Assembly (NCBI GenBank): GCA_945862235.1
Contig: CAMAYU010000005.1
Span: 1 to 64,000 of the forward strand
Direction of reading: 5' to 3'
Source of the DNA: Schlesneria paludicola DSM 18645
GTDB lineage: Bacteria; Planctomycetota; Planctomycetia; Planctomycetales; Planctomycetaceae
DNA: 64,000 bases
This document shows positions 1 through 64,000 of the stretch, one piece after another; the stretch's first letter is position 1; the number at the start of each line of letters is the position of its first letter. Position numbers and translations under genes: made by a program. Under the pieces are notes generated by a model that was not told the DNA's origin, ran no database searches, and saw only the letters and a program-made list of their open reading frames with translations.

Positions 1-1317
1 GAGGCGGCTCGCGGGGCGACGGGTTCGTCGGACGGGCTGGCTGCGCGGGCGAGTCACTTCGTGCCGAAGGCGAAGCGGGTGATCTATCTGTTCATGGCGG
101 GTGCACCTTCACACCTCGAACTGTTTGACAACAAGCCTGAGTTGGCGAAGTGGGACGGCAAGCTGCCGCCGGCCGAGCTGCTGAAGGGCTATCGCGCGGC
201 GTTCATCAATCCGAATTCGAAGCTGCTCGGGCCGAAGTTCAAGTTTGCGAAGCATGGCGAGAGCGGGGCCGAGTTGTCCGAGTTGCTGCCGCATCTCGCC
301 ACCGTGGCCGATGACATTGCGATCGTGAAGTCGATGACGACCGACGCGTTCAACCATGCTCCGGCTCAGATCATGATGAACACCGGCGCACAGCAGTTCG
401 GACGACCGAGTCTCGGCGCGTGGACGATGTACGGGCTGGGGAGCGAATCGCAGGACCTGCCCGGCTTCGTCGTCTTCAGTTCGGGGAAGAAGGGGCCGAG
501 CGGCGGATCGTCCAACTGGGGCTGCGGCTTCCTGCCGACGACAAACAGCGGCGTGCTGTTCCGTTCGGGAGCCGAGCCGGTGCTGTTCCTGTCGAACCCG
601 CGCGGCGTCGATGAGCAGTTGCAACGCGACTCGCTCGATTCACTCCGTCAGTTGAATGAATTGCGACTCGGAGCGACCGGCGACCCCGAGATCGCGGCGC
701 GGATCAGCTCGTTCGAGATGGCCTACCGCATGCAGTCGAGTGCCCCCGACCTGATGGACCTCACGAAGGAAACGAAGGAGACGCTCGCCATGTACGGCGC
801 GGAGCCGGGCAAGTCGTCCTTCGCGAACAACTGTTTGCTGGCCCGCCGCATGGTCGAACGTGGCGTCCGCTTCATCCAGATTTTTCACGAGGCGTGGGAC
901 CAGCACGGCAATCTCGTGAACGACCTCAAGAAGAACTGCGCCGACACCGACCAGCCGACCGCGGCATTACTGAAGGACCTCAAACAGCGCGGGCTGCTGG
1001 AAGACACGCTCGTCATCTGGGGCGGCGAGTTCGGGCGCACGCCGATGGTGCAGGGAGGCAACGACGGCCGCGATCATCATCCCAACGCCTTCTCGATGTG
1101 GCTCGCGGGCGGCGGCATCAAGCCGGGCCTGACGCTCGGCGAGTCGGACGAATTCGGCTTCAACGCCACGACCGATCGCGTCCACGTCCACGACCTGCAC
1201 GCCACGATCCTGCACCTGCTCGGCTTCGACCACACCAAGCTGACCTTCCGCTTCCAAGGCCGCGACTTCCGCCTGACCGATGTCCACGGCAACGTCGTGA
1301 CGAAGCTGCTGGCCTGA
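1..1317 (+). CDS. DUF1501 family protein, 5' end outside the window
   Basis: The reading frame is open from the first base of the window, so the gene is cut at its 5' end. A GTG at 61 is only an internal codon: the 20 residues encoded before it continue as DUF1501-like sequence. The visible part has the family's alkaline-phosphatase-like core, with [14 protein letters not shown] near the start and GGEFGRTPM followed by DHHP and [10 protein letters not shown] near the end. DUF1501 proteins are abundant in planctomycetes, are usually exported by a Tat signal, and often sit beside PSCyt/DUF1549-DUF1553 cytochrome-like genes. Signal and partner would lie upstream of the window. Their substrate is unknown; I infer a periplasmic metal-dependent hydrolase-like fold. 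The gene converges on lutB. Confidence 0.9.
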
Positions 1318-1325
1318 AGCGTACA

Positions 1326-1385
1326 GTAGGCGGCTTGTCTGCTCGTATTTCTCGTTGAAAAGGACAGGCGAGCCGCCCGTCCTAC
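1326..1385. repeat. Palindromic element, family E, imperfect copy
   Basis: An imperfect inverted repeat fills the gap between two convergent genes. The left arm begins GTAGGCGGCTTGTC and the right arm ends GAGCCGCCCGTCCTAC. The right arm carries the family E signature (CCCGTAGGACGGGC on the minus strand), and the TAG in it is the stop codon of lutB. Related copies lie at 9511-9578 and 56001-56055. Confidence 0.6.
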
Positions 1386-2770
1386 GGGCGTTTTCGCTGC
1401 CGGTACAACTCGCGGAAGCTCTGCTTCGGCATGGGCGGCAATTCGCGTTGCTTGCCCCACGGGTTGAGGCGGTTGTAGACGAGGAAGCGTGGCAGCAGCG
1501 GGAAGACCCAACGACCAACGCGGCCTGCCGTCGTGAAGAGCCACGTGTTGCCGAGGACGACGCGACCGAGCTTCATGCTGAAGCGTTTCGACCACGGGAG
1601 CAGCCCCCTCACCGCGATCTCGCGCCGCCAGGTGAGGAGCTGCGTGTGGAGATCGATCTTCACCGGGCAGACATCGCTGCACGAGCCGCACAGGCTGCAC
1701 GCGAACGGCAGACTTTTGTGAGTCTTCGCGTCGCGCGACGGAGCGAGGATCGAGCCGATTGGTCCCGGCACAGTCGTCTCGTAGCTGTGGCCTCCGCTGC
1801 GCCGATAGACGGGACACGTGTTCATGCACGCGCCGCAGCGGATGCAGTTGAGCGACCGGCGGAACTCGGGCGAGCCAAGAATGTCGCTGCGGCCGTCATC
1901 AACGAGGATGATGTGCAGCTCGCCCCCTTCGCGCGGGCCGTGGAAGTGAGACGAGTAGGTCGTGATCGGCTGGCCGGTCGCGGAACGGGCGAGCAGCCGC
2001 AGGAAGACTCCCAGATCGGCTGCGCGGGGAATGAGCTTCTCGATTCCCATGCAGGCGATGTGAATTTTGGGGAGGCTCACACCGAGGTCCGCGTTCCCTT
2101 CGTTCGTGCAGACGACGAAGCCGCCCGTTCCCGCGATGGCGAAGTTCACGCCGGTGATGCCGATGTCCGCTTCGAGGAACTTGCGTCGCAGTTCGCCGCG
2201 CGCCGCGTTGACGAGATACGGCGGATCGGTCGCCCCTTTGTCGGTTCCGATGTGCTTGTGAAACAGCTCGCCGATCTCTTCCCGCTTGATGTGGATCGCG
2301 GGCATGACGATGTGTGACGGTGGCTGTCCGAGCAACTGCACGATCCATTCGCCGAGGTCCGTGTCGGTCACTTCGATCCCGTGCCGTTCGAGGTACGGGT
2401 TGAGATGACACTCCTCGGTGAGCATCGACTTGCTCTTCACGATCTTCTTGCCAGCGTGCTTCTGGATGATCGAGAGAACGATCTCATTGTGCTCGGCGGG
2501 CGTCCGCGCCCAGTGAACGACGGCCCCGAGTTTCGTGGCGTTCCGCTCGAACTCTTCGAGGTGATCGGCCAGCCGCGACATCGTGTGCTGCTTGATCTGC
2601 GAGGCTCGCACCCGCAACTCTTCCCACTCGGGCAACGTCGCCGCCGCCTTGTCGCGCTTCGAGCGGACAAACCACAACGACTGGTCATGCCAGTGTGCGC
2701 GGGAATCATTGGCGACGAAAAGAGTCGCGTTCTCGGGATGTTCGTGATGGGCAGTGGCAGTGCTGGACAT
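1382..2770 (-). CDS. lutB: LutB-like iron-sulfur protein (lactate utilisation)
   Basis: This is a 462-residue protein of the LutB family, the iron-sulfur subunit of the LutABC L-lactate oxidation system. It has an N-terminal LUD domain and two ferredoxin-type cysteine clusters, CIRCGACMNTCP near residue 309 and CSLCGSCSDVCP near 358, which should each hold a [4Fe-4S] cluster. I chose the ATG at 2770; a TTG 30 bases upstream would overlap the preceding stop. The stop TAG lies inside a palindromic repeat arm (family E), so the last residues (KRP) border repeat DNA. The order on the minus strand is lutA, Uma2, lutB. The third subunit gene, lutC, is not next to it and I do not find it in this window. 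Confidence 0.9.
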   Translation of the reverse strand: MSSTATAHHEHPENATLFVANDSRAHWHDQSLWFVRSKRDKAAATLPEWEELRVRASQIKQHTMSRLADHLEEFERNATKLGAVVHWARTPAEHNEIVLSIIQKHAGKKIVKSKSMLTEECHLNPYLERHGIEVTDTDLGEWIVQLLGQPPSHIVMPAIHIKREEIGELFHKHIGTDKGATDPPYLVNAARGELRRKFLEADIGITGVNFAIAGTGGFVVCTNEGNADLGVSLPKIHIACMGIEKLIPRAADLGVFLRLLARSATGQPITTYSSHFHGPREGGELHIILVDDGRSDILGSPEFRRSLNCIRCGACMNTCPVYRRSGGHSYETTVPGPIGSILAPSRDAKTHKSLPFACSLCGSCSDVCPVKIDLHTQLLTWRREIAVRGLLPWSKRFSMKLGRVVLGNTWLFTTAGRVGRWVFPLLPRFLVYNRLNPWGKQRELPPMPKQSFRELYRQRKRP

Positions 2771-2792
2771 ACGGCAGGCTCTGTGAAAAAAG

Positions 2793-3356
2793 TCACTCAA
2801 ACAGTTGCTTCAACGGGACCGAGAATCCGGGCAGGATGTCGTCGAAACGGACGAGGTCGCCGTTCTTGAGTTGTTCTTCGTCGCGGTCATTACGGTAGAT
2901 GCGGGCTGTTTCCGCCGTGGGATCGACCACGCACACGACCGTGACGCCCGCATCGATGTACTCCACGACCTTGCGTTGGATTTTTACCCAGCGGTCAGTG
3001 GGAGAACGCACCTCGACAATCAAATCGGGCGGAATGCTCAGCGGCCCTCTCGGGTATTGGCCTTTGGGAATTTTGGTGTAACTGATGTAGCCAACATCCG
3101 CTCCACGAACCGAATCAGGTCCACGCTCTGTAATGATGGTTCCGTCATTAGAAAAGACATGCCCGGAATCATGTTGCTTGGCGTGTTGCTTGAGCAAAAC
3201 TGCGATGTTGACGCAAATCGTTCCGTGATAGGAATCGGCCGGTGGCATTTGGATCACCTCTCCTTTGACTAGCTCAGTTTGGCTGTCGAAGTCGTCGCGC
3301 AAGAAGAACTCTTCCGCAGTAAGCAAACCGGATTTTGTCATCACGACGGCGGACAT
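2793..3356 (-). CDS. Uma2 family putative endonuclease (DUF820)
   Basis: A 187-residue Uma2/DUF820 protein, a family with a restriction-endonuclease-like (PD-(D/E)XK) fold whose cellular role is unclear. Typical elements are an N-terminal LTAEEFFL segment, a conserved ELVKGEVI strand, ADVGYIS, and PDLIVEVRSP with the expected acidic residues, followed by a C-terminal strand with VVDPTAETARIYR. The ATG is preceded by a strong ribosome site (GGAGGAG). It sits between lutA and lutB, 22 bases before the lutB start, so it interrupts what is normally a contiguous lut operon. Uma2 genes are strongly amplified in planctomycetes and cyanobacteria, so recent insertion is plausible. A functional link to lactate use is not implied. 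Confidence 0.88.
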   Translation of the reverse strand: MSAVVMTKSGLLTAEEFFLRDDFDSQTELVKGEVIQMPPADSYHGTICVNIAVLLKQHAKQHDSGHVFSNDGTIITERGPDSVRGADVGYISYTKIPKGQYPRGPLSIPPDLIVEVRSPTDRWVKIQRKVVEYIDAGVTVVCVVDPTAETARIYRNDRDEEQLKNGDLVRFDDILPGFSVPLKQLFE

Positions 3357-3433
3357 GGCGTCTCCTCCTTCAACTGAGATTTACTTCATCGTACTGGTCG
3401 TGCTTGACTGACGACAGCGCTCGATGATTCACA

Positions 3434-4183
3434 TCAACTCGGCTGTCGTCCCGCCAGGATTTCGGCCACGTGCATGACTTGGATCGGCTTCTTCTGGCGG
3501 TGAATGAGACCGTACATGTGCATGAGGCAGCTCATGTCTCCGGCCGTCATGACTTCGGCTCCGGCTTGTTCGTGATCGTGGATGCGGTCGAGGCCCATCA
3601 TGCAGGAGACCGCTTCTTCGGCGACGGCGAACGTGCCGCCGAAGCCGCAGCATTCGTCGGGTCTCTTCAGCGAGACGAGTTCGATTCCTTCGAGGCCGGA
3701 CAGAAGTTGCCCCGCCTTGTTGAAGGCCGGGACCATCCGTTCACTCCCTGAACCGAGACGGAGTTCACGCAAGCCGTGGCAACTGTTGTGCAGGCCGACC
3801 TTGTACGGAAAGCTCCCCTCGACCTTCTCGATCTTCAACACATCGACGAGGAACTCGCACAGTTCAAACGTCTTCTTGCGGAGTGCTTCGTAGTCCGCGT
3901 TGCCGTGGAGGAGTTCCTCGTAGTGATGCGTCACCATGGCGGTGCAGCTTCCCGACGGACAGACGACGTACTCGTAGTCCTTGAAGATCGACAGGAACTT
4001 TTCGGCGAGCGGCTTGGCGTCGTCGGTGCAGCCCGTGTTGGCCATGGGCTGACCGCAACAGGTCTGCGCGGGAGGGAACTCGACCTCGCAGCCGTACCGT
4101 TCGAGCAACTCCAGCGTCGCCATCGCGACCTGCGGGTAAAGCTGATCGACGTAGCAGGGAACAAACAAACCAACGCGCGGCAT
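3434..4183 (-). CDS. lutA: LutA-like (Fe-S)-binding oxidoreductase (lactate utilisation)
   Basis: A 249-residue protein with two CCG-type cysteine-rich domains, seen as TCCGQP near residue 42 and DECCGFGG in the second half. This is the LutA/GlpC-C-terminal architecture. In LutABC systems it works with LutB and LutC to oxidise L-lactate to pyruvate. The ATG at 4183 has AAGG seven bases upstream. It is the first gene of a minus-strand run lutA-Uma2-lutB; 77 bases separate it from the Uma2 gene. Because both CCG domains are intact and lutB keeps its clusters, the pathway may be functional with a lutC encoded elsewhere. Confidence 0.88.
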   Translation of the reverse strand: MPRVGLFVPCYVDQLYPQVAMATLELLERYGCEVEFPPAQTCCGQPMANTGCTDDAKPLAEKFLSIFKDYEYVVCPSGSCTAMVTHHYEELLHGNADYEALRKKTFELCEFLVDVLKIEKVEGSFPYKVGLHNSCHGLRELRLGSGSERMVPAFNKAGQLLSGLEGIELVSLKRPDECCGFGGTFAVAEEAVSCMMGLDRIHDHEQAGAEVMTAGDMSCLMHMYGLIHRQKKPIQVMHVAEILAGRQPS

Positions 4184-4361
4184 CGGGCAACCTTGTCATG
4201 AGGAGAGGCGTTTGGGGGCGTGAGTATAGTCGCGACGAGCAAGAGAGCGAATCGCATCCGAGTCACCACTGCGGGAAAGTCAGGGTTGGGAACGACTGTG
4301 GCTGTGATTAGAATTCCCGCCGAGTTGGACCGACCCCCATGCTGTTTGCGAGGAGCGACCG

Positions 4362-4784
4362 ATGGCCTTTCGCAGAGACCCCGAAGCGGGACGACAAGCG
4401 GTGACGTGGCTGGCCTCGGCGTTTGTCGTGGTCGTCGGGGCTGCTTCGTGTGCGTTCATCATCTTGGGCGTGGTCGATCAACCGACGAGGCCGCTCCTCG
4501 TGTGGGGCGCGTTGTTTGGCGGGATCGTGCTGTTCCTGATCTCAATGGCTGTGCCGCGAGACACGAAGATCGCCAAAGGCTGGATTCGCTTTTGGCTCGC
4601 CTCGCGCGACAAAACCGATCCGAACAAGGTCTATCGCTTCGCCAAAAAACGGCCAGCCGCCGAAGGGACGCTCGGCAACAATCAGCCGCCGACGCTGGAG
4701 TCGATCCGCGAGGCGGCCGATCAGGGAGCCAGCGTGCAATGGGTGCCACACGGCCCGCCGCCCGAGCGGCCCGCACCTCGATGA
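4362..4784 (+). CDS. Hypothetical small membrane protein
   Basis: A 140-residue protein I do not recognise. Residues of roughly 14-38 and 46-64 form two hydrophobic membrane segments separated by a short loop; the remainder is a basic then proline-rich cytosolic-type tail ending RPAPR. The ATG is preceded by GAGGAG at good spacing, and the frame has the G+C-rich third positions of neighbouring genes. It is divergent from lutA and is followed by about 410 bases without a gene, so it appears monocistronic. Function unknown. Confidence 0.7.
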   Translation: MAFRRDPEAGRQAVTWLASAFVVVVGAASCAFIILGVVDQPTRPLLVWGALFGGIVLFLISMAVPRDTKIAKGWIRFWLASRDKTDPNKVYRFAKKRPAAEGTLGNNQPPTLESIREAADQGASVQWVPHGPPPERPAPR

Positions 4785-5195
4785 GGATCGTGCGGTTCAC
4801 GAATCTTTCGGGAAGCCGACGGATCGAATCTTGCGCTCGTGACGAGCCTCGACTTCGCCACCGTGTGCCACGAGAATCAGCCGCTCGATCGTATCACCGC
4901 GTGGTAACGAGTCCATCCTGATGACGCGGGGCTGGCTGCCGCCCAGGACCTCGCCTTATTGAATCTGGAAAATGGGGTGCCACGGTCACGGAGCTTCGAC
5001 GTGGCCGTGTGATTGAGAAACAGCGCTTCACGGCGCCAACACGGACACGTCGAAGCTCCCTGACCGTGGCACCCAACTTGAAAACGGCGATCGCCTTGGC
5101 TGTCGCCCAACTGCCCTTGCCGATTTTGGTTCGATGTTTCATAAGTCGCCGCCCGCACGGAATTGGCCGGGCCGCTGTCATCAAGGATGAGTCTC
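4785..5195. other. Intergenic region holding a long inverted repeat
   Basis: I find no convincing gene here. The main content is the family I palindrome at 4974-5073. The rest presumably holds the promoter of the cyanophycinase-like gene, but I cannot point to a clear -35/-10 pair. Confidence 0.5.
4974..5073. repeat. Palindromic element, family I
   Basis: Two arms of about 36 bases, beginning GGGTGCCACGGTCA and ending TGACCGTGGCACCC, flank a 28-base loop. The arms match apart from two or three substitutions (for example CACGGAG against CAGGGAG). The transcript of either strand could fold into a long hairpin. No second copy of this family is seen in the window. Confidence 0.85.
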
Positions 5196-6545
5196 ATGTT
5201 GCGAGTTGTCTGTTCCTGTCTGGCCCTGGTGGGAGCCATTGCGATGCTGACCACCACCGTCCAGTCGGATGACACTCCGCCGCGCGAGCCATCCGTCGCC
5301 GTGACACCAGAGACGGCCTCACTTGGACTCGCCTCGCTGGAATCCTCCGTGGCGGATGCGGCGGCACCGGCGACCACCACCACCGGATCGCTAGTGATCA
5401 TCGGCGGTTGCGAGCGATTCGATCACGCCGAGTATTGGGACAACATCGTTGAGTTGGCAGGTGGGCCCGGTTCGCGCATCGCGGTCTTTCCCACGGCGAG
5501 CGGCGATCCCGTGAAGAACGGCGGGCTTGTGATTTCGGCCCTGAACAAAGCGGGGGCCGATGCGTTCCTAGTTCCGGTCGCGTGGCGCAAGGTGCCGATG
5601 TCACCGCAGGCGGCGGTCTCCGATCCTGAGTTGGTTGCCGAAGTGCGCGGCTCGACCGGCATCTTCCTGATCGGGGGCGAGCAAGACCGCATCGTGAAAG
5701 CGCTCTACACACCTGAAGGTCAGTTCACGCCGATGCTCGATGCGATCTGGGATGTCTATCGCAAAGGGGGAGTCATCGCGGGAACCAGCGCGGGGGCGGC
5801 CGTGATGAGCCGCATCATGTACCGCGATGCCGAGTCCGTGTTGGACACGATGCTGCGGGGTGTCCGCTTCGGGAAGGAGATTGATCGAGGGCTAGGGTTT
5901 CTCGATGGCGAGTGGTTCGTCGATCAGCACTGTCTGGTGCGAGGTCGCTTTGCCCGCGCCTTGGTCGCGATGCACGATCAGGGTTTCAAGTTTGGAATTG
6001 GCGTCGATGAGAACTCAGCCATCATCGTCACGAATGGCAAGGACGTGCGCGTCATCGGTTACAAGGGCGCCCTCTTCATGGACCTGTCGCGGGCCGAACA
6101 CGATCCCGCGCTGAAGCGGTTCAATTTGAAAAACGTCCGCCTCACATATCTCGATCGCGGCGACCGCTTCGATCTGAAGTCGCGCGATGTGACTCCGTCC
6201 GAAGAGAAACTCGATGACGAGAAGCTCGATCCCAAGGCGGCCAATTTCAAACCGACTCTCAAACGGCCGTTGTTCTTCAACGACATCCTCGGCAACACGA
6301 CGGTTGTCGATCTGATGGGCAAGCTGATGGAGAGCATTCACGGCGAGGCCATCGGACTCGCGTTCGACGGTTCTGCGGCGCGCAAGCAGGCGGTGGACGG
6401 CTTCGAGTTCAAATTCAAACGGGATGACGAGAGCTTTGCGTGGTACACGGGGACGTTCGGTGGCGACGACTACACCGTGAAAAACATCCGCCTCGATATC
6501 CGTCCCATCCGAATCGCCGGGCCGCTGTACGACGCGACCGAGTAG
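5196..6545 (+). CDS. Secreted cyanophycinase-like peptidase (family S51)
   Basis: A 449-residue protein with an N-terminal signal peptide (MLRVVCSCLALVGAIAML) and a peptidase S51 domain. Visible elements are the early GGCERFDHAEYW segment, FLIGGEQDRI, and the nucleophile motif IAGTSAGAAVMSR with serine at residue 198. The family includes cyanophycinase, which cleaves the storage polymer multi-L-arginyl-poly-aspartate, and dipeptidase E. I prefer the ATG at 5196 because AAGGA lies just upstream; an ATG at 5187 and a TTG at 5163 are alternatives. About 170 residues after the peptidase core are not typical of the short family members. No cyanophycin synthetase is in the window, so the substrate is open; an exported form suggests scavenging. 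Confidence 0.85.
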   Translation: MLRVVCSCLALVGAIAMLTTTVQSDDTPPREPSVAVTPETASLGLASLESSVADAAAPATTTTGSLVIIGGCERFDHAEYWDNIVELAGGPGSRIAVFPTASGDPVKNGGLVISALNKAGADAFLVPVAWRKVPMSPQAAVSDPELVAEVRGSTGIFLIGGEQDRIVKALYTPEGQFTPMLDAIWDVYRKGGVIAGTSAGAAVMSRIMYRDAESVLDTMLRGVRFGKEIDRGLGFLDGEWFVDQHCLVRGRFARALVAMHDQGFKFGIGVDENSAIIVTNGKDVRVIGYKGALFMDLSRAEHDPALKRFNLKNVRLTYLDRGDRFDLKSRDVTPSEEKLDDEKLDPKAANFKPTLKRPLFFNDILGNTTVVDLMGKLMESIHGEAIGLAFDGSAARKQAVDGFEFKFKRDDESFAWYTGTFGGDDYTVKNIRLDIRPIRIAGPLYDATE

Positions 6546-6870
6546 CTCGCATGTTGTACTACTCACGTTTCGTTTCTTCGTCGGACGCGAAGAATTCCGA
6601 CAATGCGGAGTAGGCAAAATGATGTAGTACAGAATGATCAAGTCGGGCGGGCGGTGTGCTTGCGGGCCTTTTTCATCATTTTGTGACGCATCATTCTGTC
6701 TTTCCTGTTCTGGCCTCGTTGGGTTGCGGGTGTCCCGCGCTGGGCTTTCTCTCGTCGGTTGCCTCGCGCGAGTCGTTGGCTACACTGAGTTGGCGTTGCT
6801 CGCGGTCGGTTTGATCGACTTCGAGCATGTGACGCGACCCCGCTTCCTCAATGAGGTGCCTCTGCCCGTC
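6546..6870. other. Intergenic region without a clear gene
   Basis: The frame of the following NfeD-like gene is open upstream to a GATC-ATC region near 6634, but its extra residues are cysteine-rich and unlike the family, so I treat this as non-coding. It holds short inverted copies of an AAAATGATG-like motif near 6615 and 6675 and an AGAATGAT/ATCATTCT pair. Confidence 0.45.
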
Positions 6871-7449
6871 ATGGACTCCAATGCCATATTTGCCATCCTG
6901 CTGTTGATCGCGGGGATCGGCATCTTGACCGCCGAAGTCTTCCTCCCGTCGGGAGGTCTGCTTGGCATCGTCACATTTGTCACGCTGACGATCTCGCTGA
7001 CGTTTGCCTACCGCGCGTGGGGAACTTCGCAACCCGGCATTTTCTGGGGCTTCTGCGGCGTCCTGTTGCTGTTGGTTCCGACGGCTTTGGGCGGAGCGTT
7101 TTACGTGTTGCCGCACACCGCACTCGGCAGGCGAGTGCTGCTTGAAGCACCGACGGCGGAAGAACTGACGCCGTTCACCAAGGAGACCGACCGACTGACG
7201 AAGTTGATCGGTCGGTTCGGCAAGGCGGTGACACCACTCGTTCCGGGTGGCATGGTGTTGCTCGACGGTGAACGTCTGCACGCATTCAGTGAAGGGATGA
7301 TTGTCGAATCGGGGAAGTCGGTCGAAATTTTGGAAGTGCGCGGCAGTCGGCTGCTCGTTCGACCGGGCGTGCCTTCCGCCAGCAACGATCCGTTTACTGC
7401 CGAGGCCACCGCGACGAGGCCGCTTGACTTCGAGTTTCCACAGAGCTAG
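6871..7449 (+). CDS. NfeD-like membrane protein, partner of FloA
   Basis: A 192-residue protein with membrane helices at about residues 6-24, 28-46 and 56-78, then a soluble C-terminal domain with GKAVTPLVPGGMVLLDGERLHA and VEILEVRGSRLLVRP. That is the OB-fold domain of NfeD proteins. NfeD proteins are encoded next to SPFH proteins and are thought to act with them in membrane microdomain organisation; floA follows 165 bases downstream on the same strand, as in Bacillus yqeZ-floA. I chose the ATG at 6871, with GAGGTG upstream, because the first helix starts there. A palindrome of family A separates it from floA. Confidence 0.85.
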   Translation: MDSNAIFAILLLIAGIGILTAEVFLPSGGLLGIVTFVTLTISLTFAYRAWGTSQPGIFWGFCGVLLLLVPTALGGAFYVLPHTALGRRVLLEAPTAEELTPFTKETDRLTKLIGRFGKAVTPLVPGGMVLLDGERLHAFSEGMIVESGKSVEILEVRGSRLLVRPGVPSASNDPFTAEATATRPLDFEFPQS

Positions 7450-7461
7450 ACGTGACCTCGC

Positions 7462-7553
7462 CACACGAACCCGCAGCGTGAGCAAGGACGAGAGTTGATC
7501 AACTCCCCCACGCGGTTTTGATTCAGCCCTCGCTCACGCTGCGGGTGGGTGTG
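7462..7553. repeat. Palindromic element, family A (copy A1)
   Basis: The left arm CACACGAACCCGCAGCGT continues GAGCAAGGACGAG; the right arm is its near inverse, CCCTCGCTCACGCTGCGG then GTGGGTGTG. The loop is about 35 bases. This is the most frequent family in the window, with further copies at 21159, 22537, 57841, 58581, 59194 and 60179. Confidence 0.85.
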
Positions 7554-7614
7554 AATACGACGCCGCTCACCGCGTGATCCACCTCAATTTCTCAACAACC
7601 ATCGCGAGATTTCC

Positions 7615-8649
7615 ATGCCTGTTCCTTTTGTCCTCGCCCAAGGGGCATTCAGTCCGCCCGTCATCTTCGGCATTGCCGCCGTGCTGTTCGTGGTCGCGCT
7701 GATCTTCTTCGCGATCTTCGCGCGGTTCATCAGCTTGTGGATTCAGTGCAAGATGACCGGCGCGGGAATCCCATTTACGCACCTCATCATGATGACGATT
7801 CGGAAGGTCAACCCGTCGGTGATCGTGCGAGCCAAGATCACGGCGGTGCAGGCAGGACTGACCGAGGTCTATCCGATCAGCACGCGCGATTTGGAGTCGC
7901 ACTATCTCGCGGGAGGCAACGTTCCGAACGTGATTCGCGCCCTCGTCGCGGCGCATCGCGCCAACATTGATCTCGATTGGCAGACCGCTCAAGCCATCGA
8001 TCTCGCCGGACGCGACATCCTCGAAGCGGTGCGGACCAGCGTCTATCCAAAGGTCATCAACTGCCCCGATCCGAAAAAGGGTTCGGGTACGCTCGATGCT
8101 GTCGCCGCCGATGGCATCCTGTTGAAGGCCAGCGCCCGCGTGACGGTTCGCACCAACCTGCATCAACTGATCGGCGGTGCCACCGAAGAGACGATCATCG
8201 CCCGCGTCGGCCAAGGGATCGTGCAGGCCATCGGCTCGACGGCGTCCTACAAGATGGTGCTGGAGAACCCCGAGATGATTTCGCAGACCGTACTCAATCA
8301 GGGGCTGGAGGCGCAGACGGCGTTCGAAATCGTGTCGATCGACATCGCTGACGTCGATGTGGGTGAAAACATCGGTGCCCGATTGTCAGCCGATCAGGCG
8401 GAGGCCGACATGCGGGTGGCTCAAGCCAAAGCCGAACAGCGACGAGCCGACTTCACCGCCCGCGAGCAGGAAATGGTCGCACTCGTTCAGAAGAACCGGG
8501 CGGAGGTTGTGTTGGCAGAAGCCTCAGTGCCAATGGCCATCGCCGAAGCGTTCCGCAATCGGTCACTCGGACTGATGGATTACTACGAACTCAAGAACGT
8601 TCAGGCCGATACTCAGATGCGAGCCACGATCGCCGGGACCAGCAAGTGA
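7615..8649 (+). CDS. floA: Flotillin-like protein FloA
   Basis: A 344-residue FloA protein of the SPFH superfamily. A hydrophobic segment at about residues 17-37 anchors it, followed by the family's diagnostic [19 protein letters not shown] region, an SPFH domain, and a long helical part rich in Ala, Glu and Gln ([17 protein letters not shown]) that drives oligomerisation. Length fits Bacillus FloA (331 aa). FloA organises membrane microdomains and affects membrane fluidity, cell shape and secretion. It follows the NfeD-like gene and precedes a one-helix protein on the same strand, so these three may form a functional group, although palindromic repeats separate each pair. Confidence 0.95.
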
Positions 8650-8691
8650 TCGGGCGCGACTCGTGCCTGTCACGGTCGTCAATGAAACATT

Positions 8692-8771
8692 CTTGGTGAG
8701 CCGGGTGGCGTTAAGCCCCCGGACTCCTGACCTGAAGAGTCCGGGGGCTTAACGCCACCCGGCTCACCAAG
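8692..8771. repeat. Perfect 35-bp palindrome, family D (copy D1)
   Basis: Two exactly complementary 35-base arms (8692-8726 and 8737-8771) flank the 10-base loop CTGACCTGAA. The outer end reads CTTGGTGAGCCGGGTGGC and the stem end CCCCCGGACTC. It lies between floA and the next gene and would form a very stable hairpin. A diverged copy is at 48467-48543 and an arm fragment is near 17333. Confidence 0.95.
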
Positions 8772-8868
8772 ACTCGAACTTAAGAAACGCCTCACTCATG
8801 GCCGTGTGAGGTATAAGCTTGGGATCAGGCACCGCCTGTTGATCGGCCAACCCGCTCAGGAACAGATC

Positions 8869-9486
8869 ATGTCGCTCTCGATGCCCGAGCCGATTCTTGC
8901 CGCACTCGACATTGGCCAAATATTCTGGCTGATCGTGGTCTCGATTTCGGTCGTCAGTTGGATCGTGAATGTGATCCAAGGCAACCCGCAGAACGGGGCA
9001 CCTCGTCCGCAAAATCGCCCGAAAGACCCCGTTCAAAGTGAGCTCGAAAAGTTCCTGCAAGAGGTCGTCGGTGGCAAGCGTCCCGTCGAACAAAACCGCC
9101 CCGCCGTTCCCCAGCAGAAGCAGTCCCGCAACGCCAATGAGAAGAAGGGCGGAAAACCCAAACAACAGCGTTCCGCCAAATCAAACTCCAGTTCGCAACG
9201 GCAAGGTGAGCGAGTTGTTCAGTCAACCATGCCGACGACCAACTTCGATGACGGGGTTCGTTCGCAGCACCTGCAAACGAGCATGGAACCGAATCGCATC
9301 GAAGCCGCCGTTCAGCGGGACATCGATGGTGCCGTCTTGCAAGACTTGGGTTCGGACCGATCACGCGAAACGGGACAACGAGCCGACAACCCACACCCAC
9401 TCGTCGCCGTGTTGCGCAGCCCGCAGGGAATTCGCCAAGCGATTCTGTTGAACGAAGTGCTGGGCAAGCCCAAGGCACTGCGGTAG
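8869..9486 (+). CDS. Hypothetical one-helix membrane protein downstream of floA
   Basis: A 205-residue protein of unknown function. Residues of about 14-36 (IGQIFWLIVVSISVVSWIV) form a single membrane helix; the rest is a polar, glutamine- and lysine-rich linker followed by a short conserved-looking C-terminus, HPLVAVLRSPQGIRQAILLNEVLGKP. The ATG at 8869 has AGGA seven bases upstream; a GTG at 8806 is less likely. The shape resembles small planctomycete proteins near floA, but I cannot name a family. The C-terminal helix is the likely functional part. Confidence 0.75.
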   Translation: MSLSMPEPILAALDIGQIFWLIVVSISVVSWIVNVIQGNPQNGAPRPQNRPKDPVQSELEKFLQEVVGGKRPVEQNRPAVPQQKQSRNANEKKGGKPKQQRSAKSNSSSQRQGERVVQSTMPTTNFDDGVRSQHLQTSMEPNRIEAAVQRDIDGAVLQDLGSDRSRETGQRADNPHPLVAVLRSPQGIRQAILLNEVLGKPKALR

Positions 9487-9510
9487 GCGACTCAAAGCGA
9501 ATCGTGCTCC

Positions 9511-9578
9511 CGTAGGACGGGCACTCTTGCCCGTCTCTTGAGCTTGGAAAATCAGACGGGCAGAAGTCCCATCCCACG
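9511..9578. repeat. Palindromic element, family E (copy E1)
   Basis: The arms CGTAGGACGGGCACTCTT and AAGTCCCATCCCACG are roughly inverse, with CCCGTCT/AGACGGG pairing at the loop side. It fills the gap before the GT4 gene. It is close to the copy at 56001-56055. Confidence 0.7.
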
Positions 9579-9623
9579 TCGATACGGCACCAACGCGGCC
9601 TCATCCTTTACCAAGCAGGCCCC

Positions 9624-10715
9624 ATGTCCGAAGTCGAAACGTTCATCCTGCTGTTCGCGGGGCGGTTCTCCGTTCGAGGAAGTTGTGCATACACATTGCG
9701 ACTGGCAGAGAATCTGCCGCAACGCGGACTGCGCACGGTGGTCGTTTGCCCCGATGCCAGCAAGGTGGACCGAGAACGTCAGGGCGAGTTGCAGATTCGC
9801 GAGTTCCCCAACCTGCATTGGCCGATCTGGGGCGCGGTCGTTCGCCGCCTCATGCTGCGACAATTTCAAGCTGACCCGCCCGACCTGATTCATGTGCAGT
9901 CGCGGTCGGCGCTGACGCAGGCGACGTGGTTTGCGAGAAGATTACAGCGGCCCTTCGTGCTCACCGTCCACGATTATTTGCAACCGAACGAACGACTGCA
10001 GATCGATCCCAAGTGGTGTCGCCGCATCATCGCAGTCAGCGACTCGGTGAAGTCGGACCTCATCGAACGAACCGGCGTCTCAAGTGATCTCGTCACGGTC
10101 ATCCAGAGCGGCGTCGATCAAGTGACCTCGCAGGAGTTGGTCGAAGTGTTCCAGAACGACCGCATCCCCGTCGTGGGAACGGCCGGGCCGCTCGAGGCGG
10201 TGAAGGGTTTCCCGTTCTTTCTGAATGCCGCCGCACGCGTGCTTTCGACCGGACGCGAGGTCGAGTTCGTGATCGCCGGGGCCGGTCCCGAAGAGTCCAA
10301 TCTCAGGCGACTCGCGCGCGAGCTGGGGATCAACCAGCATGTGACCTTCGTCCCGAACGTCCTCGATTTCGACGACGCTCTCGCCGCGATGGACATCTTC
10401 GTCCTGCCGTCGCTCCAGCAGGGGATTGGCACGATCATGCTGGATGCGATGGCGCTCGGTCGCCCGGTGATCGCGACTAAGGTCGGCGGCGTCTTTCACG
10501 CCGTGCGAGATCGCGAAACGGGGCTGCTCGTTCCGCCATCCAACAGCGAATCACTGGCCGAGCGGATTGTGGAGTTGCTCGACAACCCAGACCAAGCCCG
10601 CGCGATCGGTCACGCTGCGCGCGAGGCCGTAGCCCGCGACTTCAGCGTCGAACGAATGGTCGAACAAACGGCGGCACTCTACGAGGAAGTCCTCGAACAA
10701 CATGCCGTGGCATGA
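9624..10715 (+). CDS. GT4-type glycosyltransferase
   Basis: A 363-residue GT-B glycosyltransferase. The N-terminal domain begins LLFAGRFSVRGSCAYTLRLAE with a glycine-rich acceptor loop, and the C-terminal Glycos_transf_1 domain shows VGTAGPLEAVKGF, the AGAGPEESNLRRLA turn, VLPSLQQGIGTIMLDAMALG and the PVIATKVGG nucleotide-sugar site. It lacks a signal or membrane segment, so it should act at the cytosolic face, transferring a sugar from an activated donor to a lipid or polysaccharide. No other capsule or LPS gene is adjacent, so the product is unknown. It ends just before the convergent fliA gene. Confidence 0.88.
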   Translation: MSEVETFILLFAGRFSVRGSCAYTLRLAENLPQRGLRTVVVCPDASKVDRERQGELQIREFPNLHWPIWGAVVRRLMLRQFQADPPDLIHVQSRSALTQATWFARRLQRPFVLTVHDYLQPNERLQIDPKWCRRIIAVSDSVKSDLIERTGVSSDLVTVIQSGVDQVTSQELVEVFQNDRIPVVGTAGPLEAVKGFPFFLNAAARVLSTGREVEFVIAGAGPEESNLRRLARELGINQHVTFVPNVLDFDDALAAMDIFVLPSLQQGIGTIMLDAMALGRPVIATKVGGVFHAVRDRETGLLVPPSNSESLAERIVELLDNPDQARAIGHAAREAVARDFSVERMVEQTAALYEEVLEQHAVA

Positions 10716-10803
10716 AGCATCAGTCCCAAGTGCCGTGTCAGAAAATGAGGAAGGGGCAGGTGGTTCGCGAGGCCCGCGCCGAACAGGTTGATCGCCGCGT
10801 CGC

Positions 10804-11583
<780 letters not shown>

Positions 11584-11704
11584 CAATCCCTCCATGGACT
11601 CATGCGTGTCCCGCGTCGGGCCATCCCGGGCGAAGACACGCGACTTCTGTGTCAGTTTTTCTAAGCAGACTCGCCGTCATGGCGAGCCTCAATCGTCTGC
11701 GTAA

Positions 11705-11971
11705 TCACCGACTCGCCGACTGGAACGCCAAGCCCCACATGTGACCGCTCAGCCAACCGAGTCCGTACATCACGGCCAAGGCGAGCAGCGCGGCTTGGAG
11801 CGTCGCGTCGAAGCCGACTGACGAACACAACCCACGAGCAACCGTCATCACAAACCCAACCAATCCAGCACCCGCTCCCCACTGGTTCACCACGACCGAC
11901 TCCGTTCCAAGAGCAGCAAGTCGAGCCGAATCCACCGGCGAAGCGGGCCTCTCTCGACACTCCACCGACAA
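11705..11971 (-). CDS. Small membrane protein between flhG and fliA
   Basis: A reading frame of up to 88 residues with two hydrophobic stretches, GAGLVGFVMTVARGL and AALLALAVMYGLGWL. I do not recognise it. No ATG exists; TTG at 11971 and several GTG codons are possible, including one preceded by GGAG about 80 bases in, so the N-terminus is uncertain. Its place between two flagellar genes and its clean membrane pattern argue that it is real and co-transcribed with fliA. Confidence 0.55.
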   Translation of the reverse strand: MSVECRERPASPVDSARLAALGTESVVVNQWGAGAGLVGFVMTVARGLCSSVGFDATLQAALLALAVMYGLGWLSGHMWGLAFQSASR

Positions 11972-11975
11972 TTCT

Positions 11976-11983
11976 TTATCGGC
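11976..11983 (-). promoter_or_regulatory. Possible sigma-28 -10 element
   Basis: On the minus strand the exact octamer GCCGATAA, the FliA-type -10 consensus, lies just before the small membrane gene and fliA. The matching -35 (consensus TAAA) is poor: the bases at the right distance read TGAAGGCC. About two such octamers are expected by chance in 64 kb, so this is only suggestive of fliA autoregulation. Confidence 0.3.
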
Positions 11984-12106
11984 TTTGCGTCGCAGCGGCC
12001 TTCAGTCAATTCACTCTATTTCTCCCGGATATCACAACCGGACTCAGTTTTGAAAATGTGGTTGATCGACATCCCATACTTTCAAGTTTTCGGAATCAAT
12101 CATCTT

Positions 12107-12198
12107 CGTTTCACCGCGCGGGCAACGCCCCGCGTGTCGAGCGAGGTGGAGAGCCGTTTCACCTTCAACGCGCGGGGCGTTGCCCACGTGGTGAAACG
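12107..12198. repeat. Palindromic element, family C (copy C1)
   Basis: The left arm CGTTTCACCGCGCGGGCA continues ACGCCCCGCG; the right arm is its inverse with two mismatches, ending GTGGTGAAACG. Arms of about 28 bases flank 35 bases. It lies just after flhG. A second copy of the same family sits inside flhF at 14176-14262. Confidence 0.85.
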
Positions 12199-12211
12199 AG
12201 TCCCCCTTTTA

Positions 12212-13186
12212 TCATGCCCTACACGGTGCCTCGCGCGACCGTAGCAGTCGCTCGAAATACCCTGCTTCGTTTCTGACTTCGACGGCACGAGTCATTCGCT
12301 CCGCCAATTGTTTGATCGCGTGTTGAGCCGCACTGGTCGGCTCGAACTGAGCCAAAGGCTGTCGCGCCGCGACGGACGCTGACACGGCACTGTCTTCGGG
12401 GATGACACCGGCTTCGTCGAGATCGGCTCGCAGGAACGAGCGGGCCGAATGGCACAGTCGGCCCAAAATCTCAGCGGCTTGTTCGGTCGAATCGGCTCGA
12501 TTGACGAGGGCTGAAACCACGAGTCCGTCCGTATTCGGGAGCCCCTTCACGCCGGAATAGGCTTCGGCGATTGCGGTCGGCTCGGGAGTCGTCACGATCA
12601 GCACGCGATCGGCCGCGCGGAGGAATGGACTGCTCACGCGAGACGGCCCGCTCGACGTATCGACGATCAACCAGTCGTGGTGGTGTTCGAGTTTGGCCAG
12701 TTGCGGCAACACGTCCACAGGGGTCTCGCTCGCATCCAACAGGCAGCTCGCCCCGGAAACGAAATGCACGCCGAGCGGTCCGTCCTGTGTGATGTCTGCC
12801 ACGCAGCGCGATCCCGCCGCAACGTGCGACAGATTCCAATAGGCATTTCGACCGCAGAGCAGCTCCAGGTGTCCCACGCCCGAGCTGGCATCGAGCAGAC
12901 AGACCGAGCTGCCTTGCTGGGCGAGGGCCATCGCCAGGTTGATGGCGATCACACTCTTGCCAACTCCCCCCTTGCCGCTCGCGACCGCGATCACGCGACA
13001 GGAACGCCCCGCGCGCGACAAGCCACTCGCGCGGGCGGCACGTTGGGCGACAAGCGACCGCAGTTCGCGAGCTTGATCGGCGGGGCGGCGTTCGAGGATC
13101 GAGATGGGCATGAAGGAGAGGGTCTGCTGTAGGGCGTTGTGAATGAAATGGGATTGGATTGGTGTGTAAGCCAGATCGCGAGACAT
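12212..13186 (-). CDS. flhG: FlhG-like MinD/ParA-type ATPase
   Basis: A 324-residue MinD/ParA-family ATPase matching FlhG (YlxH/FleN), which controls flagellar number and placement with FlhF. The deviant Walker A motif is ASGKGGVGKSVIAINLA at about residues 69-85, with LLDASSGVGH and the WLIVDTSSG Walker B region. The ATG at 13186 lies six bases after the flhF stop, so translation is probably coupled. An internal ATG at 13111 would remove 25 residues with no clear function. It follows flhF directly, the normal order. Confidence 0.92.
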   Translation of the reverse strand: MSRDLAYTPIQSHFIHNALQQTLSFMPISILERRPADQARELRSLVAQRAARASGLSRAGRSCRVIAVASGKGGVGKSVIAINLAMALAQQGSSVCLLDASSGVGHLELLCGRNAYWNLSHVAAGSRCVADITQDGPLGVHFVSGASCLLDASETPVDVLPQLAKLEHHHDWLIVDTSSGPSRVSSPFLRAADRVLIVTTPEPTAIAEAYSGVKGLPNTDGLVVSALVNRADSTEQAAEILGRLCHSARSFLRADLDEAGVIPEDSAVSASVAARQPLAQFEPTSAAQHAIKQLAERMTRAVEVRNEAGYFERLLRSREAPCRA

Positions 13187-13192
13187 CGTCGC

Positions 13193-14641
13193 TTACGCTT
13201 CGGGTTGGTGTCCGAGGCGGTCTCGACCGAGGACTAGGCGTGCGGCTCGGCAGGCATTTGCTGGTTCGATGTCGCGTGGGACTTCCTGTCCCAGGGTGAA
13301 GTAGGAGATGGGGATCGCGATGTCGCGTGAGACCGACAGCAATCCGCCGCAGCCCGCCGCTTCATCGAGCTTGGTCAGGATCAACGAGGTCGGCCGCACG
13401 GCTGCGAATCGGTCGGCAGCCGAGCGGAGTGACTTCGCGCCGGAGGCGAGGCTCAGCACGAGGCAGATGTCGTCGGGTGACGCCGCCGCCACGAGTTGTT
13501 TGAGTTCCTCCAACTGCCGATCGTCGTGAGGGCTGCGTCCGGCGGTGTCGATTAGGACGAGATCGAACTCGGCGAACTGCTCCAACGCGGCGGGAAGTTC
13601 AGCGGGGCTGGAGACGACTTGCAGTGGCAGGTCGATGATCTCGGCATACGTTCTCAGTTGATCGACGGCCGCCACGCGATAGGTATCGACGGTGATGAGG
13701 CCGACGCGCAGATCGCCCTCCAAACCGAAGCGGCCCGCCAGCTTGGCGATGGTCGTCGTCTTACCGACGCCGGTTGGTCCGACCAGCATTGCCACGCGTC
13801 GGTATCCGCGCTTCGGCAGCAGCGGTTCGGTGCAACGAATCTCGCGTTCGACGAGTGCCGTGAGGAGCGCCGTCGTCGAAGCCGTGTTGTCGAGTTGTTC
13901 CGGCGTCGCGTGCTGTTGCAGCTTCGCGATCAATTCGCGAGCGATCTCATCTTCCACATCGCCTTCGATCAGCGCGAGGTAGTGTGCGAACAGACCGGGC
14001 GGCATTTCGACGAGACCGCGCGGCCGCGTCTGTCGCCCCAACTCGGCGATCATTTTGTGGAGGGAGTCGAGTCGCTGTTCGATGTCATTGGGAGGAACGG
14101 CTTCCGGTTTGTCTTCCCGAACCGGCGTGTCCACCTGAGCGAGTGGTGGAACAACTTGGGTGAGTCCGATTCGGCCGTTTAACCGCGTGGGCAACGGCGT
14201 CGCGAATCCAAGCGAACCCGACTGTCGCTCAGCGCGCGGGCCGTGGCCCACGCGGTGAAACGAAGTCGAGCGGTCAATCTCAAGTTGTTCGACCACGGAG
14301 CGCGACCGCTCCGGCGATGCTTGGGCTGGCGCGGGAAGAGTCGGCGCTGTGACGCTGCGTCGCGCTTGAGCGGCAGCAGCAGCCACGGTTCCTTGAGTCG
14401 TGGGCTGCATGACCAGCGGCTGAGACCCTGCGCTGCGTTGCGACTTCGACGAACGGTGATTCGACGTTCCGACGCTCGCCGTGACTTGAACCTCCGACTG
14501 CGCACCGAACCACGAGAACAGGCCACGCTGGGCGAGTTGCTTCGTTTCGACGACGACCGCCTCGTGACCCATCTCGCGACGAATCTGCGCGAGTGCGTCC
14601 GCGACGGAGGCTGCTCTGAAGGATCGAATGTTGTCGGACAT
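13193..14641 (-). CDS. flhF: Flagellar GTPase FlhF with a repeat-derived linker and C-terminus
   Basis: A 482-residue SRP-type GTPase. The N-terminal domain begins IRSFRAASVADALAQIRREM; a proline- and glutamine-rich linker follows; then the NG domain with GPTGVGKTTTIAKLAGRF near residue 290, DTYRVAAVDQLRTYAE, LIDTAGRSP and ILTKLDEA. FlhF targets the flagellar base. ATG at 14641 has GAGG five bases upstream. Two oddities: the linker includes an in-frame family C palindrome (14176-14262), and the gene ends in a family A repeat arm that encodes the last residues HQPEA and the TAA stop. Both are in regions outside the GTPase core, so function is probably kept. Confidence 0.93.
   Translation of the reverse strand: MSDNIRSFRAASVADALAQIRREMGHEAVVVETKQLAQRGLFSWFGAQSEVQVTASVGTSNHRSSKSQRSAGSQPLVMQPTTQGTVAAAAAQARRSVTAPTLPAPAQASPERSRSVVEQLEIDRSTSFHRVGHGPRAERQSGSLGFATPLPTRLNGRIGLTQVVPPLAQVDTPVREDKPEAVPPNDIEQRLDSLHKMIAELGRQTRPRGLVEMPPGLFAHYLALIEGDVEDEIARELIAKLQQHATPEQLDNTASTTALLTALVEREIRCTEPLLPKRGYRRVAMLVGPTGVGKTTTIAKLAGRFGLEGDLRVGLITVDTYRVAAVDQLRTYAEIIDLPLQVVSSPAELPAALEQFAEFDLVLIDTAGRSPHDDRQLEELKQLVAAASPDDICLVLSLASGAKSLRSAADRFAAVRPTSLILTKLDEAAGCGGLLSVSRDIAIPISYFTLGQEVPRDIEPANACRAARLVLGRDRLGHQPEA
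14176..14262. repeat. Palindromic element, family C, inside flhF (copy C2)
   Basis: Arms of about 22 bases, CGTTTAACCGCGTGGGCA on the left and TGGCCCACGCGGTGAAAC on the right, pair with two mismatches across a loop of about 40 bases. The element is read through in frame by flhF, giving a Gly/Arg-rich stretch in the linker ahead of the GTPase domain. Confidence 0.85.
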
Positions 14642-14685
14642 AAACACCTCGGATTCAGCACGCAGTTAAAACTCTGTCACCCGCG

Positions 14686-14818
14686 ACCCCACCGGGCTTG
14701 CCCCAGTGGCTCGCGGGTTTCTGCACTACTCAACACCACGTTTGGTATGTGACGGCCAGTGGTATGTGACGGCCAGTAGTGCAGAGACCTGATCCCACCG
14801 GGGCAAGCCCGATGGGGT
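14686..14818. repeat. Palindromic element, family M, between flhA and flhF
   Basis: Long arms beginning ACCCCACCGGGCTTGCC and ending GGGCAAGCCCGATGGGGT pair over about 44 bases, with some gaps. The loop contains a perfect tandem duplication of the 17-mer GGTATGTGACGGCCAGT (14744-14760 and 14761-14777). The element occupies nearly all of the flhA-flhF spacer and could act on operon mRNA as a terminator or processing site. Confidence 0.8.
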
Positions 14819-14829
14819 TGTGTGATCGA

Positions 14830-17037
14830 CTACGAAAACGCGGGAACGACATTGTCCACCGTTGTCTGACTTCGAACTCCTGATCCCTGACCACCGATTC
14901 CGGCCTTCATCACCGGCACCTTCACCGCGTTCAGTGGCACTTGGCCGTGCGATTCCAAGCGAGTCTCACGGGGGATTTCGTTCAGGCTCAGCACCGCCAA
15001 TTTCGGGAGCGGTCCTGCTGTGATGAATCTCACGCCGCGCCGCGCCTTCGCGCCGCAGACGACGACGGGGAGATGACCCGCTCGCACGAGTCGCTTCATT
15101 TGACGTGCCAACTCGTGAGCGACGCCTTCGATAACTTGTGGCGTTAGCTTGATAACCGGGCCGCGTTCGGTCGATTCGTAGCCGTCCGCAAGAATGTCTT
15201 CGAGAGCCGGATCGAGCGTGATGGCGTGCAGCGTTCCGGCGGCGTCTCGATACGGCTGACAGATCGTGCGGCTAAGTGCCTGTCGCGCGAACTCAGTCAG
15301 CAGCGTCGTGTCGCGTGTCCGGTCGGCATGATCGCCGAGTGTTTCCAAAATTGTTTCGAGGTCTCGTACGGGGACTCGTTCGCACAGCAAGTTGCCGAGT
15401 ACCTGATGGACCTGCGATGGCTTGAGCAATGCGGGAACCAACTCTTCGACAACCTTGGGCGATGTCTGCTTCAAGTTGTCGAGCAACTGATGAACGTGTT
15501 CGCGTGTGAGCAACTCGTCGGCGTGAGACCGCACCACGTCGGCCAGATGTGCGACGACAACGTTCGCAGGTTCGACGATCTTGTAACCCAGTTCTCGCGC
15601 CCGTTCGGCTTGAGTCACGTCGATCCACTTGGCGGCGCGATGCGATGCCGGTTCTTCAACCGCAGCGCCGGGCAACTCGCCGCTCACGAAGCCAGTGTCT
15701 ACCGCAAGCAAGCCATCGGGCTGAACTTCGCCCGAGGCAACCGTCACGCCGCGCAACTTGATCTGATAGCCTCGATCCTTCACCAACAGGTTGTCGCGGA
15801 TGCGCACCTTCGGGAGGATGATTCCCAACTCCTGGGCGATGCGGTGCCGGAGGTTCGTCACGCGGTCGAGCAAGTCGCCACCCGCCTCCGGATTCGCGAG
15901 GCGAATCAACCGGAAGCCGAGTTCGAGTTCAATCGGTTCGACTAATAATTGGTCTTCAGGACGTGCAGCGGGCTTGATCGAACGCTGTTGTGCAGCGCCG
16001 GCGGATTGCTGAGAACGCTCCTGCTCAGCGAGTTTCTGCTGCCGTCGCAGACTCTCACCGACCAGACCACACCCCACACCCAAGACCATCAGCGGCAGCA
16101 TCGGCAGTCCGGTGAAAGCCAACGCGATCAGCGTGACCGACGCGAGATACAGCGCGGCAGGCTCTCGCACCGTCTGACCGATCATGTCTCGTGACAGATT
16201 CGATTCGGACGACGAGCGGGTGGCGAGCAGCGCCGCCGCGAGTGCGATTAAAAATCCGGGGATCAACGTCACGAGGCCATCGCCAATCGTGAGCATCGTG
16301 AAGACTTCGACCGCACGGGCCGGAGCCATCCCGTGCTGCACGATGCCGACGATCAGTCCTCCCACGATGTTGATCAACGTGATGAGGATGCCCGCCAGCG
16401 CATCGCCTCGAACGAACTTTCCGGCGCCGTCCATCGCCGCGTGGAAGTCGGCTTGAGCAGCGATCTCGGCCCGTCGCGAACGGGCTTCGGCGGCGGTGAT
16501 GTGTCCGGCGTTCAAGTCGGCGTCGATCGCCATTTGTTTGCCTGGCATCCCATCGAGAGCGAACCTCGCGGCAACTTCACTGAGTCGCGTCGCACCCTTC
16601 GTCACGACGACGAATTGAATCACGACCACGATGGCAAACAGAATCAGGCCGACCATCAATTGGTCTTGAGCAACAAACTTCGCGAACGCTTCGATGACTT
16701 CGCCCGCCGCACGCGTTTCGTGCGTGGCGGCTCGCGTCAGGATCAGTCGCGTCGAGGCGACGTTCAGGACGAGTCGCGCCAACGTGGCGATCAACAACAG
16801 TGACGGGAAGACGCTGAAGTCGAGCGGCTTCGCCACGAAGACAGTCGTCAGCAGAATGACCACTGACGCCGTGATGTTCGCGGCCAGCAACAGGTCCAGC
16901 ACCATGGGCGGCACCGGCACAATTACGACCAGCACCGACAGCACGAGCAACACCGGAAACACCAACCCCAGCGCGGAGGTCATCCTTCCGCGTTGGGTCG
17001 CGTCGGCTGCGGCGAGATTCGCGCGGTCGATGGGCAT
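14830..17037 (-). CDS. flhA: Flagellar export gate protein FlhA
   Basis: A 735-residue FlhA, the large membrane subunit of the flagellar type III export gate. The N-terminal half has about eight membrane helices and the conserved FHIPEP-like core region (AAEARSRRAEIAAQADFHAA, DGAGKFVRGDALAGILIT). The C-terminal cytoplasmic domain follows from LELGFRLIRLANP. I chose the ATG at 17037, with GGAGG six bases upstream; the frame stays open to an ATG at 17160 but the extra 41 residues look non-native. The final residues (GGQGSGVRSQTTVDN) are unlike FlhA tails. It heads the flhA-flhF-flhG-orf-fliA cluster. Confidence 0.95.
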   Translation of the reverse strand: MPIDRANLAAADATQRGRMTSALGLVFPVLLVLSVLVVIVPVPPMVLDLLLAANITASVVILLTTVFVAKPLDFSVFPSLLLIATLARLVLNVASTRLILTRAATHETRAAGEVIEAFAKFVAQDQLMVGLILFAIVVVIQFVVVTKGATRLSEVAARFALDGMPGKQMAIDADLNAGHITAAEARSRRAEIAAQADFHAAMDGAGKFVRGDALAGILITLINIVGGLIVGIVQHGMAPARAVEVFTMLTIGDGLVTLIPGFLIALAAALLATRSSSESNLSRDMIGQTVREPAALYLASVTLIALAFTGLPMLPLMVLGVGCGLVGESLRRQQKLAEQERSQQSAGAAQQRSIKPAARPEDQLLVEPIELELGFRLIRLANPEAGGDLLDRVTNLRHRIAQELGIILPKVRIRDNLLVKDRGYQIKLRGVTVASGEVQPDGLLAVDTGFVSGELPGAAVEEPASHRAAKWIDVTQAERARELGYKIVEPANVVVAHLADVVRSHADELLTREHVHQLLDNLKQTSPKVVEELVPALLKPSQVHQVLGNLLCERVPVRDLETILETLGDHADRTRDTTLLTEFARQALSRTICQPYRDAAGTLHAITLDPALEDILADGYESTERGPVIKLTPQVIEGVAHELARQMKRLVRAGHLPVVVCGAKARRGVRFITAGPLPKLAVLSLNEIPRETRLESHGQVPLNAVKVPVMKAGIGGQGSGVRSQTTVDNVVPAFS

Positions 17038-17632
17038 CCGTGCCTCCGCAAAGACGGCGTCCGTGCCGTCAGCAGGTGAGGTGTTTGGCAATAAATTTTG
17101 AGGGGGAGATCGTCGCGCGGTTGATACGGGAATCGCACAGACGTGTCCAGACGAAGCCATCTCAGAATTCGACGCAACTCGTTGAACCGGCAGAACCTGC
17201 CTGATGCGGTCGCCGACCAGAACGCCTTGTCGCTCAGAATGTCGTCACGGGTCGCAAGAACTGCCGAACGGCGGGTTCATCCCGGCTCAGGATCGGCGCA
17301 TCAATTACTGTCGTGATTTGTCGGTTTGGTTTTGGTGAGCCGGGTGCCGTCAGTTGTTGATGCCCCGTTCCTAGAAAGCCAATCCAAGAACCCCTCACCC
17401 GCGGCCCCTCTTCCGACCACCGAAGCGGCGGTGCCCGAGCCGGGGCGAGGGGTGAATTGACGGAGTGGCATTCGGTTCGCATCTCACATCAGTTGGCACG
17501 AGTATTCCGAGCCTCGAAGGGGGTTTGGACGGCCGATATACTCCCACCCGCTTTCGGGTTCCGACGAATGACGATGAACTGAGAAGGCGCGGGTCGGAGA
17601 CCTCTTTACGTTTGCGAAGAAGGCAGCACTGC
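17038..17632. other. Divergent intergenic region between flhA and glgP
   Basis: No supported gene. It must hold promoters for flhA (minus) and glgP (plus), though none stands out. It has a family D arm fragment (17333-17352, TTGGTGAGCCGGGTG) and an imperfect inverted repeat near 17387-17458 bounded by CCCCTCACCCGCGG and GGGGCGAGGGGTG, related to family K. Confidence 0.5.
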
Positions 17633-19786
17633 ATGGCAACTCAACAACAGACATTCCACGACAAGCTTCACGCCCTGGCTCGCAACTACTGGTGGTGCTG
17701 GCAGCCCGATGTCGTGGCGGTCTTCCGTGATCTCGCACCGGTGCGGTGGCGGGAGCTCGATCACAACCCGGTCCTCCTGTTAGACGAGTTCACTCCCGAA
17801 AGCTTGGAGCATCGGGGACGCGAAGCCGTGCTGCACTCGCGCGTCAACTATGCCTACCGTCGCTGGCAGGAGTACATGACTTCGCAGCACACTTGGGGCG
17901 ACACGCACACCGGATTACTGGGGCACAACCCGGTCGCCTACTTTTCGGCGGAGTTCGGCATTCATGAATCGCTGCCGAACTATTCGGGCGGTCTCGGCGT
18001 GCTGGCGGGCGATCATTTGAAGAGCGCCTCCGATTTGGGAGTGCCACTCGTCGCGGTCGGCCTCTTCTATCAAGAGGGCTACTTCGTCCAGCAGATCGAC
18101 GAGACGGGCTGGCAGCACGAGGTCTACCCGTTCGTGCAGAATAAGCGACTGGCAATCAAGCCTGCGAAGTTGCCTTCGGGCGAGACCGTGGTAGTACAGG
18201 TCGAGACTCGCAACGGCCCGATTCATGCGCAGGTGTGGCAAGCGGACGTGGGTCGCATCAAGTTGTTCCTGCTCGATTGCAACGTCGAACAGAACACGCC
18301 CGAAGACCGCAAACTCACGGCGCGCTTGTACGGCGGCGACCAGCGCATTCGGATTCGGCAAGAGTTGGTCCTCGGTATCGGCGGCGCGCGAGCGCTCACC
18401 GCGATGGGCTACCAACCGAGTGCGATTCACATGAACGAAGGTCACTCGGCGTTCGCCGTGTTGGAGTTCATCCGCGCACGGATGGTCGAGGACAACCTTC
18501 CGTTTGATGAGGCGATGCAGAAGACCGTCTGGCACTGTTGCTTCACCACTCATACGCCCGTTCCTGCGGGACACGATCGGTTCGACTGGGGGTTGTTCGA
18601 TGAACATCTCGGTCCGATCGCCGACCAATTGGGAATCGGGGCGGGCGGGTTGGTCGCGTTGGGTCGAGTCGAACCGAACAACGCGTCGGAGTCCTTCTGC
18701 ATGACGGTTTTGGCGTTTAAGTGCAGCCGCACCGCGAACGCCGTGTCCAATCTGCACGGTGTCGTCAGCCGTCGCATGTGGACCGGGCTGTGGCCTTGGC
18801 GCAGCGAAGAGGAAGTTCCCATCGGTCACATCACCAACGGTGTGCATGTGGCAAGCTGGCTCGCTCCGCAAATGAAGTTGCTGTACGACCGCGTTCTCCC
18901 GCTGGAGTGGAACTTGCGTTCGGGTGAGCCAGCCGTCTGGGCGGATTTTGAAAACGTCACGCCGGGCGAATTGTGGGAAACGCATCAGGCGCTCAAGAAC
19001 CGCATGATCCTGTTCGCACGAAACCGAATGTTGCGTCGTGCCGAACGCTTGGGACTGCCCGCAAGTGAGACGACCGACATTCACAACTGTCTCGATCCGG
19101 AAGCGCTGACGATCGGCTTCGCGCGACGGTTCGCTCCGTACAAGCGTGCCGACCTCGTGCTGCGCGACATCGAGTTGCTCGGGCAGATTGTCGCCGACTC
19201 GAAGCGGCCCGTGCAATTCGTGTTCGCGGGGAAGTCACATCCCGCCGACAATAACGGCAAGGCGATCCTGCAACGCATCTTCAAACTGACTCAGGAGCCA
19301 GGCTTCAAGGGCAAGATCGTGCTGCTGGAGGATTACGACATCAACGTCGCGCGGCACTTGGTGCAGGGCGTCGATGTTTGGCTGAACAACCCGCGTCGGC
19401 CGCTGGAAGCGTCCGGAACGAGTGGTCAAAAGGTCGTGCTGAATGGCGGTCTGAATTGCTCGATTCTCGACGGCTGGTGGGCGGAAGCCTTCGATGGTCG
19501 GAACGGTTTCACGATCGGCAACGGTCGGAACCACACCGATCAGGACGTGCAGGACGATCGCGATGCGAAGTCGCTCATGCGCGTGCTGCATGAAGAAGTG
19601 ATCCCGCTCTTCTTCGATCGCGACGACGATGACGGCCTGCCGCAGGCGTGGATCGCCCGCATGAAACGCTCGGTGCGGACCCTCGGCTGGCGATTCAATG
19701 CCGACCGCATGGTGATGGACTACGTCGAGAAGGCCTACATCCCGGCGGCTGGCGGACTGTCGAGCGACATGGGGCGTTTGCCCTGA
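17633..19786 (+). CDS. glgP: Alpha-glucan (glycogen) phosphorylase
   Basis: A 717-residue glycogen phosphorylase of the bacterial/archaeal type (GT35). The N-terminal DUF3417 region reads [15 protein letters not shown]; the core has [36 protein letters not shown], and the C-terminal pyridoxal-phosphate and glucan site region with [15 protein letters not shown] and [11 protein letters not shown]. It releases glucose-1-phosphate from glycogen in the cytosol. The ATG at 17633 has AGAAGG nine bases upstream. It appears to be a single-gene unit; no other glycogen gene is nearby. Confidence 0.95.
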
Positions 19787-19857
19787 CCACACGAGTTCGT
19801 CGGTCGCAATACCTCTCGTTGCAAAGAGTACGTTGTGCTTGACGGGCCGTGTGCCTT

Positions 19858-19954
19858 GTCTGTTGAAGAACAGTCGGGCGGACAAGGCGTCCGTCCGACT
19901 GTTCCAACTGAGTTTCGCTCGGACGCGGCGTCCAAGCACCGTTTTTCAACAGAC
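19858..19954. repeat. Nested palindrome, family N, upstream of rsgA
   Basis: Outer arms GTCTGTTGAAGAAC (19858-19871) and GTTTTTCAACAGAC pair with one mismatch. An inner hairpin, CAGTCGGGCGGAC against GTCCGTCCGACTG, lies at 19871-19901 with a 5-base loop. The element ends ten bases before the rsgA start codon, so it probably lies in the 5' leader. Confidence 0.8.
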
Positions 19955-19963
19955 TGCTTCTCC

Positions 19964-21103
19964 GTGGCCAAGAAACAGCCGAGCAAACTTCGCGTCGCCT
20001 TTCGCAAGAACCGGGGGAACACCGCCCGGCGGAATGACATCACGCGCGCGGTGCAGACCGAGGGAGTCGATGTCGATGGACTCGATCGCGGGCAGCGCGT
20101 CTCCGGCAAGGGGGAGCTGACTCGTAAACGCACGGTCGTTGGTGCGCGGCTTGAGGGGGATCAGATCGTCATCGACGTGGACGAGGCGACTTGCCGACGC
20201 GGTCGCGTACTGGCGGCGATCGGTTCGACGCAATGCACCGTACAGGCGGACGCCGATCAGCCCGAACCGGGACGCCACTTTGAATGCACCGTGCGGCGCG
20301 TCGTGCGGACGGTTGCGAGAGACGCACGGAACGCAGTCGTGACGGGTGACAATGTTCTCTTCGTACCGACCGCCGACGGACAAGGCGTGATCGAGCGAGT
20401 GGAGCCGAGGCACGGCGTGTTGGCGCGAGGCCATCAGTACAAGCAGCACATTCTCGTGGCGAACATCTCGCAAGTGGCGATCGTGGTCTCCGCGAATGAC
20501 CCGCCGCTCAAGCCCGCCCTGATCGACCGCTTCATCGTCAGTGCCGCGAAGGGCGAAGTCGGTGCCCTGATCGTGCTCAACAAGTGCGATCTGGTGGACC
20601 TCGCCGATTTGCAGCCGCTGATTGGGATGTACGCTCGGCTCGGCTACACCGTCGTTCCCACCAGCGTCGTTGCGGGACGCGGCCTCGCCGCACTGAGGCG
20701 ACGGTTGAAAGGGCAGCAGACGGTCTTCACCGGGCAGAGCGGCGTGGGCAAATCGTCATTGCTCAACTCACTTCAACCGGGTCTCGCTCTGAGAATCGGC
20801 GACGTGAGCCAAGTGACTCACAAAGGCCGCCACACTACGCGCTATGCCGAGCTGCGCGAGTTGGAATCCGGCGGCTGGGTCGTCGATACGCCGGGAATCC
20901 GACAACTCGAACTGTGGGACGTGCAGCCGGTCGAAGTGGAAGGCTTCTTCGTCGAGTTTCTGCCGTTCATTCCACACTGCAAGTTTCCCGACTGCCTGCA
21001 TCTGATGGAGACCGGCTGTGCGGTGCGCGAAGCGCTTCACAACGACCTGATCTCCCGGACCCGCTACGAAAGCTACCTGCGCATGATCGTCGGCGACGAG
21101 TAG
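19964..21103 (+). CDS. rsgA: Ribosome-associated GTPase RsgA
   Basis: A 379-residue RsgA (YjeQ/EngC), a circularly permuted GTPase that assists late maturation of the 30S subunit. An OB-fold domain comes first, then G4 (LNKCDL, residue ~205) before G1 (GQSGVGKSS, ~257) and G3 (DTPGIRQL), and finally a zinc knuckle with CKFPDC and a Cys further on. The GTG at 19964 begins AKKQPSKLRVAFRKNRG, which looks like the true basic N-terminus. The upstream frame is open but encodes palindromic repeat sequence. No clear ribosome site is visible before the GTG. Confidence 0.93.
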   Translation: MAKKQPSKLRVAFRKNRGNTARRNDITRAVQTEGVDVDGLDRGQRVSGKGELTRKRTVVGARLEGDQIVIDVDEATCRRGRVLAAIGSTQCTVQADADQPEPGRHFECTVRRVVRTVARDARNAVVTGDNVLFVPTADGQGVIERVEPRHGVLARGHQYKQHILVANISQVAIVVSANDPPLKPALIDRFIVSAAKGEVGALIVLNKCDLVDLADLQPLIGMYARLGYTVVPTSVVAGRGLAALRRRLKGQQTVFTGQSGVGKSSLLNSLQPGLALRIGDVSQVTHKGRHTTRYAELRELESGGWVVDTPGIRQLELWDVQPVEVEGFFVEFLPFIPHCKFPDCLHLMETGCAVREALHNDLISRTRYESYLRMIVGDE

Positions 21104-21158
21104 AGCCAGCGGAACAAATCCGCCGCGCGGAGTGAGTCGCTCGATCCACTTCGTTCGC

Positions 21159-21249
21159 CACACGAACCCGAAGCGTAAGCGAGGAAGCCGAACAGAGGCT
21201 GCTCGCTCGCACTGCGCAGCCGTCCTCGCTCACGCTTCGGGTTCGTGTT
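21159..21249. repeat. Palindromic element, family A (copy A2)
   Basis: Arms CACACGAACCCGAAGCGT (left) and ACGCTTCGGGTTCGTGT (right) with AAGCGAGGA/TCCTCGCT at the stem base. This copy has the GAAGCG/CGCTTC variant in both arms, whereas most copies have GCAGCG/CGCTGC, so the arms have changed together. It lies downstream of rsgA. Confidence 0.85.
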
Positions 21250-21275
21250 GGCCAAACGACTCCTGTCGATCCACC

Positions 21276-21316
21276 AACAAAAACGCCCCCGCGAAGCAAG
21301 TGCATCGCGAAGGCGT
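21276..21316 (-). terminator. Rho-independent terminator downstream of the ZIP gene
   Basis: On the minus strand a stem ACGCCTTCGCGA / TCGCGGGGGCGT with a nine-base loop is followed by TTTTTGTT. It should end the ZIP transporter transcript about 155-195 bases after its stop codon. The intervening 3' region (21317-21471) has no gene that I can support. Confidence 0.75.
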
Positions 21317-21471
21317 CACCATGAACCCCAGGGATGGAATAGACCGTTCCGGCGAAGGACCTCACCTGATCTGGGCACACGGAAGAACTGCGGCGGGATT
21401 ATCCGGCTGCCAACCGGGTTGTCAATTGCGTTGATTTAGCGGGAGCCTCGCCCACACATCGGGGCGGGGAC

Positions 21472-22470
21472 TCAGTGCTTGTGACCATGATTGTGGGGCT
21501 GAGCCTCACCCTGCGCGGCTCCACCACCTTGGCCGTGTGTGTGTGCCGGCTCCAGATATCCGATCCCATACGCTAGGGCGACACCGACGAGCAGGGCCAG
21601 CGACAACCGTGCGCGATCATGCGAGTGAAACTGCACCTCAGGCAACAGGTCGCTCAATGAGATGCACAGAAAGACTCCGGCTGAGAACGCCAAGGCCGCA
21701 GCCAGAATCACATCTTGAGACGGACCAAATTGCTGAAGGCCGAAATACAACCCCGCCGCACCTAGCGGGCACATCAAGGCATAGCCCACGTTGACGAAAG
21801 TTCTCGCCCGTGATGACCATCCCCCCGCCGCCATCAGTGTCGTAATCGACAGCGAATCGAGCGGCTTGTGCAGCACGACGCCGAGAAACGTTCCCAGCCC
21901 CAACAGCCACGCCGCGCCGCCACCGTGATGCAGAGCATCTGCTTTGACGTTCGCCGCCAATGCGCCGCCGTCAATGAGCGTGTGAATCGACAGCCCTAGG
22001 AAGATGCCAATCCAACTGGCTCCCTGCGCCGGATGATGGCTGTGTTGATGGTTCGGATCTTGAACGTGGCCCGAGTCATGATCGTGGTCATGCTTCGCGA
22101 GACACGCCTGATCGTGATCGTGGTCATGTCCGCAGAGATGATCGTGATCGTCGTCCGTCGCCACCGGCTCGTGGTTGTGGAAGTGAAACATCCGCAGCAT
22201 GAAGAACGTCGTCAGCAAGCCGACCATCAGCCAGGCAACACAGTAGTCCAGAGCGTAGGAGTGCCCTTGGCCGTTCCCGGCCATGGCCTCAACCGCGTGA
22301 GGCAACTGATGAAAGATGGCCACCCCCAACATCAACCCGCCGATCAAGCTGACCAGAAGCTGCATCCGCGAATGAGTCAGCTTGATGAGTGACGGCAGAT
22401 ACCCGCCCAGCAGCGACGACATCGCAATCAGCACGCAGTAAATGGCAAGGAGTGTCGGGGGCCAGGTCAT
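21472..22470 (-). CDS. ZIP family metal transporter
   Basis: A 332-residue ZIP transporter with about eight membrane helices. A histidine- and aspartate-rich cytosolic loop (DDDHDHLCGHDHDHDQ and HQHSHH, residues ~105-150) sits between the third and fourth helices. The metal-site helices read GIFLGLSIHTLIDGGALAA and VVLHKPLDSLSITTL. A His-rich tail follows (HNHGHKH). ZIP proteins import Zn2+, Fe2+ or Mn2+ into the cytosol. AAGG precedes the ATG. The two His clusters suggest zinc, but the metal cannot be told from sequence alone. Confidence 0.92.
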   Translation of the reverse strand: MTWPPTLLAIYCVLIAMSSLLGGYLPSLIKLTHSRMQLLVSLIGGLMLGVAIFHQLPHAVEAMAGNGQGHSYALDYCVAWLMVGLLTTFFMLRMFHFHNHEPVATDDDHDHLCGHDHDHDQACLAKHDHDHDSGHVQDPNHQHSHHPAQGASWIGIFLGLSIHTLIDGGALAANVKADALHHGGGAAWLLGLGTFLGVVLHKPLDSLSITTLMAAGGWSSRARTFVNVGYALMCPLGAAGLYFGLQQFGPSQDVILAAALAFSAGVFLCISLSDLLPEVQFHSHDRARLSLALLVGVALAYGIGYLEPAHTHGQGGGAAQGEAQPHNHGHKH

Positions 22471-22536
22471 GTCTCAGCCTTATCAATAAAGCAGGTCTTT
22501 GAAATCTCGGGACGACTGGCGGTAAGAGGGCCCAAC

Positions 22537-22602
22537 CACACCAACCCGCAGCGTGAAGGAGGACGTGTGGAAGCGTCCTCGCTCACGCTGCGGGTTGGTG
22601 TT
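22537..22602. repeat. Palindromic element, family A (copy A3)
   Basis: A short copy with the canonical arms CACACCAACCCGCAGCGTG and CACGCTGCGGGTTGGTG and only about ten bases of loop. It sits between the divergently oriented ends around the ppa gene and the ZIP gene start. Confidence 0.85.
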
Positions 22603-22620
22603 CGGGCTTGGAGGCCGCCT

Positions 22621-23163
22621 CTAATGAAACCCCTTGCGGCGAACGAGGCTGTATCGCTCGAGCGCTTCCAGAATGATGGGGAACGCGGTCTTGGCCGAGG
22701 TCAACTCGTCCACTTCGACCGCCTTGCCTTCCAGCATTTTGTAGTCTTGGAAGAACCGGCGAATCATCGCCAGCCGATGCGGTGGCAGTTCGTCCGCTTC
22801 GGTGAACGAGTTGAATTCAGGGTCTTTCGTGGCGATGGCGAGAATCTTGTGATCGCGCTTGCCGCAATCGACCATCGTCATCAAGCCGATCGCCCGAGCC
22901 TCAACCAACGTCAGCGGATCGACCGGTTCCTGGCACAGTACAAGCACGTCGAGCGGGTCGTCGTCCTCGGCCAAAGTCTGTGGGATGAAGCCGTAATTCG
23001 CGGGGTAATACACCGCCGAATGCAGCATTCGATCCAGCCGCAACATGCCCGTTTGCTTGTCGAGTTCGTACTTGACGCTCGATCCTCGGGGGATCTCGAT
23101 CACCGTCGTGAACTCCCCAGGCAGGTTTTCACCGGGGACGACATCGTGCCATGCGTGAGTCAT
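22621..23163 (-). CDS. ppa: Inorganic pyrophosphatase (family I)
   Basis: A 180-residue soluble family I inorganic pyrophosphatase, which hydrolyses PPi to two phosphates and drives biosynthesis. Conserved motifs are [16 protein letters not shown], the [14 protein letters not shown] segment, the catalytic [10 protein letters not shown], and the lysine region [14 protein letters not shown]. The length is normal. The ATG at 23163 is preceded by GGAG nine bases upstream. It is a single gene, with a family A palindrome just after its stop codon. Confidence 0.96.
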
Positions 23164-23281
23164 GCAAACGGCTCCAGAATGTTGCGAAGAGGAATGAGAC
23201 GAGACGGTCGGGAGAGGCTTCCAAGCGGATCGCGGCGGGAGTGTAGCAACCGGTTTCCTCGCCGCAAACGGGGTAAGCCGA

Positions 23282-24826
23282 TCAGCGTTTCGGCGTCCGT
23301 TGCGGGTCTTTCATCTTCTGACGCAAATCGCGTTTCTGTCGCTTACTGAGTCCTCGAAGCTGATCGGGAGTCAGGCCGTCATCCAGTCTGTACGACGGAT
23401 CGCTCTCATCCGAGTCTTCCTCTTCGTCAGATGACTCGGACTGGTTGGTGACTGGAGGTTGTGTGGTTCGGCCTTGCGAAGCGGGTCGCTGCTGTTGCCA
23501 AGACTCGGCTGCTGGCTTCTTTTGTGAAGCGGAGAAACTCGCCGTACTGGTCGAAGCCGACTTGGCCGACCGACCGGACGGTCGTGGCGTTTCGACTTCC
23601 TCTTCATCTGCTTCGTCCCACTCATTTTCATCGCTGTCGTGACTCGACGACGGTTCCACTTCTGACTCGTAAGAATCGGCACCCTCGCTGGCGTCTTCGT
23701 AGGACTCGTCTTCGATCTCCTCCTGCTGTTCTTCTCCTTCCTCTTCCTCCTCTTCAACGACCTCGACTCGTGTGCGAGGCTTGGTGACTCGTTTCGCCGC
23801 CGGTTTGCGTTTCCGCTTGGGAGTCTCTTCCGTTTCAGCCACTTTTCGGCTGCGACGTTTTGGCTTGGCTTCCGCCTCGTCGATCTCCGCCGACTTAGCT
23901 CGCCTCACGAAGAAACGGCTCATCCAACCAAAACAGCGACTCGTCAGTTGAAAGCACCAGCGAGCGGCCCCCAGCAATTGCGATCCGGCTTTCGGCTCAT
24001 CGCACTCGGGGGGATCAGGGCAGACGTAGGCCACGACTCGCGCGTGCAACCACAACCCGAGAAACAATGTTCCGGCAGCAAACAGCGGCACAATCAGCCG
24101 TGTTGCGGGATACCAAGACTGGCTCAGCAGATCGGGGGAGAACAACTCCAAACCGCCTGTCACCAAACCAAGCAGCCCGGCCGTGCGCAATGTCCAGACC
24201 GTCGAGCGGCCTCGACGCACATCGCGATCCAGCAGGAACATGAGTGGGACAGCAGCCACACCCGCCGGCAACAGCCACGCCAAAACGTCGCCTCGCCAAC
24301 TGAGCCAATGGAGTTGGGAGATGATCTCACCAAACAATCCGTGAGCGTTCGTCAGGGAGCAGAAGGCCATCACTCCAAATGCCGCTGCCGCCCATGGCCA
24401 AACCCAATATCGGCCTCCAAAATCGAGTTTGCACTGGATGCGATACCACGCAATCAACACCGCCAACTGAGCACACAAAAACCAAAGCGATGCCTGAACG
24501 ACGGCCCCTAATACAGGACGGTCTCCTTGGAGCAGATGCTTCGTTAACGGAGCCAGCTCCGGTCGAAATGCTGTGGGGTGAGTGAGTGCAAAGGAGACCG
24601 CAATCAACAGCAGCCCGAGCATCGCCCCATAGGTCCAAATTCGCCATTCATCGGCGGGAACCCAAGGAGCGGCGGCTTCTGACCCGACCAACTCCGATAT
24701 GACTCGCCCTGAGGCGGAAACACCATCAAGCAGATCGTCCTCAATAGGCACGCCTTCGCCCGTGACAGCCAATCGGCGTCGACGTCGGTTATCGAGCGAG
24801 TTGGAGCCTACAGACGGAATTGCCAT
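23282..24826 (-). CDS. Hypothetical membrane protein with acidic low-complexity tail
   Basis: A 514-residue protein of unknown function. The first 70 residues are soluble. At least six hydrophobic segments lie between about residues 68 and 270 ([34 protein letters not shown] and others). The last 220 residues are a disordered, highly charged tail with KPKRRSRK and [10 protein letters not shown] basic blocks followed by a long run of Glu, and then a basic C-terminus. I prefer ATG 24826; a GTG at 24865 is possible. Proteins of this shape are common in planctomycetes. The basic-then-acidic tail might bind nucleic acid or a partner, but nothing shows this directly. Confidence 0.75.
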
Positions 24827-25049
24827 GGCTCGCGAATGCCATCCTTGGAAATGCTGCTCTACCACGATGGCTCTTACCGAGCAACTTTGGTCGGCATCAT
24901 GCCTGACCGCCAGCTATCGGTTCCACCTAGACGACTTTCATCGGAGGCTTGACTGCTTCAGGTTGATGAGAACTCTCACAGGATGACTCTCCCGCCCCGG
25001 CTTGCCCAATTGAACGAGACTCACCCGCCGCGTCCTACCGGCAAGTTGC

Positions 25050-25238
25050 CTATTTCTGCAAAATCAGCTTGCCGTTCCGAGTGAGCTTCAGGCGATAAAC
25101 CTCTTCCTCGTGAAGGATTAGAACCTCTTTCTCGCCTTGAAGCAGACTCGCAGACGTGATTTCACGCACCGTGATTGGTGTCGCCGATTCGGGCTGCGTT
25201 TTGTTGGAAATGGTCGATGTTTGTTGATGTTCAGCCAC
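25050..25238 (-). CDS. hemP: HemP-like hemin uptake family protein
   Basis: A 62-residue protein whose C-terminal half matches Hem[21 protein letters not shown] then [14 protein letters not shown], the family's signature end. I chose the GTG at 25238, with GGAG eight bases upstream, because it gives the usual HemP length; a GTG at 25265 would add nine residues. HemP is normally encoded with haem uptake genes and can act as a transcriptional activator of haem uptake. No haem receptor or ABC transporter is in the window, so this is an orphan copy. Confidence 0.85.
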
Positions 25239-25510
25239 GAGCTGGTCTCCAGAGGTAATGGCCACGAATACATTTGAACCCTCTCAGCCGGGCCGAAGAG
25301 GTGCACCGGAGTTTTCAATTGGCCTAGCTTGACGGAAGTCGTTTCGGACGCAATAGTCGCGACATTGAGACGCAGTGTCAACTCGCTATTGGGCTGACCG
25401 GCTCACCGTGAAGCTCGCCAGCACCGCGCCAGCCATGCGAACGGACGACTGCCCAACCAAATATTGGATGGGCAGTCCAGTTCCTTGCTGCTCTTGCTGG
25501 AGTCCTCAAA

Positions 25511-26497
25511 ATGAACGACCGTCGTCAACTGTTGCCGCGAAAACGCGGTTTCACACTAATCGAACTGTTGGTGGTGATCGCCATCATCGCCATCCTGATC
25601 GCGCTGCTGCTGCCCGCAGTCCAGCAAGCCCGAGAGGCGGCTCGCCGAACTCAGTGCAAGAACAATCTCAAGCAACTGGGACTGGCACTGCACAATTATC
25701 ACGACACGTCGATGGTGTTCCCACCCGGAGGCGCGTACCGAACGAATGTCACGCAATCCGCGGGATGGTCGGTTCAGTCGAGAATCTTGCCCTACCTCGA
25801 TCAGGCTGGTTTGCAGAATCTGATCGACTTCAGCCAGCCTTACAGTGCGCAGCCAACAGTCACCTCGACGCGATTGGGAGTTTTGTTGTGCCCGAGCGAA
25901 ATCAATGTTCGGGCCTATTTGGACAATGGACTGACATATTGGCCTTTGAACTACGCAGCCAACTACGGCCAATGGTTCATCTGGAACCCGGCGAATAATC
26001 GTTTTGGGTCCGGTGCGTTTGGTCCCAACGCTAGCACGGGAATGCGGGACTTCGGCGATGGCACCAGCAACTCGATCGCGATGTCCGAAGTAAAGGCATG
26101 GCAGTACTACCTGAGGGATGTTGGTGGAACACCAGCAATGCCAGCGTCTCCGAATGACGTGAGTGCTCTCGGGGGGAGTCTCCGCAACTCGGGACACAAC
26201 GAGTGGGTCGATTCGCGCGCCAACCAAACGGCCTTCACGACGACATTCGTTCCGAATTCCAAGTGCCCCCACAACGATGCCGGCACGATTCGCGATATCG
26301 ACTTCGTCAGCAGCCGAGAGGGAATCAGTGCGACAGTGGAAACATTCGGCGTCTTCACCTCTCGCAGCCATCATGTTGGAATTGTGCAATCGTTACTGAT
26401 GGACGGCGCTGTTCGTTCGATCTCGGAAAACATTGACATCAATGTGTGGCGATCACTCGGAACCCGTAACGGTGGCGAGGTTGTCGGAGAATTCTGA
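25511..26497 (+). CDS. DUF1559 protein with prepilin-type N-terminus
   Basis: A 328-residue DUF1559 (SBP_bac_10-like) protein. A type IV prepilin cleavage and methylation motif, [15 protein letters not shown], opens a hydrophobic helix at residues 12-37, followed by the family block [20 protein letters not shown]. The C-terminal hallmark HHVGIVQSLLMDGAVR is the H-x9-DG motif. GGAG precedes the ATG at eight bases. The family is hugely expanded in planctomycetes and is thought to be exported by a type II secretion/type IV pilus-like machine, but its role is unknown. It is followed 89 bases later by a paralogue. Confidence 0.95.
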   Translation: MNDRRQLLPRKRGFTLIELLVVIAIIAILIALLLPAVQQAREAARRTQCKNNLKQLGLALHNYHDTSMVFPPGGAYRTNVTQSAGWSVQSRILPYLDQAGLQNLIDFSQPYSAQPTVTSTRLGVLLCPSEINVRAYLDNGLTYWPLNYAANYGQWFIWNPANNRFGSGAFGPNASTGMRDFGDGTSNSIAMSEVKAWQYYLRDVGGTPAMPASPNDVSALGGSLRNSGHNEWVDSRANQTAFTTTFVPNSKCPHNDAGTIRDIDFVSSREGISATVETFGVFTSRSHHVGIVQSLLMDGAVRSISENIDINVWRSLGTRNGGEVVGEF

Positions 26498-26586
26498 GCC
26501 ATCGTCCTTGCCGTCACCAGTTGTCGTCCAAGCCGAAACAGATCTAGCGCTCCCTAAACTACCCGAGTGATAAGGATCCACTTCTA

Positions 26587-27642
26587 ATGAGCCGAAACGC
26601 CGTTTTTCAACATCCCGATGTCCTCTCCCGTGTCCGACGCCGAGCGTTCACACTGATCGAACTGCTGGTGGTGATCGCCATGATCGCCATCTTGATCGCG
26701 CTGCTGCTGCCCGCAGTCCAACAAGCCCGAGAGGCGGCTCGCCGAACGCAGTGCAAGAACAACCTCAAACAAATCGGGCTGGCACTTCACAACTACCTTG
26801 ATACGCACTCAGTCTTTCCTCCCAGCTATTGCGTGGGAGCAACGACCGGCGGGACTTGGTCAATCCACGCGAGAATCCTGCCTTTCATGGATCAAGCAAG
26901 TGCGTTCGCTTCGGCAGATTTGTCACTGGGGTATGGCGTCGCACCCAACTCCACGATCGGCATCACGCAGATGCATGTTCCGGGTTACACCTGTCCCAGC
27001 GAAATCAAAGCAGTTGCGCGTGTGGCAACTCCGCCAGCGGCAACCCACTTCCCCTCGACCTATGCATTCAACGGCGGAACGTGGAATTACTTCGTTGCTA
27101 AGACAACCTATGCAGATGGAGTGATGGCCGGTGATGGGGCCTTCGCGCCCAACAGCGGTTTCTCGCCGCGTGACTTCACAGACGGAATGAGCAACTCCCT
27201 GTGTTTCTCCGAAGTCAAAGCGTACACACCGAATGGCGGAGGTGTGGCAATTCCAGCAGGAACAGTCCCACCGACTTCGCTCGATCTCACCAGCTACATC
27301 ACGGGAACAATCAGCCTGAACGGCCACACGGAATGGGTCGATGGCAAGATTCACGAGACGGGCTTCACCACTACGTTTGCGCCCAATGCCAAAACAATCA
27401 TCGCGGCCGCTTCGGGCAGCAATCCCGCGGTTGAGGGAAACCTAATCTCTTTCAAAGAACGGACTGCTGCCGGCCTGCTCAACCCCACTTTCGCGGCGGT
27501 CAGCGCACGCAGTTTTCACACGGGAATCGTACAGACCCTGCTAATGGATGGCTCCGCGAGGTCAGTCTCCGACAACATCGACCTGCGTGTCTGGAGAAAC
27601 GTCAGCACCCGCAGCGGAGGAGAAGTTGTCGGCGAATTCTAA
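26587..27642 (+). CDS. DUF1559 protein with prepilin-type N-terminus, second copy
   Basis: A 351-residue paralogue of the preceding gene. The prepilin segment [15 protein letters not shown] and the [19 protein letters not shown] block are almost the same, also at the DNA level (over about 130 bases), whereas the central parts differ. The C-terminus has [16 protein letters not shown], again H-x9-DG. AAGGA lies about ten bases before the ATG. It ends 11 bases from the convergent murJ stop. A tandem duplication with conservation of only the export signal fits diversification of the exposed domain. Confidence 0.95.
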
Positions 27643-27653
27643 CGTGCATTCGC

Positions 27654-29306
27654 TCACTCATCCGGTTTGTGAACCCGGCCTTCCCGGTTCTCCAAATGGT
27701 GGTATCGCGAGTGAAGCAGCAGCCACGGTTCGGGTAGCCGAACCAGCCAAGCGACGACTAGGAATGTCACCGTGCCGACAGCCAGCGGCAATACCAATTT
27801 AATGCCGCGCGACGTGAGGCCGTAGCCATCCGCTGTTGCAAGTGCTTGCAACAGCAACCAACACACAACGGCCATCGCTCCCGCAGCGATGGCCGTTTTT
27901 GTGAAAGTCGCCCCAATTTCGGACCACCGCAGCGAGCCGACTCGGCGTTGCAGCAGCCACGCGGTGGCGAGGCACTGAATCGCGGCGACCAGTGCGGTCG
28001 CGATTGCCAAGCCTCGACCACCCAGCGGCCAGATGAGGCTCACGTTCAACGCGAGATTCAGCAGCAGTGCCCCGAGTCCGACGTACATCGGCGTTAGCCG
28101 GTCTCCCGTTGCGTAGAAGCCGCGTTGCAGGATGAGTAGGCCGCAGTAAGCCCACACACCTGAGCCGTAGCACGCGATCATGTCGCCGGTCTGACGAGCG
28201 GCCTCGGCGTCGAACTTGCCGTATTGAAAGAACAGCGTCGCCAGCGGATGAGCCACCAGCATCAAACCGACACTCGCCGGAATGCCGATCGCCAGCACCA
28301 GCCTCACGCCGAGTGACAAGTCGGCGCGAAGCTTATCGGTCTCGCCGCGTTGAGCGTGTGCCGTGAGCAGCGGGAACAAAACCGTTCCCAGCGCGACACC
28401 GAACACGCCGAGAGGGAACTGATACAGACGCTGCCCAAGATAGAGCGAGGTCGCGGTTCCTTCTGTGAGCGGATACGCCGGCGATCCCGGCAGGGGCATC
28501 AGCGGTCCACCGCCTGCGGGTTGAGTGAAGCCCCACGCGATCAAGCTGTCGAGGACCGCGTTGAGTTGCGTGATCGAGAGGCCGATCACGACCGGCAGCA
28601 TGTCGCGCGCGATCTTCCAGACTCGATCGAGTGCTCCGCGCCAGTCGCCGCGATAGCCGAAGCCGCTGTGTGACAAAGCGGGCAGTGGGAACAGCAATTG
28701 AAGTCCCCCCGCGACCACCACGACGAGTGCCGTCACGTAGATTTGGCTCGTCGCATCGGGCCACAGTGGGACGAGGCACCACAGCGCGGCTAGCCACGCG
28801 ACGTTCAACACGACCGGCACGAGAGCGGGCCATAAGAATTTACCGAGTGCGTTGAGGACCGCGCTCAACTGAGCCGCCAGACAGATCAAGATCACATACG
28901 GCAACAGCAGTGCGGTCAGGTTGCGCAGCAGTTTGGCTTGATCGCTCAACACAAACAGCAAGTCGAGCGACCAGAGCAGCCCTTCGGCAACGATCACGCC
29001 GCCACACAACACGGCCATCAGCACGACGAAGACGGCCCACGTCATGCGCGCCGCCGATTCTCGCCCTTTCTCGTTCAATTCCTTCACGAAGACCGGCAGA
29101 AAGGCCGTTGTCATCGCCCCTTCACCCAGCAGCACGCGTGCGAGGTTCGGCAGTCGAAACGCCACGGTGAACGCATCGAGAATCGGCCCCGCCCCGAAGA
29201 TCGCCCCCATCGCCTGATCGCGGAGCAACCCGAAAACTCGGCTGAGGATCGTGCAGAGACTGACCACACGCAGGTTGCGCGAGACGTTGTGGAGCGAGTC
29301 ACTCAC
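27654..29306 (-). CDS. murJ: Lipid II flippase MurJ
   Basis: A 550-residue MurJ/MviN protein with about 14 membrane helices. The family start is clear: MSDSLHNVSRNLRVVSLCT leading to SRVFGLLRDQAMGAIFG, with LPNLARVLLGEGAM and the conserved helix-8 region YQFPLGVFGVALGTVLFPLL. MurJ moves lipid II across the inner membrane for peptidoglycan synthesis, which fits the finding that planctomycetes do make peptidoglycan. The start is a GTG at 29306 with no strong ribosome site. Inside its 3' half, a perfect 12-bp hairpin with a T run on the opposite strand looks like a terminator (27868-27900). Confidence 0.93.
   Translation of the reverse strand: MSDSLHNVSRNLRVVSLCTILSRVFGLLRDQAMGAIFGAGPILDAFTVAFRLPNLARVLLGEGAMTTAFLPVFVKELNEKGRESAARMTWAVFVVLMAVLCGGVIVAEGLLWSLDLLFVLSDQAKLLRNLTALLLPYVILICLAAQLSAVLNALGKFLWPALVPVVLNVAWLAALWCLVPLWPDATSQIYVTALVVVVAGGLQLLFPLPALSHSGFGYRGDWRGALDRVWKIARDMLPVVIGLSITQLNAVLDSLIAWGFTQPAGGGPLMPLPGSPAYPLTEGTATSLYLGQRLYQFPLGVFGVALGTVLFPLLTAHAQRGETDKLRADLSLGVRLVLAIGIPASVGLMLVAHPLATLFFQYGKFDAEAARQTGDMIACYGSGVWAYCGLLILQRGFYATGDRLTPMYVGLGALLLNLALNVSLIWPLGGRGLAIATALVAAIQCLATAWLLQRRVGSLRWSEIGATFTKTAIAAGAMAVVCWLLLQALATADGYGLTSRGIKLVLPLAVGTVTFLVVAWLVRLPEPWLLLHSRYHHLENREGRVHKPDE
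27868..27900 (+). terminator. Terminator-like hairpin inside murJ, facing the DUF1559 genes
   Basis: On the plus strand ACGGCCATCGCT and AGCGATGGCCGT form a perfect 12-bp stem with a 5-base loop, followed by TTTTT. It lies about 225 bases after the DUF1559 stop and within the convergent murJ coding region, where it encodes TAIAAGAMAV. It could end transcription from the DUF1559 pair. Confidence 0.6.
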
Positions 29307-29439
29307 GATAGGTTGATGCCAGCGAAGAGAAGGGATTCAACAGCTCCGTCGTGTGACAGTGCCCTCGCCGGAAGATAGGTGAACGCGCCAAACCCGTCGA
29401 GATGCGGCTCGACGGGTGAATCCCCCGTGAATCCGCGCG

Positions 29440-30033
29440 TTACGTCTCGCTCGTCGAACGAATCCATTTCGGAGTCTGCGGGACTTCATGCGTGCGCAGT
29501 CGTTCGAGCAAGCGAGCCGCTTCATCATCGACGATGAACAGACCGCGATGCTGTTCCTTGCAGAAGCCGTCTGTGATCGCACGGTCAATCATTGCAACGA
29601 GCGGATCGAAGTACCCGGCGACGTTGAGCAACCCGATCGGTTTGCGATGCAGTCCGAGTTGCGACCACGTCATGACTTCAAACAACTCTTCAAACGTGCC
29701 GAGTCCGCCGGGCATCGCGATGAACCCGTCCGACAACTCCGCCATGAGAGCCTTCCGTTCGTGCATGTCCTGCGTGATGCGCAGATCAGTCACTCCCGTG
29801 TGCAACAGTTCCTTCGTCGCCAGAAACTGCGGAATGACTCCGATCACCTGCCCGCTCGCCGCCAGCACGGCATCCGTGATCGCCCCCATCAACCCGACGC
29901 TGCCACCACCGTAAACCAGCTCGATCCCCTCGCGGGCCATCACCGCCCCCAACTCATCCGCCGCTTGACGATGCACGGAATCAAACCCAGCGCTGGACCC
30001 GCAGAAGACACAAAGACGACGAAGCTCGGGCAT
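29440..30033 (-). CDS. LOG family protein (TIGR00730, Rossmann fold)
   Basis: A 197-residue LOG-family protein. It shows the Rossmann start LCVFCGSSAGFDSVHRQAA, the conserved ELVYGGGSVGLMGAITDAV, and the active-site motif DGFIAMPGGLGTFEELFEV, which is the PGGxGTxxE signature. Characterised LOG enzymes release cytokinin bases or hydrolyse nucleoside 5'-monophosphates to base and ribose 5-phosphate. ATG at 30033 was chosen because the conserved domain starts there; the open frame upstream overlaps the start of the opposite gene. It is divergent from the GT39-like gene with 54 bases between the start codons. Confidence 0.92.
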   Translation of the reverse strand: MPELRRLCVFCGSSAGFDSVHRQAADELGAVMAREGIELVYGGGSVGLMGAITDAVLAASGQVIGVIPQFLATKELLHTGVTDLRITQDMHERKALMAELSDGFIAMPGGLGTFEELFEVMTWSQLGLHRKPIGLLNVAGYFDPLVAMIDRAITDGFCKEQHRGLFIVDDEAARLLERLRTHEVPQTPKWIRSTSET

Positions 30034-30087
30034 GGCGATTCTCTCGATAAGTTTGTCGTGGTTGCTCACTGCGATGAGGATTGGCGG

Positions 30088-32082
30088 ATGATAACATCGG
30101 CTTCCATGCGACACGTCCTGACATCCCTCCGACATTTGCTGGCAACCACTTGGCCTTCGGCCCTCGTGGCTGTTGTGACGTGGGTCAGTATCGTCATCGC
30201 GATTGATCCGGCGGGAAGTTACCCGACCATGCCCGAGGGACCGGGGCTGACGGTCGATGAGATATTCAACGTCGAGCAAGGCGTGTTGCTGGTCGAACAG
30301 GCTAAGGCGTTGGGCTGGCTCAATTTGGTTCCCGGCACGTCGGTCGAGGCGTTCAAACCCGAGAACCATTACCTGCCCGATCATCCTCCGCTGGGACGCT
30401 ACTGGCTCGGCGTGCATCATCATTTGACGTGGTGGCTCTTCCCGCCGTTCGATCCGGAAGGGCCTTGCGTGACGGCATGTGCCCGCACGGGATCGGCCAC
30501 GGCGTTCGCACTGACGGTCTGGATGATCGGAGCGTTCGTCACACTTCGACGTAACGGGCGTAAGCCCCCGGTCATTCTGAGCGGGGGACGTAAGTCTCCC
30601 GGTTCTTCGATCAATGTGCCGTGCGGTTCGCGCTCGGTTTCACTGTCAGAAGAACCGGGGGACTCACGTCCCCCGGTCGGATGTGATGCGGGTGCGAAAT
30701 GGGAGGGACTGTTCGCGAGCCTCGCCCTCGTCCTGATGCCACGTCTGTACGGGCACGCTCACATCGCGTCGCTGGAAACGATCACGAACCTGACGTGTAC
30801 TGCCGCTGTGTTGGCGATCGCTCATTGGTGGAATGGCTCCGCGCCGCCCTCGCGTCGCGTCGCGCTGCTGACTGGCGTTGTGATGGGCCTCGCGCTGCTG
30901 ACGAAGATTCAGGCGATCCTCATTCCGCTCCCCGTCATCGCTTGGGCACTGTGGCGTTGGCGATCGAAGGCGATCGTGCCGCTGCTCGTCTGGGGTGTAA
31001 CGGCCAATGTCGTCTTCTTCGTCCTGTGGCCGTATCTGTGGCTCGACCCGGTCGGCCACTACTTGGAATACCTCGGTCGCACGACCAACCGCTCGACGAT
31101 CCACTGCTTCTATTTCGGAGTCCGCTACGCCGATAAAGCAGTCCCGTGGCACTACCCGTTCGTGATGTTCGCGGTCACGGTGCCGGTGGGGCTGCATCTG
31201 CTTGGCGCGTGGGGCGCGTCATCTGTCTTCGGGCGTCAGCCCCTCTTCGCCTTTCTGAGCGGGGGACGTAAGTCCCCTGGTTCTTCGAGCGATTCGACAG
31301 TCGCCCCCTCGCCGAAAGCCCCCCTCACCCTAACCCTAACCCTAACCCTAACCCTCTCCCCCGAAGACGGGGGAGAGGAGACAAGGCACGCAGACTTGCT
31401 GTTGCTCGCCTGCACTATATTCCCGTTGATCGTGTTCGCTTTGCCGGGAGTGGCCGTGTACGACGGTGAGCGGCTGTTTCTGACGGTCTTCCCGCTGTGG
31501 GCGATCTTCGTGGGGCGAGGATTACAGCATGGTTGGCAGTTCGCGTCCCACGCCCCCGCTCGGACCATTTTACGTTGTGGACTACTGTGCGCATTGGTGT
31601 GGTCAGGTTGGATCGCAATCAACGTTCATCCTCACCAACTCAACTTTTACTCAGAAGTGATCGGCGGACAGCCGGGAGCCGAGCAATGCGGAATGGAGTT
31701 GGACTATTGGGGATCCGGAATCACACGAAGCCTGCTCAGAAAGGTCGTCATTGGACTGGGGCGAGGAAGCAGATTGGGCGTTGGGCCAACGTTGCATCCG
31801 TTTCAGGCAGATGAATATCGGCGGCAGTCGCCACTGCTCAGGCAGCATCGAATCGGCACGATACCTGTGGAGTCCATTGGTTCGTCACGAACGCTTGCGC
31901 TGATATTCAAGCGACGTGCCGACCTGCCGCCGTCTCGCGCCCGCGTGCAAGAAAAGATCAAACCGTTCAAAAGTGGGATGAATTTTCCCGTTTGGTGGGC
32001 CAACTGGATCATGTCTGCCTCGGTCATCACGATTGAGGGCGACTATGCTGGTCCACCCGAAGAAAAAGCCCCCTCACCCTAA
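30088..32082 (+). CDS. GT39-like membrane glycosyltransferase interrupted by in-frame repeats
   Basis: A 664-residue PMT/ArnT-like glycosyltransferase. Features are an early membrane helix, the periplasmic LTVDEIFNVEQG segment whose DE is the likely catalytic acid pair, HPPLGRYWLGVHHHLTWW, and many helices. GAGGA precedes the ATG at seven bases. Two segments are not family sequence: residues ~157-197 and ~389-431, which are encoded by palindromic repeats (30556-30678, 31252-31380) and include LSGGRKSPGSS in both and a run of TL pairs. The stop TAA is supplied by a third repeat (32068-32112). The inserts fall in loops between helices, so the enzyme may still fold. Confidence 0.85.
   Translation: MITSASMRHVLTSLRHLLATTWPSALVAVVTWVSIVIAIDPAGSYPTMPEGPGLTVDEIFNVEQGVLLVEQAKALGWLNLVPGTSVEAFKPENHYLPDHPPLGRYWLGVHHHLTWWLFPPFDPEGPCVTACARTGSATAFALTVWMIGAFVTLRRNGRKPPVILSGGRKSPGSSINVPCGSRSVSLSEEPGDSRPPVGCDAGAKWEGLFASLALVLMPRLYGHAHIASLETITNLTCTAAVLAIAHWWNGSAPPSRRVALLTGVVMGLALLTKIQAILIPLPVIAWALWRWRSKAIVPLLVWGVTANVVFFVLWPYLWLDPVGHYLEYLGRTTNRSTIHCFYFGVRYADKAVPWHYPFVMFAVTVPVGLHLLGAWGASSVFGRQPLFAFLSGGRKSPGSSSDSTVAPSPKAPLTLTLTLTLTLSPEDGGEETRHADLLLLACTIFPLIVFALPGVAVYDGERLFLTVFPLWAIFVGRGLQHGWQFASHAPARTILRCGLLCALVWSGWIAINVHPHQLNFYSEVIGGQPGAEQCGMELDYWGSGITRSLLRKVVIGLGRGSRLGVGPTLHPFQADEYRRQSPLLRQHRIGTIPVESIGSSRTLALIFKRRADLPPSRARVQEKIKPFKSGMNFPVWWANWIMSASVITIEGDYAGPPEEKAPSP
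30556..30678. repeat. Palindromic element, family L, inside the GT39-like gene
   Basis: The arms GGGGGACGTAAGTCTCCC and GGGGGACTCACGTCCCCC, plus GGTTCTTC/GAAGAACC, pair across about 40 bases. A further partial arm (GTAAGCCCCCGG) precedes it. The element is translated in frame into LSGGRKSPGSS and following residues. Confidence 0.85.
31252..31380. repeat. Family L left arm fused to a family K element with CCCTAA repeats
   Basis: The first 37 bases repeat the family L left arm (GAGCGGGGGACGTAAGTC). From 31318 a family K element begins CCCCCTCACCCTAACC and contains four CCCTAA hexamers in a row (31328-31351) before a hairpin CCTCTCCCCC / GGGGGAGAGG (31352-31378). The hexamers keep the reading frame and encode Thr-Leu pairs. 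Confidence 0.85.
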
Positions 32083-32112
32083 CCCTCTCCCCCGCAGACG
32101 GGGGCGAGGGGA
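32068..32112. repeat. Palindromic element, family K, at the end of the GT39-like gene
   Basis: CCCCCTCACCCTAACCC then a CTCTCCCCC / GGGGGCGAGGGG hairpin. It has a single CCCTAA unit. Read in a different frame from the copy at 31318, its TAA is the stop codon of the glycosyltransferase. Confidence 0.85.
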
Positions 32113-32130
32113 CATGACGAAGATTCGCAG

Positions 32131-33219
32131 ATGACCGCTCAAGCTGAAGTTGCCTCATCACTCGAACGCTACAGCCGCCAGATGCGGTTCTCGGGCATTG
32201 GCGTTGAGGGGCAGGAGAAGATTCGCGCGGCGCGGGTGTTGTTGTGCGGGTGCGGTGCGTTGGGGACCGTGCTCGCGGATACGCTGGTGCGGGCGGGAGT
32301 TGGCTTCCTGCGGATTGTTGATCGGGATTTCGTCGATCTCTCCAACTTGCAGCGGCAGGTGTTGTTCGATGAGCAGGACGTGGCCGAGCATTTGCCGAAG
32401 GCTGTTGTCGCGGCGACGAAGCTGGCGCGAGTCAACTCGCAGGTAGCGCTCGAGCCGCACGTGGCCGATATCGATTGGCGGAACGTGCGCGAGTTTGCTC
32501 GCGACGTGGACCTGATCCTCGACGGGACCGACAACTTCGAGACGCGGTTCCTCATCAATGACGTTTCGCTGGAGACCGGCATCCCATGGGTCTATGCGGG
32601 AGTCGTCGGCAGCCACGGCCAGACGATGCCGATCTTTCCGAATGAGTCTGCCTGTCTCCGCTGCATCGTCGAGTCACCGCCCGAACCGGGGACGACTGAA
32701 ACATGTGACACGGCGGGCGTGATTGCTCCGGCGATTCACATGGTCACGTCACTGCAAGCGGCCACCGCGTTGAAGATTCTTTCCGGGCAGCGGCATCTCG
32801 TGGAACCGAAGCTCACGATTGTCGATGTCTGGGAAGGAACACTGCGTCAGATGAACGTGAGTGGCCTGCGTGAACGAGGTGACTGTCCCGCGTGTGGCTC
32901 TGCTCAACGGCGCGACTTCCTGAACGGCGGCCACTCGTCGCAATCGACGGTGCTGTGCGGCAGGAACTCGGTCCAGATCACGCCTGCTGAACCGAGTTGC
33001 CTCGCACTGGAAGACCTCGCCGCGCGACTCGCGCCGCTGGGAAAAGTGACTCGCAACCCGTTCCTGCTCCGTTTCCAACCGCGCGCCGAAACGCAAACGG
33101 CGGGAGCAACGAGTGACGAGTTCCAACTCACTGTGTTCCGCGATGGCCGCTTGATCGTGCAAGGAACGGAAGACCTCGCGGTGGCGAGGAGTTTGTACGC
33201 GAGATACGTCGGTTCGTAG
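32131..33219 (+). CDS. MoeB/ThiF family adenylyltransferase
   Basis: A 362-residue E1-like enzyme that adenylates the C-terminus of a ubiquitin-like sulfur carrier (MoaD or ThiS). It opens with ERYSRQMRFSGIGVEGQEKI, has the nucleotide site LLCGCGALGTVLAD, the NLQRQVLFDEQD segment, the DGTDNFETRFLIND motif, and a zinc site made by CLRC and CPAC. The C-terminal 90 residues after CPACGS resemble a ThiS/MoaD-like or rhodanese-like extension but lack a clear catalytic Cys, so I do not name it. No carrier or thiamine gene is adjacent; moeB and thiF cannot be told apart here. Confidence 0.9.
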   Translation: MTAQAEVASSLERYSRQMRFSGIGVEGQEKIRAARVLLCGCGALGTVLADTLVRAGVGFLRIVDRDFVDLSNLQRQVLFDEQDVAEHLPKAVVAATKLARVNSQVALEPHVADIDWRNVREFARDVDLILDGTDNFETRFLINDVSLETGIPWVYAGVVGSHGQTMPIFPNESACLRCIVESPPEPGTTETCDTAGVIAPAIHMVTSLQAATALKILSGQRHLVEPKLTIVDVWEGTLRQMNVSGLRERGDCPACGSAQRRDFLNGGHSSQSTVLCGRNSVQITPAEPSCLALEDLAARLAPLGKVTRNPFLLRFQPRAETQTAGATSDEFQLTVFRDGRLIVQGTEDLAVARSLYARYVGS

Positions 33220-33233
33220 CGGCCTGCTGAATA

Positions 33234-33254
33234 ACCGTCTCGCTTACCCTACGT
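33234..33254. repeat. Single arm of a family F repeat
   Basis: ACCGTCTCGCTTACCCTACGT matches the arms of the palindrome at 36581-36667. No partner arm is visible, so this is a half element or remnant. Confidence 0.5.
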
Positions 33255-33271
33255 GTTCAGCGAGCATGAAC

Positions 33272-33415
33272 TCAGCCCGCCGTGACCTTCCAGCCGTAGG
33301 CGTTCAGCGTCATGACGAGGAACACGATCCCCGTGAGCAAGGCCGAGAGTGAGACCCACAGCAGCGCCACGTAGATGTCCGGAGCCGGGCTGTTGTCAGT
33401 GCTTCGTGGTGACAT
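33272..33415 (-). CDS. 47-residue single-helix membrane protein
   Basis: A short reading frame of 47 residues, starting MSPRSTDNSPAPDIYVALL and continuing through one hydrophobic helix (WVSLSALLTGIVFLVM) to NAYGWKVTAG. The ATG has GAGGG five bases upstream, and it overlaps the last 20 bases of the preceding coiled-coil gene in another frame, which suggests translational coupling. I do not recognise a family. Its good ribosome site, single clean helix and coupled position argue that it is real. It may accompany the two coiled-coil membrane proteins upstream. Confidence 0.7.
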   Translation of the reverse strand: MSPRSTDNSPAPDIYVALLWVSLSALLTGIVFLVMTLNAYGWKVTAG

Positions 33416-34259
33416 GATCGCCCTCTTTAATGGTGACGTTCTTCGCTTTTTCTTCTTTCACGACGATCCCGGCAGACTTGTCGGGATAAACCGTCGTCAG
33501 GCGAATCTGCCCGAGATATTTGGCTTTGCCGTCCGTGCTATAGGCGGTCAGCTTGTGACCAACACTCAAACCTTCATCGCTGCCGAGCGAAATCCCGACG
33601 TACTCAAGGCCCCCTTTAGCGTCCTTGCGATACTCGGTGATGATGCCATCCAATGGCGGCGGCGGAGTGACTTGAGCCTGCATCAACTTGGGATCGGTGG
33701 CGAGATTCTTCGACGCCAGGAACCGCTTCATCGTCGCCAGATCGGCAAGCATCTCGGCGTGCTTTTCGGTCAACTGCGACAGTTTCAACTCCAACGCGAA
33801 CTTGTCATCCGATGCCTTCTGCAAACTCGTAATAAGTTCTTCTCGGGTCTGATAGAGGACCGCGTTATTGCCACGCTGGAGATCGGCTTCTTTTTTACGT
33901 TCATCCGCTTCGACACCATTCAGCGCGGCCAAGTCGCGCTGGCCGTCCAGCGAGACATTCAACTGCTTGTTCTTGGCATCCAAGTCTTTCGCCTGGTTGT
34001 CGAGAGCCGTCTTCTCGCCCGTCAGCTTGGCGATGTCATTCGTCAAGTCGGTCAGCTTCTTGGCGGTGTCGGTTCGTTCCTTCTCGAACTCCGCCTGCTG
34101 GTCCTTCTGTTTCTGGCCGGCTTTTACAAGCTCAGCCTTTTTTGCTTCGGCGAACTTTCGCCAGTTCTGCTGTGCGGTGAACACGCCGCCAGCGAAGGCC
34201 ATGAACAGGATGCTCAGCACCAGGTGCAGCACCACTAGAATTTTGCCAACCGTAGTCAT
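33396..34259 (-). CDS. Membrane-anchored coiled-coil protein, unknown function
   Basis: A 287-residue protein. An N-terminal membrane helix (ILVVLHLVLSILFMAFAGG) is followed by a long coiled coil rich in Lys, Glu and Asp to about residue 195, and then a small beta-rich domain, GGLEYVGISLGSDEGLSVGH and TTVYPDKSAGIVV, that resembles the C-terminal domain of other planctomycete coiled-coil proteins. GAGG precedes the ATG. It follows a second coiled-coil gene with a similar N-terminus (MNSLGKTLVVF), so the two are likely paralogues in one operon. Function unknown; envelope scaffolding is a guess. Confidence 0.8.
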   Translation of the reverse strand: MTTVGKILVVLHLVLSILFMAFAGGVFTAQQNWRKFAEAKKAELVKAGQKQKDQQAEFEKERTDTAKKLTDLTNDIAKLTGEKTALDNQAKDLDAKNKQLNVSLDGQRDLAALNGVEADERKKEADLQRGNNAVLYQTREELITSLQKASDDKFALELKLSQLTEKHAEMLADLATMKRFLASKNLATDPKLMQAQVTPPPPLDGIITEYRKDAKGGLEYVGISLGSDEGLSVGHKLTAYSTDGKAKYLGQIRLTTVYPDKSAGIVVKEEKAKNVTIKEGDHVTTKH

Positions 34260-34392
34260 CGAAGCACCTCATTCTGAGGGAACCGGTATTTCCACATCGA
34301 ACTTCACAACGAAAGACCGTCCCTGCACTTGATCCACCGACTCGACCGGCCCCGCGTCCTCGTTCCAAACTTCGTCCGTTGGGCTGCGGCGG

Positions 34393-35064
34393 CTACTTGT
34401 CGTAATCGCCCGTCTGTTGTTTGAGCTGCTTCTCGCGCCGCTCCAGCCGCTTCAAATTCTCTTCCGCGCGGATCAATTCGTCTTCGAGAGACTTCTGCTG
34501 CTTCTCGGCCGCGAACAAATCGTTGCGGAGCAGTTCGAGCTGGTTCTTCAGGCGGAAGCCTTCTTCTCGTCGTTCTTGAGCCGTCTTGCGTGTTTGCTGA
34601 ATCTCGCCACCTTTGGCAGTGAAGTCGGTCGTCGCAGCTTGAATGGCGGTATTCAACTCGGCGAGTTGTTTCTCGAACGCTTCGGATCGAGCTTTCACGC
34701 CCGCTTCATCGACGGGAATCAACGCCTTGATTCCGGCAATGACCGGTTTGATCTGGTCGATCTTCTGAGTCAATTGCGTTTGCAGTTCTTTGGCGTCTTT
34801 GAGCTGTCGCTGTCGTGCGGCCACGACCACTTCAGCCAGTAACGGAGTGGACGAACCAACCGCATCTCCCGTTCGGCGAGTCTTCACCGCGTAGGACGGT
34901 TTCTCGCCCGGTGTCGTGGTGATGACAAAGTCGTCGGTGATTTCGGCCGATTCCGCCTCACCCTTCCAGTTGGGACCACCGCTGACCAGCGACAGCGCGA
35001 ACGCCGCGAAGCCGAGGCTTGTCGCCGTGACGAAGACCACCAATGTTTTACCGAGGCTGTTCAT
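34393..35064 (-). CDS. Membrane-anchored coiled-coil protein, paralogue
   Basis: A 223-residue protein with an N-terminal membrane helix (LGKTLVVFVTATSLGFAAFAL), a short linker, then coiled coil from about residue 80 to the end, with heptad-like runs such as KQLAELNTAIQAA and LEDELIRAEENLKRLERREK. It lacks the C-terminal beta domain of its downstream neighbour. The matching first helix and position suggest an ancestral duplication. Gap to the next gene is 133 bases. No family name recognised. Confidence 0.78.
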   Translation of the reverse strand: MNSLGKTLVVFVTATSLGFAAFALSLVSGGPNWKGEAESAEITDDFVITTTPGEKPSYAVKTRRTGDAVGSSTPLLAEVVVAARQRQLKDAKELQTQLTQKIDQIKPVIAGIKALIPVDEAGVKARSEAFEKQLAELNTAIQAATTDFTAKGGEIQQTRKTAQERREEGFRLKNQLELLRNDLFAAEKQQKSLEDELIRAEENLKRLERREKQLKQQTGDYDK

Positions 35065-35719
35065 AAACCGCTCGCCGCCGATGTGTCACGGAGGATGAGT
35101 TTGTTGACGGGCGAAATCCTACTGGTCTGCGGAGACGAGCGTCAATCAGCGAGTTTGCAGCGACTCATCACAGAACAAGCGGGGCCGGGAGTCGTTTTGA
35201 GGTTGCTGCGGGAGTGAGATCACGTCGATCTTCACCAGCGTTACCACATCAATCAGACACCCGACCTCGTGATTCGCGGAGGAATCGCACTCACATTGGA
35301 ACGCTCGACGAGATGTCCCCGTTGACGTTTGGAATCCGGCTCCTCATTCGTCGGCAGTTTCGGATCGTCGCTGCAGACTGCCTCGACCCTTCAGGGAAAT
35401 CGTCGTGTTCGCGCGGCAGCAAATGGCCCGGCTTGACGACTATGCCGATCGCACCGCCGATGTTCATCGTCTTGGTGTCTCCGGACGAGAGCACTCTGCG
35501 ATTTTGCACGGGCCACTTCTCACATTGCACTCTTGGACAACTGCTTCGCGGCGAATTCACAGAAGTTGCGAACAATGAACCTACTGGTCGGCCAATTTGT
35601 GTTGCCCCCTTGCGTCATACTACTCGCCCTCAAACAAGCGACCCCACCGGGCAAGCCCGGTGGGGAGCCTGCTCAAAATCAAAACAGCGCCACGTCACCA
35701 CAACAGCGCACGTCCTCGC
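35065..35719. other. Gene-free region, 655 bases
   Basis: Frames of about 94 (minus, 35291-35575) and 174 (plus) residues overlap here, but neither has a ribosome site, recognisable motif or the codon use of neighbouring genes. I take the region as non-coding or the remnant of a gene. It ends with a small perfect hairpin (35641-35666) and a family A arm. Confidence 0.5.
35641..35666. repeat. Small hairpin CCCCACCGGGC / GCCCGGTGGGG
   Basis: Two perfect 11-base arms with a two-base loop. The arm sequence is the same as part of the family M element in the flagellar cluster (CCCCACCGGGC at 14687), so it is likely a short member of that family. Confidence 0.75.
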
Positions 35720-35737
35720 TCACGCTTCGGGTTGGTG
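35711..35737. repeat. Single arm of family A at the end of the HisA-like gene
   Basis: CGTCCTCGCTCACGCTTC then GGGTTGGTG is a right arm of family A with no partner arm. On the minus strand it reads as the last codons of the HisA-like gene (HQPEA) and its TGA stop. Confidence 0.8.
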
Positions 35738-36508
35738 ATTGGTGATCTCCCAATCCCCCGCAGACAACCGGCCATCGTGGAGAGCCGAGGCCACCAAGAC
35801 GTGCTGAACACCGGCCGCTTGCCAGTCAATCAGGTCCGCCCGACTGCGAACGCCGCCGCCGCAGATCAGGTGGAGGGACGGGAACTCGGTGCGGATCGAC
35901 CGGCACAGCGCACCCGTTCGCGTCCCACATCCCATCCCGACATCCGCCAGATCGAGCACGATCAGTCGAGAGACCCCGCAACCGATCACCTGACGAACGA
36001 TCTCACGCGGGTCGCGGCTCCAATCGCTCGCCGACTCCGCCAACATCGGCTCGCCGTTTTGCAGGTCGAGACTAAACGTGACCGACTCACACGCCGCGAC
36101 CATCGTGGCGAGGTCACTCGGCGAACGTGACGACTCCAAACCGACGACCACTTCGCAACCGTGTGAACTCCATCGCTGAACGTCCTCAACCGTCTCGACC
36201 CCGCCGTCCACGAGCAGCTTGAAACCCTCCTCAACAAGCTGCCACGCGACATCCCAGTTCGGACGCCGATGGACGATCCCATCCAGATCAGCCACATAGA
36301 GCCGCTCAAAACCGAACTCACTCCGCAACGCACGAGCCACATCAAGCGGAACAGCCGACGACGTAAGCCGACTCCGAATCGGCTGGTACTCTTCCCGCCT
36401 CCCCGCCACACCTCGCACGACCACGCCACCGAGCAGGTCGAGAACGGGCAGCACGAATGAATCGCGCGACTGCGGCGGCGTTGAAGTGGGGGAGACAAGA
36501 TCATTCAT
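35720..36508 (-). CDS. HisA/HisF-like TIM-barrel protein
   Basis: A 262-residue (beta/alpha)8 protein related to HisA. It has LPVLDLLGGVVVRGVAG at the start, ERLYVADLDGIVHRR with the HisA-type Asp, VDGGVETVEDV, and LICGGGVRSRADLI near the end. It diverges from true HisA in length and in catalytic-loop sequence, and it resembles the HisA/HisF-related proteins found in archaea and C1-metabolising bacteria, including planctomycetes. I do not see other histidine or methanopterin genes nearby. ATG at 36508 is used although its ribosome site is weak. The final HQPEA and stop come from a family A repeat arm. Confidence 0.78.
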   Translation of the reverse strand: MNDLVSPTSTPPQSRDSFVLPVLDLLGGVVVRGVAGRREEYQPIRSRLTSSAVPLDVARALRSEFGFERLYVADLDGIVHRRPNWDVAWQLVEEGFKLLVDGGVETVEDVQRWSSHGCEVVVGLESSRSPSDLATMVAACESVTFSLDLQNGEPMLAESASDWSRDPREIVRQVIGCGVSRLIVLDLADVGMGCGTRTGALCRSIRTEFPSLHLICGGGVRSRADLIDWQAAGVQHVLVASALHDGRLSAGDWEITNHQPEA

Positions 36509-36580
36509 CAGGAAGGCTCGGCATCGACAGAGGTCCGGTGGACAGAGGTGGAAACGTGCGGTGATACTATCCGCCCACTC

Positions 36581-36667
36581 GTAGGGTAAGCGTCTCGCTT
36601 GCCCATTTTGTCTCGTCCATAACGTTTGTTCATGAACGAGCGGAGCAAGCGAGACGCTTACCCCGCG
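36581..36667. repeat. Palindromic element, family F
   Basis: Arms GTAGGGTAAGCGTCTCGC (left) and GCGAGACGCTTACCCCGC (right) with CTTGC/GCAAG at the loop side. It lies between two divergent genes, the HisA-like gene and the hydrolase, so it may affect both. Single arms occur at 33234 and 46498. Confidence 0.85.
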
Positions 36668-36703
36668 TTTGCCGAATCCTGATGACTCATTGCGAGGCGG
36701 CAC

Positions 36704-37681
36704 ATGCCTGAACCACCTCCCGACTCGGTGACTCCCGCATCTCCTGACACCGCCAAAGGCAAGGCGACTGCACTGACGTGGCGGTTCTTCATCTCCTCTC
36801 TGCGGATTGTCCTGCTGTTGCTCATCATGCTTGCGTGGTTCCAACGATCGCTGATTTACCATCCGGCCAAGGTCAAAGAGTTGCCTGCGGCGGGGAGCCA
36901 GCTCGCGCATGCGGTCTTCGATGTCACAGTGAAGTCACACGATGGACTGACTCTGCACGGCTGGCTCATGGTGGCCGGACAAACTAAGTCCGCGCTGCCC
37001 GTCGATCCGAAAACGCTGTTGAAAAAGGGGCGAACGCTGGTGATCGTCTTCCCCGGCAATGCCGGTCATCGCGCGTACCGGTCTCACTTGTTGCACACGT
37101 TCGGTGAGCTTGGCGTCGATGCGATGATCTTCGACTACCGAGGCTACGGCGAGAACCCGGGCAAGCCGTCCGAAGCGAACTTCGCGAAGGACGCGCGAAC
37201 CGTGTGGGACTTTGCGACGAAAACGCTGGGAGTCTCGCCCCGACAGATCGTCTTCTACGGCGAGTCACTCGGTGGCGGATCGGCGGTGAGGCTGGCAAGC
37301 GATCTCTGTCGCGACCACATCGAACCGGGCGGACTGATCGTGCAGTCCACCTTCAATTCGCTGGTCGCTGCGGGTGGACATCACTTCCCGATCCTGCCCG
37401 TCAACTTGCTGCTGATCGACCGCTTCGAGTCCTCGCGCCACATCACCGCCGTGACGTGCCCGATCCTCCAACTGCACGGCGAGCGTGACCGCATCGTCCC
37501 GGTGTCGCTCGGCCAGAAGCTGTTCGACGCCGCACCGGCTCTGTCGTCGAGGAAGATTCCCCAGCGACAAGTCCTTCTGCCCAACTCCGACCACAACGAT
37601 GTCTACGGCCCCGACCTGCCGCTGGTCGTCGATGCCTTGCGAGCATTCTTGAAGCAAGTCGCCACGCAGGTCGCACACTGA
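36704..37681 (+). CDS. Membrane-anchored alpha/beta hydrolase
   Basis: A 325-residue alpha/beta hydrolase. A membrane helix at residues ~27-45 anchors it; the hydrolase follows with VIVFPGNAGHRAYRSHLL as oxyanion region, the nucleophile elbow FYGESLGGGSAV (Ser188), Asp262 in HGERDRIVP and His297 in NSDHNDVYG, so the triad is complete. It is closest in layout to the BEM46/ABHD13 and YqiA-like lineage. Substrate unknown. GAGG lies before the ATG. Single-gene unit. Confidence 0.88.
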   Translation: MPEPPPDSVTPASPDTAKGKATALTWRFFISSLRIVLLLLIMLAWFQRSLIYHPAKVKELPAAGSQLAHAVFDVTVKSHDGLTLHGWLMVAGQTKSALPVDPKTLLKKGRTLVIVFPGNAGHRAYRSHLLHTFGELGVDAMIFDYRGYGENPGKPSEANFAKDARTVWDFATKTLGVSPRQIVFYGESLGGGSAVRLASDLCRDHIEPGGLIVQSTFNSLVAAGGHHFPILPVNLLLIDRFESSRHITAVTCPILQLHGERDRIVPVSLGQKLFDAAPALSSRKIPQRQVLLPNSDHNDVYGPDLPLVVDALRAFLKQVATQVAH

Positions 37682-37762
37682 GGAAGAAAGCGAAACACGG
37701 ATGGAACTGATGACACGGATGAAGAGTCCGCAGGCCAGCGGAGAGTGCGTGAGCCTCAGCCA

Positions 37763-37847
37763 GTAGGGTGCGTGAAGTCTTCGGAACGCACCCTCGCGGG
37801 AACGGTGATTTTTCGCCGGTGCGTTCCGAAGACTCCACGCACCCTAC
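37763..37847. repeat. Palindromic element, family G
   Basis: Arms of about 31 bases, GTAGGGTGCGTGAAGTCTTC on the left and its inverse on the right with one or two mismatches, around 24 bases of loop. It lies between the hydrolase and lysS. Confidence 0.9.
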
Positions 37848-37956
37848 TTGGCTCCATCCTCGGCCATGCCATTGACGTTGGATGGCGATTCACCCATAGT
37901 TCCGCCCCGTCGGAAACGCCAGAAAACCCCTATTTCACAGACAGAAACTGCGAATC

Positions 37957-39420
37957 ATGTCCGACACCCCCGATCGTTTGGAAGCCGCCCGTCTCGACAA
38001 GCTCGCGAAGATCGAGGCGATGGGAATCGACCCGTGGGGCCAGCGGTTTGATGGGCACATCGCCATCGAAGAGGCTCGCGAAAAGTGTCCGACCGAAGCG
38101 GGAACGGAAGGTCCGGTCGTGCGCGTCGCCGGGCGTATCCTCCGCTGGAATGACAAGGGAAAGCTCCACTTCATTCACATTCAGGACTACACCGGCCGCA
38201 TCCAGTTGATGCTGTCGAAAAAGGACGCCAGTGAGGCGATGTGGTCGCTGCTGGAGTGCCTCGATCTGGGAGACCTGATCGGCGTCGATGGGACGACGCG
38301 CGTCTCGAACACCGGTGAGAAGACGATTCTCGTGACGGGCCTCACGATCCTCTGCAAGTCGCTCGCGCAGCCACCGGAAAAGTTCCACGGCCTGCAAGAC
38401 AAAGAGCTGCTGCTCCGTCAGCGCTATGTCGATCTGATCTACACCGAGGGGGTCTTGGACCGCATGTTCAAGCGGCTCCGGATCATCGACTCGATCCGTC
38501 AGACGCTGCGGGGCGAGAAATTCTTCGAAGTGGAGACGCCCGTCCTGCACGCGATCGCTGGGGGCGCGGCGGCGCGGCCCTTCACGACGCATCACAACGC
38601 GCTCGACATCCCGCTCTTCCTGCGGATCGCCCTCGAACTCCATCTCAAGCGTCTGATGGTCGGCGGGGTCGAGCGGGTCTACGAAATGGGTCGCGTCTTC
38701 CGCAACGAGGGCGTCGATGGGACTCACAACCCCGAGTTCACGATGATCGAGCTGTATCAGGCGTACGCCAACTACGAAGTGATGATGGAACTAGCCGAGA
38801 AGCTGATCTCGAACGCCGCGATCGCCGCGAACGGAACGGCTGTGCTGCCGTGGGGCGACAAGACCGTGGACTTCACGCCGCCGTTCCAACGAGCCAAGTA
38901 CGGCGACCTCTTCCGCGAACACGCCGGTTGCGACATGCACGACGCCGAGGGAGTGATCGCCGTCGCGAAAACGCTTCACATCGAAACGGCCAACCGTCAC
39001 CACGACGTGGTCGTCAACGATGTCTTCGAGGCCACCGTCGAAGACAAGCTCGTCGGTCCGATCTTCGTCTACGACTACCCCGCGTCGATGTGCCCGCTCA
39101 CGAAGCGGAAGCAGTCGGACCCAAACATCGCCGAGCGGTTCGAGATGTTCGTGGACGGCATGGAACTGGCCAACGCCTACACCGAACTGAACGATCCGCG
39201 TCTGCAAGAAGAACTGTTCCGCACTCAACTTCAGGGACTGGCCGAAGAGGACTCGATGGCCAAGATGGACCACGACTTCGTGCGAGCCTTGAAGGTCGGC
39301 ATGCCCGCCGCCGGTGGCATGGGAATCGGCATCGACCGCCTCGTGATGCTGCTCACCAACACGACCAGCATCCGCGACGTGATCTTCTTCCCTCTCCTCA
39401 AGCCGGAACACTCGGCGTAG
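37957..39420 (+). CDS. lysS: Lysyl-tRNA synthetase, class II
   Basis: A 487-residue class II lysyl-tRNA synthetase. The N-terminal OB-fold anticodon domain precedes the core with motif 1, motif 2 ([20 protein letters not shown]) and motif 3 ([15 protein letters not shown]), all intact. [11 protein letters not shown] and [13 protein letters not shown] are typical LysS blocks. It charges tRNA-Lys in the cytosol. ATG at 37957; weak ribosome site. It is followed 230 bases later by a LolC/E permease on the same strand. Confidence 0.97.
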
Positions 39421-39650
39421 GTTGCGAACGGAGAGGACCGACTCTTCGCAAGAAGCTCTTCCCCGAATGGGCTGTCTCGATCACAATCGGTTTGTGAACC
39501 GGCAAGTTGCTTAGGCAATTGCCCAAGTGCTGAATGAGTTCAGTTCATCTGGGCGATCAATGGCGACGGACGACATCAGGACAAAATGACCGACGGAACG
39601 AACGCGGCAGGCGGTTAACGCCCCGCGACTCATTGCCAAAGGACTGGCTC

Positions 39651-41204
39651 ATGTACAAGTTGATTCTCTGCCAGCGCTATCTGCGGACGCGCTACATTGC
39701 CTTGGCCAGCGTCATCAGCGTGACGCTTGGCGTGGCGACGATGATCGTCGTGAACTCGGTCATGGCCGGGTTTAGTGGCGAGATGCGGGAACGGATCAAG
39801 GGCGTTCTCGCCGATGTCGTCATCGAAACCCGCAGCACCGATGGCGAGCCGGACGCGGAGTCTCACAAGGCTCTCGTTCGCGAGCTGATCGGGAAGTACG
39901 TGGCGGGCGTCACGGCCACGGTCGAGATGTACGGGATGCTCAGCTTTGAATACGGCGGCCAGTTCATTCCGCACCCCGTCACGTTGATCGGCATCGACCC
40001 CGAGAGCAAATCGGAAGTCGGCCCGTTGGTCGATTACTTGCAGAGCTATCACGCTCAGCCCGACGGGAAAGAGGTCACTCCCGCCGAGCGGCCTCTCGAC
40101 CAGAAACCGGGTTGGGAATTGACGGCCTCGGCGATCGAGCGACGACAGCGCGTCGCTGAGATCACCCACCAACGCGCCCAGATGTTGAGAGAACTCAAGA
40201 AGCAGCGGCATGGCGAAGCGGGGCAACACGAACCGGCCCCGCGCGGCGCGGCGGATGACCCATTCGCGGAACTCGACGGCGCTGTGCAGAACGTCGCGAT
40301 GCAAGATGTCGCCGCGATTGCTCAGCCACAGGATGGACGTGTCTACATCGGCGCGGGACTCATCAGCTTTCCACACAAGGACGAGCAATCGGGTGAGATG
40401 CGGACCGTCTTCATGGTTCGCCCCGGCAACGATGTGAAGATCACCACGGCGACGGCAGGGATCCCCACCGGGGCCTATTTCGACGCGACCGTCGTCGATG
40501 TCTTTCAAAGTGGCATGAGTGAGTACGACTCGAACTTCGTCTTCTGCAACCTCGAACATTTGCAGAAGGTTCGCAAGATGATCCGAACCAACGAGGACGG
40601 CTCCGAGTCGCGGGCGATCACGTCCGTGCAGATCCGACTCAAGGACTATCGCGACTCGGACAAAGTGGTCGAACTGCTGCGAACCGAGTTCACACCCGAT
40701 CGCTACACCGTGCGCACCTGGGAACAAAAACAGGGGCCGCTGCTGGCGGCGGTCGATGTCGAATCGTCGATCCTGAACATCCTGCTGTTCCTGATCATCG
40801 CCGTCGCGGGCTTCGGCATTCTGGCGATCTTCTTCATGATCGTGGTCGAGAAGACGCGCGACATTGGCATCTTGAAAGCTCTCGGGGCCAGCTCCTCCGG
40901 CGTGATGTCGATCTTCCTGAGTTACGGCCTGTCGCTCGGAATGGTCGGCAGCGGTGTCGGCGTCGTCGCGGGGTTGCTCTTCGTTCACTACATCAACCAG
41001 ATCGAAGGAATCATCACGATCATCACCGGTCACAAGGTGTTCGACGAGCGGATCTATTACTTCAAAGAGATTCCAACTCACGTGGACCCCTTCACGGTCT
41101 GCTGGGTCGCATTGGGTGCGATCACGATTGCCGTCGTGGCCAGTATCCTCCCCGCTCGCCGCGCAGCACGACTGCAACCGGTGCAGGCACTCAGGCACGA
41201 GTGA
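39651..41204 (+). CDS. lolC: LolC/LolE-like lipoprotein-releasing ABC permease
   Basis: A 517-residue FtsX/LolC-type permease with one membrane helix at residues ~18-37, a large periplasmic domain, and three helices near the C-terminus (LLFLIIAVAGFGILAIFFMI and following) ending PARRAARLQPVQALRHE, the family signature. The periplasmic domain is longer than in E. coli LolC because of a charged stretch (AGQHEPAPRGAADDP). Paired with LolD it should release lipoproteins from the inner membrane. AAGGA lies before ATG 39651. A family H palindrome separates it from the ATPase gene. Confidence 0.88.
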   Translation: MYKLILCQRYLRTRYIALASVISVTLGVATMIVVNSVMAGFSGEMRERIKGVLADVVIETRSTDGEPDAESHKALVRELIGKYVAGVTATVEMYGMLSFEYGGQFIPHPVTLIGIDPESKSEVGPLVDYLQSYHAQPDGKEVTPAERPLDQKPGWELTASAIERRQRVAEITHQRAQMLRELKKQRHGEAGQHEPAPRGAADDPFAELDGAVQNVAMQDVAAIAQPQDGRVYIGAGLISFPHKDEQSGEMRTVFMVRPGNDVKITTATAGIPTGAYFDATVVDVFQSGMSEYDSNFVFCNLEHLQKVRKMIRTNEDGSESRAITSVQIRLKDYRDSDKVVELLRTEFTPDRYTVRTWEQKQGPLLAAVDVESSILNILLFLIIAVAGFGILAIFFMIVVEKTRDIGILKALGASSSGVMSIFLSYGLSLGMVGSGVGVVAGLLFVHYINQIEGIITIITGHKVFDERIYYFKEIPTHVDPFTVCWVALGAITIAVVASILPARRAARLQPVQALRHE

Positions 41205-41237
41205 ACGGTAGTGTGAGACAGACGACCGCGTGAGATG

Positions 41238-41331
41238 TGCCACTGCTTCGGAGTCTTCGGAAGAAGCAGTGACGATCGAGTGACGACCGCGCGAAGAACA
41301 CTGCTTCTCCGAAGACTCCGAAGCAGTGGCA
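41238..41331. repeat. Palindromic element, family H, between lolC and lolD
   Basis: Arms of 33-34 bases, TGCCACTGCTTCGGAGTC on the left and GACTCCGAAGCAGTGGCA on the right, match except for a single inserted base. The loop is about 27 bases. It lies inside what should be one operon, so it will be transcribed between permease and ATPase messages. Confidence 0.92.
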
Positions 41332-41377
41332 TTTGACTGACTCAACGGACCCGCCTCACCGGCCAGGAACGGAAACC

Positions 41378-42154
41378 ATGCCTACCGCCAGCGCGACCTC
41401 TCATCCCTCTTCAACTCTGTCCACTTCCACGGCCCCAGTTCGCGAGAAGCCACTCATGCCCGAACCGCAGATTGCGGCAATTGCCGTTGAAAAGGCGTAC
41501 CGCAAGGGAGACCACCAAGTCCCCGTGCTGCACGGCGTGGACATCTCGGTCCACAAGGGTGAGTTCCTCTCGATCGTCGGTCAGTCGGGGTCGGGCAAGA
41601 GCACGTTGCTGCATCTGCTCGGTCTGCTCGACGCGCCCGACGTGGGCGAAGTGCAGCTCGACGGCCAGCGGATTGACGACCTGTCCGAACGGACGCGCGA
41701 CGAATTGCGGAACCGCGTCTTCGGCTTCGTCTTTCAGTTCTATCACCTGCTCCCCGAACTGAGCCTCATGGAAAATGTGCTGGTTCCGCTGATGATCCGC
41801 CACTCGATCTGGGGCTACTGGCAGCGGCGGCGCGAGTACCAAGATCGCGCTCGCGAAATGATCGACCGCGTGGGACTCGGCCATCGTCTGACGCACCGTC
41901 CGTCCGAACTTTCCGGTGGCGAAATGCAGCGCGCCGCCATCGCGCGATCACTCGTCGCTCGCCCCGAAATCCTGCTCGCCGATGAACCGACCGGCAACCT
42001 CGATCAAGCGACCGGGCGCGGCATCATCGAGCTGATGGCCAAGTTGAACGAGCAGGAACGCCTCACTATTATCATGGTCACACACGACCAGCTCATCGCG
42101 GCGGAAGCACATCGCACGGTGAAACTACGTGAAGGTCGGATCGAACCGGCGTGA
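41378..42154 (+). CDS. lolD: LolD-like ABC transporter ATPase
   Basis: A 258-residue ABC ATPase. Walker A is GQSGSGKSTLLHLLG, the signature LSGGEMQRAAIARS, Walker B EILLADEPTGNLD, and an H-loop VTHDQLIA. The closest subfamily is LolD/MacB/FtsE. The ATG at 41378 has AGGA nearby; an internal ATG at 41456 would start directly at the domain and is a fair alternative because the extra 26 residues are low-complexity (Ser/Thr/Pro). It follows the permease gene on the same strand, interrupted by a palindrome. Confidence 0.92.
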   Translation: MPTASATSHPSSTLSTSTAPVREKPLMPEPQIAAIAVEKAYRKGDHQVPVLHGVDISVHKGEFLSIVGQSGSGKSTLLHLLGLLDAPDVGEVQLDGQRIDDLSERTRDELRNRVFGFVFQFYHLLPELSLMENVLVPLMIRHSIWGYWQRRREYQDRAREMIDRVGLGHRLTHRPSELSGGEMQRAAIARSLVARPEILLADEPTGNLDQATGRGIIELMAKLNEQERLTIIMVTHDQLIAAEAHRTVKLREGRIEPA

Positions 42155-42164
42155 GAGCGATGAA

Positions 42165-42290
42165 AGGCTATTGCAAATTGATCATTGGTAATTGCTAAAT
42201 GCAAAATGACGAACCAAAAGACGAGACGCGAGTCTTTCATTTATCAATTTGCAATTGTCATTTGTCATTTGTCATTTATCAATCGCTTCT
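42165..42290. repeat. AT-rich repeat tract with short inverted and direct repeats
   Basis: A locally A+T-rich tract with TGTCATTTGTCATTTGTC direct repeats and ATTGCAAATTGAT/ATCAATTTGCAAT inverted repeats. It differs sharply in composition from the genes around it. Similar tracts are seen in other bacteria as hairpin-forming intergenic repeats. Confidence 0.65.
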
Positions 42291-42369
42291 CTTCAACAGT
42301 GATCGTTCCACGAATCCGACTCACGTCGATCAACCTTCCGTTGGTCATTCATTGACAGTCACGACTCGC

Positions 42370-42390
42370 AGCCCGGCCCTGTGCCGGGCT
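42370..42390 (+). terminator. Weak terminator-like hairpin upstream of ilvE
   Basis: AGCCCGGC and GCCGGGCT form an 8-bp stem with a 5-base loop, followed by GTTTC only. It could end lolD transcription or be a leader hairpin for ilvE; the T run is short, so it may not be intrinsic. Confidence 0.4.
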
Positions 42391-42413
42391 GTTTCATCAC
42401 GGGAACCCTTTCG

Positions 42414-43277
42414 ATGGCCTTGAAGATTTACCTCGGCGGCAAGTTGGTAGACGAAGCCGATGCCAAGATCAGCGTGTTCGATCACGGGCTGCTCTACGGC
42501 GACGGCGTCTTCGAGGGGATTCGCGTCTACGGCGGCAAGGTCTTCCTCCACCGCCAGCACATCGACCGACTCTTCGAGAGTGCCAAGGCTATTCGACTCG
42601 TCATCCCGATGACGCCCGAACAGGTCATCGACGCCGTCGAACAAACCGTGAAGGCCAACAACATCGGTGACGGCTACGTGCGGCTCGTCGTCACGCGCGG
42701 AGCGGGGAGCCTCGGCTTGGACATACGCCGGACGAGCAACCCGCAAGTCATCGTCATCGCCGACACGATCTCGCTCTATCCGCCCGAGACCTACACCAAG
42801 GGGATGAACCTCGTCACGGCCAGCACCATCCGCAACCATCCCGGTGCGTTGAGCGCCCGGATCAAGTCGCTCAACTACCTGAACAACATCCTCGCGCGGA
42901 TCGAGGGAACCGACGCTGGCATGGTCGAGGCGCTGATGCTCAACCATAAGGGCGAGGTGGCTGAATGCACCGGCGACAACATCTTCCTCGTGAAGAACGG
43001 TGTCGTGCGGACGCCCGGTCCCGACGCGGGGATCCTCGAAGGGATCACACGCAACGCAGTCATGCAACTCGCGACGGAAGCGGGCTATCGCGTTGAAGAA
43101 TGCTCGCTGACGCGCCACGACCTCTACGTCTCCGACGAAATGTTCCTCACAGGCACAGCCGCCGAAGTTGTCGCCGTCGTCAGCCTCGACGGTCGCACAA
43201 TCGGATCGGGCGAACCCGGCCCCATCACTCGCGACCTGCTCGCCCGCTTCCAAGCACTCACCCGTTCGGGCGCGTGA
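42414..43277 (+). CDS. ilvE: Branched-chain amino acid aminotransferase
   Basis: A 287-residue class IV PLP-dependent aminotransferase. Characteristic are SVFDHGLLYGDGVFEGIRVY, the PLP lysine in ARIKSLNYLNNILARIEG, EVAECTGDNIFLVKNG, GILEGITRNAVMQL and DEMFLTGTAAEVVAV. This is the archaeal/short type of IlvE, which interconverts branched-chain 2-oxo acids and amino acids with glutamate. ATG 42414 has GGGAA upstream. No other branched-chain gene is adjacent. D-amino-acid aminotransferase is a less likely alternative. Confidence 0.92.
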   Translation: MALKIYLGGKLVDEADAKISVFDHGLLYGDGVFEGIRVYGGKVFLHRQHIDRLFESAKAIRLVIPMTPEQVIDAVEQTVKANNIGDGYVRLVVTRGAGSLGLDIRRTSNPQVIVIADTISLYPPETYTKGMNLVTASTIRNHPGALSARIKSLNYLNNILARIEGTDAGMVEALMLNHKGEVAECTGDNIFLVKNGVVRTPGPDAGILEGITRNAVMQLATEAGYRVEECSLTRHDLYVSDEMFLTGTAAEVVAVVSLDGRTIGSGEPGPITRDLLARFQALTRSGA

Positions 43278-43438
43278 CTCTCCGAGTGATGACGCAGAAG
43301 TTCGACCACTGATTTCACAGATGGGCACAGATCAGGAAGCAGACCGAGAAGAATCATTGGTCCCCGTCTTATTCGTGTATTCAGTGTCATCCGTAGTGGA
43401 ATTTCTTGGCCTTGATTGCAGCTCAGAACGGAGTCGCC

Positions 43439-44350
43439 ATGAAGACTGCTTGGTTGTCGGTGTTGTTCGCGGTGGCATGGCTTCCGATCAGCGGCGTGTT
43501 CGGTGCGGATGACGCCGCGCGGGTGGTGGCCAAGGTCAACGGCAAGACGATTACGGCGGGAGATGTCGAGTTCGCGGCGGTCACTCAGCAAGTGAAGCCG
43601 GATGAACGAGCCGCACGTGAACCGCAACTCATCGAACGCCTGATCGAACGACAGCTCGTCCGTGAGTTCTTGGCCAAACGCAAAATTCAGGCACCGGCCG
43701 ACGATGTGCAGTTCCAAATTCAACATGCCGAGTCGGTCCTCAAGAAGCTGGGCGAAGACCCCGAGGCGTTCTTGGCGAAGCTCGGCTACACGTCCGAGCG
43801 GCTCAAGCAGGAACTCGGCCTACCCCTTGCGTGGCAGGTCTATGTCCGTCAGACCGTGACCACGCCGCAGGTGCGCGAGTTCTTCGAGCAACATCGGGCC
43901 GAGTTCGACGGAACTCAGCTTCGCGCCCGACAAGTCTTCCTCAAACGCGACGCCAGCGCCACCGACATCAACCCCGCTGGCTTGGTCGCGCGCATGAAGG
44001 AAATCCGCGAGCAAATCGTCTCGGGCAAGCTGTCGTTCCCCGACGCGGCCAAGCAATTTTCGGAAGCCCCCAGCCGCGAACAGAGTGGCGACGTGGGCCG
44101 CTTCGGTTTTCGAGGCAAGCTCCCCGCGCCGGTCTCTCAAGCCGCGTTCGCTCTCAAAGGGAACGACATCAGCGAGCCGATCGTCTCCACGTTCGGAGTC
44201 CACCTGATCCAAGTGACCGAACGCCATCCAGGCGACCTCAGCTTGGAAGATGTTCGCCCGCAAATCGTCGAACGCCTCGCCGACCAACTCTGGCAAACGA
44301 CCATCACGCGCGAACGCACGACCGCGAAAATCGAGTACCCCGCGAAGTAG
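43439..44350 (+). CDS. Parvulin-type peptidyl-prolyl isomerase, secreted
   Basis: A 303-residue protein with a signal peptide (MKTAWLSVLFAVAWLPIS, cleavage near residue 22), a SurA/PrsA-like N-terminal chaperone domain (ARVVAKVNGKTITAGDVEF, a strong SurA-N start) and a parvulin domain with RARQVFLKRD, FPDAAKQFSEAPSR, GDVGRFGFRGKLP and GVHLIQVTERHPG. It should fold or carry periplasmic proteins. GGAG precedes the ATG. It is convergent with the S9 peptidase gene and forms its own unit. Confidence 0.92.
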   Translation: MKTAWLSVLFAVAWLPISGVFGADDAARVVAKVNGKTITAGDVEFAAVTQQVKPDERAAREPQLIERLIERQLVREFLAKRKIQAPADDVQFQIQHAESVLKKLGEDPEAFLAKLGYTSERLKQELGLPLAWQVYVRQTVTTPQVREFFEQHRAEFDGTQLRARQVFLKRDASATDINPAGLVARMKEIREQIVSGKLSFPDAAKQFSEAPSREQSGDVGRFGFRGKLPAPVSQAAFALKGNDISEPIVSTFGVHLIQVTERHPGDLSLEDVRPQIVERLADQLWQTTITRERTTAKIEYPAK

Positions 44351-44470
44351 CCAACAACGTCGTTTCGCGCGTCAGGCCGTTGTGATTGAGGACGTAGCGC
44401 AGATCGCGACCGGCTGACGAACCCACAACCGGGATGAAGGAGTGACTCCTTGCGACCGCATGTCCGCATT

Positions 44471-46435
44471 TCACTCGATTCCAAGATGCTGCTTTAGGAA
44501 CAGGACTTCTACCGCGCGTTGATAGTCGCTGTTGTCCCTCTTGGCGAAGCCGTGGCCTTCGTTGTTGGCGAACAGTGTCCAGACCGGCTTGCCGCTGGCT
44601 CGGACTTTGGCGGCGATCTGTTCGGCCTCGAAGAACGGGACGCGCGGGTCGTTGCGGCCGTGAACGACCATCAAAGCAGATCGAATCTTGTCGGCGTTGT
44701 TGAGCGGGCTGATGCGATCGAAGGTGGCTCTCATGCGGGGATCGCGTTCATCTCCGTACTCGGCGCGACGGAGATCGACTCGATACGGCGCTGTCCGTTC
44801 GAGGAACGTCACGAAGTTGGCAATGCCGACAATGTCGATCCCCGCCTTGATCCGGTCGCCAAAGTGAGTCAGTGACGCGAGGACCATGTAACCGCCATAC
44901 GACCCCCCCGAGACAACGACTCGCGACGGATCGAGTTCGGGCTGCTGTGCGATCCAGTCGAGCAACGCGCCGATGTCCTTCACGCTGTCCTCGCGCTTCT
45001 CAGCATTGTCGAGTGCGAGATACGTCTTGCCGTAGCCGCTCGATCCGCGCACATTCGGGCAGATCACCGCGATCCCCAGCTCGTTCAAGTGGTACTGAAT
45101 GATCGGCGAGAAGAACGGTTGGTACTGAGACTCCGGCCCGCCGTGAATGCTGATGAAGACGGGAACTTTCTTCGACGACGAGGCAACGCGCGGGCGGAAG
45201 TAGTAGGCCGGGATCATCCGGTCATCGAACGACTTGAACTGGATGCGGCTCGGCGCGAGGAACGACGCCGGGTTGAGACCGCCGACTTCGCTGAACGTCC
45301 AGCGTGTCAATTCGCCCTCTGCGACCGTGAGCGAGTACGCATCGGGTGGCGAGTCCGGGCGAGCCAATGTGAACCCGAGCCGCTTGCCGTCTGGCGAGAA
45401 CTCCAATCCCGAGACGATGCCGAGCGGCAGCTTCAACGCGCGGCGCGAACCGTCCCCATGGGACAGCAGATAGAGGCGACTCGCACCGTCTTCGTTCACC
45501 ACGACCACGATGTCACCGGTGATCGGTTCGACCGCGATGTCGCTCACGTCCCACGGGATGTCGTCCGTCAGCCACGTGTACTTCTGCGACGCGAGGTCAA
45601 GCCGCGCGAGGCGACTGAACTCACCACCAGCATCGCTGGCGATCAGGATCGACTTTCCATCGGCCGCAAACGCCATCGGCCCGAACGCCGCCTTGTCCTT
45701 CGTCGGTCGCGGCAACTCGGTACGCTGGCCGCTCGCCACGTCGAGCAGCGCCGGGTACGACTCGTTCGCCGAGACATACCGATTCAGCAGCAGCGTCTTC
45801 CCATCGCGCGACCAGTCGTACGCGCTCCACGTTTGCTGATCGACCTGCATCACGAGCTTCATCGAACCGGGCTGACGCGGATCGGCGAGATACAGGTCCA
45901 CATCGCGACCGTTCCGCTGGTTGCTCGTCACAACGATCTGCGAACCATCGGGCCGCACGGCTCCGAGCTTGTTGCGCGACTTGCCATCGGTCAGCCGCGT
46001 CGTCGCGAACTTCTGTCGGTCGAGCAGATAGACCTGATCGTTCTCGTTGCCGCCTGAGTCCATCAGCATCACGATCGCACCGTCGGTTGCTTTGGGGAGG
46101 AAGCTGCCGGAGACCGGTTCATCGAAGAACGTGATCTGCTCCCGTCGCCCTCCCGGCTCATAGACCCGATGCAACTGCGATGAGTTGCCGAACCGCGTGC
46201 CGATCAAGATGCCGCTTCCGTCGGGAGCGAACCCGCGAAAACTCGCCCCGCGCACGCTCTGGTACTGAGCCAGCTTGGCCATCAGTTCCGCAGGGACCAC
46301 GGGAACTTCTTTGGCTTCAATCGCGGCAGGCCGACGCGGATCGGTCTCTTCAGCTCGCACGACCAATGTGCCAAGGAACGCGATACTAAACGTGAAGGCC
46401 AACCACGCTGGCCGAACTCGATGTCGCTCCGTCAT
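44471..46435 (-). CDS. S9 family serine peptidase, exported
   Basis: A 654-residue prolyl oligopeptidase family protein with an N-terminal export signal (AWLAFTFSIAFLGTLVVRA). A beta-propeller covers roughly residues 60-380, with TolB-like repeats such as DWSRDGKTLLLNRY. The C-terminal hydrolase has the nucleophile motif SGGSYGGYM (Ser512), Asp596 in HGRNDPRVP and His628 in NEGHGF, so the triad is intact. It is nearest to acylaminoacyl-peptidase and dipeptidyl-peptidase types; substrate not predictable. GAGG lies upstream of the ATG. Confidence 0.93.
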   Translation of the reverse strand: MTERHRVRPAWLAFTFSIAFLGTLVVRAEETDPRRPAAIEAKEVPVVPAELMAKLAQYQSVRGASFRGFAPDGSGILIGTRFGNSSQLHRVYEPGGRREQITFFDEPVSGSFLPKATDGAIVMLMDSGGNENDQVYLLDRQKFATTRLTDGKSRNKLGAVRPDGSQIVVTSNQRNGRDVDLYLADPRQPGSMKLVMQVDQQTWSAYDWSRDGKTLLLNRYVSANESYPALLDVASGQRTELPRPTKDKAAFGPMAFAADGKSILIASDAGGEFSRLARLDLASQKYTWLTDDIPWDVSDIAVEPITGDIVVVVNEDGASRLYLLSHGDGSRRALKLPLGIVSGLEFSPDGKRLGFTLARPDSPPDAYSLTVAEGELTRWTFSEVGGLNPASFLAPSRIQFKSFDDRMIPAYYFRPRVASSSKKVPVFISIHGGPESQYQPFFSPIIQYHLNELGIAVICPNVRGSSGYGKTYLALDNAEKREDSVKDIGALLDWIAQQPELDPSRVVVSGGSYGGYMVLASLTHFGDRIKAGIDIVGIANFVTFLERTAPYRVDLRRAEYGDERDPRMRATFDRISPLNNADKIRSALMVVHGRNDPRVPFFEAEQIAAKVRASGKPVWTLFANNEGHGFAKRDNSDYQRAVEVLFLKQHLGIE

Positions 46436-46497
46436 GACTCGATGTCCTCTCTGCGTAGTTCTGGGGGCGGGCGCGAAACAAAATCAGGCATGGGCAC

Positions 46498-46515
46498 GCG
46501 AGACGCTTACCCTAC
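46498..46515. repeat. Single arm of a family F repeat
   Basis: GCGAGACGCTTACCCTAC matches the arms of the palindrome at 36581-36667. The complementary strand supplies the TAG stop codon of the next gene to the right. Confidence 0.65.
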
Positions 46516-48056
46516 GTTGCGTGACCCGCTCGGCGGGGATCGGTGGCGGCGATGATCTCGCTGATTCCCTTCTGATTGAAACCCTTGTAGCCATCGTTGC
46601 GCTGGAGGATTTCCAAGTGAGACCCCAGCGCGCCGTTGGCGACGAACGTGTGGGCCTGCTCGTCGGTGATGAGGCTCGCGGCGCGGAGACGTTCGATACG
46701 GTGAGGCTTCACCGGCCAATGGTCGCCGCGTGTGAAGGCTTGTCGCAGATAGGGGTAGTCGGTGAACGGCGGCATCGTGTCGATTCCCGCCAGCTTGAGT
46801 TGGTCGCGGGTCGCGCTGAAGTCGAACTGGCATTCGAGATGATGCAGTCCCGCCTGCAAGAAGGCTTCGCCGTGCAGACCACACCACAGACCGACGGTGC
46901 CGAGCTGGTCGCGCGGCGAGAGCGGCTCGTGTGAGAAGTCTTGCGAGAGTTCCTCGGGAGACATGTCCACGTCGGCGAAGATGATGATGCCGGTGACGGG
47001 ATGTTCGATGACTTGCGCACCCCAGCCTGCATCGCGTCCCGCATAGAACCGCTCGCGACAGACGAAGCCAAGTCGTTCGAGGAACCCGATCAGCAGCGCG
47101 AAGCAGGCTCGGCTCGAACGGTACGTGTGGTGATCGTGATTGGCCCAGCCCAAGCCGAGTCTGTCTTGCCGTCCCTTTTGAACTCGACCCGCTAGGTTCC
47201 GACGGAGCCAGTATTCACGCTCGGCGGCGAAGAACAAGTCGCAGGTGCGGTCGCGCCCAAGATCAGCGATCGCGGCGTCCACGAGCTGCGTGGCGTGAGC
47301 GAACCCGTCGGCATCGTGCTCGAACTCACGGTGCCGCAACCGGAACGCTTCGGAGTGGTGAGCGATCGCGCCGAGCGGAACGTCTTCGCTCAGAGTGGAC
47401 TCAAAGGCGAGCGCCCCGTGTCGTTCGACGACCCACAGTTCGACACCGTTCTCGCTGGCGACTCGCGCGCGGCGCAGAGACGCGAACGAAGGCCCTTCGA
47501 TCTCGACCTGCGTCAGTCCGTGAGCCGCCAGGAAATCGACGACCGACTCAACTTTGATCGCGAGCTGACGGGTTATTCCGTTCGTCGAACAGGTCGCGGG
47601 AAGAGACCTCACACGCGGGAACAGTCCGAGCGGATGCTCCCACGTGGCATTGAGGCAATCGGAGCGACCCCGCTCGTCGCGGTCATCCGTCACGACTGCG
47701 TCTGCGGTATTGAGTTCATCGACCGCGTGGCCGTGTCGATCCGAACAGGCACCCGCGACGCAGCCTGGTCCGTTCGATGATGCCGTGGCGGCTTCCAGAG
47801 CAGACCTCACATAACCGACGCGGCTGAGTTCACCGACGACCGGATCATTCGAGTCCAAGCCCAAGTGATCGATCCAATCGAGCAACCTCGTCCCGGACTC
47901 AGCGAGCATCCGCCGCGCGAGGTCCGCAGCGAACGAACAGCGTTGCAGCGAGTCATCCAGCAACGCTTGCACAAGCCGCGCCGGTTCGGGCTGCGGCGAC
48001 CAAGAGTGCTCCATCAGTGCTGCCAGTGAATCAGTAGTCAGTGAATCGGATGCCAT
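46512..48056 (-). CDS. Unrecognised 514-residue protein with a repeat-borne stop
   Basis: A 514-residue protein I cannot assign. The ATG has a perfect ribosome site (AAGGAG six bases upstream). No signal peptide or membrane helix is evident, so it is probably cytosolic. A part near residues 305-370 (HHTYRSSRACFALLIGFLERL then GFVCRERFYAGRDAGWG and VTGIIIFADVDMSPEEL) is reminiscent of vicinal-oxygen-chelate folds, but this is a weak visual impression. The last codons and TAG stop lie in a family F repeat arm (HAT, then GGTAAGCGTCTCGC). It shares strand with the S9 peptidase downstream but is separated by 76 bases. Confidence 0.65.
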   Translation of the reverse strand: MASDSLTTDSLAALMEHSWSPQPEPARLVQALLDDSLQRCSFAADLARRMLAESGTRLLDWIDHLGLDSNDPVVGELSRVGYVRSALEAATASSNGPGCVAGACSDRHGHAVDELNTADAVVTDDRDERGRSDCLNATWEHPLGLFPRVRSLPATCSTNGITRQLAIKVESVVDFLAAHGLTQVEIEGPSFASLRRARVASENGVELWVVERHGALAFESTLSEDVPLGAIAHHSEAFRLRHREFEHDADGFAHATQLVDAAIADLGRDRTCDLFFAAEREYWLRRNLAGRVQKGRQDRLGLGWANHDHHTYRSSRACFALLIGFLERLGFVCRERFYAGRDAGWGAQVIEHPVTGIIIFADVDMSPEELSQDFSHEPLSPRDQLGTVGLWCGLHGEAFLQAGLHHLECQFDFSATRDQLKLAGIDTMPPFTDYPYLRQAFTRGDHWPVKPHRIERLRAASLITDEQAHTFVANGALGSHLEILQRNDGYKGFNQKGISEIIAATDPRRAGHAT

Positions 48057-48151
48057 CGTCTACTCCTTGATGTTCAGCCCGAAACAGTCATCCGGAACTC
48101 CAGCCATGCCTCGCGCTGCAGATGACGAGGCCTCCGAGCGGGTCGGCGTCA

Positions 48152-48210
48152 GCCCAATGGCACTCACTTTGAGCGGCACGGAGTGAATGACAAAGTGAGT
48201 GCCATTGGGC
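48152..48210. repeat. Perfect palindrome, family J
   Basis: Two perfect 20-base arms (GCCCAATGGCACTCACTTTG and its inverse) around 19 bases. It is the first of three palindromes in the 528-base gap between two minus-strand genes. Confidence 0.92.
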
Positions 48211-48268
48211 GTTAGCCCTGTTTTCGGCCTAGTTCAAACAGGTGTGGCTTTGGGTCTCAGTTGTCTTC

Positions 48269-48310
48269 TCCGGTCCCCTCGCCCCGGCTTTGCGGGGCGA
48301 GGGGACCGGA
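48269..48310. repeat. Hairpin related to family K
   Basis: TCCGGTCCCCTCGCCCC and GGGGCGAGGGGACCGGA form a perfect 17-bp stem with a loop of about eight bases. The core CCCCTCGCCCC / GGGGCGAGGGG is shared with the family K elements near 17450 and 32100. A further GGCTGACGCCGCCCC fragment of family D follows at about 48387. Confidence 0.85.
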
Positions 48311-48466
48311 GGCTTCTGCTTGGCTATGACCTCCAGTTGAACCAGGCCCTGTTTTCAGACGACAGGGAGATTCAAAGAACCGGGGGGCTGACGCCGCCCC
48401 GCTCGGAAGACAAAGGCAGAGGCTATACCTCACGCGACCTGAAATGAGGCACTGCCCAACGTCGGT

Positions 48467-48543
48467 CTTGATGAGCCGGGTGGCGTCAGCCCCTGGACTC
48501 TTCATCACGGAATCCGGGGGCTGACGCCGCCCGGCTCACCAAG
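48467..48543. repeat. Palindromic element, family D (copy D2)
   Basis: Arms CTTGATGAGCCGGGTGGC and GCCCGGCTCACCAAG with CCCCTGGACTC/AATCCGGGGG inside. It is a diverged version of the perfect D1 palindrome at 8692, with several mismatches in each arm. It ends 40 bases from the FG-GAP gene's stop. Confidence 0.85.
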
Positions 48544-48584
48544 AAAGCCTCATGACCTACCGCGCAAAGTATAACGCCAACTAC

Positions 48585-49811
48585 TTACCGCTTCTGCACG
48601 AGGATGTTCGTCCCCTTCTTGTTCGACAGCACGATGTCCGGCAGTTTGTCGCCGTTGATGTCGCCGACGAAGAACTGCGTCCCAACGCCCGTGTCGGTTC
48701 CGGCGTCGATCTTGTGCTTGGTGAATGTCGGTGCGGCTTTCTCGCCCTTCTTCACTTGGTACCAGCACATCACGACTTCGCCGAGTGCGTCGGGATCACC
48801 CTTCGAGCCGTGAGCATAGAACCGCTTGCCGGTGATCAAGTCTTTCACGCCGTCGCCGTCGATGTCTTGGTAGTGCAGGGCGTGCGTCTGCGAGTAGCTC
48901 GTGTCGATCTCGTGCTGTTGGAACTTCCCTTCGCCCTTGTTCTCGAACCACCAGACACCGTGAGCGTGCGCGGAACTCATCATGAGATCGCTGTCACCGT
49001 CGCCGTCGAGATCATCGGCGTGCATGTCGGCGGCCGCGTGTGAGCCTCCCTCACCGTTGGCACTGAGCGTGTGCTTGTGGAACGCCCAAGGACCTTCGAG
49101 CTGGGCAGGCTGCTCCCACCATCCAGCGGGAATCAAAATATCCTGCTTGCCGTCGCGGTTGAGGTCTCCTACGCCGAGACCGTGGTAGTAACGATGAGCC
49201 AACGGGCCGAGCTTGTCCGCGCTGACTTGCCGGTAGTCCCACTTCTTCTTCGCCATCTCGGGCGTCGGGACTTCGAGATAGCCCATCATCTGTTCGGTTT
49301 CGGAGGTCATCACCAACTCGGGCTTGCCGTCGCCGGTGACATCCAGGAATTGAGGCGACTCGCCCGCCGCGCTGTGCCAGATTTCGTATTGGTTCCACGG
49401 GCCGGGCTTGTTCTGGGGGTTCTCGAACCAGTGACACGGCACGCCGGGGAAGCCGATCACGATGATGTCCATCCAGCCATCGCCACTGATGTCGTGAGTC
49501 CACAGCGCGAAGTTGTTGCTGTACGCGCCATCGTTGATATAGCGGCGAATCCCCTCAGGCCGCAGCGGCCTCATCGCCCAGTTGCCGGTCTTGTACATGT
49601 TCGCGTCGGCGGGAGCCTCATACCACGCCTCACCATTCGTGATGTCGAGCCGTCCGTCCTTGTTGAAGTCTCCGACCGCCACCCCCTCGGCGCGGAAGGC
49701 GTCTTCAAACTTGATCCGCTCCCATTTGACGGCGGTCTCCTGCGCAAAGGCGGAGCCCGCCCAATGGGAAACCAAACAAACGGCAATCAACCCGAACACA
49801 GAGCGTGGCAT
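48585..49811 (-). CDS. Secreted FG-GAP/VCBS repeat protein
   Basis: A 408-residue protein with a signal peptide (GLIAVCLVSHWAGSAFA) and several FG-GAP repeats, each carrying a calcium-loop-like motif: VGDFNKDGRLDIT, WTHDISGDGWMDIIV, FLDVTGDGKPELVM, VGDLNRDGKQDILI, ADDLDGDGDSDLMM, YQDIDGDGVKDLIT and VGDINGDKLPDIVL. These would form a beta-propeller in the periplasm or outside the cell. Such proteins are common in planctomycetes; the ligand or partner is unknown. GGAG lies before the ATG. Confidence 0.9.
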   Translation of the reverse strand: MPRSVFGLIAVCLVSHWAGSAFAQETAVKWERIKFEDAFRAEGVAVGDFNKDGRLDITNGEAWYEAPADANMYKTGNWAMRPLRPEGIRRYINDGAYSNNFALWTHDISGDGWMDIIVIGFPGVPCHWFENPQNKPGPWNQYEIWHSAAGESPQFLDVTGDGKPELVMTSETEQMMGYLEVPTPEMAKKKWDYRQVSADKLGPLAHRYYHGLGVGDLNRDGKQDILIPAGWWEQPAQLEGPWAFHKHTLSANGEGGSHAAADMHADDLDGDGDSDLMMSSAHAHGVWWFENKGEGKFQQHEIDTSYSQTHALHYQDIDGDGVKDLITGKRFYAHGSKGDPDALGEVVMCWYQVKKGEKAAPTFTKHKIDAGTDTGVGTQFFVGDINGDKLPDIVLSNKKGTNILVQKR

Positions 49812-50333
49812 GTCGTCTCTCCCGTGGATGTAGTGTCTGTGGAGCAGCGTTCTTGAACGCGAGACAATCTAGCGTAAGGCTGGCTTCGCTTCACGTCACG
49901 CGCACGAAGTAGGGGCGTGAGACCGTTGACAACATCCGCCTCAGCAACACCCTGTGGCAACAGCAATGCCGGAGTGATCTCTTCGCAACTCGCGCCGTTC
50001 CTGCTACGGTTTTCGGTGTTGGAGACGCAGTCATCACTGGTCACGCTGTGACGAACGTTGAATCCGCCTGACTGCGGCGGAACGGGGGAACCACACTTTT
50101 GGGGCTAATCCGGTTGGGAAGAAAGATCCTGCCCGAGGGAGATCACTCGACTCCCAGCCCGTCAGCTAACCTCGTAAGCGCGTCGAGGATGAGAGATCGA
50201 AAGTCGGTACACGGACACTGCGGGTGACATTTCCGCAGTCGTCGCGAACCGCGTTCGGTCTGCTTCTGTTACCGGTCCCTTGGTCGGATCGGCCTCGCCC
50301 GGCAGACCAGTGCTGCGTCTCGGAGTTAAAGAC
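49812..50333. other. Gene-free divergent region, 522 bases
   Basis: No gene, RNA or strong inverted repeat seen. It should contain promoters for the divergent FG-GAP and APC permease genes. Confidence 0.5.
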
Positions 50334-52091
50334 ATGTTGGTTCATGGGAATCGTCCGCGCCAGTTGACCTGGTATCACGCCGGACCGATGTTGTACGGCG
50401 ATTGGGGGACGAGTCGGTTGTACGTGCTGGGACTGTGCTTCATGCACACGCGGCACGCGGCGTTGTGGTTCATGCTGGCGATGTCGGCACTGCTGTTGGC
50501 GGTCGGCTGGGCCTACTCGGTGATCTGCCGGTTGTATCCGGATGGCGGCGGCGTCTATTCGTCGGCGAAGCAGAAGTCGCAATCGTTGGCGATGCTCGGC
50601 GCACTGTTGCTGAGCGCGGACTACGTGGTGACGGCTTCGCTCTCGGCGCTGGATGCCTTTCACTATTTGAACATCCCGTACCCGGCCTTTTGGGCGGCGG
50701 GAAGCATCGCCGTGCTGGGGCTGGTGAACATCTTTGGTCCGACCAAGGCGGGGACCGCGGCGTTGGTCGCGGCAGTGCTGACGATCGCGTTCAGCATGGT
50801 CATTGCCGTCGCGGCTGGACCGTCGTTGCCGCAGGTCCATCTTGAAGCGGCAACCGGTTCACCGATTCAATGGTGGACACAGTTCACCGCGATCATCCTC
50901 GCCATCTCGGGGGTCGAGGCCGTGGCCAACATGACGGGCATCATGGTGGAACCGGTCGAACGGACGGCGCGGCGCGCCATCTGGATCGTGCTGATCGAGA
51001 TCGTCGTGCTGAACCTCGTCCTCACGCTGGCGATGCTGGCGATCCCGTTGTCGGTACTGGGCAAAGGCGGAGTCGATCCGTACACCGCTCACAAAGAGGA
51101 CATGCTGCGCGTCATCGCCGACTACTACGTCGGGCCGGCCTTCGCGGCGGTTGCCGCCGTGGTTTTCGCGCTGTTGCTGCTGTCGGCCGTCAACACAGCC
51201 ATCACAGGTTTGGTGAGCATTCAATACATGATGGCTCGCGACCGTGAGTTGCCGCAGTCGTTCGGCGGCTTGAACAAATGGGGGATGCCGCTGATCCCGC
51301 TGGCCATCGCGACGATCATTCCGCTGCTCACCGTCCTGGCGGTTCCCGATGTGGGGCATCTGGCCGACCTGTACGCGATCGGTGTTGTCGGAGCTGTTGC
51401 CGTCAACTTGGGGAGCTGCGTCACCACGTTCACCCTGCCGTTGAAAAGGTGGGAACGAACCCTGATGTCGATGCTGGCGGTCTTGATGATCGCCGTCTGG
51501 ATTTCCATCGCGTACGAGAAACCCCACGCACTCGCCTTCGCGGGCGTCATCGTGCTATCAGGGATGGCCGCGCGCTGGATCACGCATAATCGTGGAGCAA
51601 TCGGTGGCAAGGTGTCGGCGCTGGTCGAACAGCTTCGAGACATCACGACCGTCGGGGCGGAACGGCCTGCCGATACCAGCGGCCTGAGATTCCTTGTCGC
51701 CACGCAGGGCAACCCGAAGCTGGTCGCGTTCACGTTGGAACAGGCCAAGCAGGCGAATGCCGAAGCGCTGTTCCTGTACGTCCGCCACATTGCCGTTCCA
51801 ATGCTCGGCCCCGCCAACCGGCCTGATCTTCGTGAGGATCCCGAAGCACAGAAAGTGGCGCTGCTAATTCAAGAGCAGGCCAAAGCGGCGGGTGTTCCCG
51901 CGAAGTTCCTCTACACCGTTGCCGACAACATCGCCGAGACGATCGTGGACTTTGCCGTCACTTACGGCGTGAACCGCGTGATTCTCGGAACATCCAAACG
52001 TGGCGCACTCTGGCGCACGATGAAAGGCGACACGATTCAAGGTGTCGCCCAACATCTGCCCGAACAGACGCAGTTGTTGATTCAGGCGTAA
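50334..52091 (+). CDS. APC family permease with C-terminal USP-like domain
   Basis: A 585-residue transporter of the amino acid-polyamine-organocation superfamily, with about 12 membrane helices to residue ~430. The early helix has GPMLYGDWGTSRLYVLG and a further conserved stretch LYPDGGGVYSSAKQ. The last ~145 residues form a soluble domain with RFLVATQGNPKLVAFTLEQA and VNRVILGTSKRGALWRTMKG, which looks like a universal-stress-protein domain (GTSKRG corresponds to its ATP loop). Such fusions are known in bacteria, where the domain may bind nucleotide and regulate transport. GGAG eight bases upstream supports ATG 50334. Substrate unknown. Confidence 0.85.
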   Translation: MLVHGNRPRQLTWYHAGPMLYGDWGTSRLYVLGLCFMHTRHAALWFMLAMSALLLAVGWAYSVICRLYPDGGGVYSSAKQKSQSLAMLGALLLSADYVVTASLSALDAFHYLNIPYPAFWAAGSIAVLGLVNIFGPTKAGTAALVAAVLTIAFSMVIAVAAGPSLPQVHLEAATGSPIQWWTQFTAIILAISGVEAVANMTGIMVEPVERTARRAIWIVLIEIVVLNLVLTLAMLAIPLSVLGKGGVDPYTAHKEDMLRVIADYYVGPAFAAVAAVVFALLLLSAVNTAITGLVSIQYMMARDRELPQSFGGLNKWGMPLIPLAIATIIPLLTVLAVPDVGHLADLYAIGVVGAVAVNLGSCVTTFTLPLKRWERTLMSMLAVLMIAVWISIAYEKPHALAFAGVIVLSGMAARWITHNRGAIGGKVSALVEQLRDITTVGAERPADTSGLRFLVATQGNPKLVAFTLEQAKQANAEALFLYVRHIAVPMLGPANRPDLREDPEAQKVALLIQEQAKAAGVPAKFLYTVADNIAETIVDFAVTYGVNRVILGTSKRGALWRTMKGDTIQGVAQHLPEQTQLLIQA

Positions 52092-52192
52092 GAGAAGCCA
52101 TTGGAGTTTGCTTCCCCGGCACCGGGCTGATCCCGGTGGCCGGGCTGGCTCGCGATTGCCGGTCGATACGAGAGCTGACCACCACTGCCGAT

Positions 52193-52417
52193 TTAATTTT
52201 GGTACTGCACGGCAAGCAGGTCTCTCGCTCTTTGTATGCCAATGTATTCGTCGATCTCACCGCGCAGGTGTTCGATCACGTCCATCGGGCCTTCCAATTG
52301 CAATGCCAATTGCGAAGGGTGCATCGCTTCGGCCTGTCGCAGTAATTGGGCGACGACCTCTTCCATGTTTCGCAATTGCTGGCGGGCCTGAGTCAACGCG
52401 GCGGCATCCTCGATCAT
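52193..52417 (-). CDS. Small helical protein paired with a nucleotidyltransferase-like gene
   Basis: A 74-residue, mostly helical, acidic protein (MIEDAAALTQARQQLRNMEEV and onward) without a recognised family. Its ATG overlaps the stop codon of the preceding nucleotidyltransferase-like gene by four bases (ATGA), a sign of translational coupling. Two-gene, same-strand pairs of this sort are typical of toxin-antitoxin modules, but that is only a contextual guess; no toxin motif is visible in either protein. Confidence 0.65.
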   Translation of the reverse strand: MIEDAAALTQARQQLRNMEEVVAQLLRQAEAMHPSQLALQLEGPMDVIEHLRGEIDEYIGIQRARDLLAVQYQN

Positions 52418-52851
52418 GGTTGTACCCGTACAAGACCTTTCGTTTGCTGTGGTTTGTTGCGGACTTGGCTGAAAAAATCCACGAACCGCTCAAATTCCAA
52501 CGACTCTGGCATCACAACGAATAGATCCAATCCGTATGCCCGTTGAACTCGCCGTCTCGATCGTAAATTGTACTCGAACGGTGACACACATTGGCTCAGA
52601 TCGTATCCGTCAGACAGTACCAACACGACATCAATGTCGTTCGGCTCCGGCTCATCGGTCACGAAACTTCCATCAATCAACACCGCTTGCGCCAACTTCC
52701 AACGATTCAATTCAGAGAGATACTGACCAAGACCTTGCAACAACTGTCGCCGCGTCAATGATCCGCCGAATCGCTCGGTCACTTCCGTCAAATTCGCGTC
52801 GTGAATTCCTGGTGGCAACAAGCCCGCGACGTTGAATACAGGCAATGTCAT
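52414..52851 (-). CDS. Nucleotidyltransferase-like protein (DUF6932 type)
   Basis: A 145-residue protein with an MNT-like core: VLIDGSFVTDEPEPNDIDVV, where GSF...DIDVV is the GS-x-D-x-D type nucleotidyltransferase pattern. A few further conserved positions fit DUF6932 proteins. The active site looks complete (GS and two Asp). Upstream is a small leader and GGGAG before the ATG. Followed by the overlapping 74-residue gene, so together they form a compact operon that may be a TA-like or defence-associated pair. The substrate is unknown. Confidence 0.75.
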   Translation of the reverse strand: MTLPVFNVAGLLPPGIHDANLTEVTERFGGSLTRRQLLQGLGQYLSELNRWKLAQAVLIDGSFVTDEPEPNDIDVVLVLSDGYDLSQCVSPFEYNLRSRRRVQRAYGLDLFVVMPESLEFERFVDFFSQVRNKPQQTKGLVRVQP

Positions 52852-52962
52852 GGGCAGCGAAACTCCCGTTTCAGCCGAATTTCAGACCAACGGCACGGTC
52901 AGTAAAGTGATTACGGTGGAACTGTTTCAATGGGGCAGAGAGTCCCATCCCAACGGATCAAA

Positions 52963-54339
52963 TCACCCGATCAGTTCGGGGATCGGCCGGTGGCTGTCGA
53001 TCAGATAGCGCGGACGCCCGGAGGGATCGCGGACGGTCGCAGCGTCGATGTCGATCCCGAGGTTGTGATACAGCGTGGCGAGGACTTCGCCGTAATGAAC
53101 CGGTCGCGTTTGAGCAGCCTCGGCAAGGCGGTTGGTTGAACCGATCACCTGACCGGTTTTCATACCGCCTCCCGCGAGCAGGGCACTGCTCACCTGAGGC
53201 CAATGGTCGCGACCCGCCGCCGGATTGATGCGTGGCGTGCGACCAAACTCACCCCACGCCACGACGCTCACATCGTCCGACAGACCGCGATCGTGGAGAT
53301 CGTCCACCAGCGCGGTGATGGCTTGATCGAAGACCGGCAGCACTTTGCGACCGTGAGCGAAATTTGCTCCATGCCAGTCGAAGTCCGCGAACGACACAGT
53401 GACACACCGCACGCCCGCTTCGATCAAACGGCGAGCCACCAGAAACCGCGAGACCAGTGCCCGATAACCGAGGTACGAGTAGGGCAGAATCTTTTCGTCG
53501 TCGGTTCCATACCGCTCGCGGACCTTCGGATCTTCGCGATTCAAGTCGAGAGCCTCCATCACGCGGCTGGAAGTGAGGACATCGAGGGCCTGCTCGACCT
53601 GTGTCTCCAACCCGCCAAGCGTTCTCCGCGCATCGGTCTCGCGCCGAAAACGGTCAAACGTCGTGAGTAACGAGCGGCGGTCGTCCATGCGCTGCGATAG
53701 ACCTTCACGCAGTTGCATGTTCTCCTTCGTCTCACCGTCCGGTCGGAACGGCTGATGAACCGAACCGAGGAACCCCGGCCCGCCGATGTTGTACGGCGCG
53801 TGCTGCATGATTTCGGAGAGATCGGCGACGGCGGGCACGGCGCGATGTGTCTGCCCCTGCACGGCCGAGACCAGCGACCCGAAGTGAGGTGCGCCTCCCT
53901 GCACCTTATTCCCGTAAGGCGCGCCGGTGACACACAACGACGAAGCATGAGCACCGTCCGAACCGACCAATGACCGGATGATCGAGAACCGGTCCATCCG
54001 CTGCGCCAGTCGCGGCATCAGTTCGCAAATGTCGATGCCGGGGACGGAGGTCGCGATCGGATCGAACTCGCCACGCACTTCAGACGGCGCGTCGGGCTTG
54101 AGATCGTACATGTCCTGATGCGGCGGCCCGCCCGGCATGTAGATCATGATCACGCCGCGCTGGCGCTGACTGCCCGACGGGACTCCACCGGATGCCGCTC
54201 GCGCGCTACTTGCCTGTTCGGCGTGCAGCAACCGGGGCAGTGTCATCCCACCCAGAAACAGCCCGCCGATCTGCATGAACGATCGCCGCGTCACGCGATC
54301 ACAAAACGAGGAGAGTCGCGAACCATTCAACGTCAGCAT
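52963..54339 (-). CDS. DUF1501 family protein, Tat-exported
   Basis: A 458-residue DUF1501 protein. A twin-arginine signal (VTRRSFMQIGGLFLGGM) is present, then the alkaline-phosphatase-like fold with IMIYMPGGPPHQDMYDLKP, and near the end VVAWGEFGRTPRIN with DHWPQ and SALLAGGGMKTGQVIG. I chose ATG 54339, which has GAGG six bases upstream, over a TTG at 54366. The gene precedes xylA at a distance on the same strand but is separated by a strong terminator, so it is transcribed separately. Confidence 0.94.
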   Translation of the reverse strand: MLTLNGSRLSSFCDRVTRRSFMQIGGLFLGGMTLPRLLHAEQASSARAASGGVPSGSQRQRGVIMIYMPGGPPHQDMYDLKPDAPSEVRGEFDPIATSVPGIDICELMPRLAQRMDRFSIIRSLVGSDGAHASSLCVTGAPYGNKVQGGAPHFGSLVSAVQGQTHRAVPAVADLSEIMQHAPYNIGGPGFLGSVHQPFRPDGETKENMQLREGLSQRMDDRRSLLTTFDRFRRETDARRTLGGLETQVEQALDVLTSSRVMEALDLNREDPKVRERYGTDDEKILPYSYLGYRALVSRFLVARRLIEAGVRCVTVSFADFDWHGANFAHGRKVLPVFDQAITALVDDLHDRGLSDDVSVVAWGEFGRTPRINPAAGRDHWPQVSSALLAGGGMKTGQVIGSTNRLAEAAQTRPVHYGEVLATLYHNLGIDIDAATVRDPSGRPRYLIDSHRPIPELIG

Positions 54340-54514
54340 GAGAGACCTCACGAAATCCGGAGCCAACCAAGTGCAGGGCGGGCAAATATGACATCAGTAT
54401 CGACCAACGGGAAGCCGGGTTGTGAGGACGTGCGACATGATCGAAACGATCCTCCCAAAGTGACGGCTGTCGCGGAAGTGCTGTTGTTCATTGGCGTATG
54501 CCCCGAAAAACAAA

Positions 54515-54543
54515 ATGCCCGGCCGCTTTACGCGGCCGGGCAT
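54515..54543 (-). terminator. Rho-independent terminator of xylA
   Basis: On the minus strand ATGCCCGGCCGC and GCGGCCGGGCAT form a perfect 12-bp stem with a five-base loop, followed by a T-rich stretch (TTTGTTTTTC). It lies 46 bases after the xylA stop and should separate xylA from the DUF1501 gene downstream. Confidence 0.92.
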
Positions 54544-54589
54544 CCGTTATTCAGAACTCATCGTCGTCATGGAACCGCTATTCAACTTG

Positions 54590-55903
54590 TCACAGGAACT
54601 GGTTGATGATGTTCTCGAGCATCTCTTGGCGGCCCGATTCGTTTGGGTTGAGTTTCTTCTTGCCGAGGACGTATTTTTCGAGCGACTCGAACGTCGCTTT
54701 GCCGCTTTCGATTTCGGCACCGATCCCTTCATCGAAGCTGCGGTAGCGATTCTTGACGAAGTTTTTGAGGACGCCGTCTTTGCGAATGGCGGCGGCGATC
54801 TTGGCTCCGCGAGCGAAGGCATCCATCGCGCCGATGTGAGCGTGGAAGAGATCGATCGGCTCGAAGCTTTCACGACGGACCTTCGCGTCAAAGTTGACTC
54901 CGCCCGGCGCGATGCCCCCCTGTTCGAGGATCACCAACATGCACTGCGTGGTCAGGTAAATGTCCGTCGGGAATTGATCGGTGTCCCAACCGAGCAGTGG
55001 GTCGCCGGTGTTGGCGTCGATGCTGCCGAGTGCCCCTTGGATGCGAGCGTATTCCAACTCGTGCATCATCGAGTGACCGGCGAGCGTCGCGTGGTTGGTC
55101 TCGACGTTCATCTTCACGTGCTCCATCAGCCCGTTCGCGCGGCAGAAGTTCAGACACGCGGCGACATCGAAGTCGTACTGATGCTTCGTCGGTTCTTTGG
55201 GCTTTGGCTCGAAGAGGAACTGGCCCGTGAAGCCGATCTGCTTGGCGTAATCGACCGCCATGTGCATGAACTTGGCGAGATGATCGAGTTCGCGTTTCAT
55301 GTCGGTGTTGAAGAGGTTGTGATAGCCCTCGCGACCGCCCCAGAAGACGTAGTTGGCTCCGCCAAGTTCCTTCGTCACTTCGAGGGCCTTCTTCACCTGA
55401 GCCGCCGCGCACGCGAAAACATCCGCGTTGCAGGTCGTCGCCGCGCCGTGCATGTAGCGCGGGTGCGAGAACATATTGGCCGTGCCCCACAGGAGCTGAA
55501 TGTCCGTCCGTTCCTGAGCCGCCTTGAGTGCCTTCACGACGGCATCGAGGTTCCTGTTCGTCTCGGCCAGCGTATCACCTTCCGGAGCGACATCGCGGTC
55601 ATGAAAGGCATAGAAGGGGCAGCCCAGTTTTTCGATGAACTCGAACGCCGCATCAACGCGCTTGACCGCATTCCTCACCGAGTTCGTGCCATCGTCCCAC
55701 GGTCGTTGCAACGTCGCCGAACCGAACGGATCGCTACCGGTCCCTCGGAACGTGTGCCAGTAACAGACCGTGTACCGCATCAAGTCCTTGAGCTTCTTTC
55801 CCTCGACCTTTTGCTCGGGGTCATAGTGCTTGAACGCGAGTGGGTTCTTGCTCTTGGGGCCTTCATATTCGATGTGAGGGACGTCAGGAAAGAATTGAGC
55901 CAT
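54590..55903 (-). CDS. xylA: Xylose isomerase
   Basis: A 437-residue xylose isomerase. Catalytic and metal-site elements are in place: [13 protein letters not shown] with the active-site His, [60 protein letters not shown], and [11 protein letters not shown]. It interconverts D-xylose and D-xylulose (and glucose and fructose) and needs Mg2+ or Mn2+. ATG at 55903 gives the normal family length. It stands alone between two DUF1501 genes; no xylulokinase or sugar transporter is in the window. Confidence 0.97.
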
Positions 55904-56000
55904 CGGTGTTTTGCCTGCTGGAGAAGGGCTGAAATAGGGGAATCGCGGGCGGAGTGTACCCGCGACGAAAAGAGGTCGCAAAGGAGCGGGTTGCGGGACT

Positions 56001-56055
56001 GTGGGATGGGCACTCTTGCCCGCCCTGTCTTCAATCAAGCGGACGGGCAAGAGTG
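56001..56055. repeat. Palindromic element, family E (copy E2)
   Basis: Arms GTGGGATGGGCACTCTTGCC and GGACGGGCAAGAGTG flank a short loop. It is upstream of xylA, close to a family B element. Confidence 0.75.
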
Positions 56056-56070
56056 ACGTGACCGACAAAT

Positions 56071-56181
56071 AGTCGCCTTCATCGCTCCGCGTGAAGAAAG
56101 CCGAGTCACCAGCGACCCAAATCCCGAAAAACGCGTCGTTCGCCATTCCGCTCACTTCACGCGGAGCGATGAAGGCGACTT
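56071..56181. repeat. Palindromic element, family B (copy B1)
   Basis: The left arm AGTCGCCTTCATCGCTCCGC and the right arm GCGGAGCGATGAAGGCGACT are exact inverses, extended by GTGAAG/CTTCAC. The loop is about 55 bases. It lies between xylA and the second-last DUF1501 gene, and shares its stem with the copies at 57690 and 61800. Confidence 0.9.
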
Positions 56182-56219
56182 TTGGCGGGCGCATCAAGAA
56201 TGCCCGTCCTACGTATCGA

Positions 56220-57599
56220 CTACGCCATCACCCCGGTCACGATCTTTCCCGCCGAGATCGGGAGTGGGTGGTTCAGCTTGTCGCGGACTTCCGTCTCGGG
56301 ATCGAGGCCCATCAGCGCGAAAACCGTTGCCGTGAGATCATCCAGCAGGACGGGATCCTTGTCGGGATAAGCGGCTTGCTTGTCGGACGTGCCGTAAACG
56401 AAGCCACGCTTCGCGCCGCCTCCCGCGAGCAGCGCGGTATAGCACTGTGGCCAGTGGTCGCGACTGATGTTGTCGTTGATCTTGGGAGTCCGCCCGAACT
56501 CGCCCATCCAGACGATCAGCGTGCTGTCGAACAAGCCGCGTTCCTTTAGATCGTTGATGAGCGTCGGCAGCGTCTGCTCGACCAGTGGCAGGTGATAGTC
56601 CTTCAGAATCGGATACATCCGCGTGTTGTCGAAGCCGTGCGTGTCCCAACCGTCTTTTGGGAACCTCCCGCCGATGCTGTCCGAGTAGTAGACGTTCACA
56701 AACTTGACGCCCGCTTCGACGAGTCGCCTCGCCAACAAACAACTTTGCCCATACGTGGTCCGTCCGTACCTGTCGCGGATCGCCTGCGGCTCGGCCGACA
56801 GATTGAAGGCATCGCGGACCTTGGACGAGTTCAACATGCTCAGCGACTTTTCGTAGTAAGCCTCCAGACCTTTCGCGGCGGCGGAGTAATCGAGCAGCTT
56901 CGTCTGGCGATTCACGAGCTGCTGCATCTCACGCCGATTTTGAAGCCGCTCGGCGGTGAGGCCACTTGGCAGCGACAACTCAGGAAGTGAGAAGCCACGT
57001 TCGTTCGGGTCGCTCGTCACGAGCAGCGGATCGTGCGCCTTGCCGAGAAAGCTGGCGTGCTGCCCCGGCGTGATCTCGCCATCGCGCAAGACATGCGGAT
57101 ACGCGACGAACGTCGGCATCCCGTTCGTGGTGGGGGCGAGTCGATCGACAACCGAGCCATACGCCGGAAACAACTCTTGCGAGTCGCGCAGCCGGATGTC
57201 GTCGAGCGGCGGCGCATGGCCGGTCAGCGCGTAATATGCTGCCGAGTTGTGGTTCTTCATCGTGTGATGGACTGTTCGCACCAGCGTCACGTCGTTCATC
57301 ACCTTGGCCATCTTAGGCAACTGGTCACAGATGCGAATCCCCGGCGCGGCGGTGTCGATCACCCCGAATTGACTCCTCACACCGGACGGTGCGTTGGGCT
57401 TGGAATCGAACGAATCGAGATGACTCGGCCCACCAAACTGATAAAGAAAGATGACCGACTTGGCACGCGTCGCGCGAGCGGAAATCGCGTTCTCACCGCT
57501 GGACGACTCCGACGCTCGCAGTAGCTTCGGCAGCGTCAGCCCCAGCATCCCGAGGCCACCGATTCGCAAGGCCGCCCGGCGTGTGTAATCGTGAAACAT
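56220..57599 (-). CDS. DUF1501 family protein, Tat-exported
   Basis: A 459-residue DUF1501 protein with a twin-arginine signal ([19 protein letters not shown]). The core shows [20 protein letters not shown], and near the end [23 protein letters not shown] and [22 protein letters not shown] 57599 is used because the signal starts there. The stop TAG is eight bases from a family E arm (ACGTAGGACGGGC). It is the third DUF1501 in the window, all with different genomic neighbours. Confidence 0.94.
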
Positions 57600-57647
57600 G
57601 GCTTCTGCACCTGAATGATGTTGTGAGATGTGCCTCACGTAACACTC

Positions 57648-57834
57648 GATCCCGAAATGTTGTCGGGCCGCGCACATTGGGATTGTCTGAAAGTCGCCTT
57701 CATCGCTCTGCGTGAAGAGAGCAGATTGGGAGTGGGACGATGACGATGCCAATCCCTGACCGCATCACACTCGGCTTCCTTCACGCGGAGCGATGAAGGC
57801 GACTTGTTTGCGACCAAAGGTCGCGTCGTTTAAC
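57648..57834. repeat. Composite palindromic element, family B (copy B2)
   Basis: A ~40-base leader (ATCCCGAAATGTTGTCGGGC) precedes a long hairpin at 57690-57806 (arms AAAGTCGCCTTCATCGCT and AGCGATGAAGGCGACTT). A second short hairpin GCGACC-AAA-GGTCGC and GTCGTTTAACC follow. The copy at 61760 has the same four-part layout. It lies upstream of the pseudokinase-PP2C gene. Confidence 0.85.
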
Positions 57835-57840
57835 CCCCGA

Positions 57841-57954
57841 CACGCCAACCCGCAGCGTGAGCGAGGACGATCACTTATGTCGTCGTTCAAGCGAGTCCCG
57901 CGAACGCCTGTCATTCCGAATCGCACCTTCTCGCTCACGCTGCGGGTTCGTGTG
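57841..57954. repeat. Palindromic element, family A (copy A5)
   Basis: Arms CACGCCAACCCGCAGCGTG and CACGCTGCGGGTTCGTGTG with GAGCGAGGA / TTCTCGCTC inside. It follows the family B element directly and is upstream of the PP2C gene's start codon. Confidence 0.85.
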
Positions 57955-58113
57955 AATCGTGGCCGGAGTGTAACCGAGTTCATCGGCCACGGACCAACTC
58001 GAACACCGTCTGTTCTTGGAATCAGCCGCATTGCATGTCGTCGCAACGACCGGTATGAACGGCTCGGCTTTATCGCCATCGAGACCGACAATGTTGAAGC
58101 GGGGCTGATTCGC

Positions 58114-60198
58114 ATGTCGCAGAGTGTGCCACCGGCGGGAGCGCGTTGCCCTCGGTGCGATCGCGTGTCGCTCGACCTCGCGTATTGCGAGCATTGCCAG
58201 TCGGAGTTACCCGCAGCGGTGAACGATTCCCCGCTGGGATTCCCTGCTCTGTTGATCGACGCCACCTCCACCGTGAATTCGGCGATGGCTTCCGAGTGGA
58301 GTCTCGCGGCACTGAGTGTCGGTTGGCCTGATGACCCGAGTCGTGCATTCGAGGTGAATGTGGGTGCCGCCGCGTTCCGTGTCCGCGCAATTCGCCCCGC
58401 GCTGTGGCCGGACCTCGCGCCGGAGGTGAGATCACGTCAAGCGGTCTCGCTCCCCGTCTTGCCTCTTGTGCATGTGATCGAACTCGGCGGCGGCGCAATC
58501 ATCGCGGCAGAGTCTTGGAACAACCGTAGTCCCGACGCTCCGCCGGCGGGACCGAACGATCTGAACAGCAATCTCACCATACCAACCCGCAGCGTGAGCG
58601 AGGACAACGGTGCCAGCGAGCGCGATGAATTCATCGGCGTCGAATCAACTTCATCCTCGCTCACGCTGCGGGTTGGTGTGGATGAGAACAGTCCTATCTC
58701 CGCACTGCTCGAAGAGACGCTGCGAGTCGCTCGTTTACTCAACATTGCCATGACGGGCCTCCATGACTCGGGGCACGTCTGGCTGGAGTTCGATCCGCAG
58801 GCGATCGAAGTGGGCGAGTCGCTCGTGCGCGTCACCAATCTCGACTGGCGGCTGTTCCCGATCGGGCGTTGTCCCAGCCATCTCGCACGCATCTCGCCAC
58901 AGTACTCGCCCCCCGAAGTCTGTCGCTTTCACGACGACTGGATTGGGCCGAGGACCGATGTCTATCACCTCGCCCTGTTCGTCTATTATCGCTTGGCTGG
59001 GTTGTGGCCCGGTGGGTTTGCTGGTCGCGGGTTGGAGGCGTTTGAATTTGAGTTGCCGCCGCTGCGAGTCTTTCGTCCAGACTTGCCCGTCGGAATCTGG
59101 CCAGTCCTCCGTCGCGCCCTCTCAATCAACGTGGCCCATCGTCCGGCGACGACGTTTGAACTGATCGAGGAACTCGAATGCGCGGCCGCTTCCACACCAA
59201 CCCGCCGCGTGAGCAAGGATGTTCTCACAGACGCAGTCGCAGCATCCTTGCTCACGCAGCGGGTTGGTGTGGATGACCCGTCGTTTGGGCCGCGCTCGCA
59301 AATCGACCTCGGCTGGCTCACTGCACCCGGTCGCGCGAAGTCGGCCCTTGGCGCGGTGAACCAAGACCAAGCCGTCGTCGTAAGCGAGACCGTTTGCGGG
59401 CGCGAGATTCAACTGCTGATCGTGGCCGACGGTGTGACGCACGCACGGGTCGGAACCGGTGAACTGGCGAGCGGCCTCGCGTGCGAGCTGCTGCTCACAT
59501 CGATGCGAAGCCAGTTGGCCACGCTCGCCGAGGCTGACGAACCCGCGTGGCCGACAGTGTTGGACGCCGCGTGCGTCGCCGCCAGCGAAGCGATTGTCCG
59601 CGAAGCCCTCTCACTCCCGGACCGTCCCGTCCCGACGCGCGACAACGACTTGATGAGTACCACCGCGTTGATCGGCATTCTTGATGGCGACGAATTGCAT
59701 CTCGCGAACGTCGGTGACAGTCGCGCCTATCTCGTCGCGAACGGCTTCGCCGAGCAACTGACGGTGGACGGCGATGTCGCCTCGTCACAGCTCGCCCTCG
59801 GAACTCCACCCGAACAAGTTCAGGAACTCGGCGCGGCGGGCAAGGCGCTGCGGTTTTGCTTGGGAGCGTGCCGCGAAACGGAGTCTGGTGAACTGGTCGT
59901 CGATGTCGAGCGAGCACGACCGCAGATCAGCCACTGGCGACTGAAACCCGGTGACACAATCGTCCTGTGCTCGGACGGCCTCGTCGAAGAGCGGGTCTTT
60001 CTCGAACCGGAAGACCTCGCCACGATCATCGACGCTCGGCATGACCTCACCTCACAACAGCTCGCGGAAAATCTCGTCGCGGCGGCCGATGCCAAACAGC
60101 GCCTGCCCTCATCGACGGAACCGAATGGTTACGGAGACAACATCACCGCGATCGTGCTGCGGTTCGCCGAATGGCAAATACACCAACCCGAAGCGTAA
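58114..60198 (+). CDS. Zinc ribbon-pseudokinase-PP2C fusion protein
   Basis: A 694-residue protein. A zinc ribbon (Cys12, 15, 25, 28) comes first. Residues ~60-360 resemble a Ser/Thr kinase, but catalysis looks lost: the HRDxKPxN loop reads WLEFDPQAI (Glu225 for Asp), DFG reads TNLDW (Asn242 for Asp), while the scaffold YSPPEV (Glu268), DVYHLALFVYYRLAGLWP and RPATTFELIEEL remains. From ~393 is an intact PP2C phosphatase: NQD (Asp418), VADG (Asp439), NVGDSRAYL, CSDGLVE (Asp621), GDN (Asp675). Family A repeats are translated in frame at ~157-189 and ~361-386, and the ending HQPEA plus TAA comes from a third. ATG 58114 is chosen because upstream frame is repeat. Confidence 0.85.
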   Translation: MSQSVPPAGARCPRCDRVSLDLAYCEHCQSELPAAVNDSPLGFPALLIDATSTVNSAMASEWSLAALSVGWPDDPSRAFEVNVGAAAFRVRAIRPALWPDLAPEVRSRQAVSLPVLPLVHVIELGGGAIIAAESWNNRSPDAPPAGPNDLNSNLTIPTRSVSEDNGASERDEFIGVESTSSSLTLRVGVDENSPISALLEETLRVARLLNIAMTGLHDSGHVWLEFDPQAIEVGESLVRVTNLDWRLFPIGRCPSHLARISPQYSPPEVCRFHDDWIGPRTDVYHLALFVYYRLAGLWPGGFAGRGLEAFEFELPPLRVFRPDLPVGIWPVLRRALSINVAHRPATTFELIEELECAAASTPTRRVSKDVLTDAVAASLLTQRVGVDDPSFGPRSQIDLGWLTAPGRAKSALGAVNQDQAVVVSETVCGREIQLLIVADGVTHARVGTGELASGLACELLLTSMRSQLATLAEADEPAWPTVLDAACVAASEAIVREALSLPDRPVPTRDNDLMSTTALIGILDGDELHLANVGDSRAYLVANGFAEQLTVDGDVASSQLALGTPPEQVQELGAAGKALRFCLGACRETESGELVVDVERARPQISHWRLKPGDTIVLCSDGLVEERVFLEPEDLATIIDARHDLTSQQLAENLVAAADAKQRLPSSTEPNGYGDNITAIVLRFAEWQIHQPEA
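58581..58680. repeat. Family A palindrome inside the pseudokinase-PP2C gene (copy A6)
   Basis: Canonical arms ACCAACCCGCAGCGTGAG and CTCACGCTGCGGGTTGGT around a loop of ~50 bases. It is translated in frame as PTRSVSEDN ... SLTLRVGVDE, between the N-lobe-like and C-lobe-like halves of the pseudokinase. Confidence 0.9.
59194..59270. repeat. Family A palindrome inside the pseudokinase-PP2C gene (copy A7)
   Basis: Arms ACACCAACCCGCCGCGTG and CACGCAGCGGGTTGGTGT with GAGCAAGGAT / ATCCTTGCTC. Both arms differ from the canonical GAGCGAGGAC in the same two pairs, so pairing is kept. It is translated as PTRRVSKDV ... LLTQRVGVDD in the linker between pseudokinase and phosphatase. Confidence 0.9.
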
Positions 60199-60278
60199 GC
60201 GAGGACGCGCGATGATCATCTCTCCGAATTGTTGGTCGTTGGCGACGTTCGCCCTCGCTCACGCTGCGGGTTAGTGTG
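60179..60278. repeat. Family A palindrome at the end of the PP2C gene (copy A8)
   Basis: Arms ACACCAACCCGAAGCGTA and ACGCTGCGGGTTAGTGTG with AGCGAGGA / CCTCGCT inside. The left arm gives the last codons HQPEA and the TAA stop of the PP2C gene; the right arm ends about 50 bases before the VWA start. Confidence 0.9.
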
Positions 60279-60328
60279 CCTCGGGCAATCGCTCTGTCGC
60301 TGGGTGCTTCGTCTGGAAAGGACTGATC

Positions 60329-61735
60329 GTGGCCGAAGAATTTTTGTTGGAGTGCAAGCTCGACCAACCCGCCGTGTTGAACGGCCGGTCGGCGGATGTC
60401 TATAGCCTCGTCACGATCAAGCCGAACGGCGCGCGGCTGGGGTCGCTACTTGAATCATCGGGCGGCGCGAGTCTCCCCGCGCATCTGATCGTGATCGTCG
60501 ATGTCAGCGGCTCGATGAACACGCTGATCGAACCCGATCCGCACGCGAGGATCGTCGGTTCCGCCACCGTCGAAGGCCGGACAATGACCGAGGTTGTCGC
60601 GTCGGTCCCGAGTCGCCGAATGGTCGCGGTCAACGTCGTCCGTCGTTTGGTCGAGCGAATGGAGCCGTCCGACCGCATGACGCTGGTCGCGTTCGATGAG
60701 GGGGCTTATCCACTCGCGAAGGGACTTTCACGCGGCCGCGAACTCGACGACGCCGTTCGCCAACTGGTCGATGTCGGCGGCGGAGGAACATCACTGGGAC
60801 TGGCGTTTGGTGCCGTGAAGAAGTCACTCACGGGAGCCGAGAGTCGGTCGGAGACGCGGCGGATCGTGTTGCTCACCGACGGCGAAGACAGCGATGAAGA
60901 CTCCGCGTTGCGCGAGGCGACTCAGTTAGGAGAAGAATTCCGTTTGCCGATCTTCGCGCTCGGCACGGGCGACTCGCGAGCCGACTTCCTGATGAAGGTC
61001 TGCGGCACAACTCTCGGCGGCGCGTTCGACAATCTCAAGAACGAGCGCGAGGCCGAAGACTGTTTCGACAAAGTCTTCACCGGCCAGAAGAACATCCTCG
61101 CGACCAACGTCTCGCTGCAACTCTGGCTGTCGCCCGAAATCTTCGTCCGCGAACTCTATCGCACCAAACCCGAAGTCCTGTTCGTCGGCGATATGCAGCC
61201 CGACGCAGGCAACACGGTCTCAATCCCGTTGGAATACATGGAGCGCGGCAAGGTCTACGAGGTGCTGTTCCGCAGCACGGTCCCCGCCCGCGATGCCGGC
61301 CGGTTCCGACTCGCCAAAGCGACGCTCACGTTTGACGTTCCGGCTCTCGGCGTGATCGGCGGTCGCGTCGAAGCGAACATCGCCATCGAATCAACCGCCG
61401 ATGAAGCCCGCACATTGATGCGCACCGGCGACGTGCGACGAGTCATCACGCAGGCGGAAACTCAGCGCCAGTTGCTGTTCCTCCAAGAGAAGCGTGATCT
61501 GCTCGAACGAGGGCAGGCGACTGCCAAAGACAAGAACGTCGTCGCCAAGTTGCTCGATGCCCTTGTGAAGAAGTTTGAAGAACAGGGCGATCAGGCGAAC
61601 CTCAACATCTACCGCCAAATGCGCGACGACTACGTTCGGCAAGGAACGATCACACAAGAAATGATGAACCGCTCACTGGCCGCCTCATCGAAAGTCGAGG
61701 GAGCCATCGCCGTCCAAGAGGTCGATGATTTTTGA
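60329..61735 (+). CDS. VWA domain protein of the PP2C/FHA signalling module
   Basis: A 468-residue protein with a von Willebrand A domain at about residues 50-240. The metal site (MIDAS) is complete: DVSGS (Asp58, Ser60, Ser62), Thr154 in GGGGTSLG and Asp184 in LLTDGEDSD. The part from ~245 to ~355 looks like a beta-sandwich, and the final ~100 residues are helical. No signal or membrane segment is seen, so it is cytosolic. The start is GTG at 60329 with AAAGGA six bases upstream. It follows the PP2C gene and precedes the FHA gene. VWA-PP2C-kinase triads (TerY-P type) are known; this resembles one in content but the domain architecture differs. Confidence 0.88.
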   Translation: MAEEFLLECKLDQPAVLNGRSADVYSLVTIKPNGARLGSLLESSGGASLPAHLIVIVDVSGSMNTLIEPDPHARIVGSATVEGRTMTEVVASVPSRRMVAVNVVRRLVERMEPSDRMTLVAFDEGAYPLAKGLSRGRELDDAVRQLVDVGGGGTSLGLAFGAVKKSLTGAESRSETRRIVLLTDGEDSDEDSALREATQLGEEFRLPIFALGTGDSRADFLMKVCGTTLGGAFDNLKNEREAEDCFDKVFTGQKNILATNVSLQLWLSPEIFVRELYRTKPEVLFVGDMQPDAGNTVSIPLEYMERGKVYEVLFRSTVPARDAGRFRLAKATLTFDVPALGVIGGRVEANIAIESTADEARTLMRTGDVRRVITQAETQRQLLFLQEKRDLLERGQATAKDKNVVAKLLDALVKKFEEQGDQANLNIYRQMRDDYVRQGTITQEMMNRSLAASSKVEGAIAVQEVDDF

Positions 61736-61759
61736 GCCGGAACGATCCTCGTACTACTA

Positions 61760-61944
61760 GGTCTCGAAATCTTGTCGGGCTGCGCGCATTTGATTTGCCT
61801 GAAAGTAGCCTTCATCGCTCCGCGTGAAGAAAGCCGAGCGCGAGTTCGGTGCCGATTTGTCAAATCATGGTTGACTCACATTCGGCTGACTTCACGCGGA
61901 GCGATGAAGGCTACTTTGGCTGCGGCAAAGCCGCGTCGTTTCAC
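61760..61944. repeat. Composite palindromic element, family B (copy B3)
   Basis: It has the same four parts as B2: a leader (GTCTCGAAATCTTGTCGGGC), a long hairpin at 61800-61919 (arms AAAGTAGCCTTCATCGCT and AGCGATGAAGGCTACTT), a short hairpin TGCGGC-AAA-GCCGCG, and GTCGTTTCACC. Several stem differences from B2 are compensated in the partner arm. It lies between the VWA and FHA genes. Confidence 0.85.
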
Positions 61945-61988
61945 CGTCCCGATCATCCCTCCTCGCACCACTCGTAAAGGAAGCCTCC

Positions 61989-62750
61989 ATGCCTCAATGC
62001 GCCGTCTGCGATGAAGCCCTTCAGCCCGAGCAGAAGACCTGCCATGTGTGCGGTTCGACGGTGGAAGCGACCGCGCCCGCGAGTTCGCCTCCCGCACTCC
62101 CGCCCCTGCCACCGATGCCCCCCGCGTCGCTCGTGTCCGTTGAGAGTGACGGCGCGGCAAGCGACAGTGCGGAATCGACTCACGGTGAACGCGAATGTCC
62201 CGCGTGCGGCCTGACGTTTGGTGCGTCTCATCAGGACGAGTTCTGTTCGTGCGGCACCGAGCTTCAAGCACGCACGAGTTCGTCGGTCGCTCCCGCTGGA
62301 ACAACCTCCCCATCGGCGACCTCGCTGCCACCGATCCCCGCGCCGCCCGAGTCCGCTCCCGCAGCCCTCGCCGGAACAACACGCCCTCCAGCCGGAACGG
62401 TCTGCTTGGTCGTCTACTCCGACACCAAGCCGCGCCAGCCCGTGCGCTACTTCCCCATCAACAAGGATGTCGTGGTCCTCGGCCGACAAGACGCCGTGCG
62501 CGGTGACTTCCCCGATCTCGATCTCAGTTCGTTGGTGGACGAGTCCCTGTCGCGCAAGGTCTCGCGCCGCCATGCCGAAGTCCTGCGCGCCCGCGACACG
62601 CAGACGTTCACACTGCGACCGCTCCCCGGCAATACGGGAACTCAAGTCGGAAAAGAACTCGCCCAACCCGGCCAGAACTACCCCCTCACCGATGGCACCC
62701 CCATCATCCTCGGCGGCGTCATCTGGCTGAAGTTCGAGACGATCGCGTGA
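61989..62750 (+). CDS. Double zinc ribbon-FHA domain protein
   Basis: A 253-residue protein. Two zinc ribbons come first (Cys4, 7, 18, 21 and Cys70, 73, 86, 88), joined by a Pro/Ala/Ser-rich linker, followed by an FHA domain at ~138-250. FHA signatures are VLGRQDAV, SRKVSRRHAEVLRA (the conserved Ser-Arg-x-His) and NTGTQVG, which together bind phosphothreonine peptides. Because the domain is intact, this protein could read phosphorylated partners. It ends the module after the PP2C and VWA genes, each separated by repeats. Upstream kinases are not in the window. AAGGAAGCC precedes the ATG. Confidence 0.88.
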   Translation: MPQCAVCDEALQPEQKTCHVCGSTVEATAPASSPPALPPLPPMPPASLVSVESDGAASDSAESTHGERECPACGLTFGASHQDEFCSCGTELQARTSSSVAPAGTTSPSATSLPPIPAPPESAPAALAGTTRPPAGTVCLVVYSDTKPRQPVRYFPINKDVVVLGRQDAVRGDFPDLDLSSLVDESLSRKVSRRHAEVLRARDTQTFTLRPLPGNTGTQVGKELAQPGQNYPLTDGTPIILGGVIWLKFETIA

Positions 62751-62940
62751 CCCGAATTAAACGGCAAGCGTCGGTCCAATGCCTCTGACACTGAGTAACA
62801 TTGTTTAAACGAAAGCGCCTCGCTTTTGACCGCATGAAGTGGGAGTCGGCCAGACAATAGCGATGACGTTACTTTCGCCATCCAGTTCAAACCCCTGTCT
62901 TGAAGGTTTTCAAGTCGGTCATTTTTTTACTCCAGCGGGC

Positions 62941-62972
62941 TTGGCAAACTTGCCGGGCGTATTTAATATCAC
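62941..62972 (+). promoter_or_regulatory. Possible promoter and operator of the rrf2 gene
   Basis: TTGGCA (62941-62946), then a 17-base spacer and TAATAT, close to a sigma-70 pair. Overlapping the -10 is AATATCAC (62965-62972), which is also found in the operator-like site before the sulfate-binding gene, so this may be an autoregulation site. Confidence 0.45.
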
Positions 62973-63018
62973 TCAACAGGTCGTGCTTATTTCTCAAGCC
63001 GCAGGACAGGTACAGACG

Positions 63019-63483
63019 ATGAAGCTGTCACGCAAATCTGATTATGCCCTGCGTGCCTTGATGACGCTCGTCGAGCGATTCGGGCAGGGGCCGGTGTCGA
63101 TCCGGGAATTGGCCGAGATCAATGATGTTCCTCGTAGGTTCTTAGAGCACATCATGTTGGAGATGAAAGCGAAGGGTTGGGTCAACAGCATTGCCGGGCG
63201 GATCGGTGGGTTTGAGTTGGCCAAGCGGCCGGAAGAGATTTCAATGGGGCAGATCGTTCGGCATTTCGACGGCCTGCTGGCTCCGATTGGGTGTGTGTCC
63301 GTGTCGAACTATGAAAAGTGCAGCCAAGAAATGACTTGTCGTTTCCGACGCATCCTGCTGGAAATCCGGAATTACACGTCCCGATTGATGGATGAGGCGA
63401 ACTTGGCAGAAGTATTTGGGAGTGCTCCCGTGACTCAACTTGAAGTCTTTTCAGCAGCGTTTATCGGTGGCGACGGCATCTGA
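63019..63483 (+). CDS. Rrf2 family transcriptional regulator
   Basis: A 154-residue Rrf2 regulator. The winged-helix start is classical: MKLSRKSDYALRALMTLV, followed by ISIRELAEI-like residues (SIRELAEINDVPRRFLEHIM) and GWVNSIAGRIGGFELAK. Three cysteines at 92, 101 and 107 (C-x8-C-x5-C) could hold an iron-sulfur cluster as in IscR and NsrR. It lies 59 bases before a sulfate-binding lipoprotein gene, so it is probably a regulator of sulfur supply in the manner of CymR. ATG 63019 chosen because the domain begins there. Confidence 0.92.
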   Translation: MKLSRKSDYALRALMTLVERFGQGPVSIRELAEINDVPRRFLEHIMLEMKAKGWVNSIAGRIGGFELAKRPEEISMGQIVRHFDGLLAPIGCVSVSNYEKCSQEMTCRFRRILLEIRNYTSRLMDEANLAEVFGSAPVTQLEVFSAAFIGGDGI

Positions 63484-63502
63484 GTTTTCCATGTCCATAA
63501 AT

Positions 63503-63523
63503 ATCACCTACCTAGTGGGTGAT
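63503..63523. promoter_or_regulatory. Candidate operator for the Rrf2 regulator
   Basis: An interrupted dyad ATCACC-N9-GGTGAT with inner AC...GT pairs lies between rrf2 and the sulfate-binding gene, just upstream of the latter's start. The preceding AATATCAC is shared with the site before rrf2. The dyad length fits Rrf2 operators, but the assignment is inference. Confidence 0.5.
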
Positions 63524-63542
63524 TAGAATGCAGGCTAGAAAA

Positions 63543-64000
63543 ATGAACCGAGTTTTCTCAATGAGCGTCCTGTTGCTGATCGCTCTGACGAGTGCTGGCT
63601 GCCAGTCACGAACGAACACCAATCCGTCAGGCGAAACCCTCGAACTGTTGAATGTCTCGTACGATCCGACTCGTGAATTGTGGAAGGATCTGAATCGGGC
63701 GTTCATCCCAAAATACCAGCAGGAGACGGGCAACACGCTCACGATCAAGCAGTCACATGGTGCGTCGGGTAGTCAGGCGCGATCCATCGTCGATGGCTTG
63801 GAGGCCGATGTCGCGACGCTCTCGATCTGGTCGGATACGGACGCTCTTCGCAAGCAGGGGCTGCTGAAGGATCGGTGGGAAGAGGGGTTGCCGAATCGAT
63901 CGTTGCCCTACACCTCAACGGTTGTCTTCGTCGTGCGGAAGGGGAACCCGAAAGGGATCAAGGATTGGTCCGACCTGTCCAAACCCAACGTGGTTGTCGT
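63543..64000 (+). CDS. sbp: Sulfate ABC transporter substrate-binding lipoprotein, 3' end outside the window
   Basis: A partial gene running off the right edge. It opens with a lipoprotein signal ([14 protein letters not shown] with the LTSAGC lipobox) and continues as a sulfate/thiosulfate-binding protein: [50 protein letters not shown] and [19 protein letters not shown]. It should deliver sulfate to a CysTWA importer, whose genes probably follow beyond the window. I prefer ATG 63543; ATG 63528 in the same frame is possible. Rrf2 upstream suggests control by sulfur or redox state. Confidence 0.9.

What the first reader, a model, noticed from the sequence alone, without database searches (positions are those of the whole stretch)
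57841..62750. Candidate new signalling module: zinc ribbon-pseudokinase-PP2C, VWA, and zinc ribbon-FHA proteins
Seen: three consecutive same-strand genes encode a PP2C phosphatase fused to a degraded kinase, a VWA protein with a full metal site, and an FHA protein; the first and third carry zinc ribbons. Known: VWA-PP2C-kinase triads (TerY-P) and FHA readers occur in bacterial phospho-signalling. Inference: the pseudokinase could be a scaffold, with the phosphatase removing marks that the FHA protein reads. I know of no described system with this exact layout.
Basis: partly seen in the sequence, partly recalled or inferred. Interest (0 to 1): 0.82.

Follow-up and report, generated by a model that had tools for sequence, protein, structure and literature searches.

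The report
Split five-gene bacterial phospho-signalling system
The three genes are part of a five-gene bacterial protein-phosphorylation circuit (an active kinase, a phosphatase fused to a dead kinase, a phospho-reader, a metal-site adaptor and a giant second dead kinase) that has been cut in two in this planctomycete, and four of its parts also sit together in Deinococcus and cyanobacteria, yet I found no description of it as a system.

Summary
Window genes A (58114-60198, zinc ribbon-pseudokinase-PP2C), B (60329-61735, VWA with intact MIDAS) and C (61989-62750, two zinc ribbons plus FHA) are real, same-strand and conserved in other Schlesneria genomes. In relatives the set continues with D, a Ser/Thr kinase with a complete catalytic set, and E, a 1,400-1,700 aa protein with a second degenerate kinase domain. 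In the window's own genome D-E sit on another contig. Distant planctomycetes keep the order A-B-C-D(-E) at about 20-30% identity to the window. Of 392 phylum genomes, A and B occur in the same seven and E in six of those. All five occur in the same 4 of 15 genus members, although three of the four have different breaks in linkage. Deinococcus and Nostoc carry adjacent quartets with the same four protein types, including the pseudokinase-PP2C fusion. Best reading: a kinase/PP2C/FHA/VWA phospho-switch in which D writes, A erases, C reads, and B and E act as adaptor and scaffold. It works like TerY-P or the T6SS threonine-phosphorylation pathway but fails defining features of each. Substrates and signal are unknown. 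New variant of a known kind.

The parts
58114..60198 (+). Gene A: zinc ribbon - pseudokinase - PP2C phosphatase (694 aa)
   Evidence: orthologues 54-56% identical overall (59-63% in the aligned segments) in G003, G004, G013
58147..58197 (+). Zinc ribbon of A (C12, C15, C25, C28)
   Evidence: invariant in ten planctomycete A proteins; absent from the Deinococcus and Nostoc A proteins
58663..59193 (+). Degenerate kinase C-lobe of A (residues 184-360; HRD replaced by WLE, N by A, DFG by DWR)
   Evidence: hhalign to kinase D, probability 96.8; PDB StkP/PknB matches; motif table
59305..60171 (+). PP2C domain of A, all metal-site Asp present (D418, D439, D535, D621, D675)
60329..61735 (+). Gene B: VWA protein (468 aa) with MIDAS and a long C-terminal part ending in a Ser/Thr-containing tail
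   Evidence: distinct family with an E-value gap 1e-155 versus 1e-29
61989..62750 (+). Gene C: double zinc ribbon - Pro-rich linker - FHA (253 aa)
62475..62714 (+). FHA domain of C with phosphate-binding residues intact
58577..58682 (.). R1 palindromic repeat in frame in A (about 50 aa between the kinase lobes, absent from orthologues)
59191..59273 (.). R1 palindromic repeat in frame in A, in the linker between pseudokinase and PP2C
60183..60278 (.). R1 palindromic repeat that supplies A's stop codon and separates A from B
61802..61917 (.). R2 palindromic repeat between B and C

Best explanation
The three genes are the A-B-C half of a five-component protein-phosphorylation switch whose other half, D-E, lies elsewhere in the same genome. 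Shown: D has every residue of a working kinase, A has every residue of a working PP2C behind a degraded kinase domain, C has a phosphopeptide-competent FHA domain, B has an intact MIDAS, E begins with a second degraded kinase domain, and the genes are inherited together. Inferred: D phosphorylates Ser/Thr sites, perhaps in B's conserved C-terminal tail or in E; C docks on the phosphosite through FHA and so assembles a complex; A resets it; A's and E's pseudokinases act as docking or allosteric modules; the zinc ribbons are metal- or redox-responsive docking elements; the signal is probably stress-type.
For: Order A-B-C-D-E is intact in Schlesneria G013 and in distant G164, G083 and G128; order A-B-C-D in G117 and G108. 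All five occur in the same 4 of 15 genus genomes, although linkage is broken between C and D in G000, between B and C in G003, and A|B|C-D-E in G004. Phylum-wide, A and B are in the same 7 of 392 genomes and E in 6 of those (chance about 4e-15 and 1e-11, and 4e-5 for each pair after dropping genomes used to build the profiles). Kinase K/E/D/N/D and PP2C Asp residues are invariant in all relatives aligned. Related quartets occur in Deinococcus and Nostoc, with profile matches A-A 99.5 over 395 columns and B-B 99.8 over 376 columns. Three D. radiodurans genes annotated VWFA, Zn-finger+FHA and PP2C are co-induced 3.7-4.3-fold in an oxyR mutant (PMC2225504).
Against: No biochemical evidence. Substrate, signal and output are unknown. 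The FHA asparagine motif is not conserved in the distant planctomycetes. B's match to the Deinococcus and Nostoc VWA proteins is only slightly better than to generic VWAs, so common descent of the quartets is likely, not proven. The shared-presence statistics ignore phylogeny. Gene order differs between phyla. The structure prediction of A failed, so the kinase fold rests on profile comparison only.
Confidence: 0.62

Rival explanations
1. It is a TerY-P triad (VWA + PP2C + kinase) that gained an FHA protein, acting as a metal- or stress-responsive or defence-associated switch.
For: Same three enzyme/adaptor types; TerY-P kinases carry zinc ribbons (PMC11090510); kinase D resembles defence kinases MAD6 and PD-T4-6.
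Against: As described, TerY-P has a kinase with a C-terminal zinc ribbon or OB-fold; D has no zinc ribbon in planctomycetes and an N-terminal one in Deinococcus and Nostoc. TerY-P has no FHA or pseudokinase as described. B matches no PADLOC model. No restriction system adjoins the planctomycete loci read here.
Confidence: 0.15
2. The quartet is the threonine-phosphorylation control unit of a secretion or envelope machine, like PpkA-PppA-Fha of type VI secretion.
For: Same logic (kinase, PP2C, FHA, and, from memory, a VWA domain on PpkA); PpkA is among the PDB matches to the pseudokinase; TPP literature PMC5995506, PMC3953482.
Against: No T6SS genes recognised beside any locus examined. VWA and kinase are separate proteins here.
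Confidence: 0.08
3. Independent parts: each gene serves a different pathway and adjacency is incidental.
For: Linkage is broken in three of four Schlesneria genomes; kinases, FHA and VWA proteins are abundant in planctomycetes (25 FHA matches in G000).
Against: The parts are retained together after linkage is lost; the same order is kept in distant families; B is a narrow family.
Confidence: 0.07

Closest known systems
VWA / kinase / zinc ribbon-FHA / pseudokinase-PP2C quartets of Deinococcus (NZ_CP031159, NZ_CP097150, NZ_OV024759; probably DRA0331-DRA0334) and Nostoc plasmids (AP018225, NZ_CP046711)
   Same: Same four protein types adjacent on one strand, including zinc ribbon-FHA and a degraded kinase fused to PP2C
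   Different: Gene order B-D-C-A or B-C-A-D; zinc ribbon on the kinase, not on PP2C; kinase carries TM or TPR tails; no E protein seen
TerY-P triad (Anantharaman et al. 2012, as described in PMC11090510)
   Same: VWA, PP2C and Ser/Thr kinase with zinc ribbons in one neighbourhood
   Different: No FHA and no pseudokinase fusion in the description; zinc ribbon is C-terminal on the kinase there; B is about 440-470 aa, much longer than a VWA domain
PpkA-PppA-Fha threonine phosphorylation pathway of T6SS
   Same: Kinase, PP2C and FHA logic, with a VWA domain
   Different: VWA fused to the kinase there; T6SS genes adjoin; no pseudokinase-PP2C
Actinobacterial GAP1-N2 neighbourhoods with kinase-zinc ribbon, PP2C and stand-alone vWA (PMC7159879)
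   Same: Kinase, PP2C and vWA linked
   Different: GTPase-centred system; no FHA gene or pseudokinase named
PRK14559 / NF011149 Ser/Thr phosphatase family
   Same: About 640 aa protein with C-terminal PP2C; weak match to A in the PP2C part
   Different: Scores far below the family cut-off; N-terminal part does not align

Membership tests
TerY-P triad | VWA, PP2C and Ser/Thr kinase genes as neighbours | tested here: met
   A, B and D in one cluster (with C) in G013, G164, G083, G128, G108, G117
TerY-P triad | Kinase fused at its C-terminus to a zinc ribbon (or OB-fold) | tested here: not met
   D has no zinc ribbon and ends with the kinase domain; definition from PMC11090510
TerY-P triad | Only three components, no phospho-reader | tested here: not met
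   FHA gene C lies between B and D wherever B and D share a contig
TerY-P triad | VWA belongs to the TerY clade | not tested
   no TerY reference fetched; PADLOC models give no match to B
T6SS threonine phosphorylation pathway (PpkA-PppA-Fha) | Genes lie within a T6SS cluster | tested here: not met
   no T6SS genes recognised in the flanks of the loci read
T6SS threonine phosphorylation pathway (PpkA-PppA-Fha) | FHA protein binds the phosphothreonine made by the kinase | not testable with these tools
   needs binding assays
VWA-kinase-FHA-PP2C quartet (Deinococcus / Nostoc type) | All four protein types encoded together | tested here: met
   in the window genome itself only by counting two contigs
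VWA-kinase-FHA-PP2C quartet (Deinococcus / Nostoc type) | PP2C fused to a degenerate kinase domain | tested here: met
   hhalign A7 vs A9 99.5, 395 columns spanning pseudokinase C-lobe and PP2C; motif table
VWA-kinase-FHA-PP2C quartet (Deinococcus / Nostoc type) | Shared descent of the VWA component | tested here: inconclusive
   B HMM scores 97-128 bits for these against 103 for the best generic VWA
Pseudokinase | Kinase homology with lost catalytic motifs | tested here: met
   A; E: hhalign 99.0 to D, titin kinase E 1e-11, no HRD or DFG

The most novel reading that the evidence does not exclude
A previously undescribed, multi-phylum phospho-signalling system with one active kinase, a PP2C controlled by its own fused pseudokinase, a zinc ribbon-FHA reader, a MIDAS adaptor and, in planctomycetes, a giant membrane- or FnIII-linked second pseudokinase; the pseudokinases sense a ligand or the active kinase and set the phosphatase.
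Probability: 0.45. Interest if true: 0.75.

Novelty: new variant of a known kind. Interest (0 to 1): 0.6.

Why it matters
Pseudokinases are well studied in eukaryotes, where several act as allosteric switches, but bacterial examples wired to a phosphatase are little described. Here a dead kinase is physically fused to the eraser of a phospho-circuit, and a second dead kinase is the largest component, next to a live kinase. Because D. radiodurans appears to carry a related quartet and is tractable, the question of what a bacterial pseudokinase does to a phosphatase becomes directly testable. The split arrangement in this genome also shows how a single-window reading can miss half of a system.

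Tried and rejected
The named genome-contig scan with B's profile used poor patterns and found only two Schlesneria records. A viral contig scan with kinase D found nothing. PADLOC kinase matches of D (PD-T4-6, MAD6) are read as generic kinase similarity, not evidence of defence. A weak A-like gene in G186 has no B, C or D beside it and was set aside. Cyanobacterial chromosomal copies could not be searched with the tools at hand. Literature searches found no description of the quartet as a unit, but the library holds open-licence papers only.

Full report
What is there. The window belongs to a Planctomycetota genome (G000) whose nearest named relatives are Schlesneria MAGs. Three + strand genes lie at 58114-62750. 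A (694 aa) has an N-terminal CPxC...CxxC ribbon, a kinase-like middle and a PP2C domain; B (468 aa) is a VWA protein; C (253 aa) has two zinc ribbons and a C-terminal FHA domain. The kinase nature of A's middle is not visible to Pfam but is clear with a seven-member profile: it matches StkP at E 3e-7 and PknB at E 2e-6 and the family's own kinase D at hhalign probability 96.8. It is degenerate: HRDLKPxN reads WLEFDPQA and DFG reads DWR, and no relative keeps the full set. PP2C metal-site aspartates, the MIDAS of B and the FHA arginine, serine and histidine are intact.

The module is larger than reported. Orthologues of A, B and C occur in the same 4 of 15 genus-level genomes and in none of the 44 other genomes of the family and class sampled. 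In G013 the set runs A-B-C-D-E without interruption (D and E characterised), and G003 has the same order with one opposite-strand gene inserted between B and C. D is a 360 aa kinase with Lys, Glu, Asp, Asn and Asp all conserved in 13 relatives. E is 1,613-1,716 aa in Schlesneria, with an N-terminal degenerate kinase domain (hhalign 99.0 to D; titin kinase E 1e-11), HEAT-like and C2H2-like stretches and hydrophobic segments. In the window's genome D and E are adjacent on contig C14, not beside C; C is followed here by an Rrf2 regulator and what reads as a sulfate-type ABC transporter. In G004 A, B and C-D-E are on three contigs, with unrelated genes beside A and B. Three of the four genomes thus have different breaks, yet no component is missing.

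Distance test. A profile of B separates sharply in 392 phylum genomes: seven score 1e-155 or better, the next 1e-29. A's profile finds the same seven (plus one partial A-like gene in G186), and E's finds six of them plus a 59%-complete MAG. Gene order A-B-C-D-E is kept in G164, G083 and G128, A-B-C-D in G108 and G117, at roughly 20-30% identity to the window proteins. E is unlinked in G108 and G146 and not found in G117. The overlap is far from chance, also after dropping genomes that contributed to the profiles (4e-5), though phylogenetic non-independence is not corrected.

Beyond planctomycetes. tblastn against plasmids with B and D led to Deinococcus and Nostoc records in which a VWA protein, a kinase, a zinc ribbon-FHA protein and a PP2C protein are adjacent on one strand. 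Their PP2C proteins also carry a degenerate kinase domain; the profile alignment with A spans 395 columns through both domains. The VWA proteins align over 376 columns, but only marginally better than generic VWAs, so common descent of the whole quartet is likely rather than proven. In D. wulumuqiensis the quartet follows pprA and lexA. In D. radiodurans, DRA0331 (VWFA), DRA0333 (Zn-finger+FHA) and DRA0334 (PP2C) are induced 3.97-, 4.28- and 3.67-fold in an oxyR mutant (PMC2225504); equating these with the locus in L138 rests on annotation and order.

Mechanism. The anatomy gives a writer (D), an eraser (A), a reader (C), an adaptor (B) and a scaffold (E). I infer that D phosphorylates Ser/Thr sites in the complex, that C binds them, and that A reverses them under control of its pseudokinase. 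B's C-terminal tail holds Ser/Thr-Lys motifs (SSKV, SKSKT, RKTVKM) in all lineages and is my first candidate for the phosphosite; this is a guess from sequence. The distant planctomycete FHA domains lack the usual N-x-G, so phosphopeptide binding may not be universal.

Comparison. It works like TerY-P and the T6SS threonine phosphorylation pathway but fails defining features of each (membership table). No paper found in the open library describes the quartet as a unit; that is weak evidence of novelty since most subscription papers are not held, and the proteins are individually annotated in public records. I rate it a new variant of a known kind.

Side finding. Gene A in this genome carries two in-frame copies of a palindromic repeat with 385 half-sites in the genome; a further pair supplies A's stop codon. 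The first copy adds about 50 residues absent from the three orthologues.

Noticed in passing
window 57841-57954, 58577-58682, 59191-59273, 60183-60278: Palindromic repeat R1 (half-site CCAACCCGCAGCGTGAGCGAGGA, 385 sites in the genome, reversed-pattern control 1). Two pairs lie in frame inside gene A and one supplies its stop codon, resembling Rickettsia palindromic elements (comparison from memory). Most other window copies are outside long ORFs or at their edges.
   Followed up: partly
window 56068-56183, 57690-57805, 61802-61917: A second palindromic repeat family R2 (CTTCACGCGGAGCGATGAAGGC arms) placed between genes, including upstream of A and between B and C.
   Followed up: no
L132 13761-16739; L138 17888-20851: In Deinococcus the quartet is followed by a roughly 990 aa gene annotated as a right-handed beta-helix protein; in L132 the translation starts with a zinc ribbon and kinase domain before the repeats, a possible output or sensor.
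   Followed up: no
L132 6008-7591: In D. wulumuqiensis the quartet directly follows pprA and lexA, DNA damage genes.
   Followed up: no
L082 and L087 (G004 C1403 and C370): Two different C-terminal fragments of an E-like protein in one MAG, suggesting a second E copy or a mixed bin.
   Followed up: no
L148 9649-11127 (G186): Stand-alone pseudokinase-PP2C-like protein similar to A (E 2e-85) with no B, C or D beside it.
   Followed up: partly
L062 5714-10555: E proteins of Schlesneria contain several CPxC...H..H C2H2-like fingers, unusual in bacteria.
   Followed up: no
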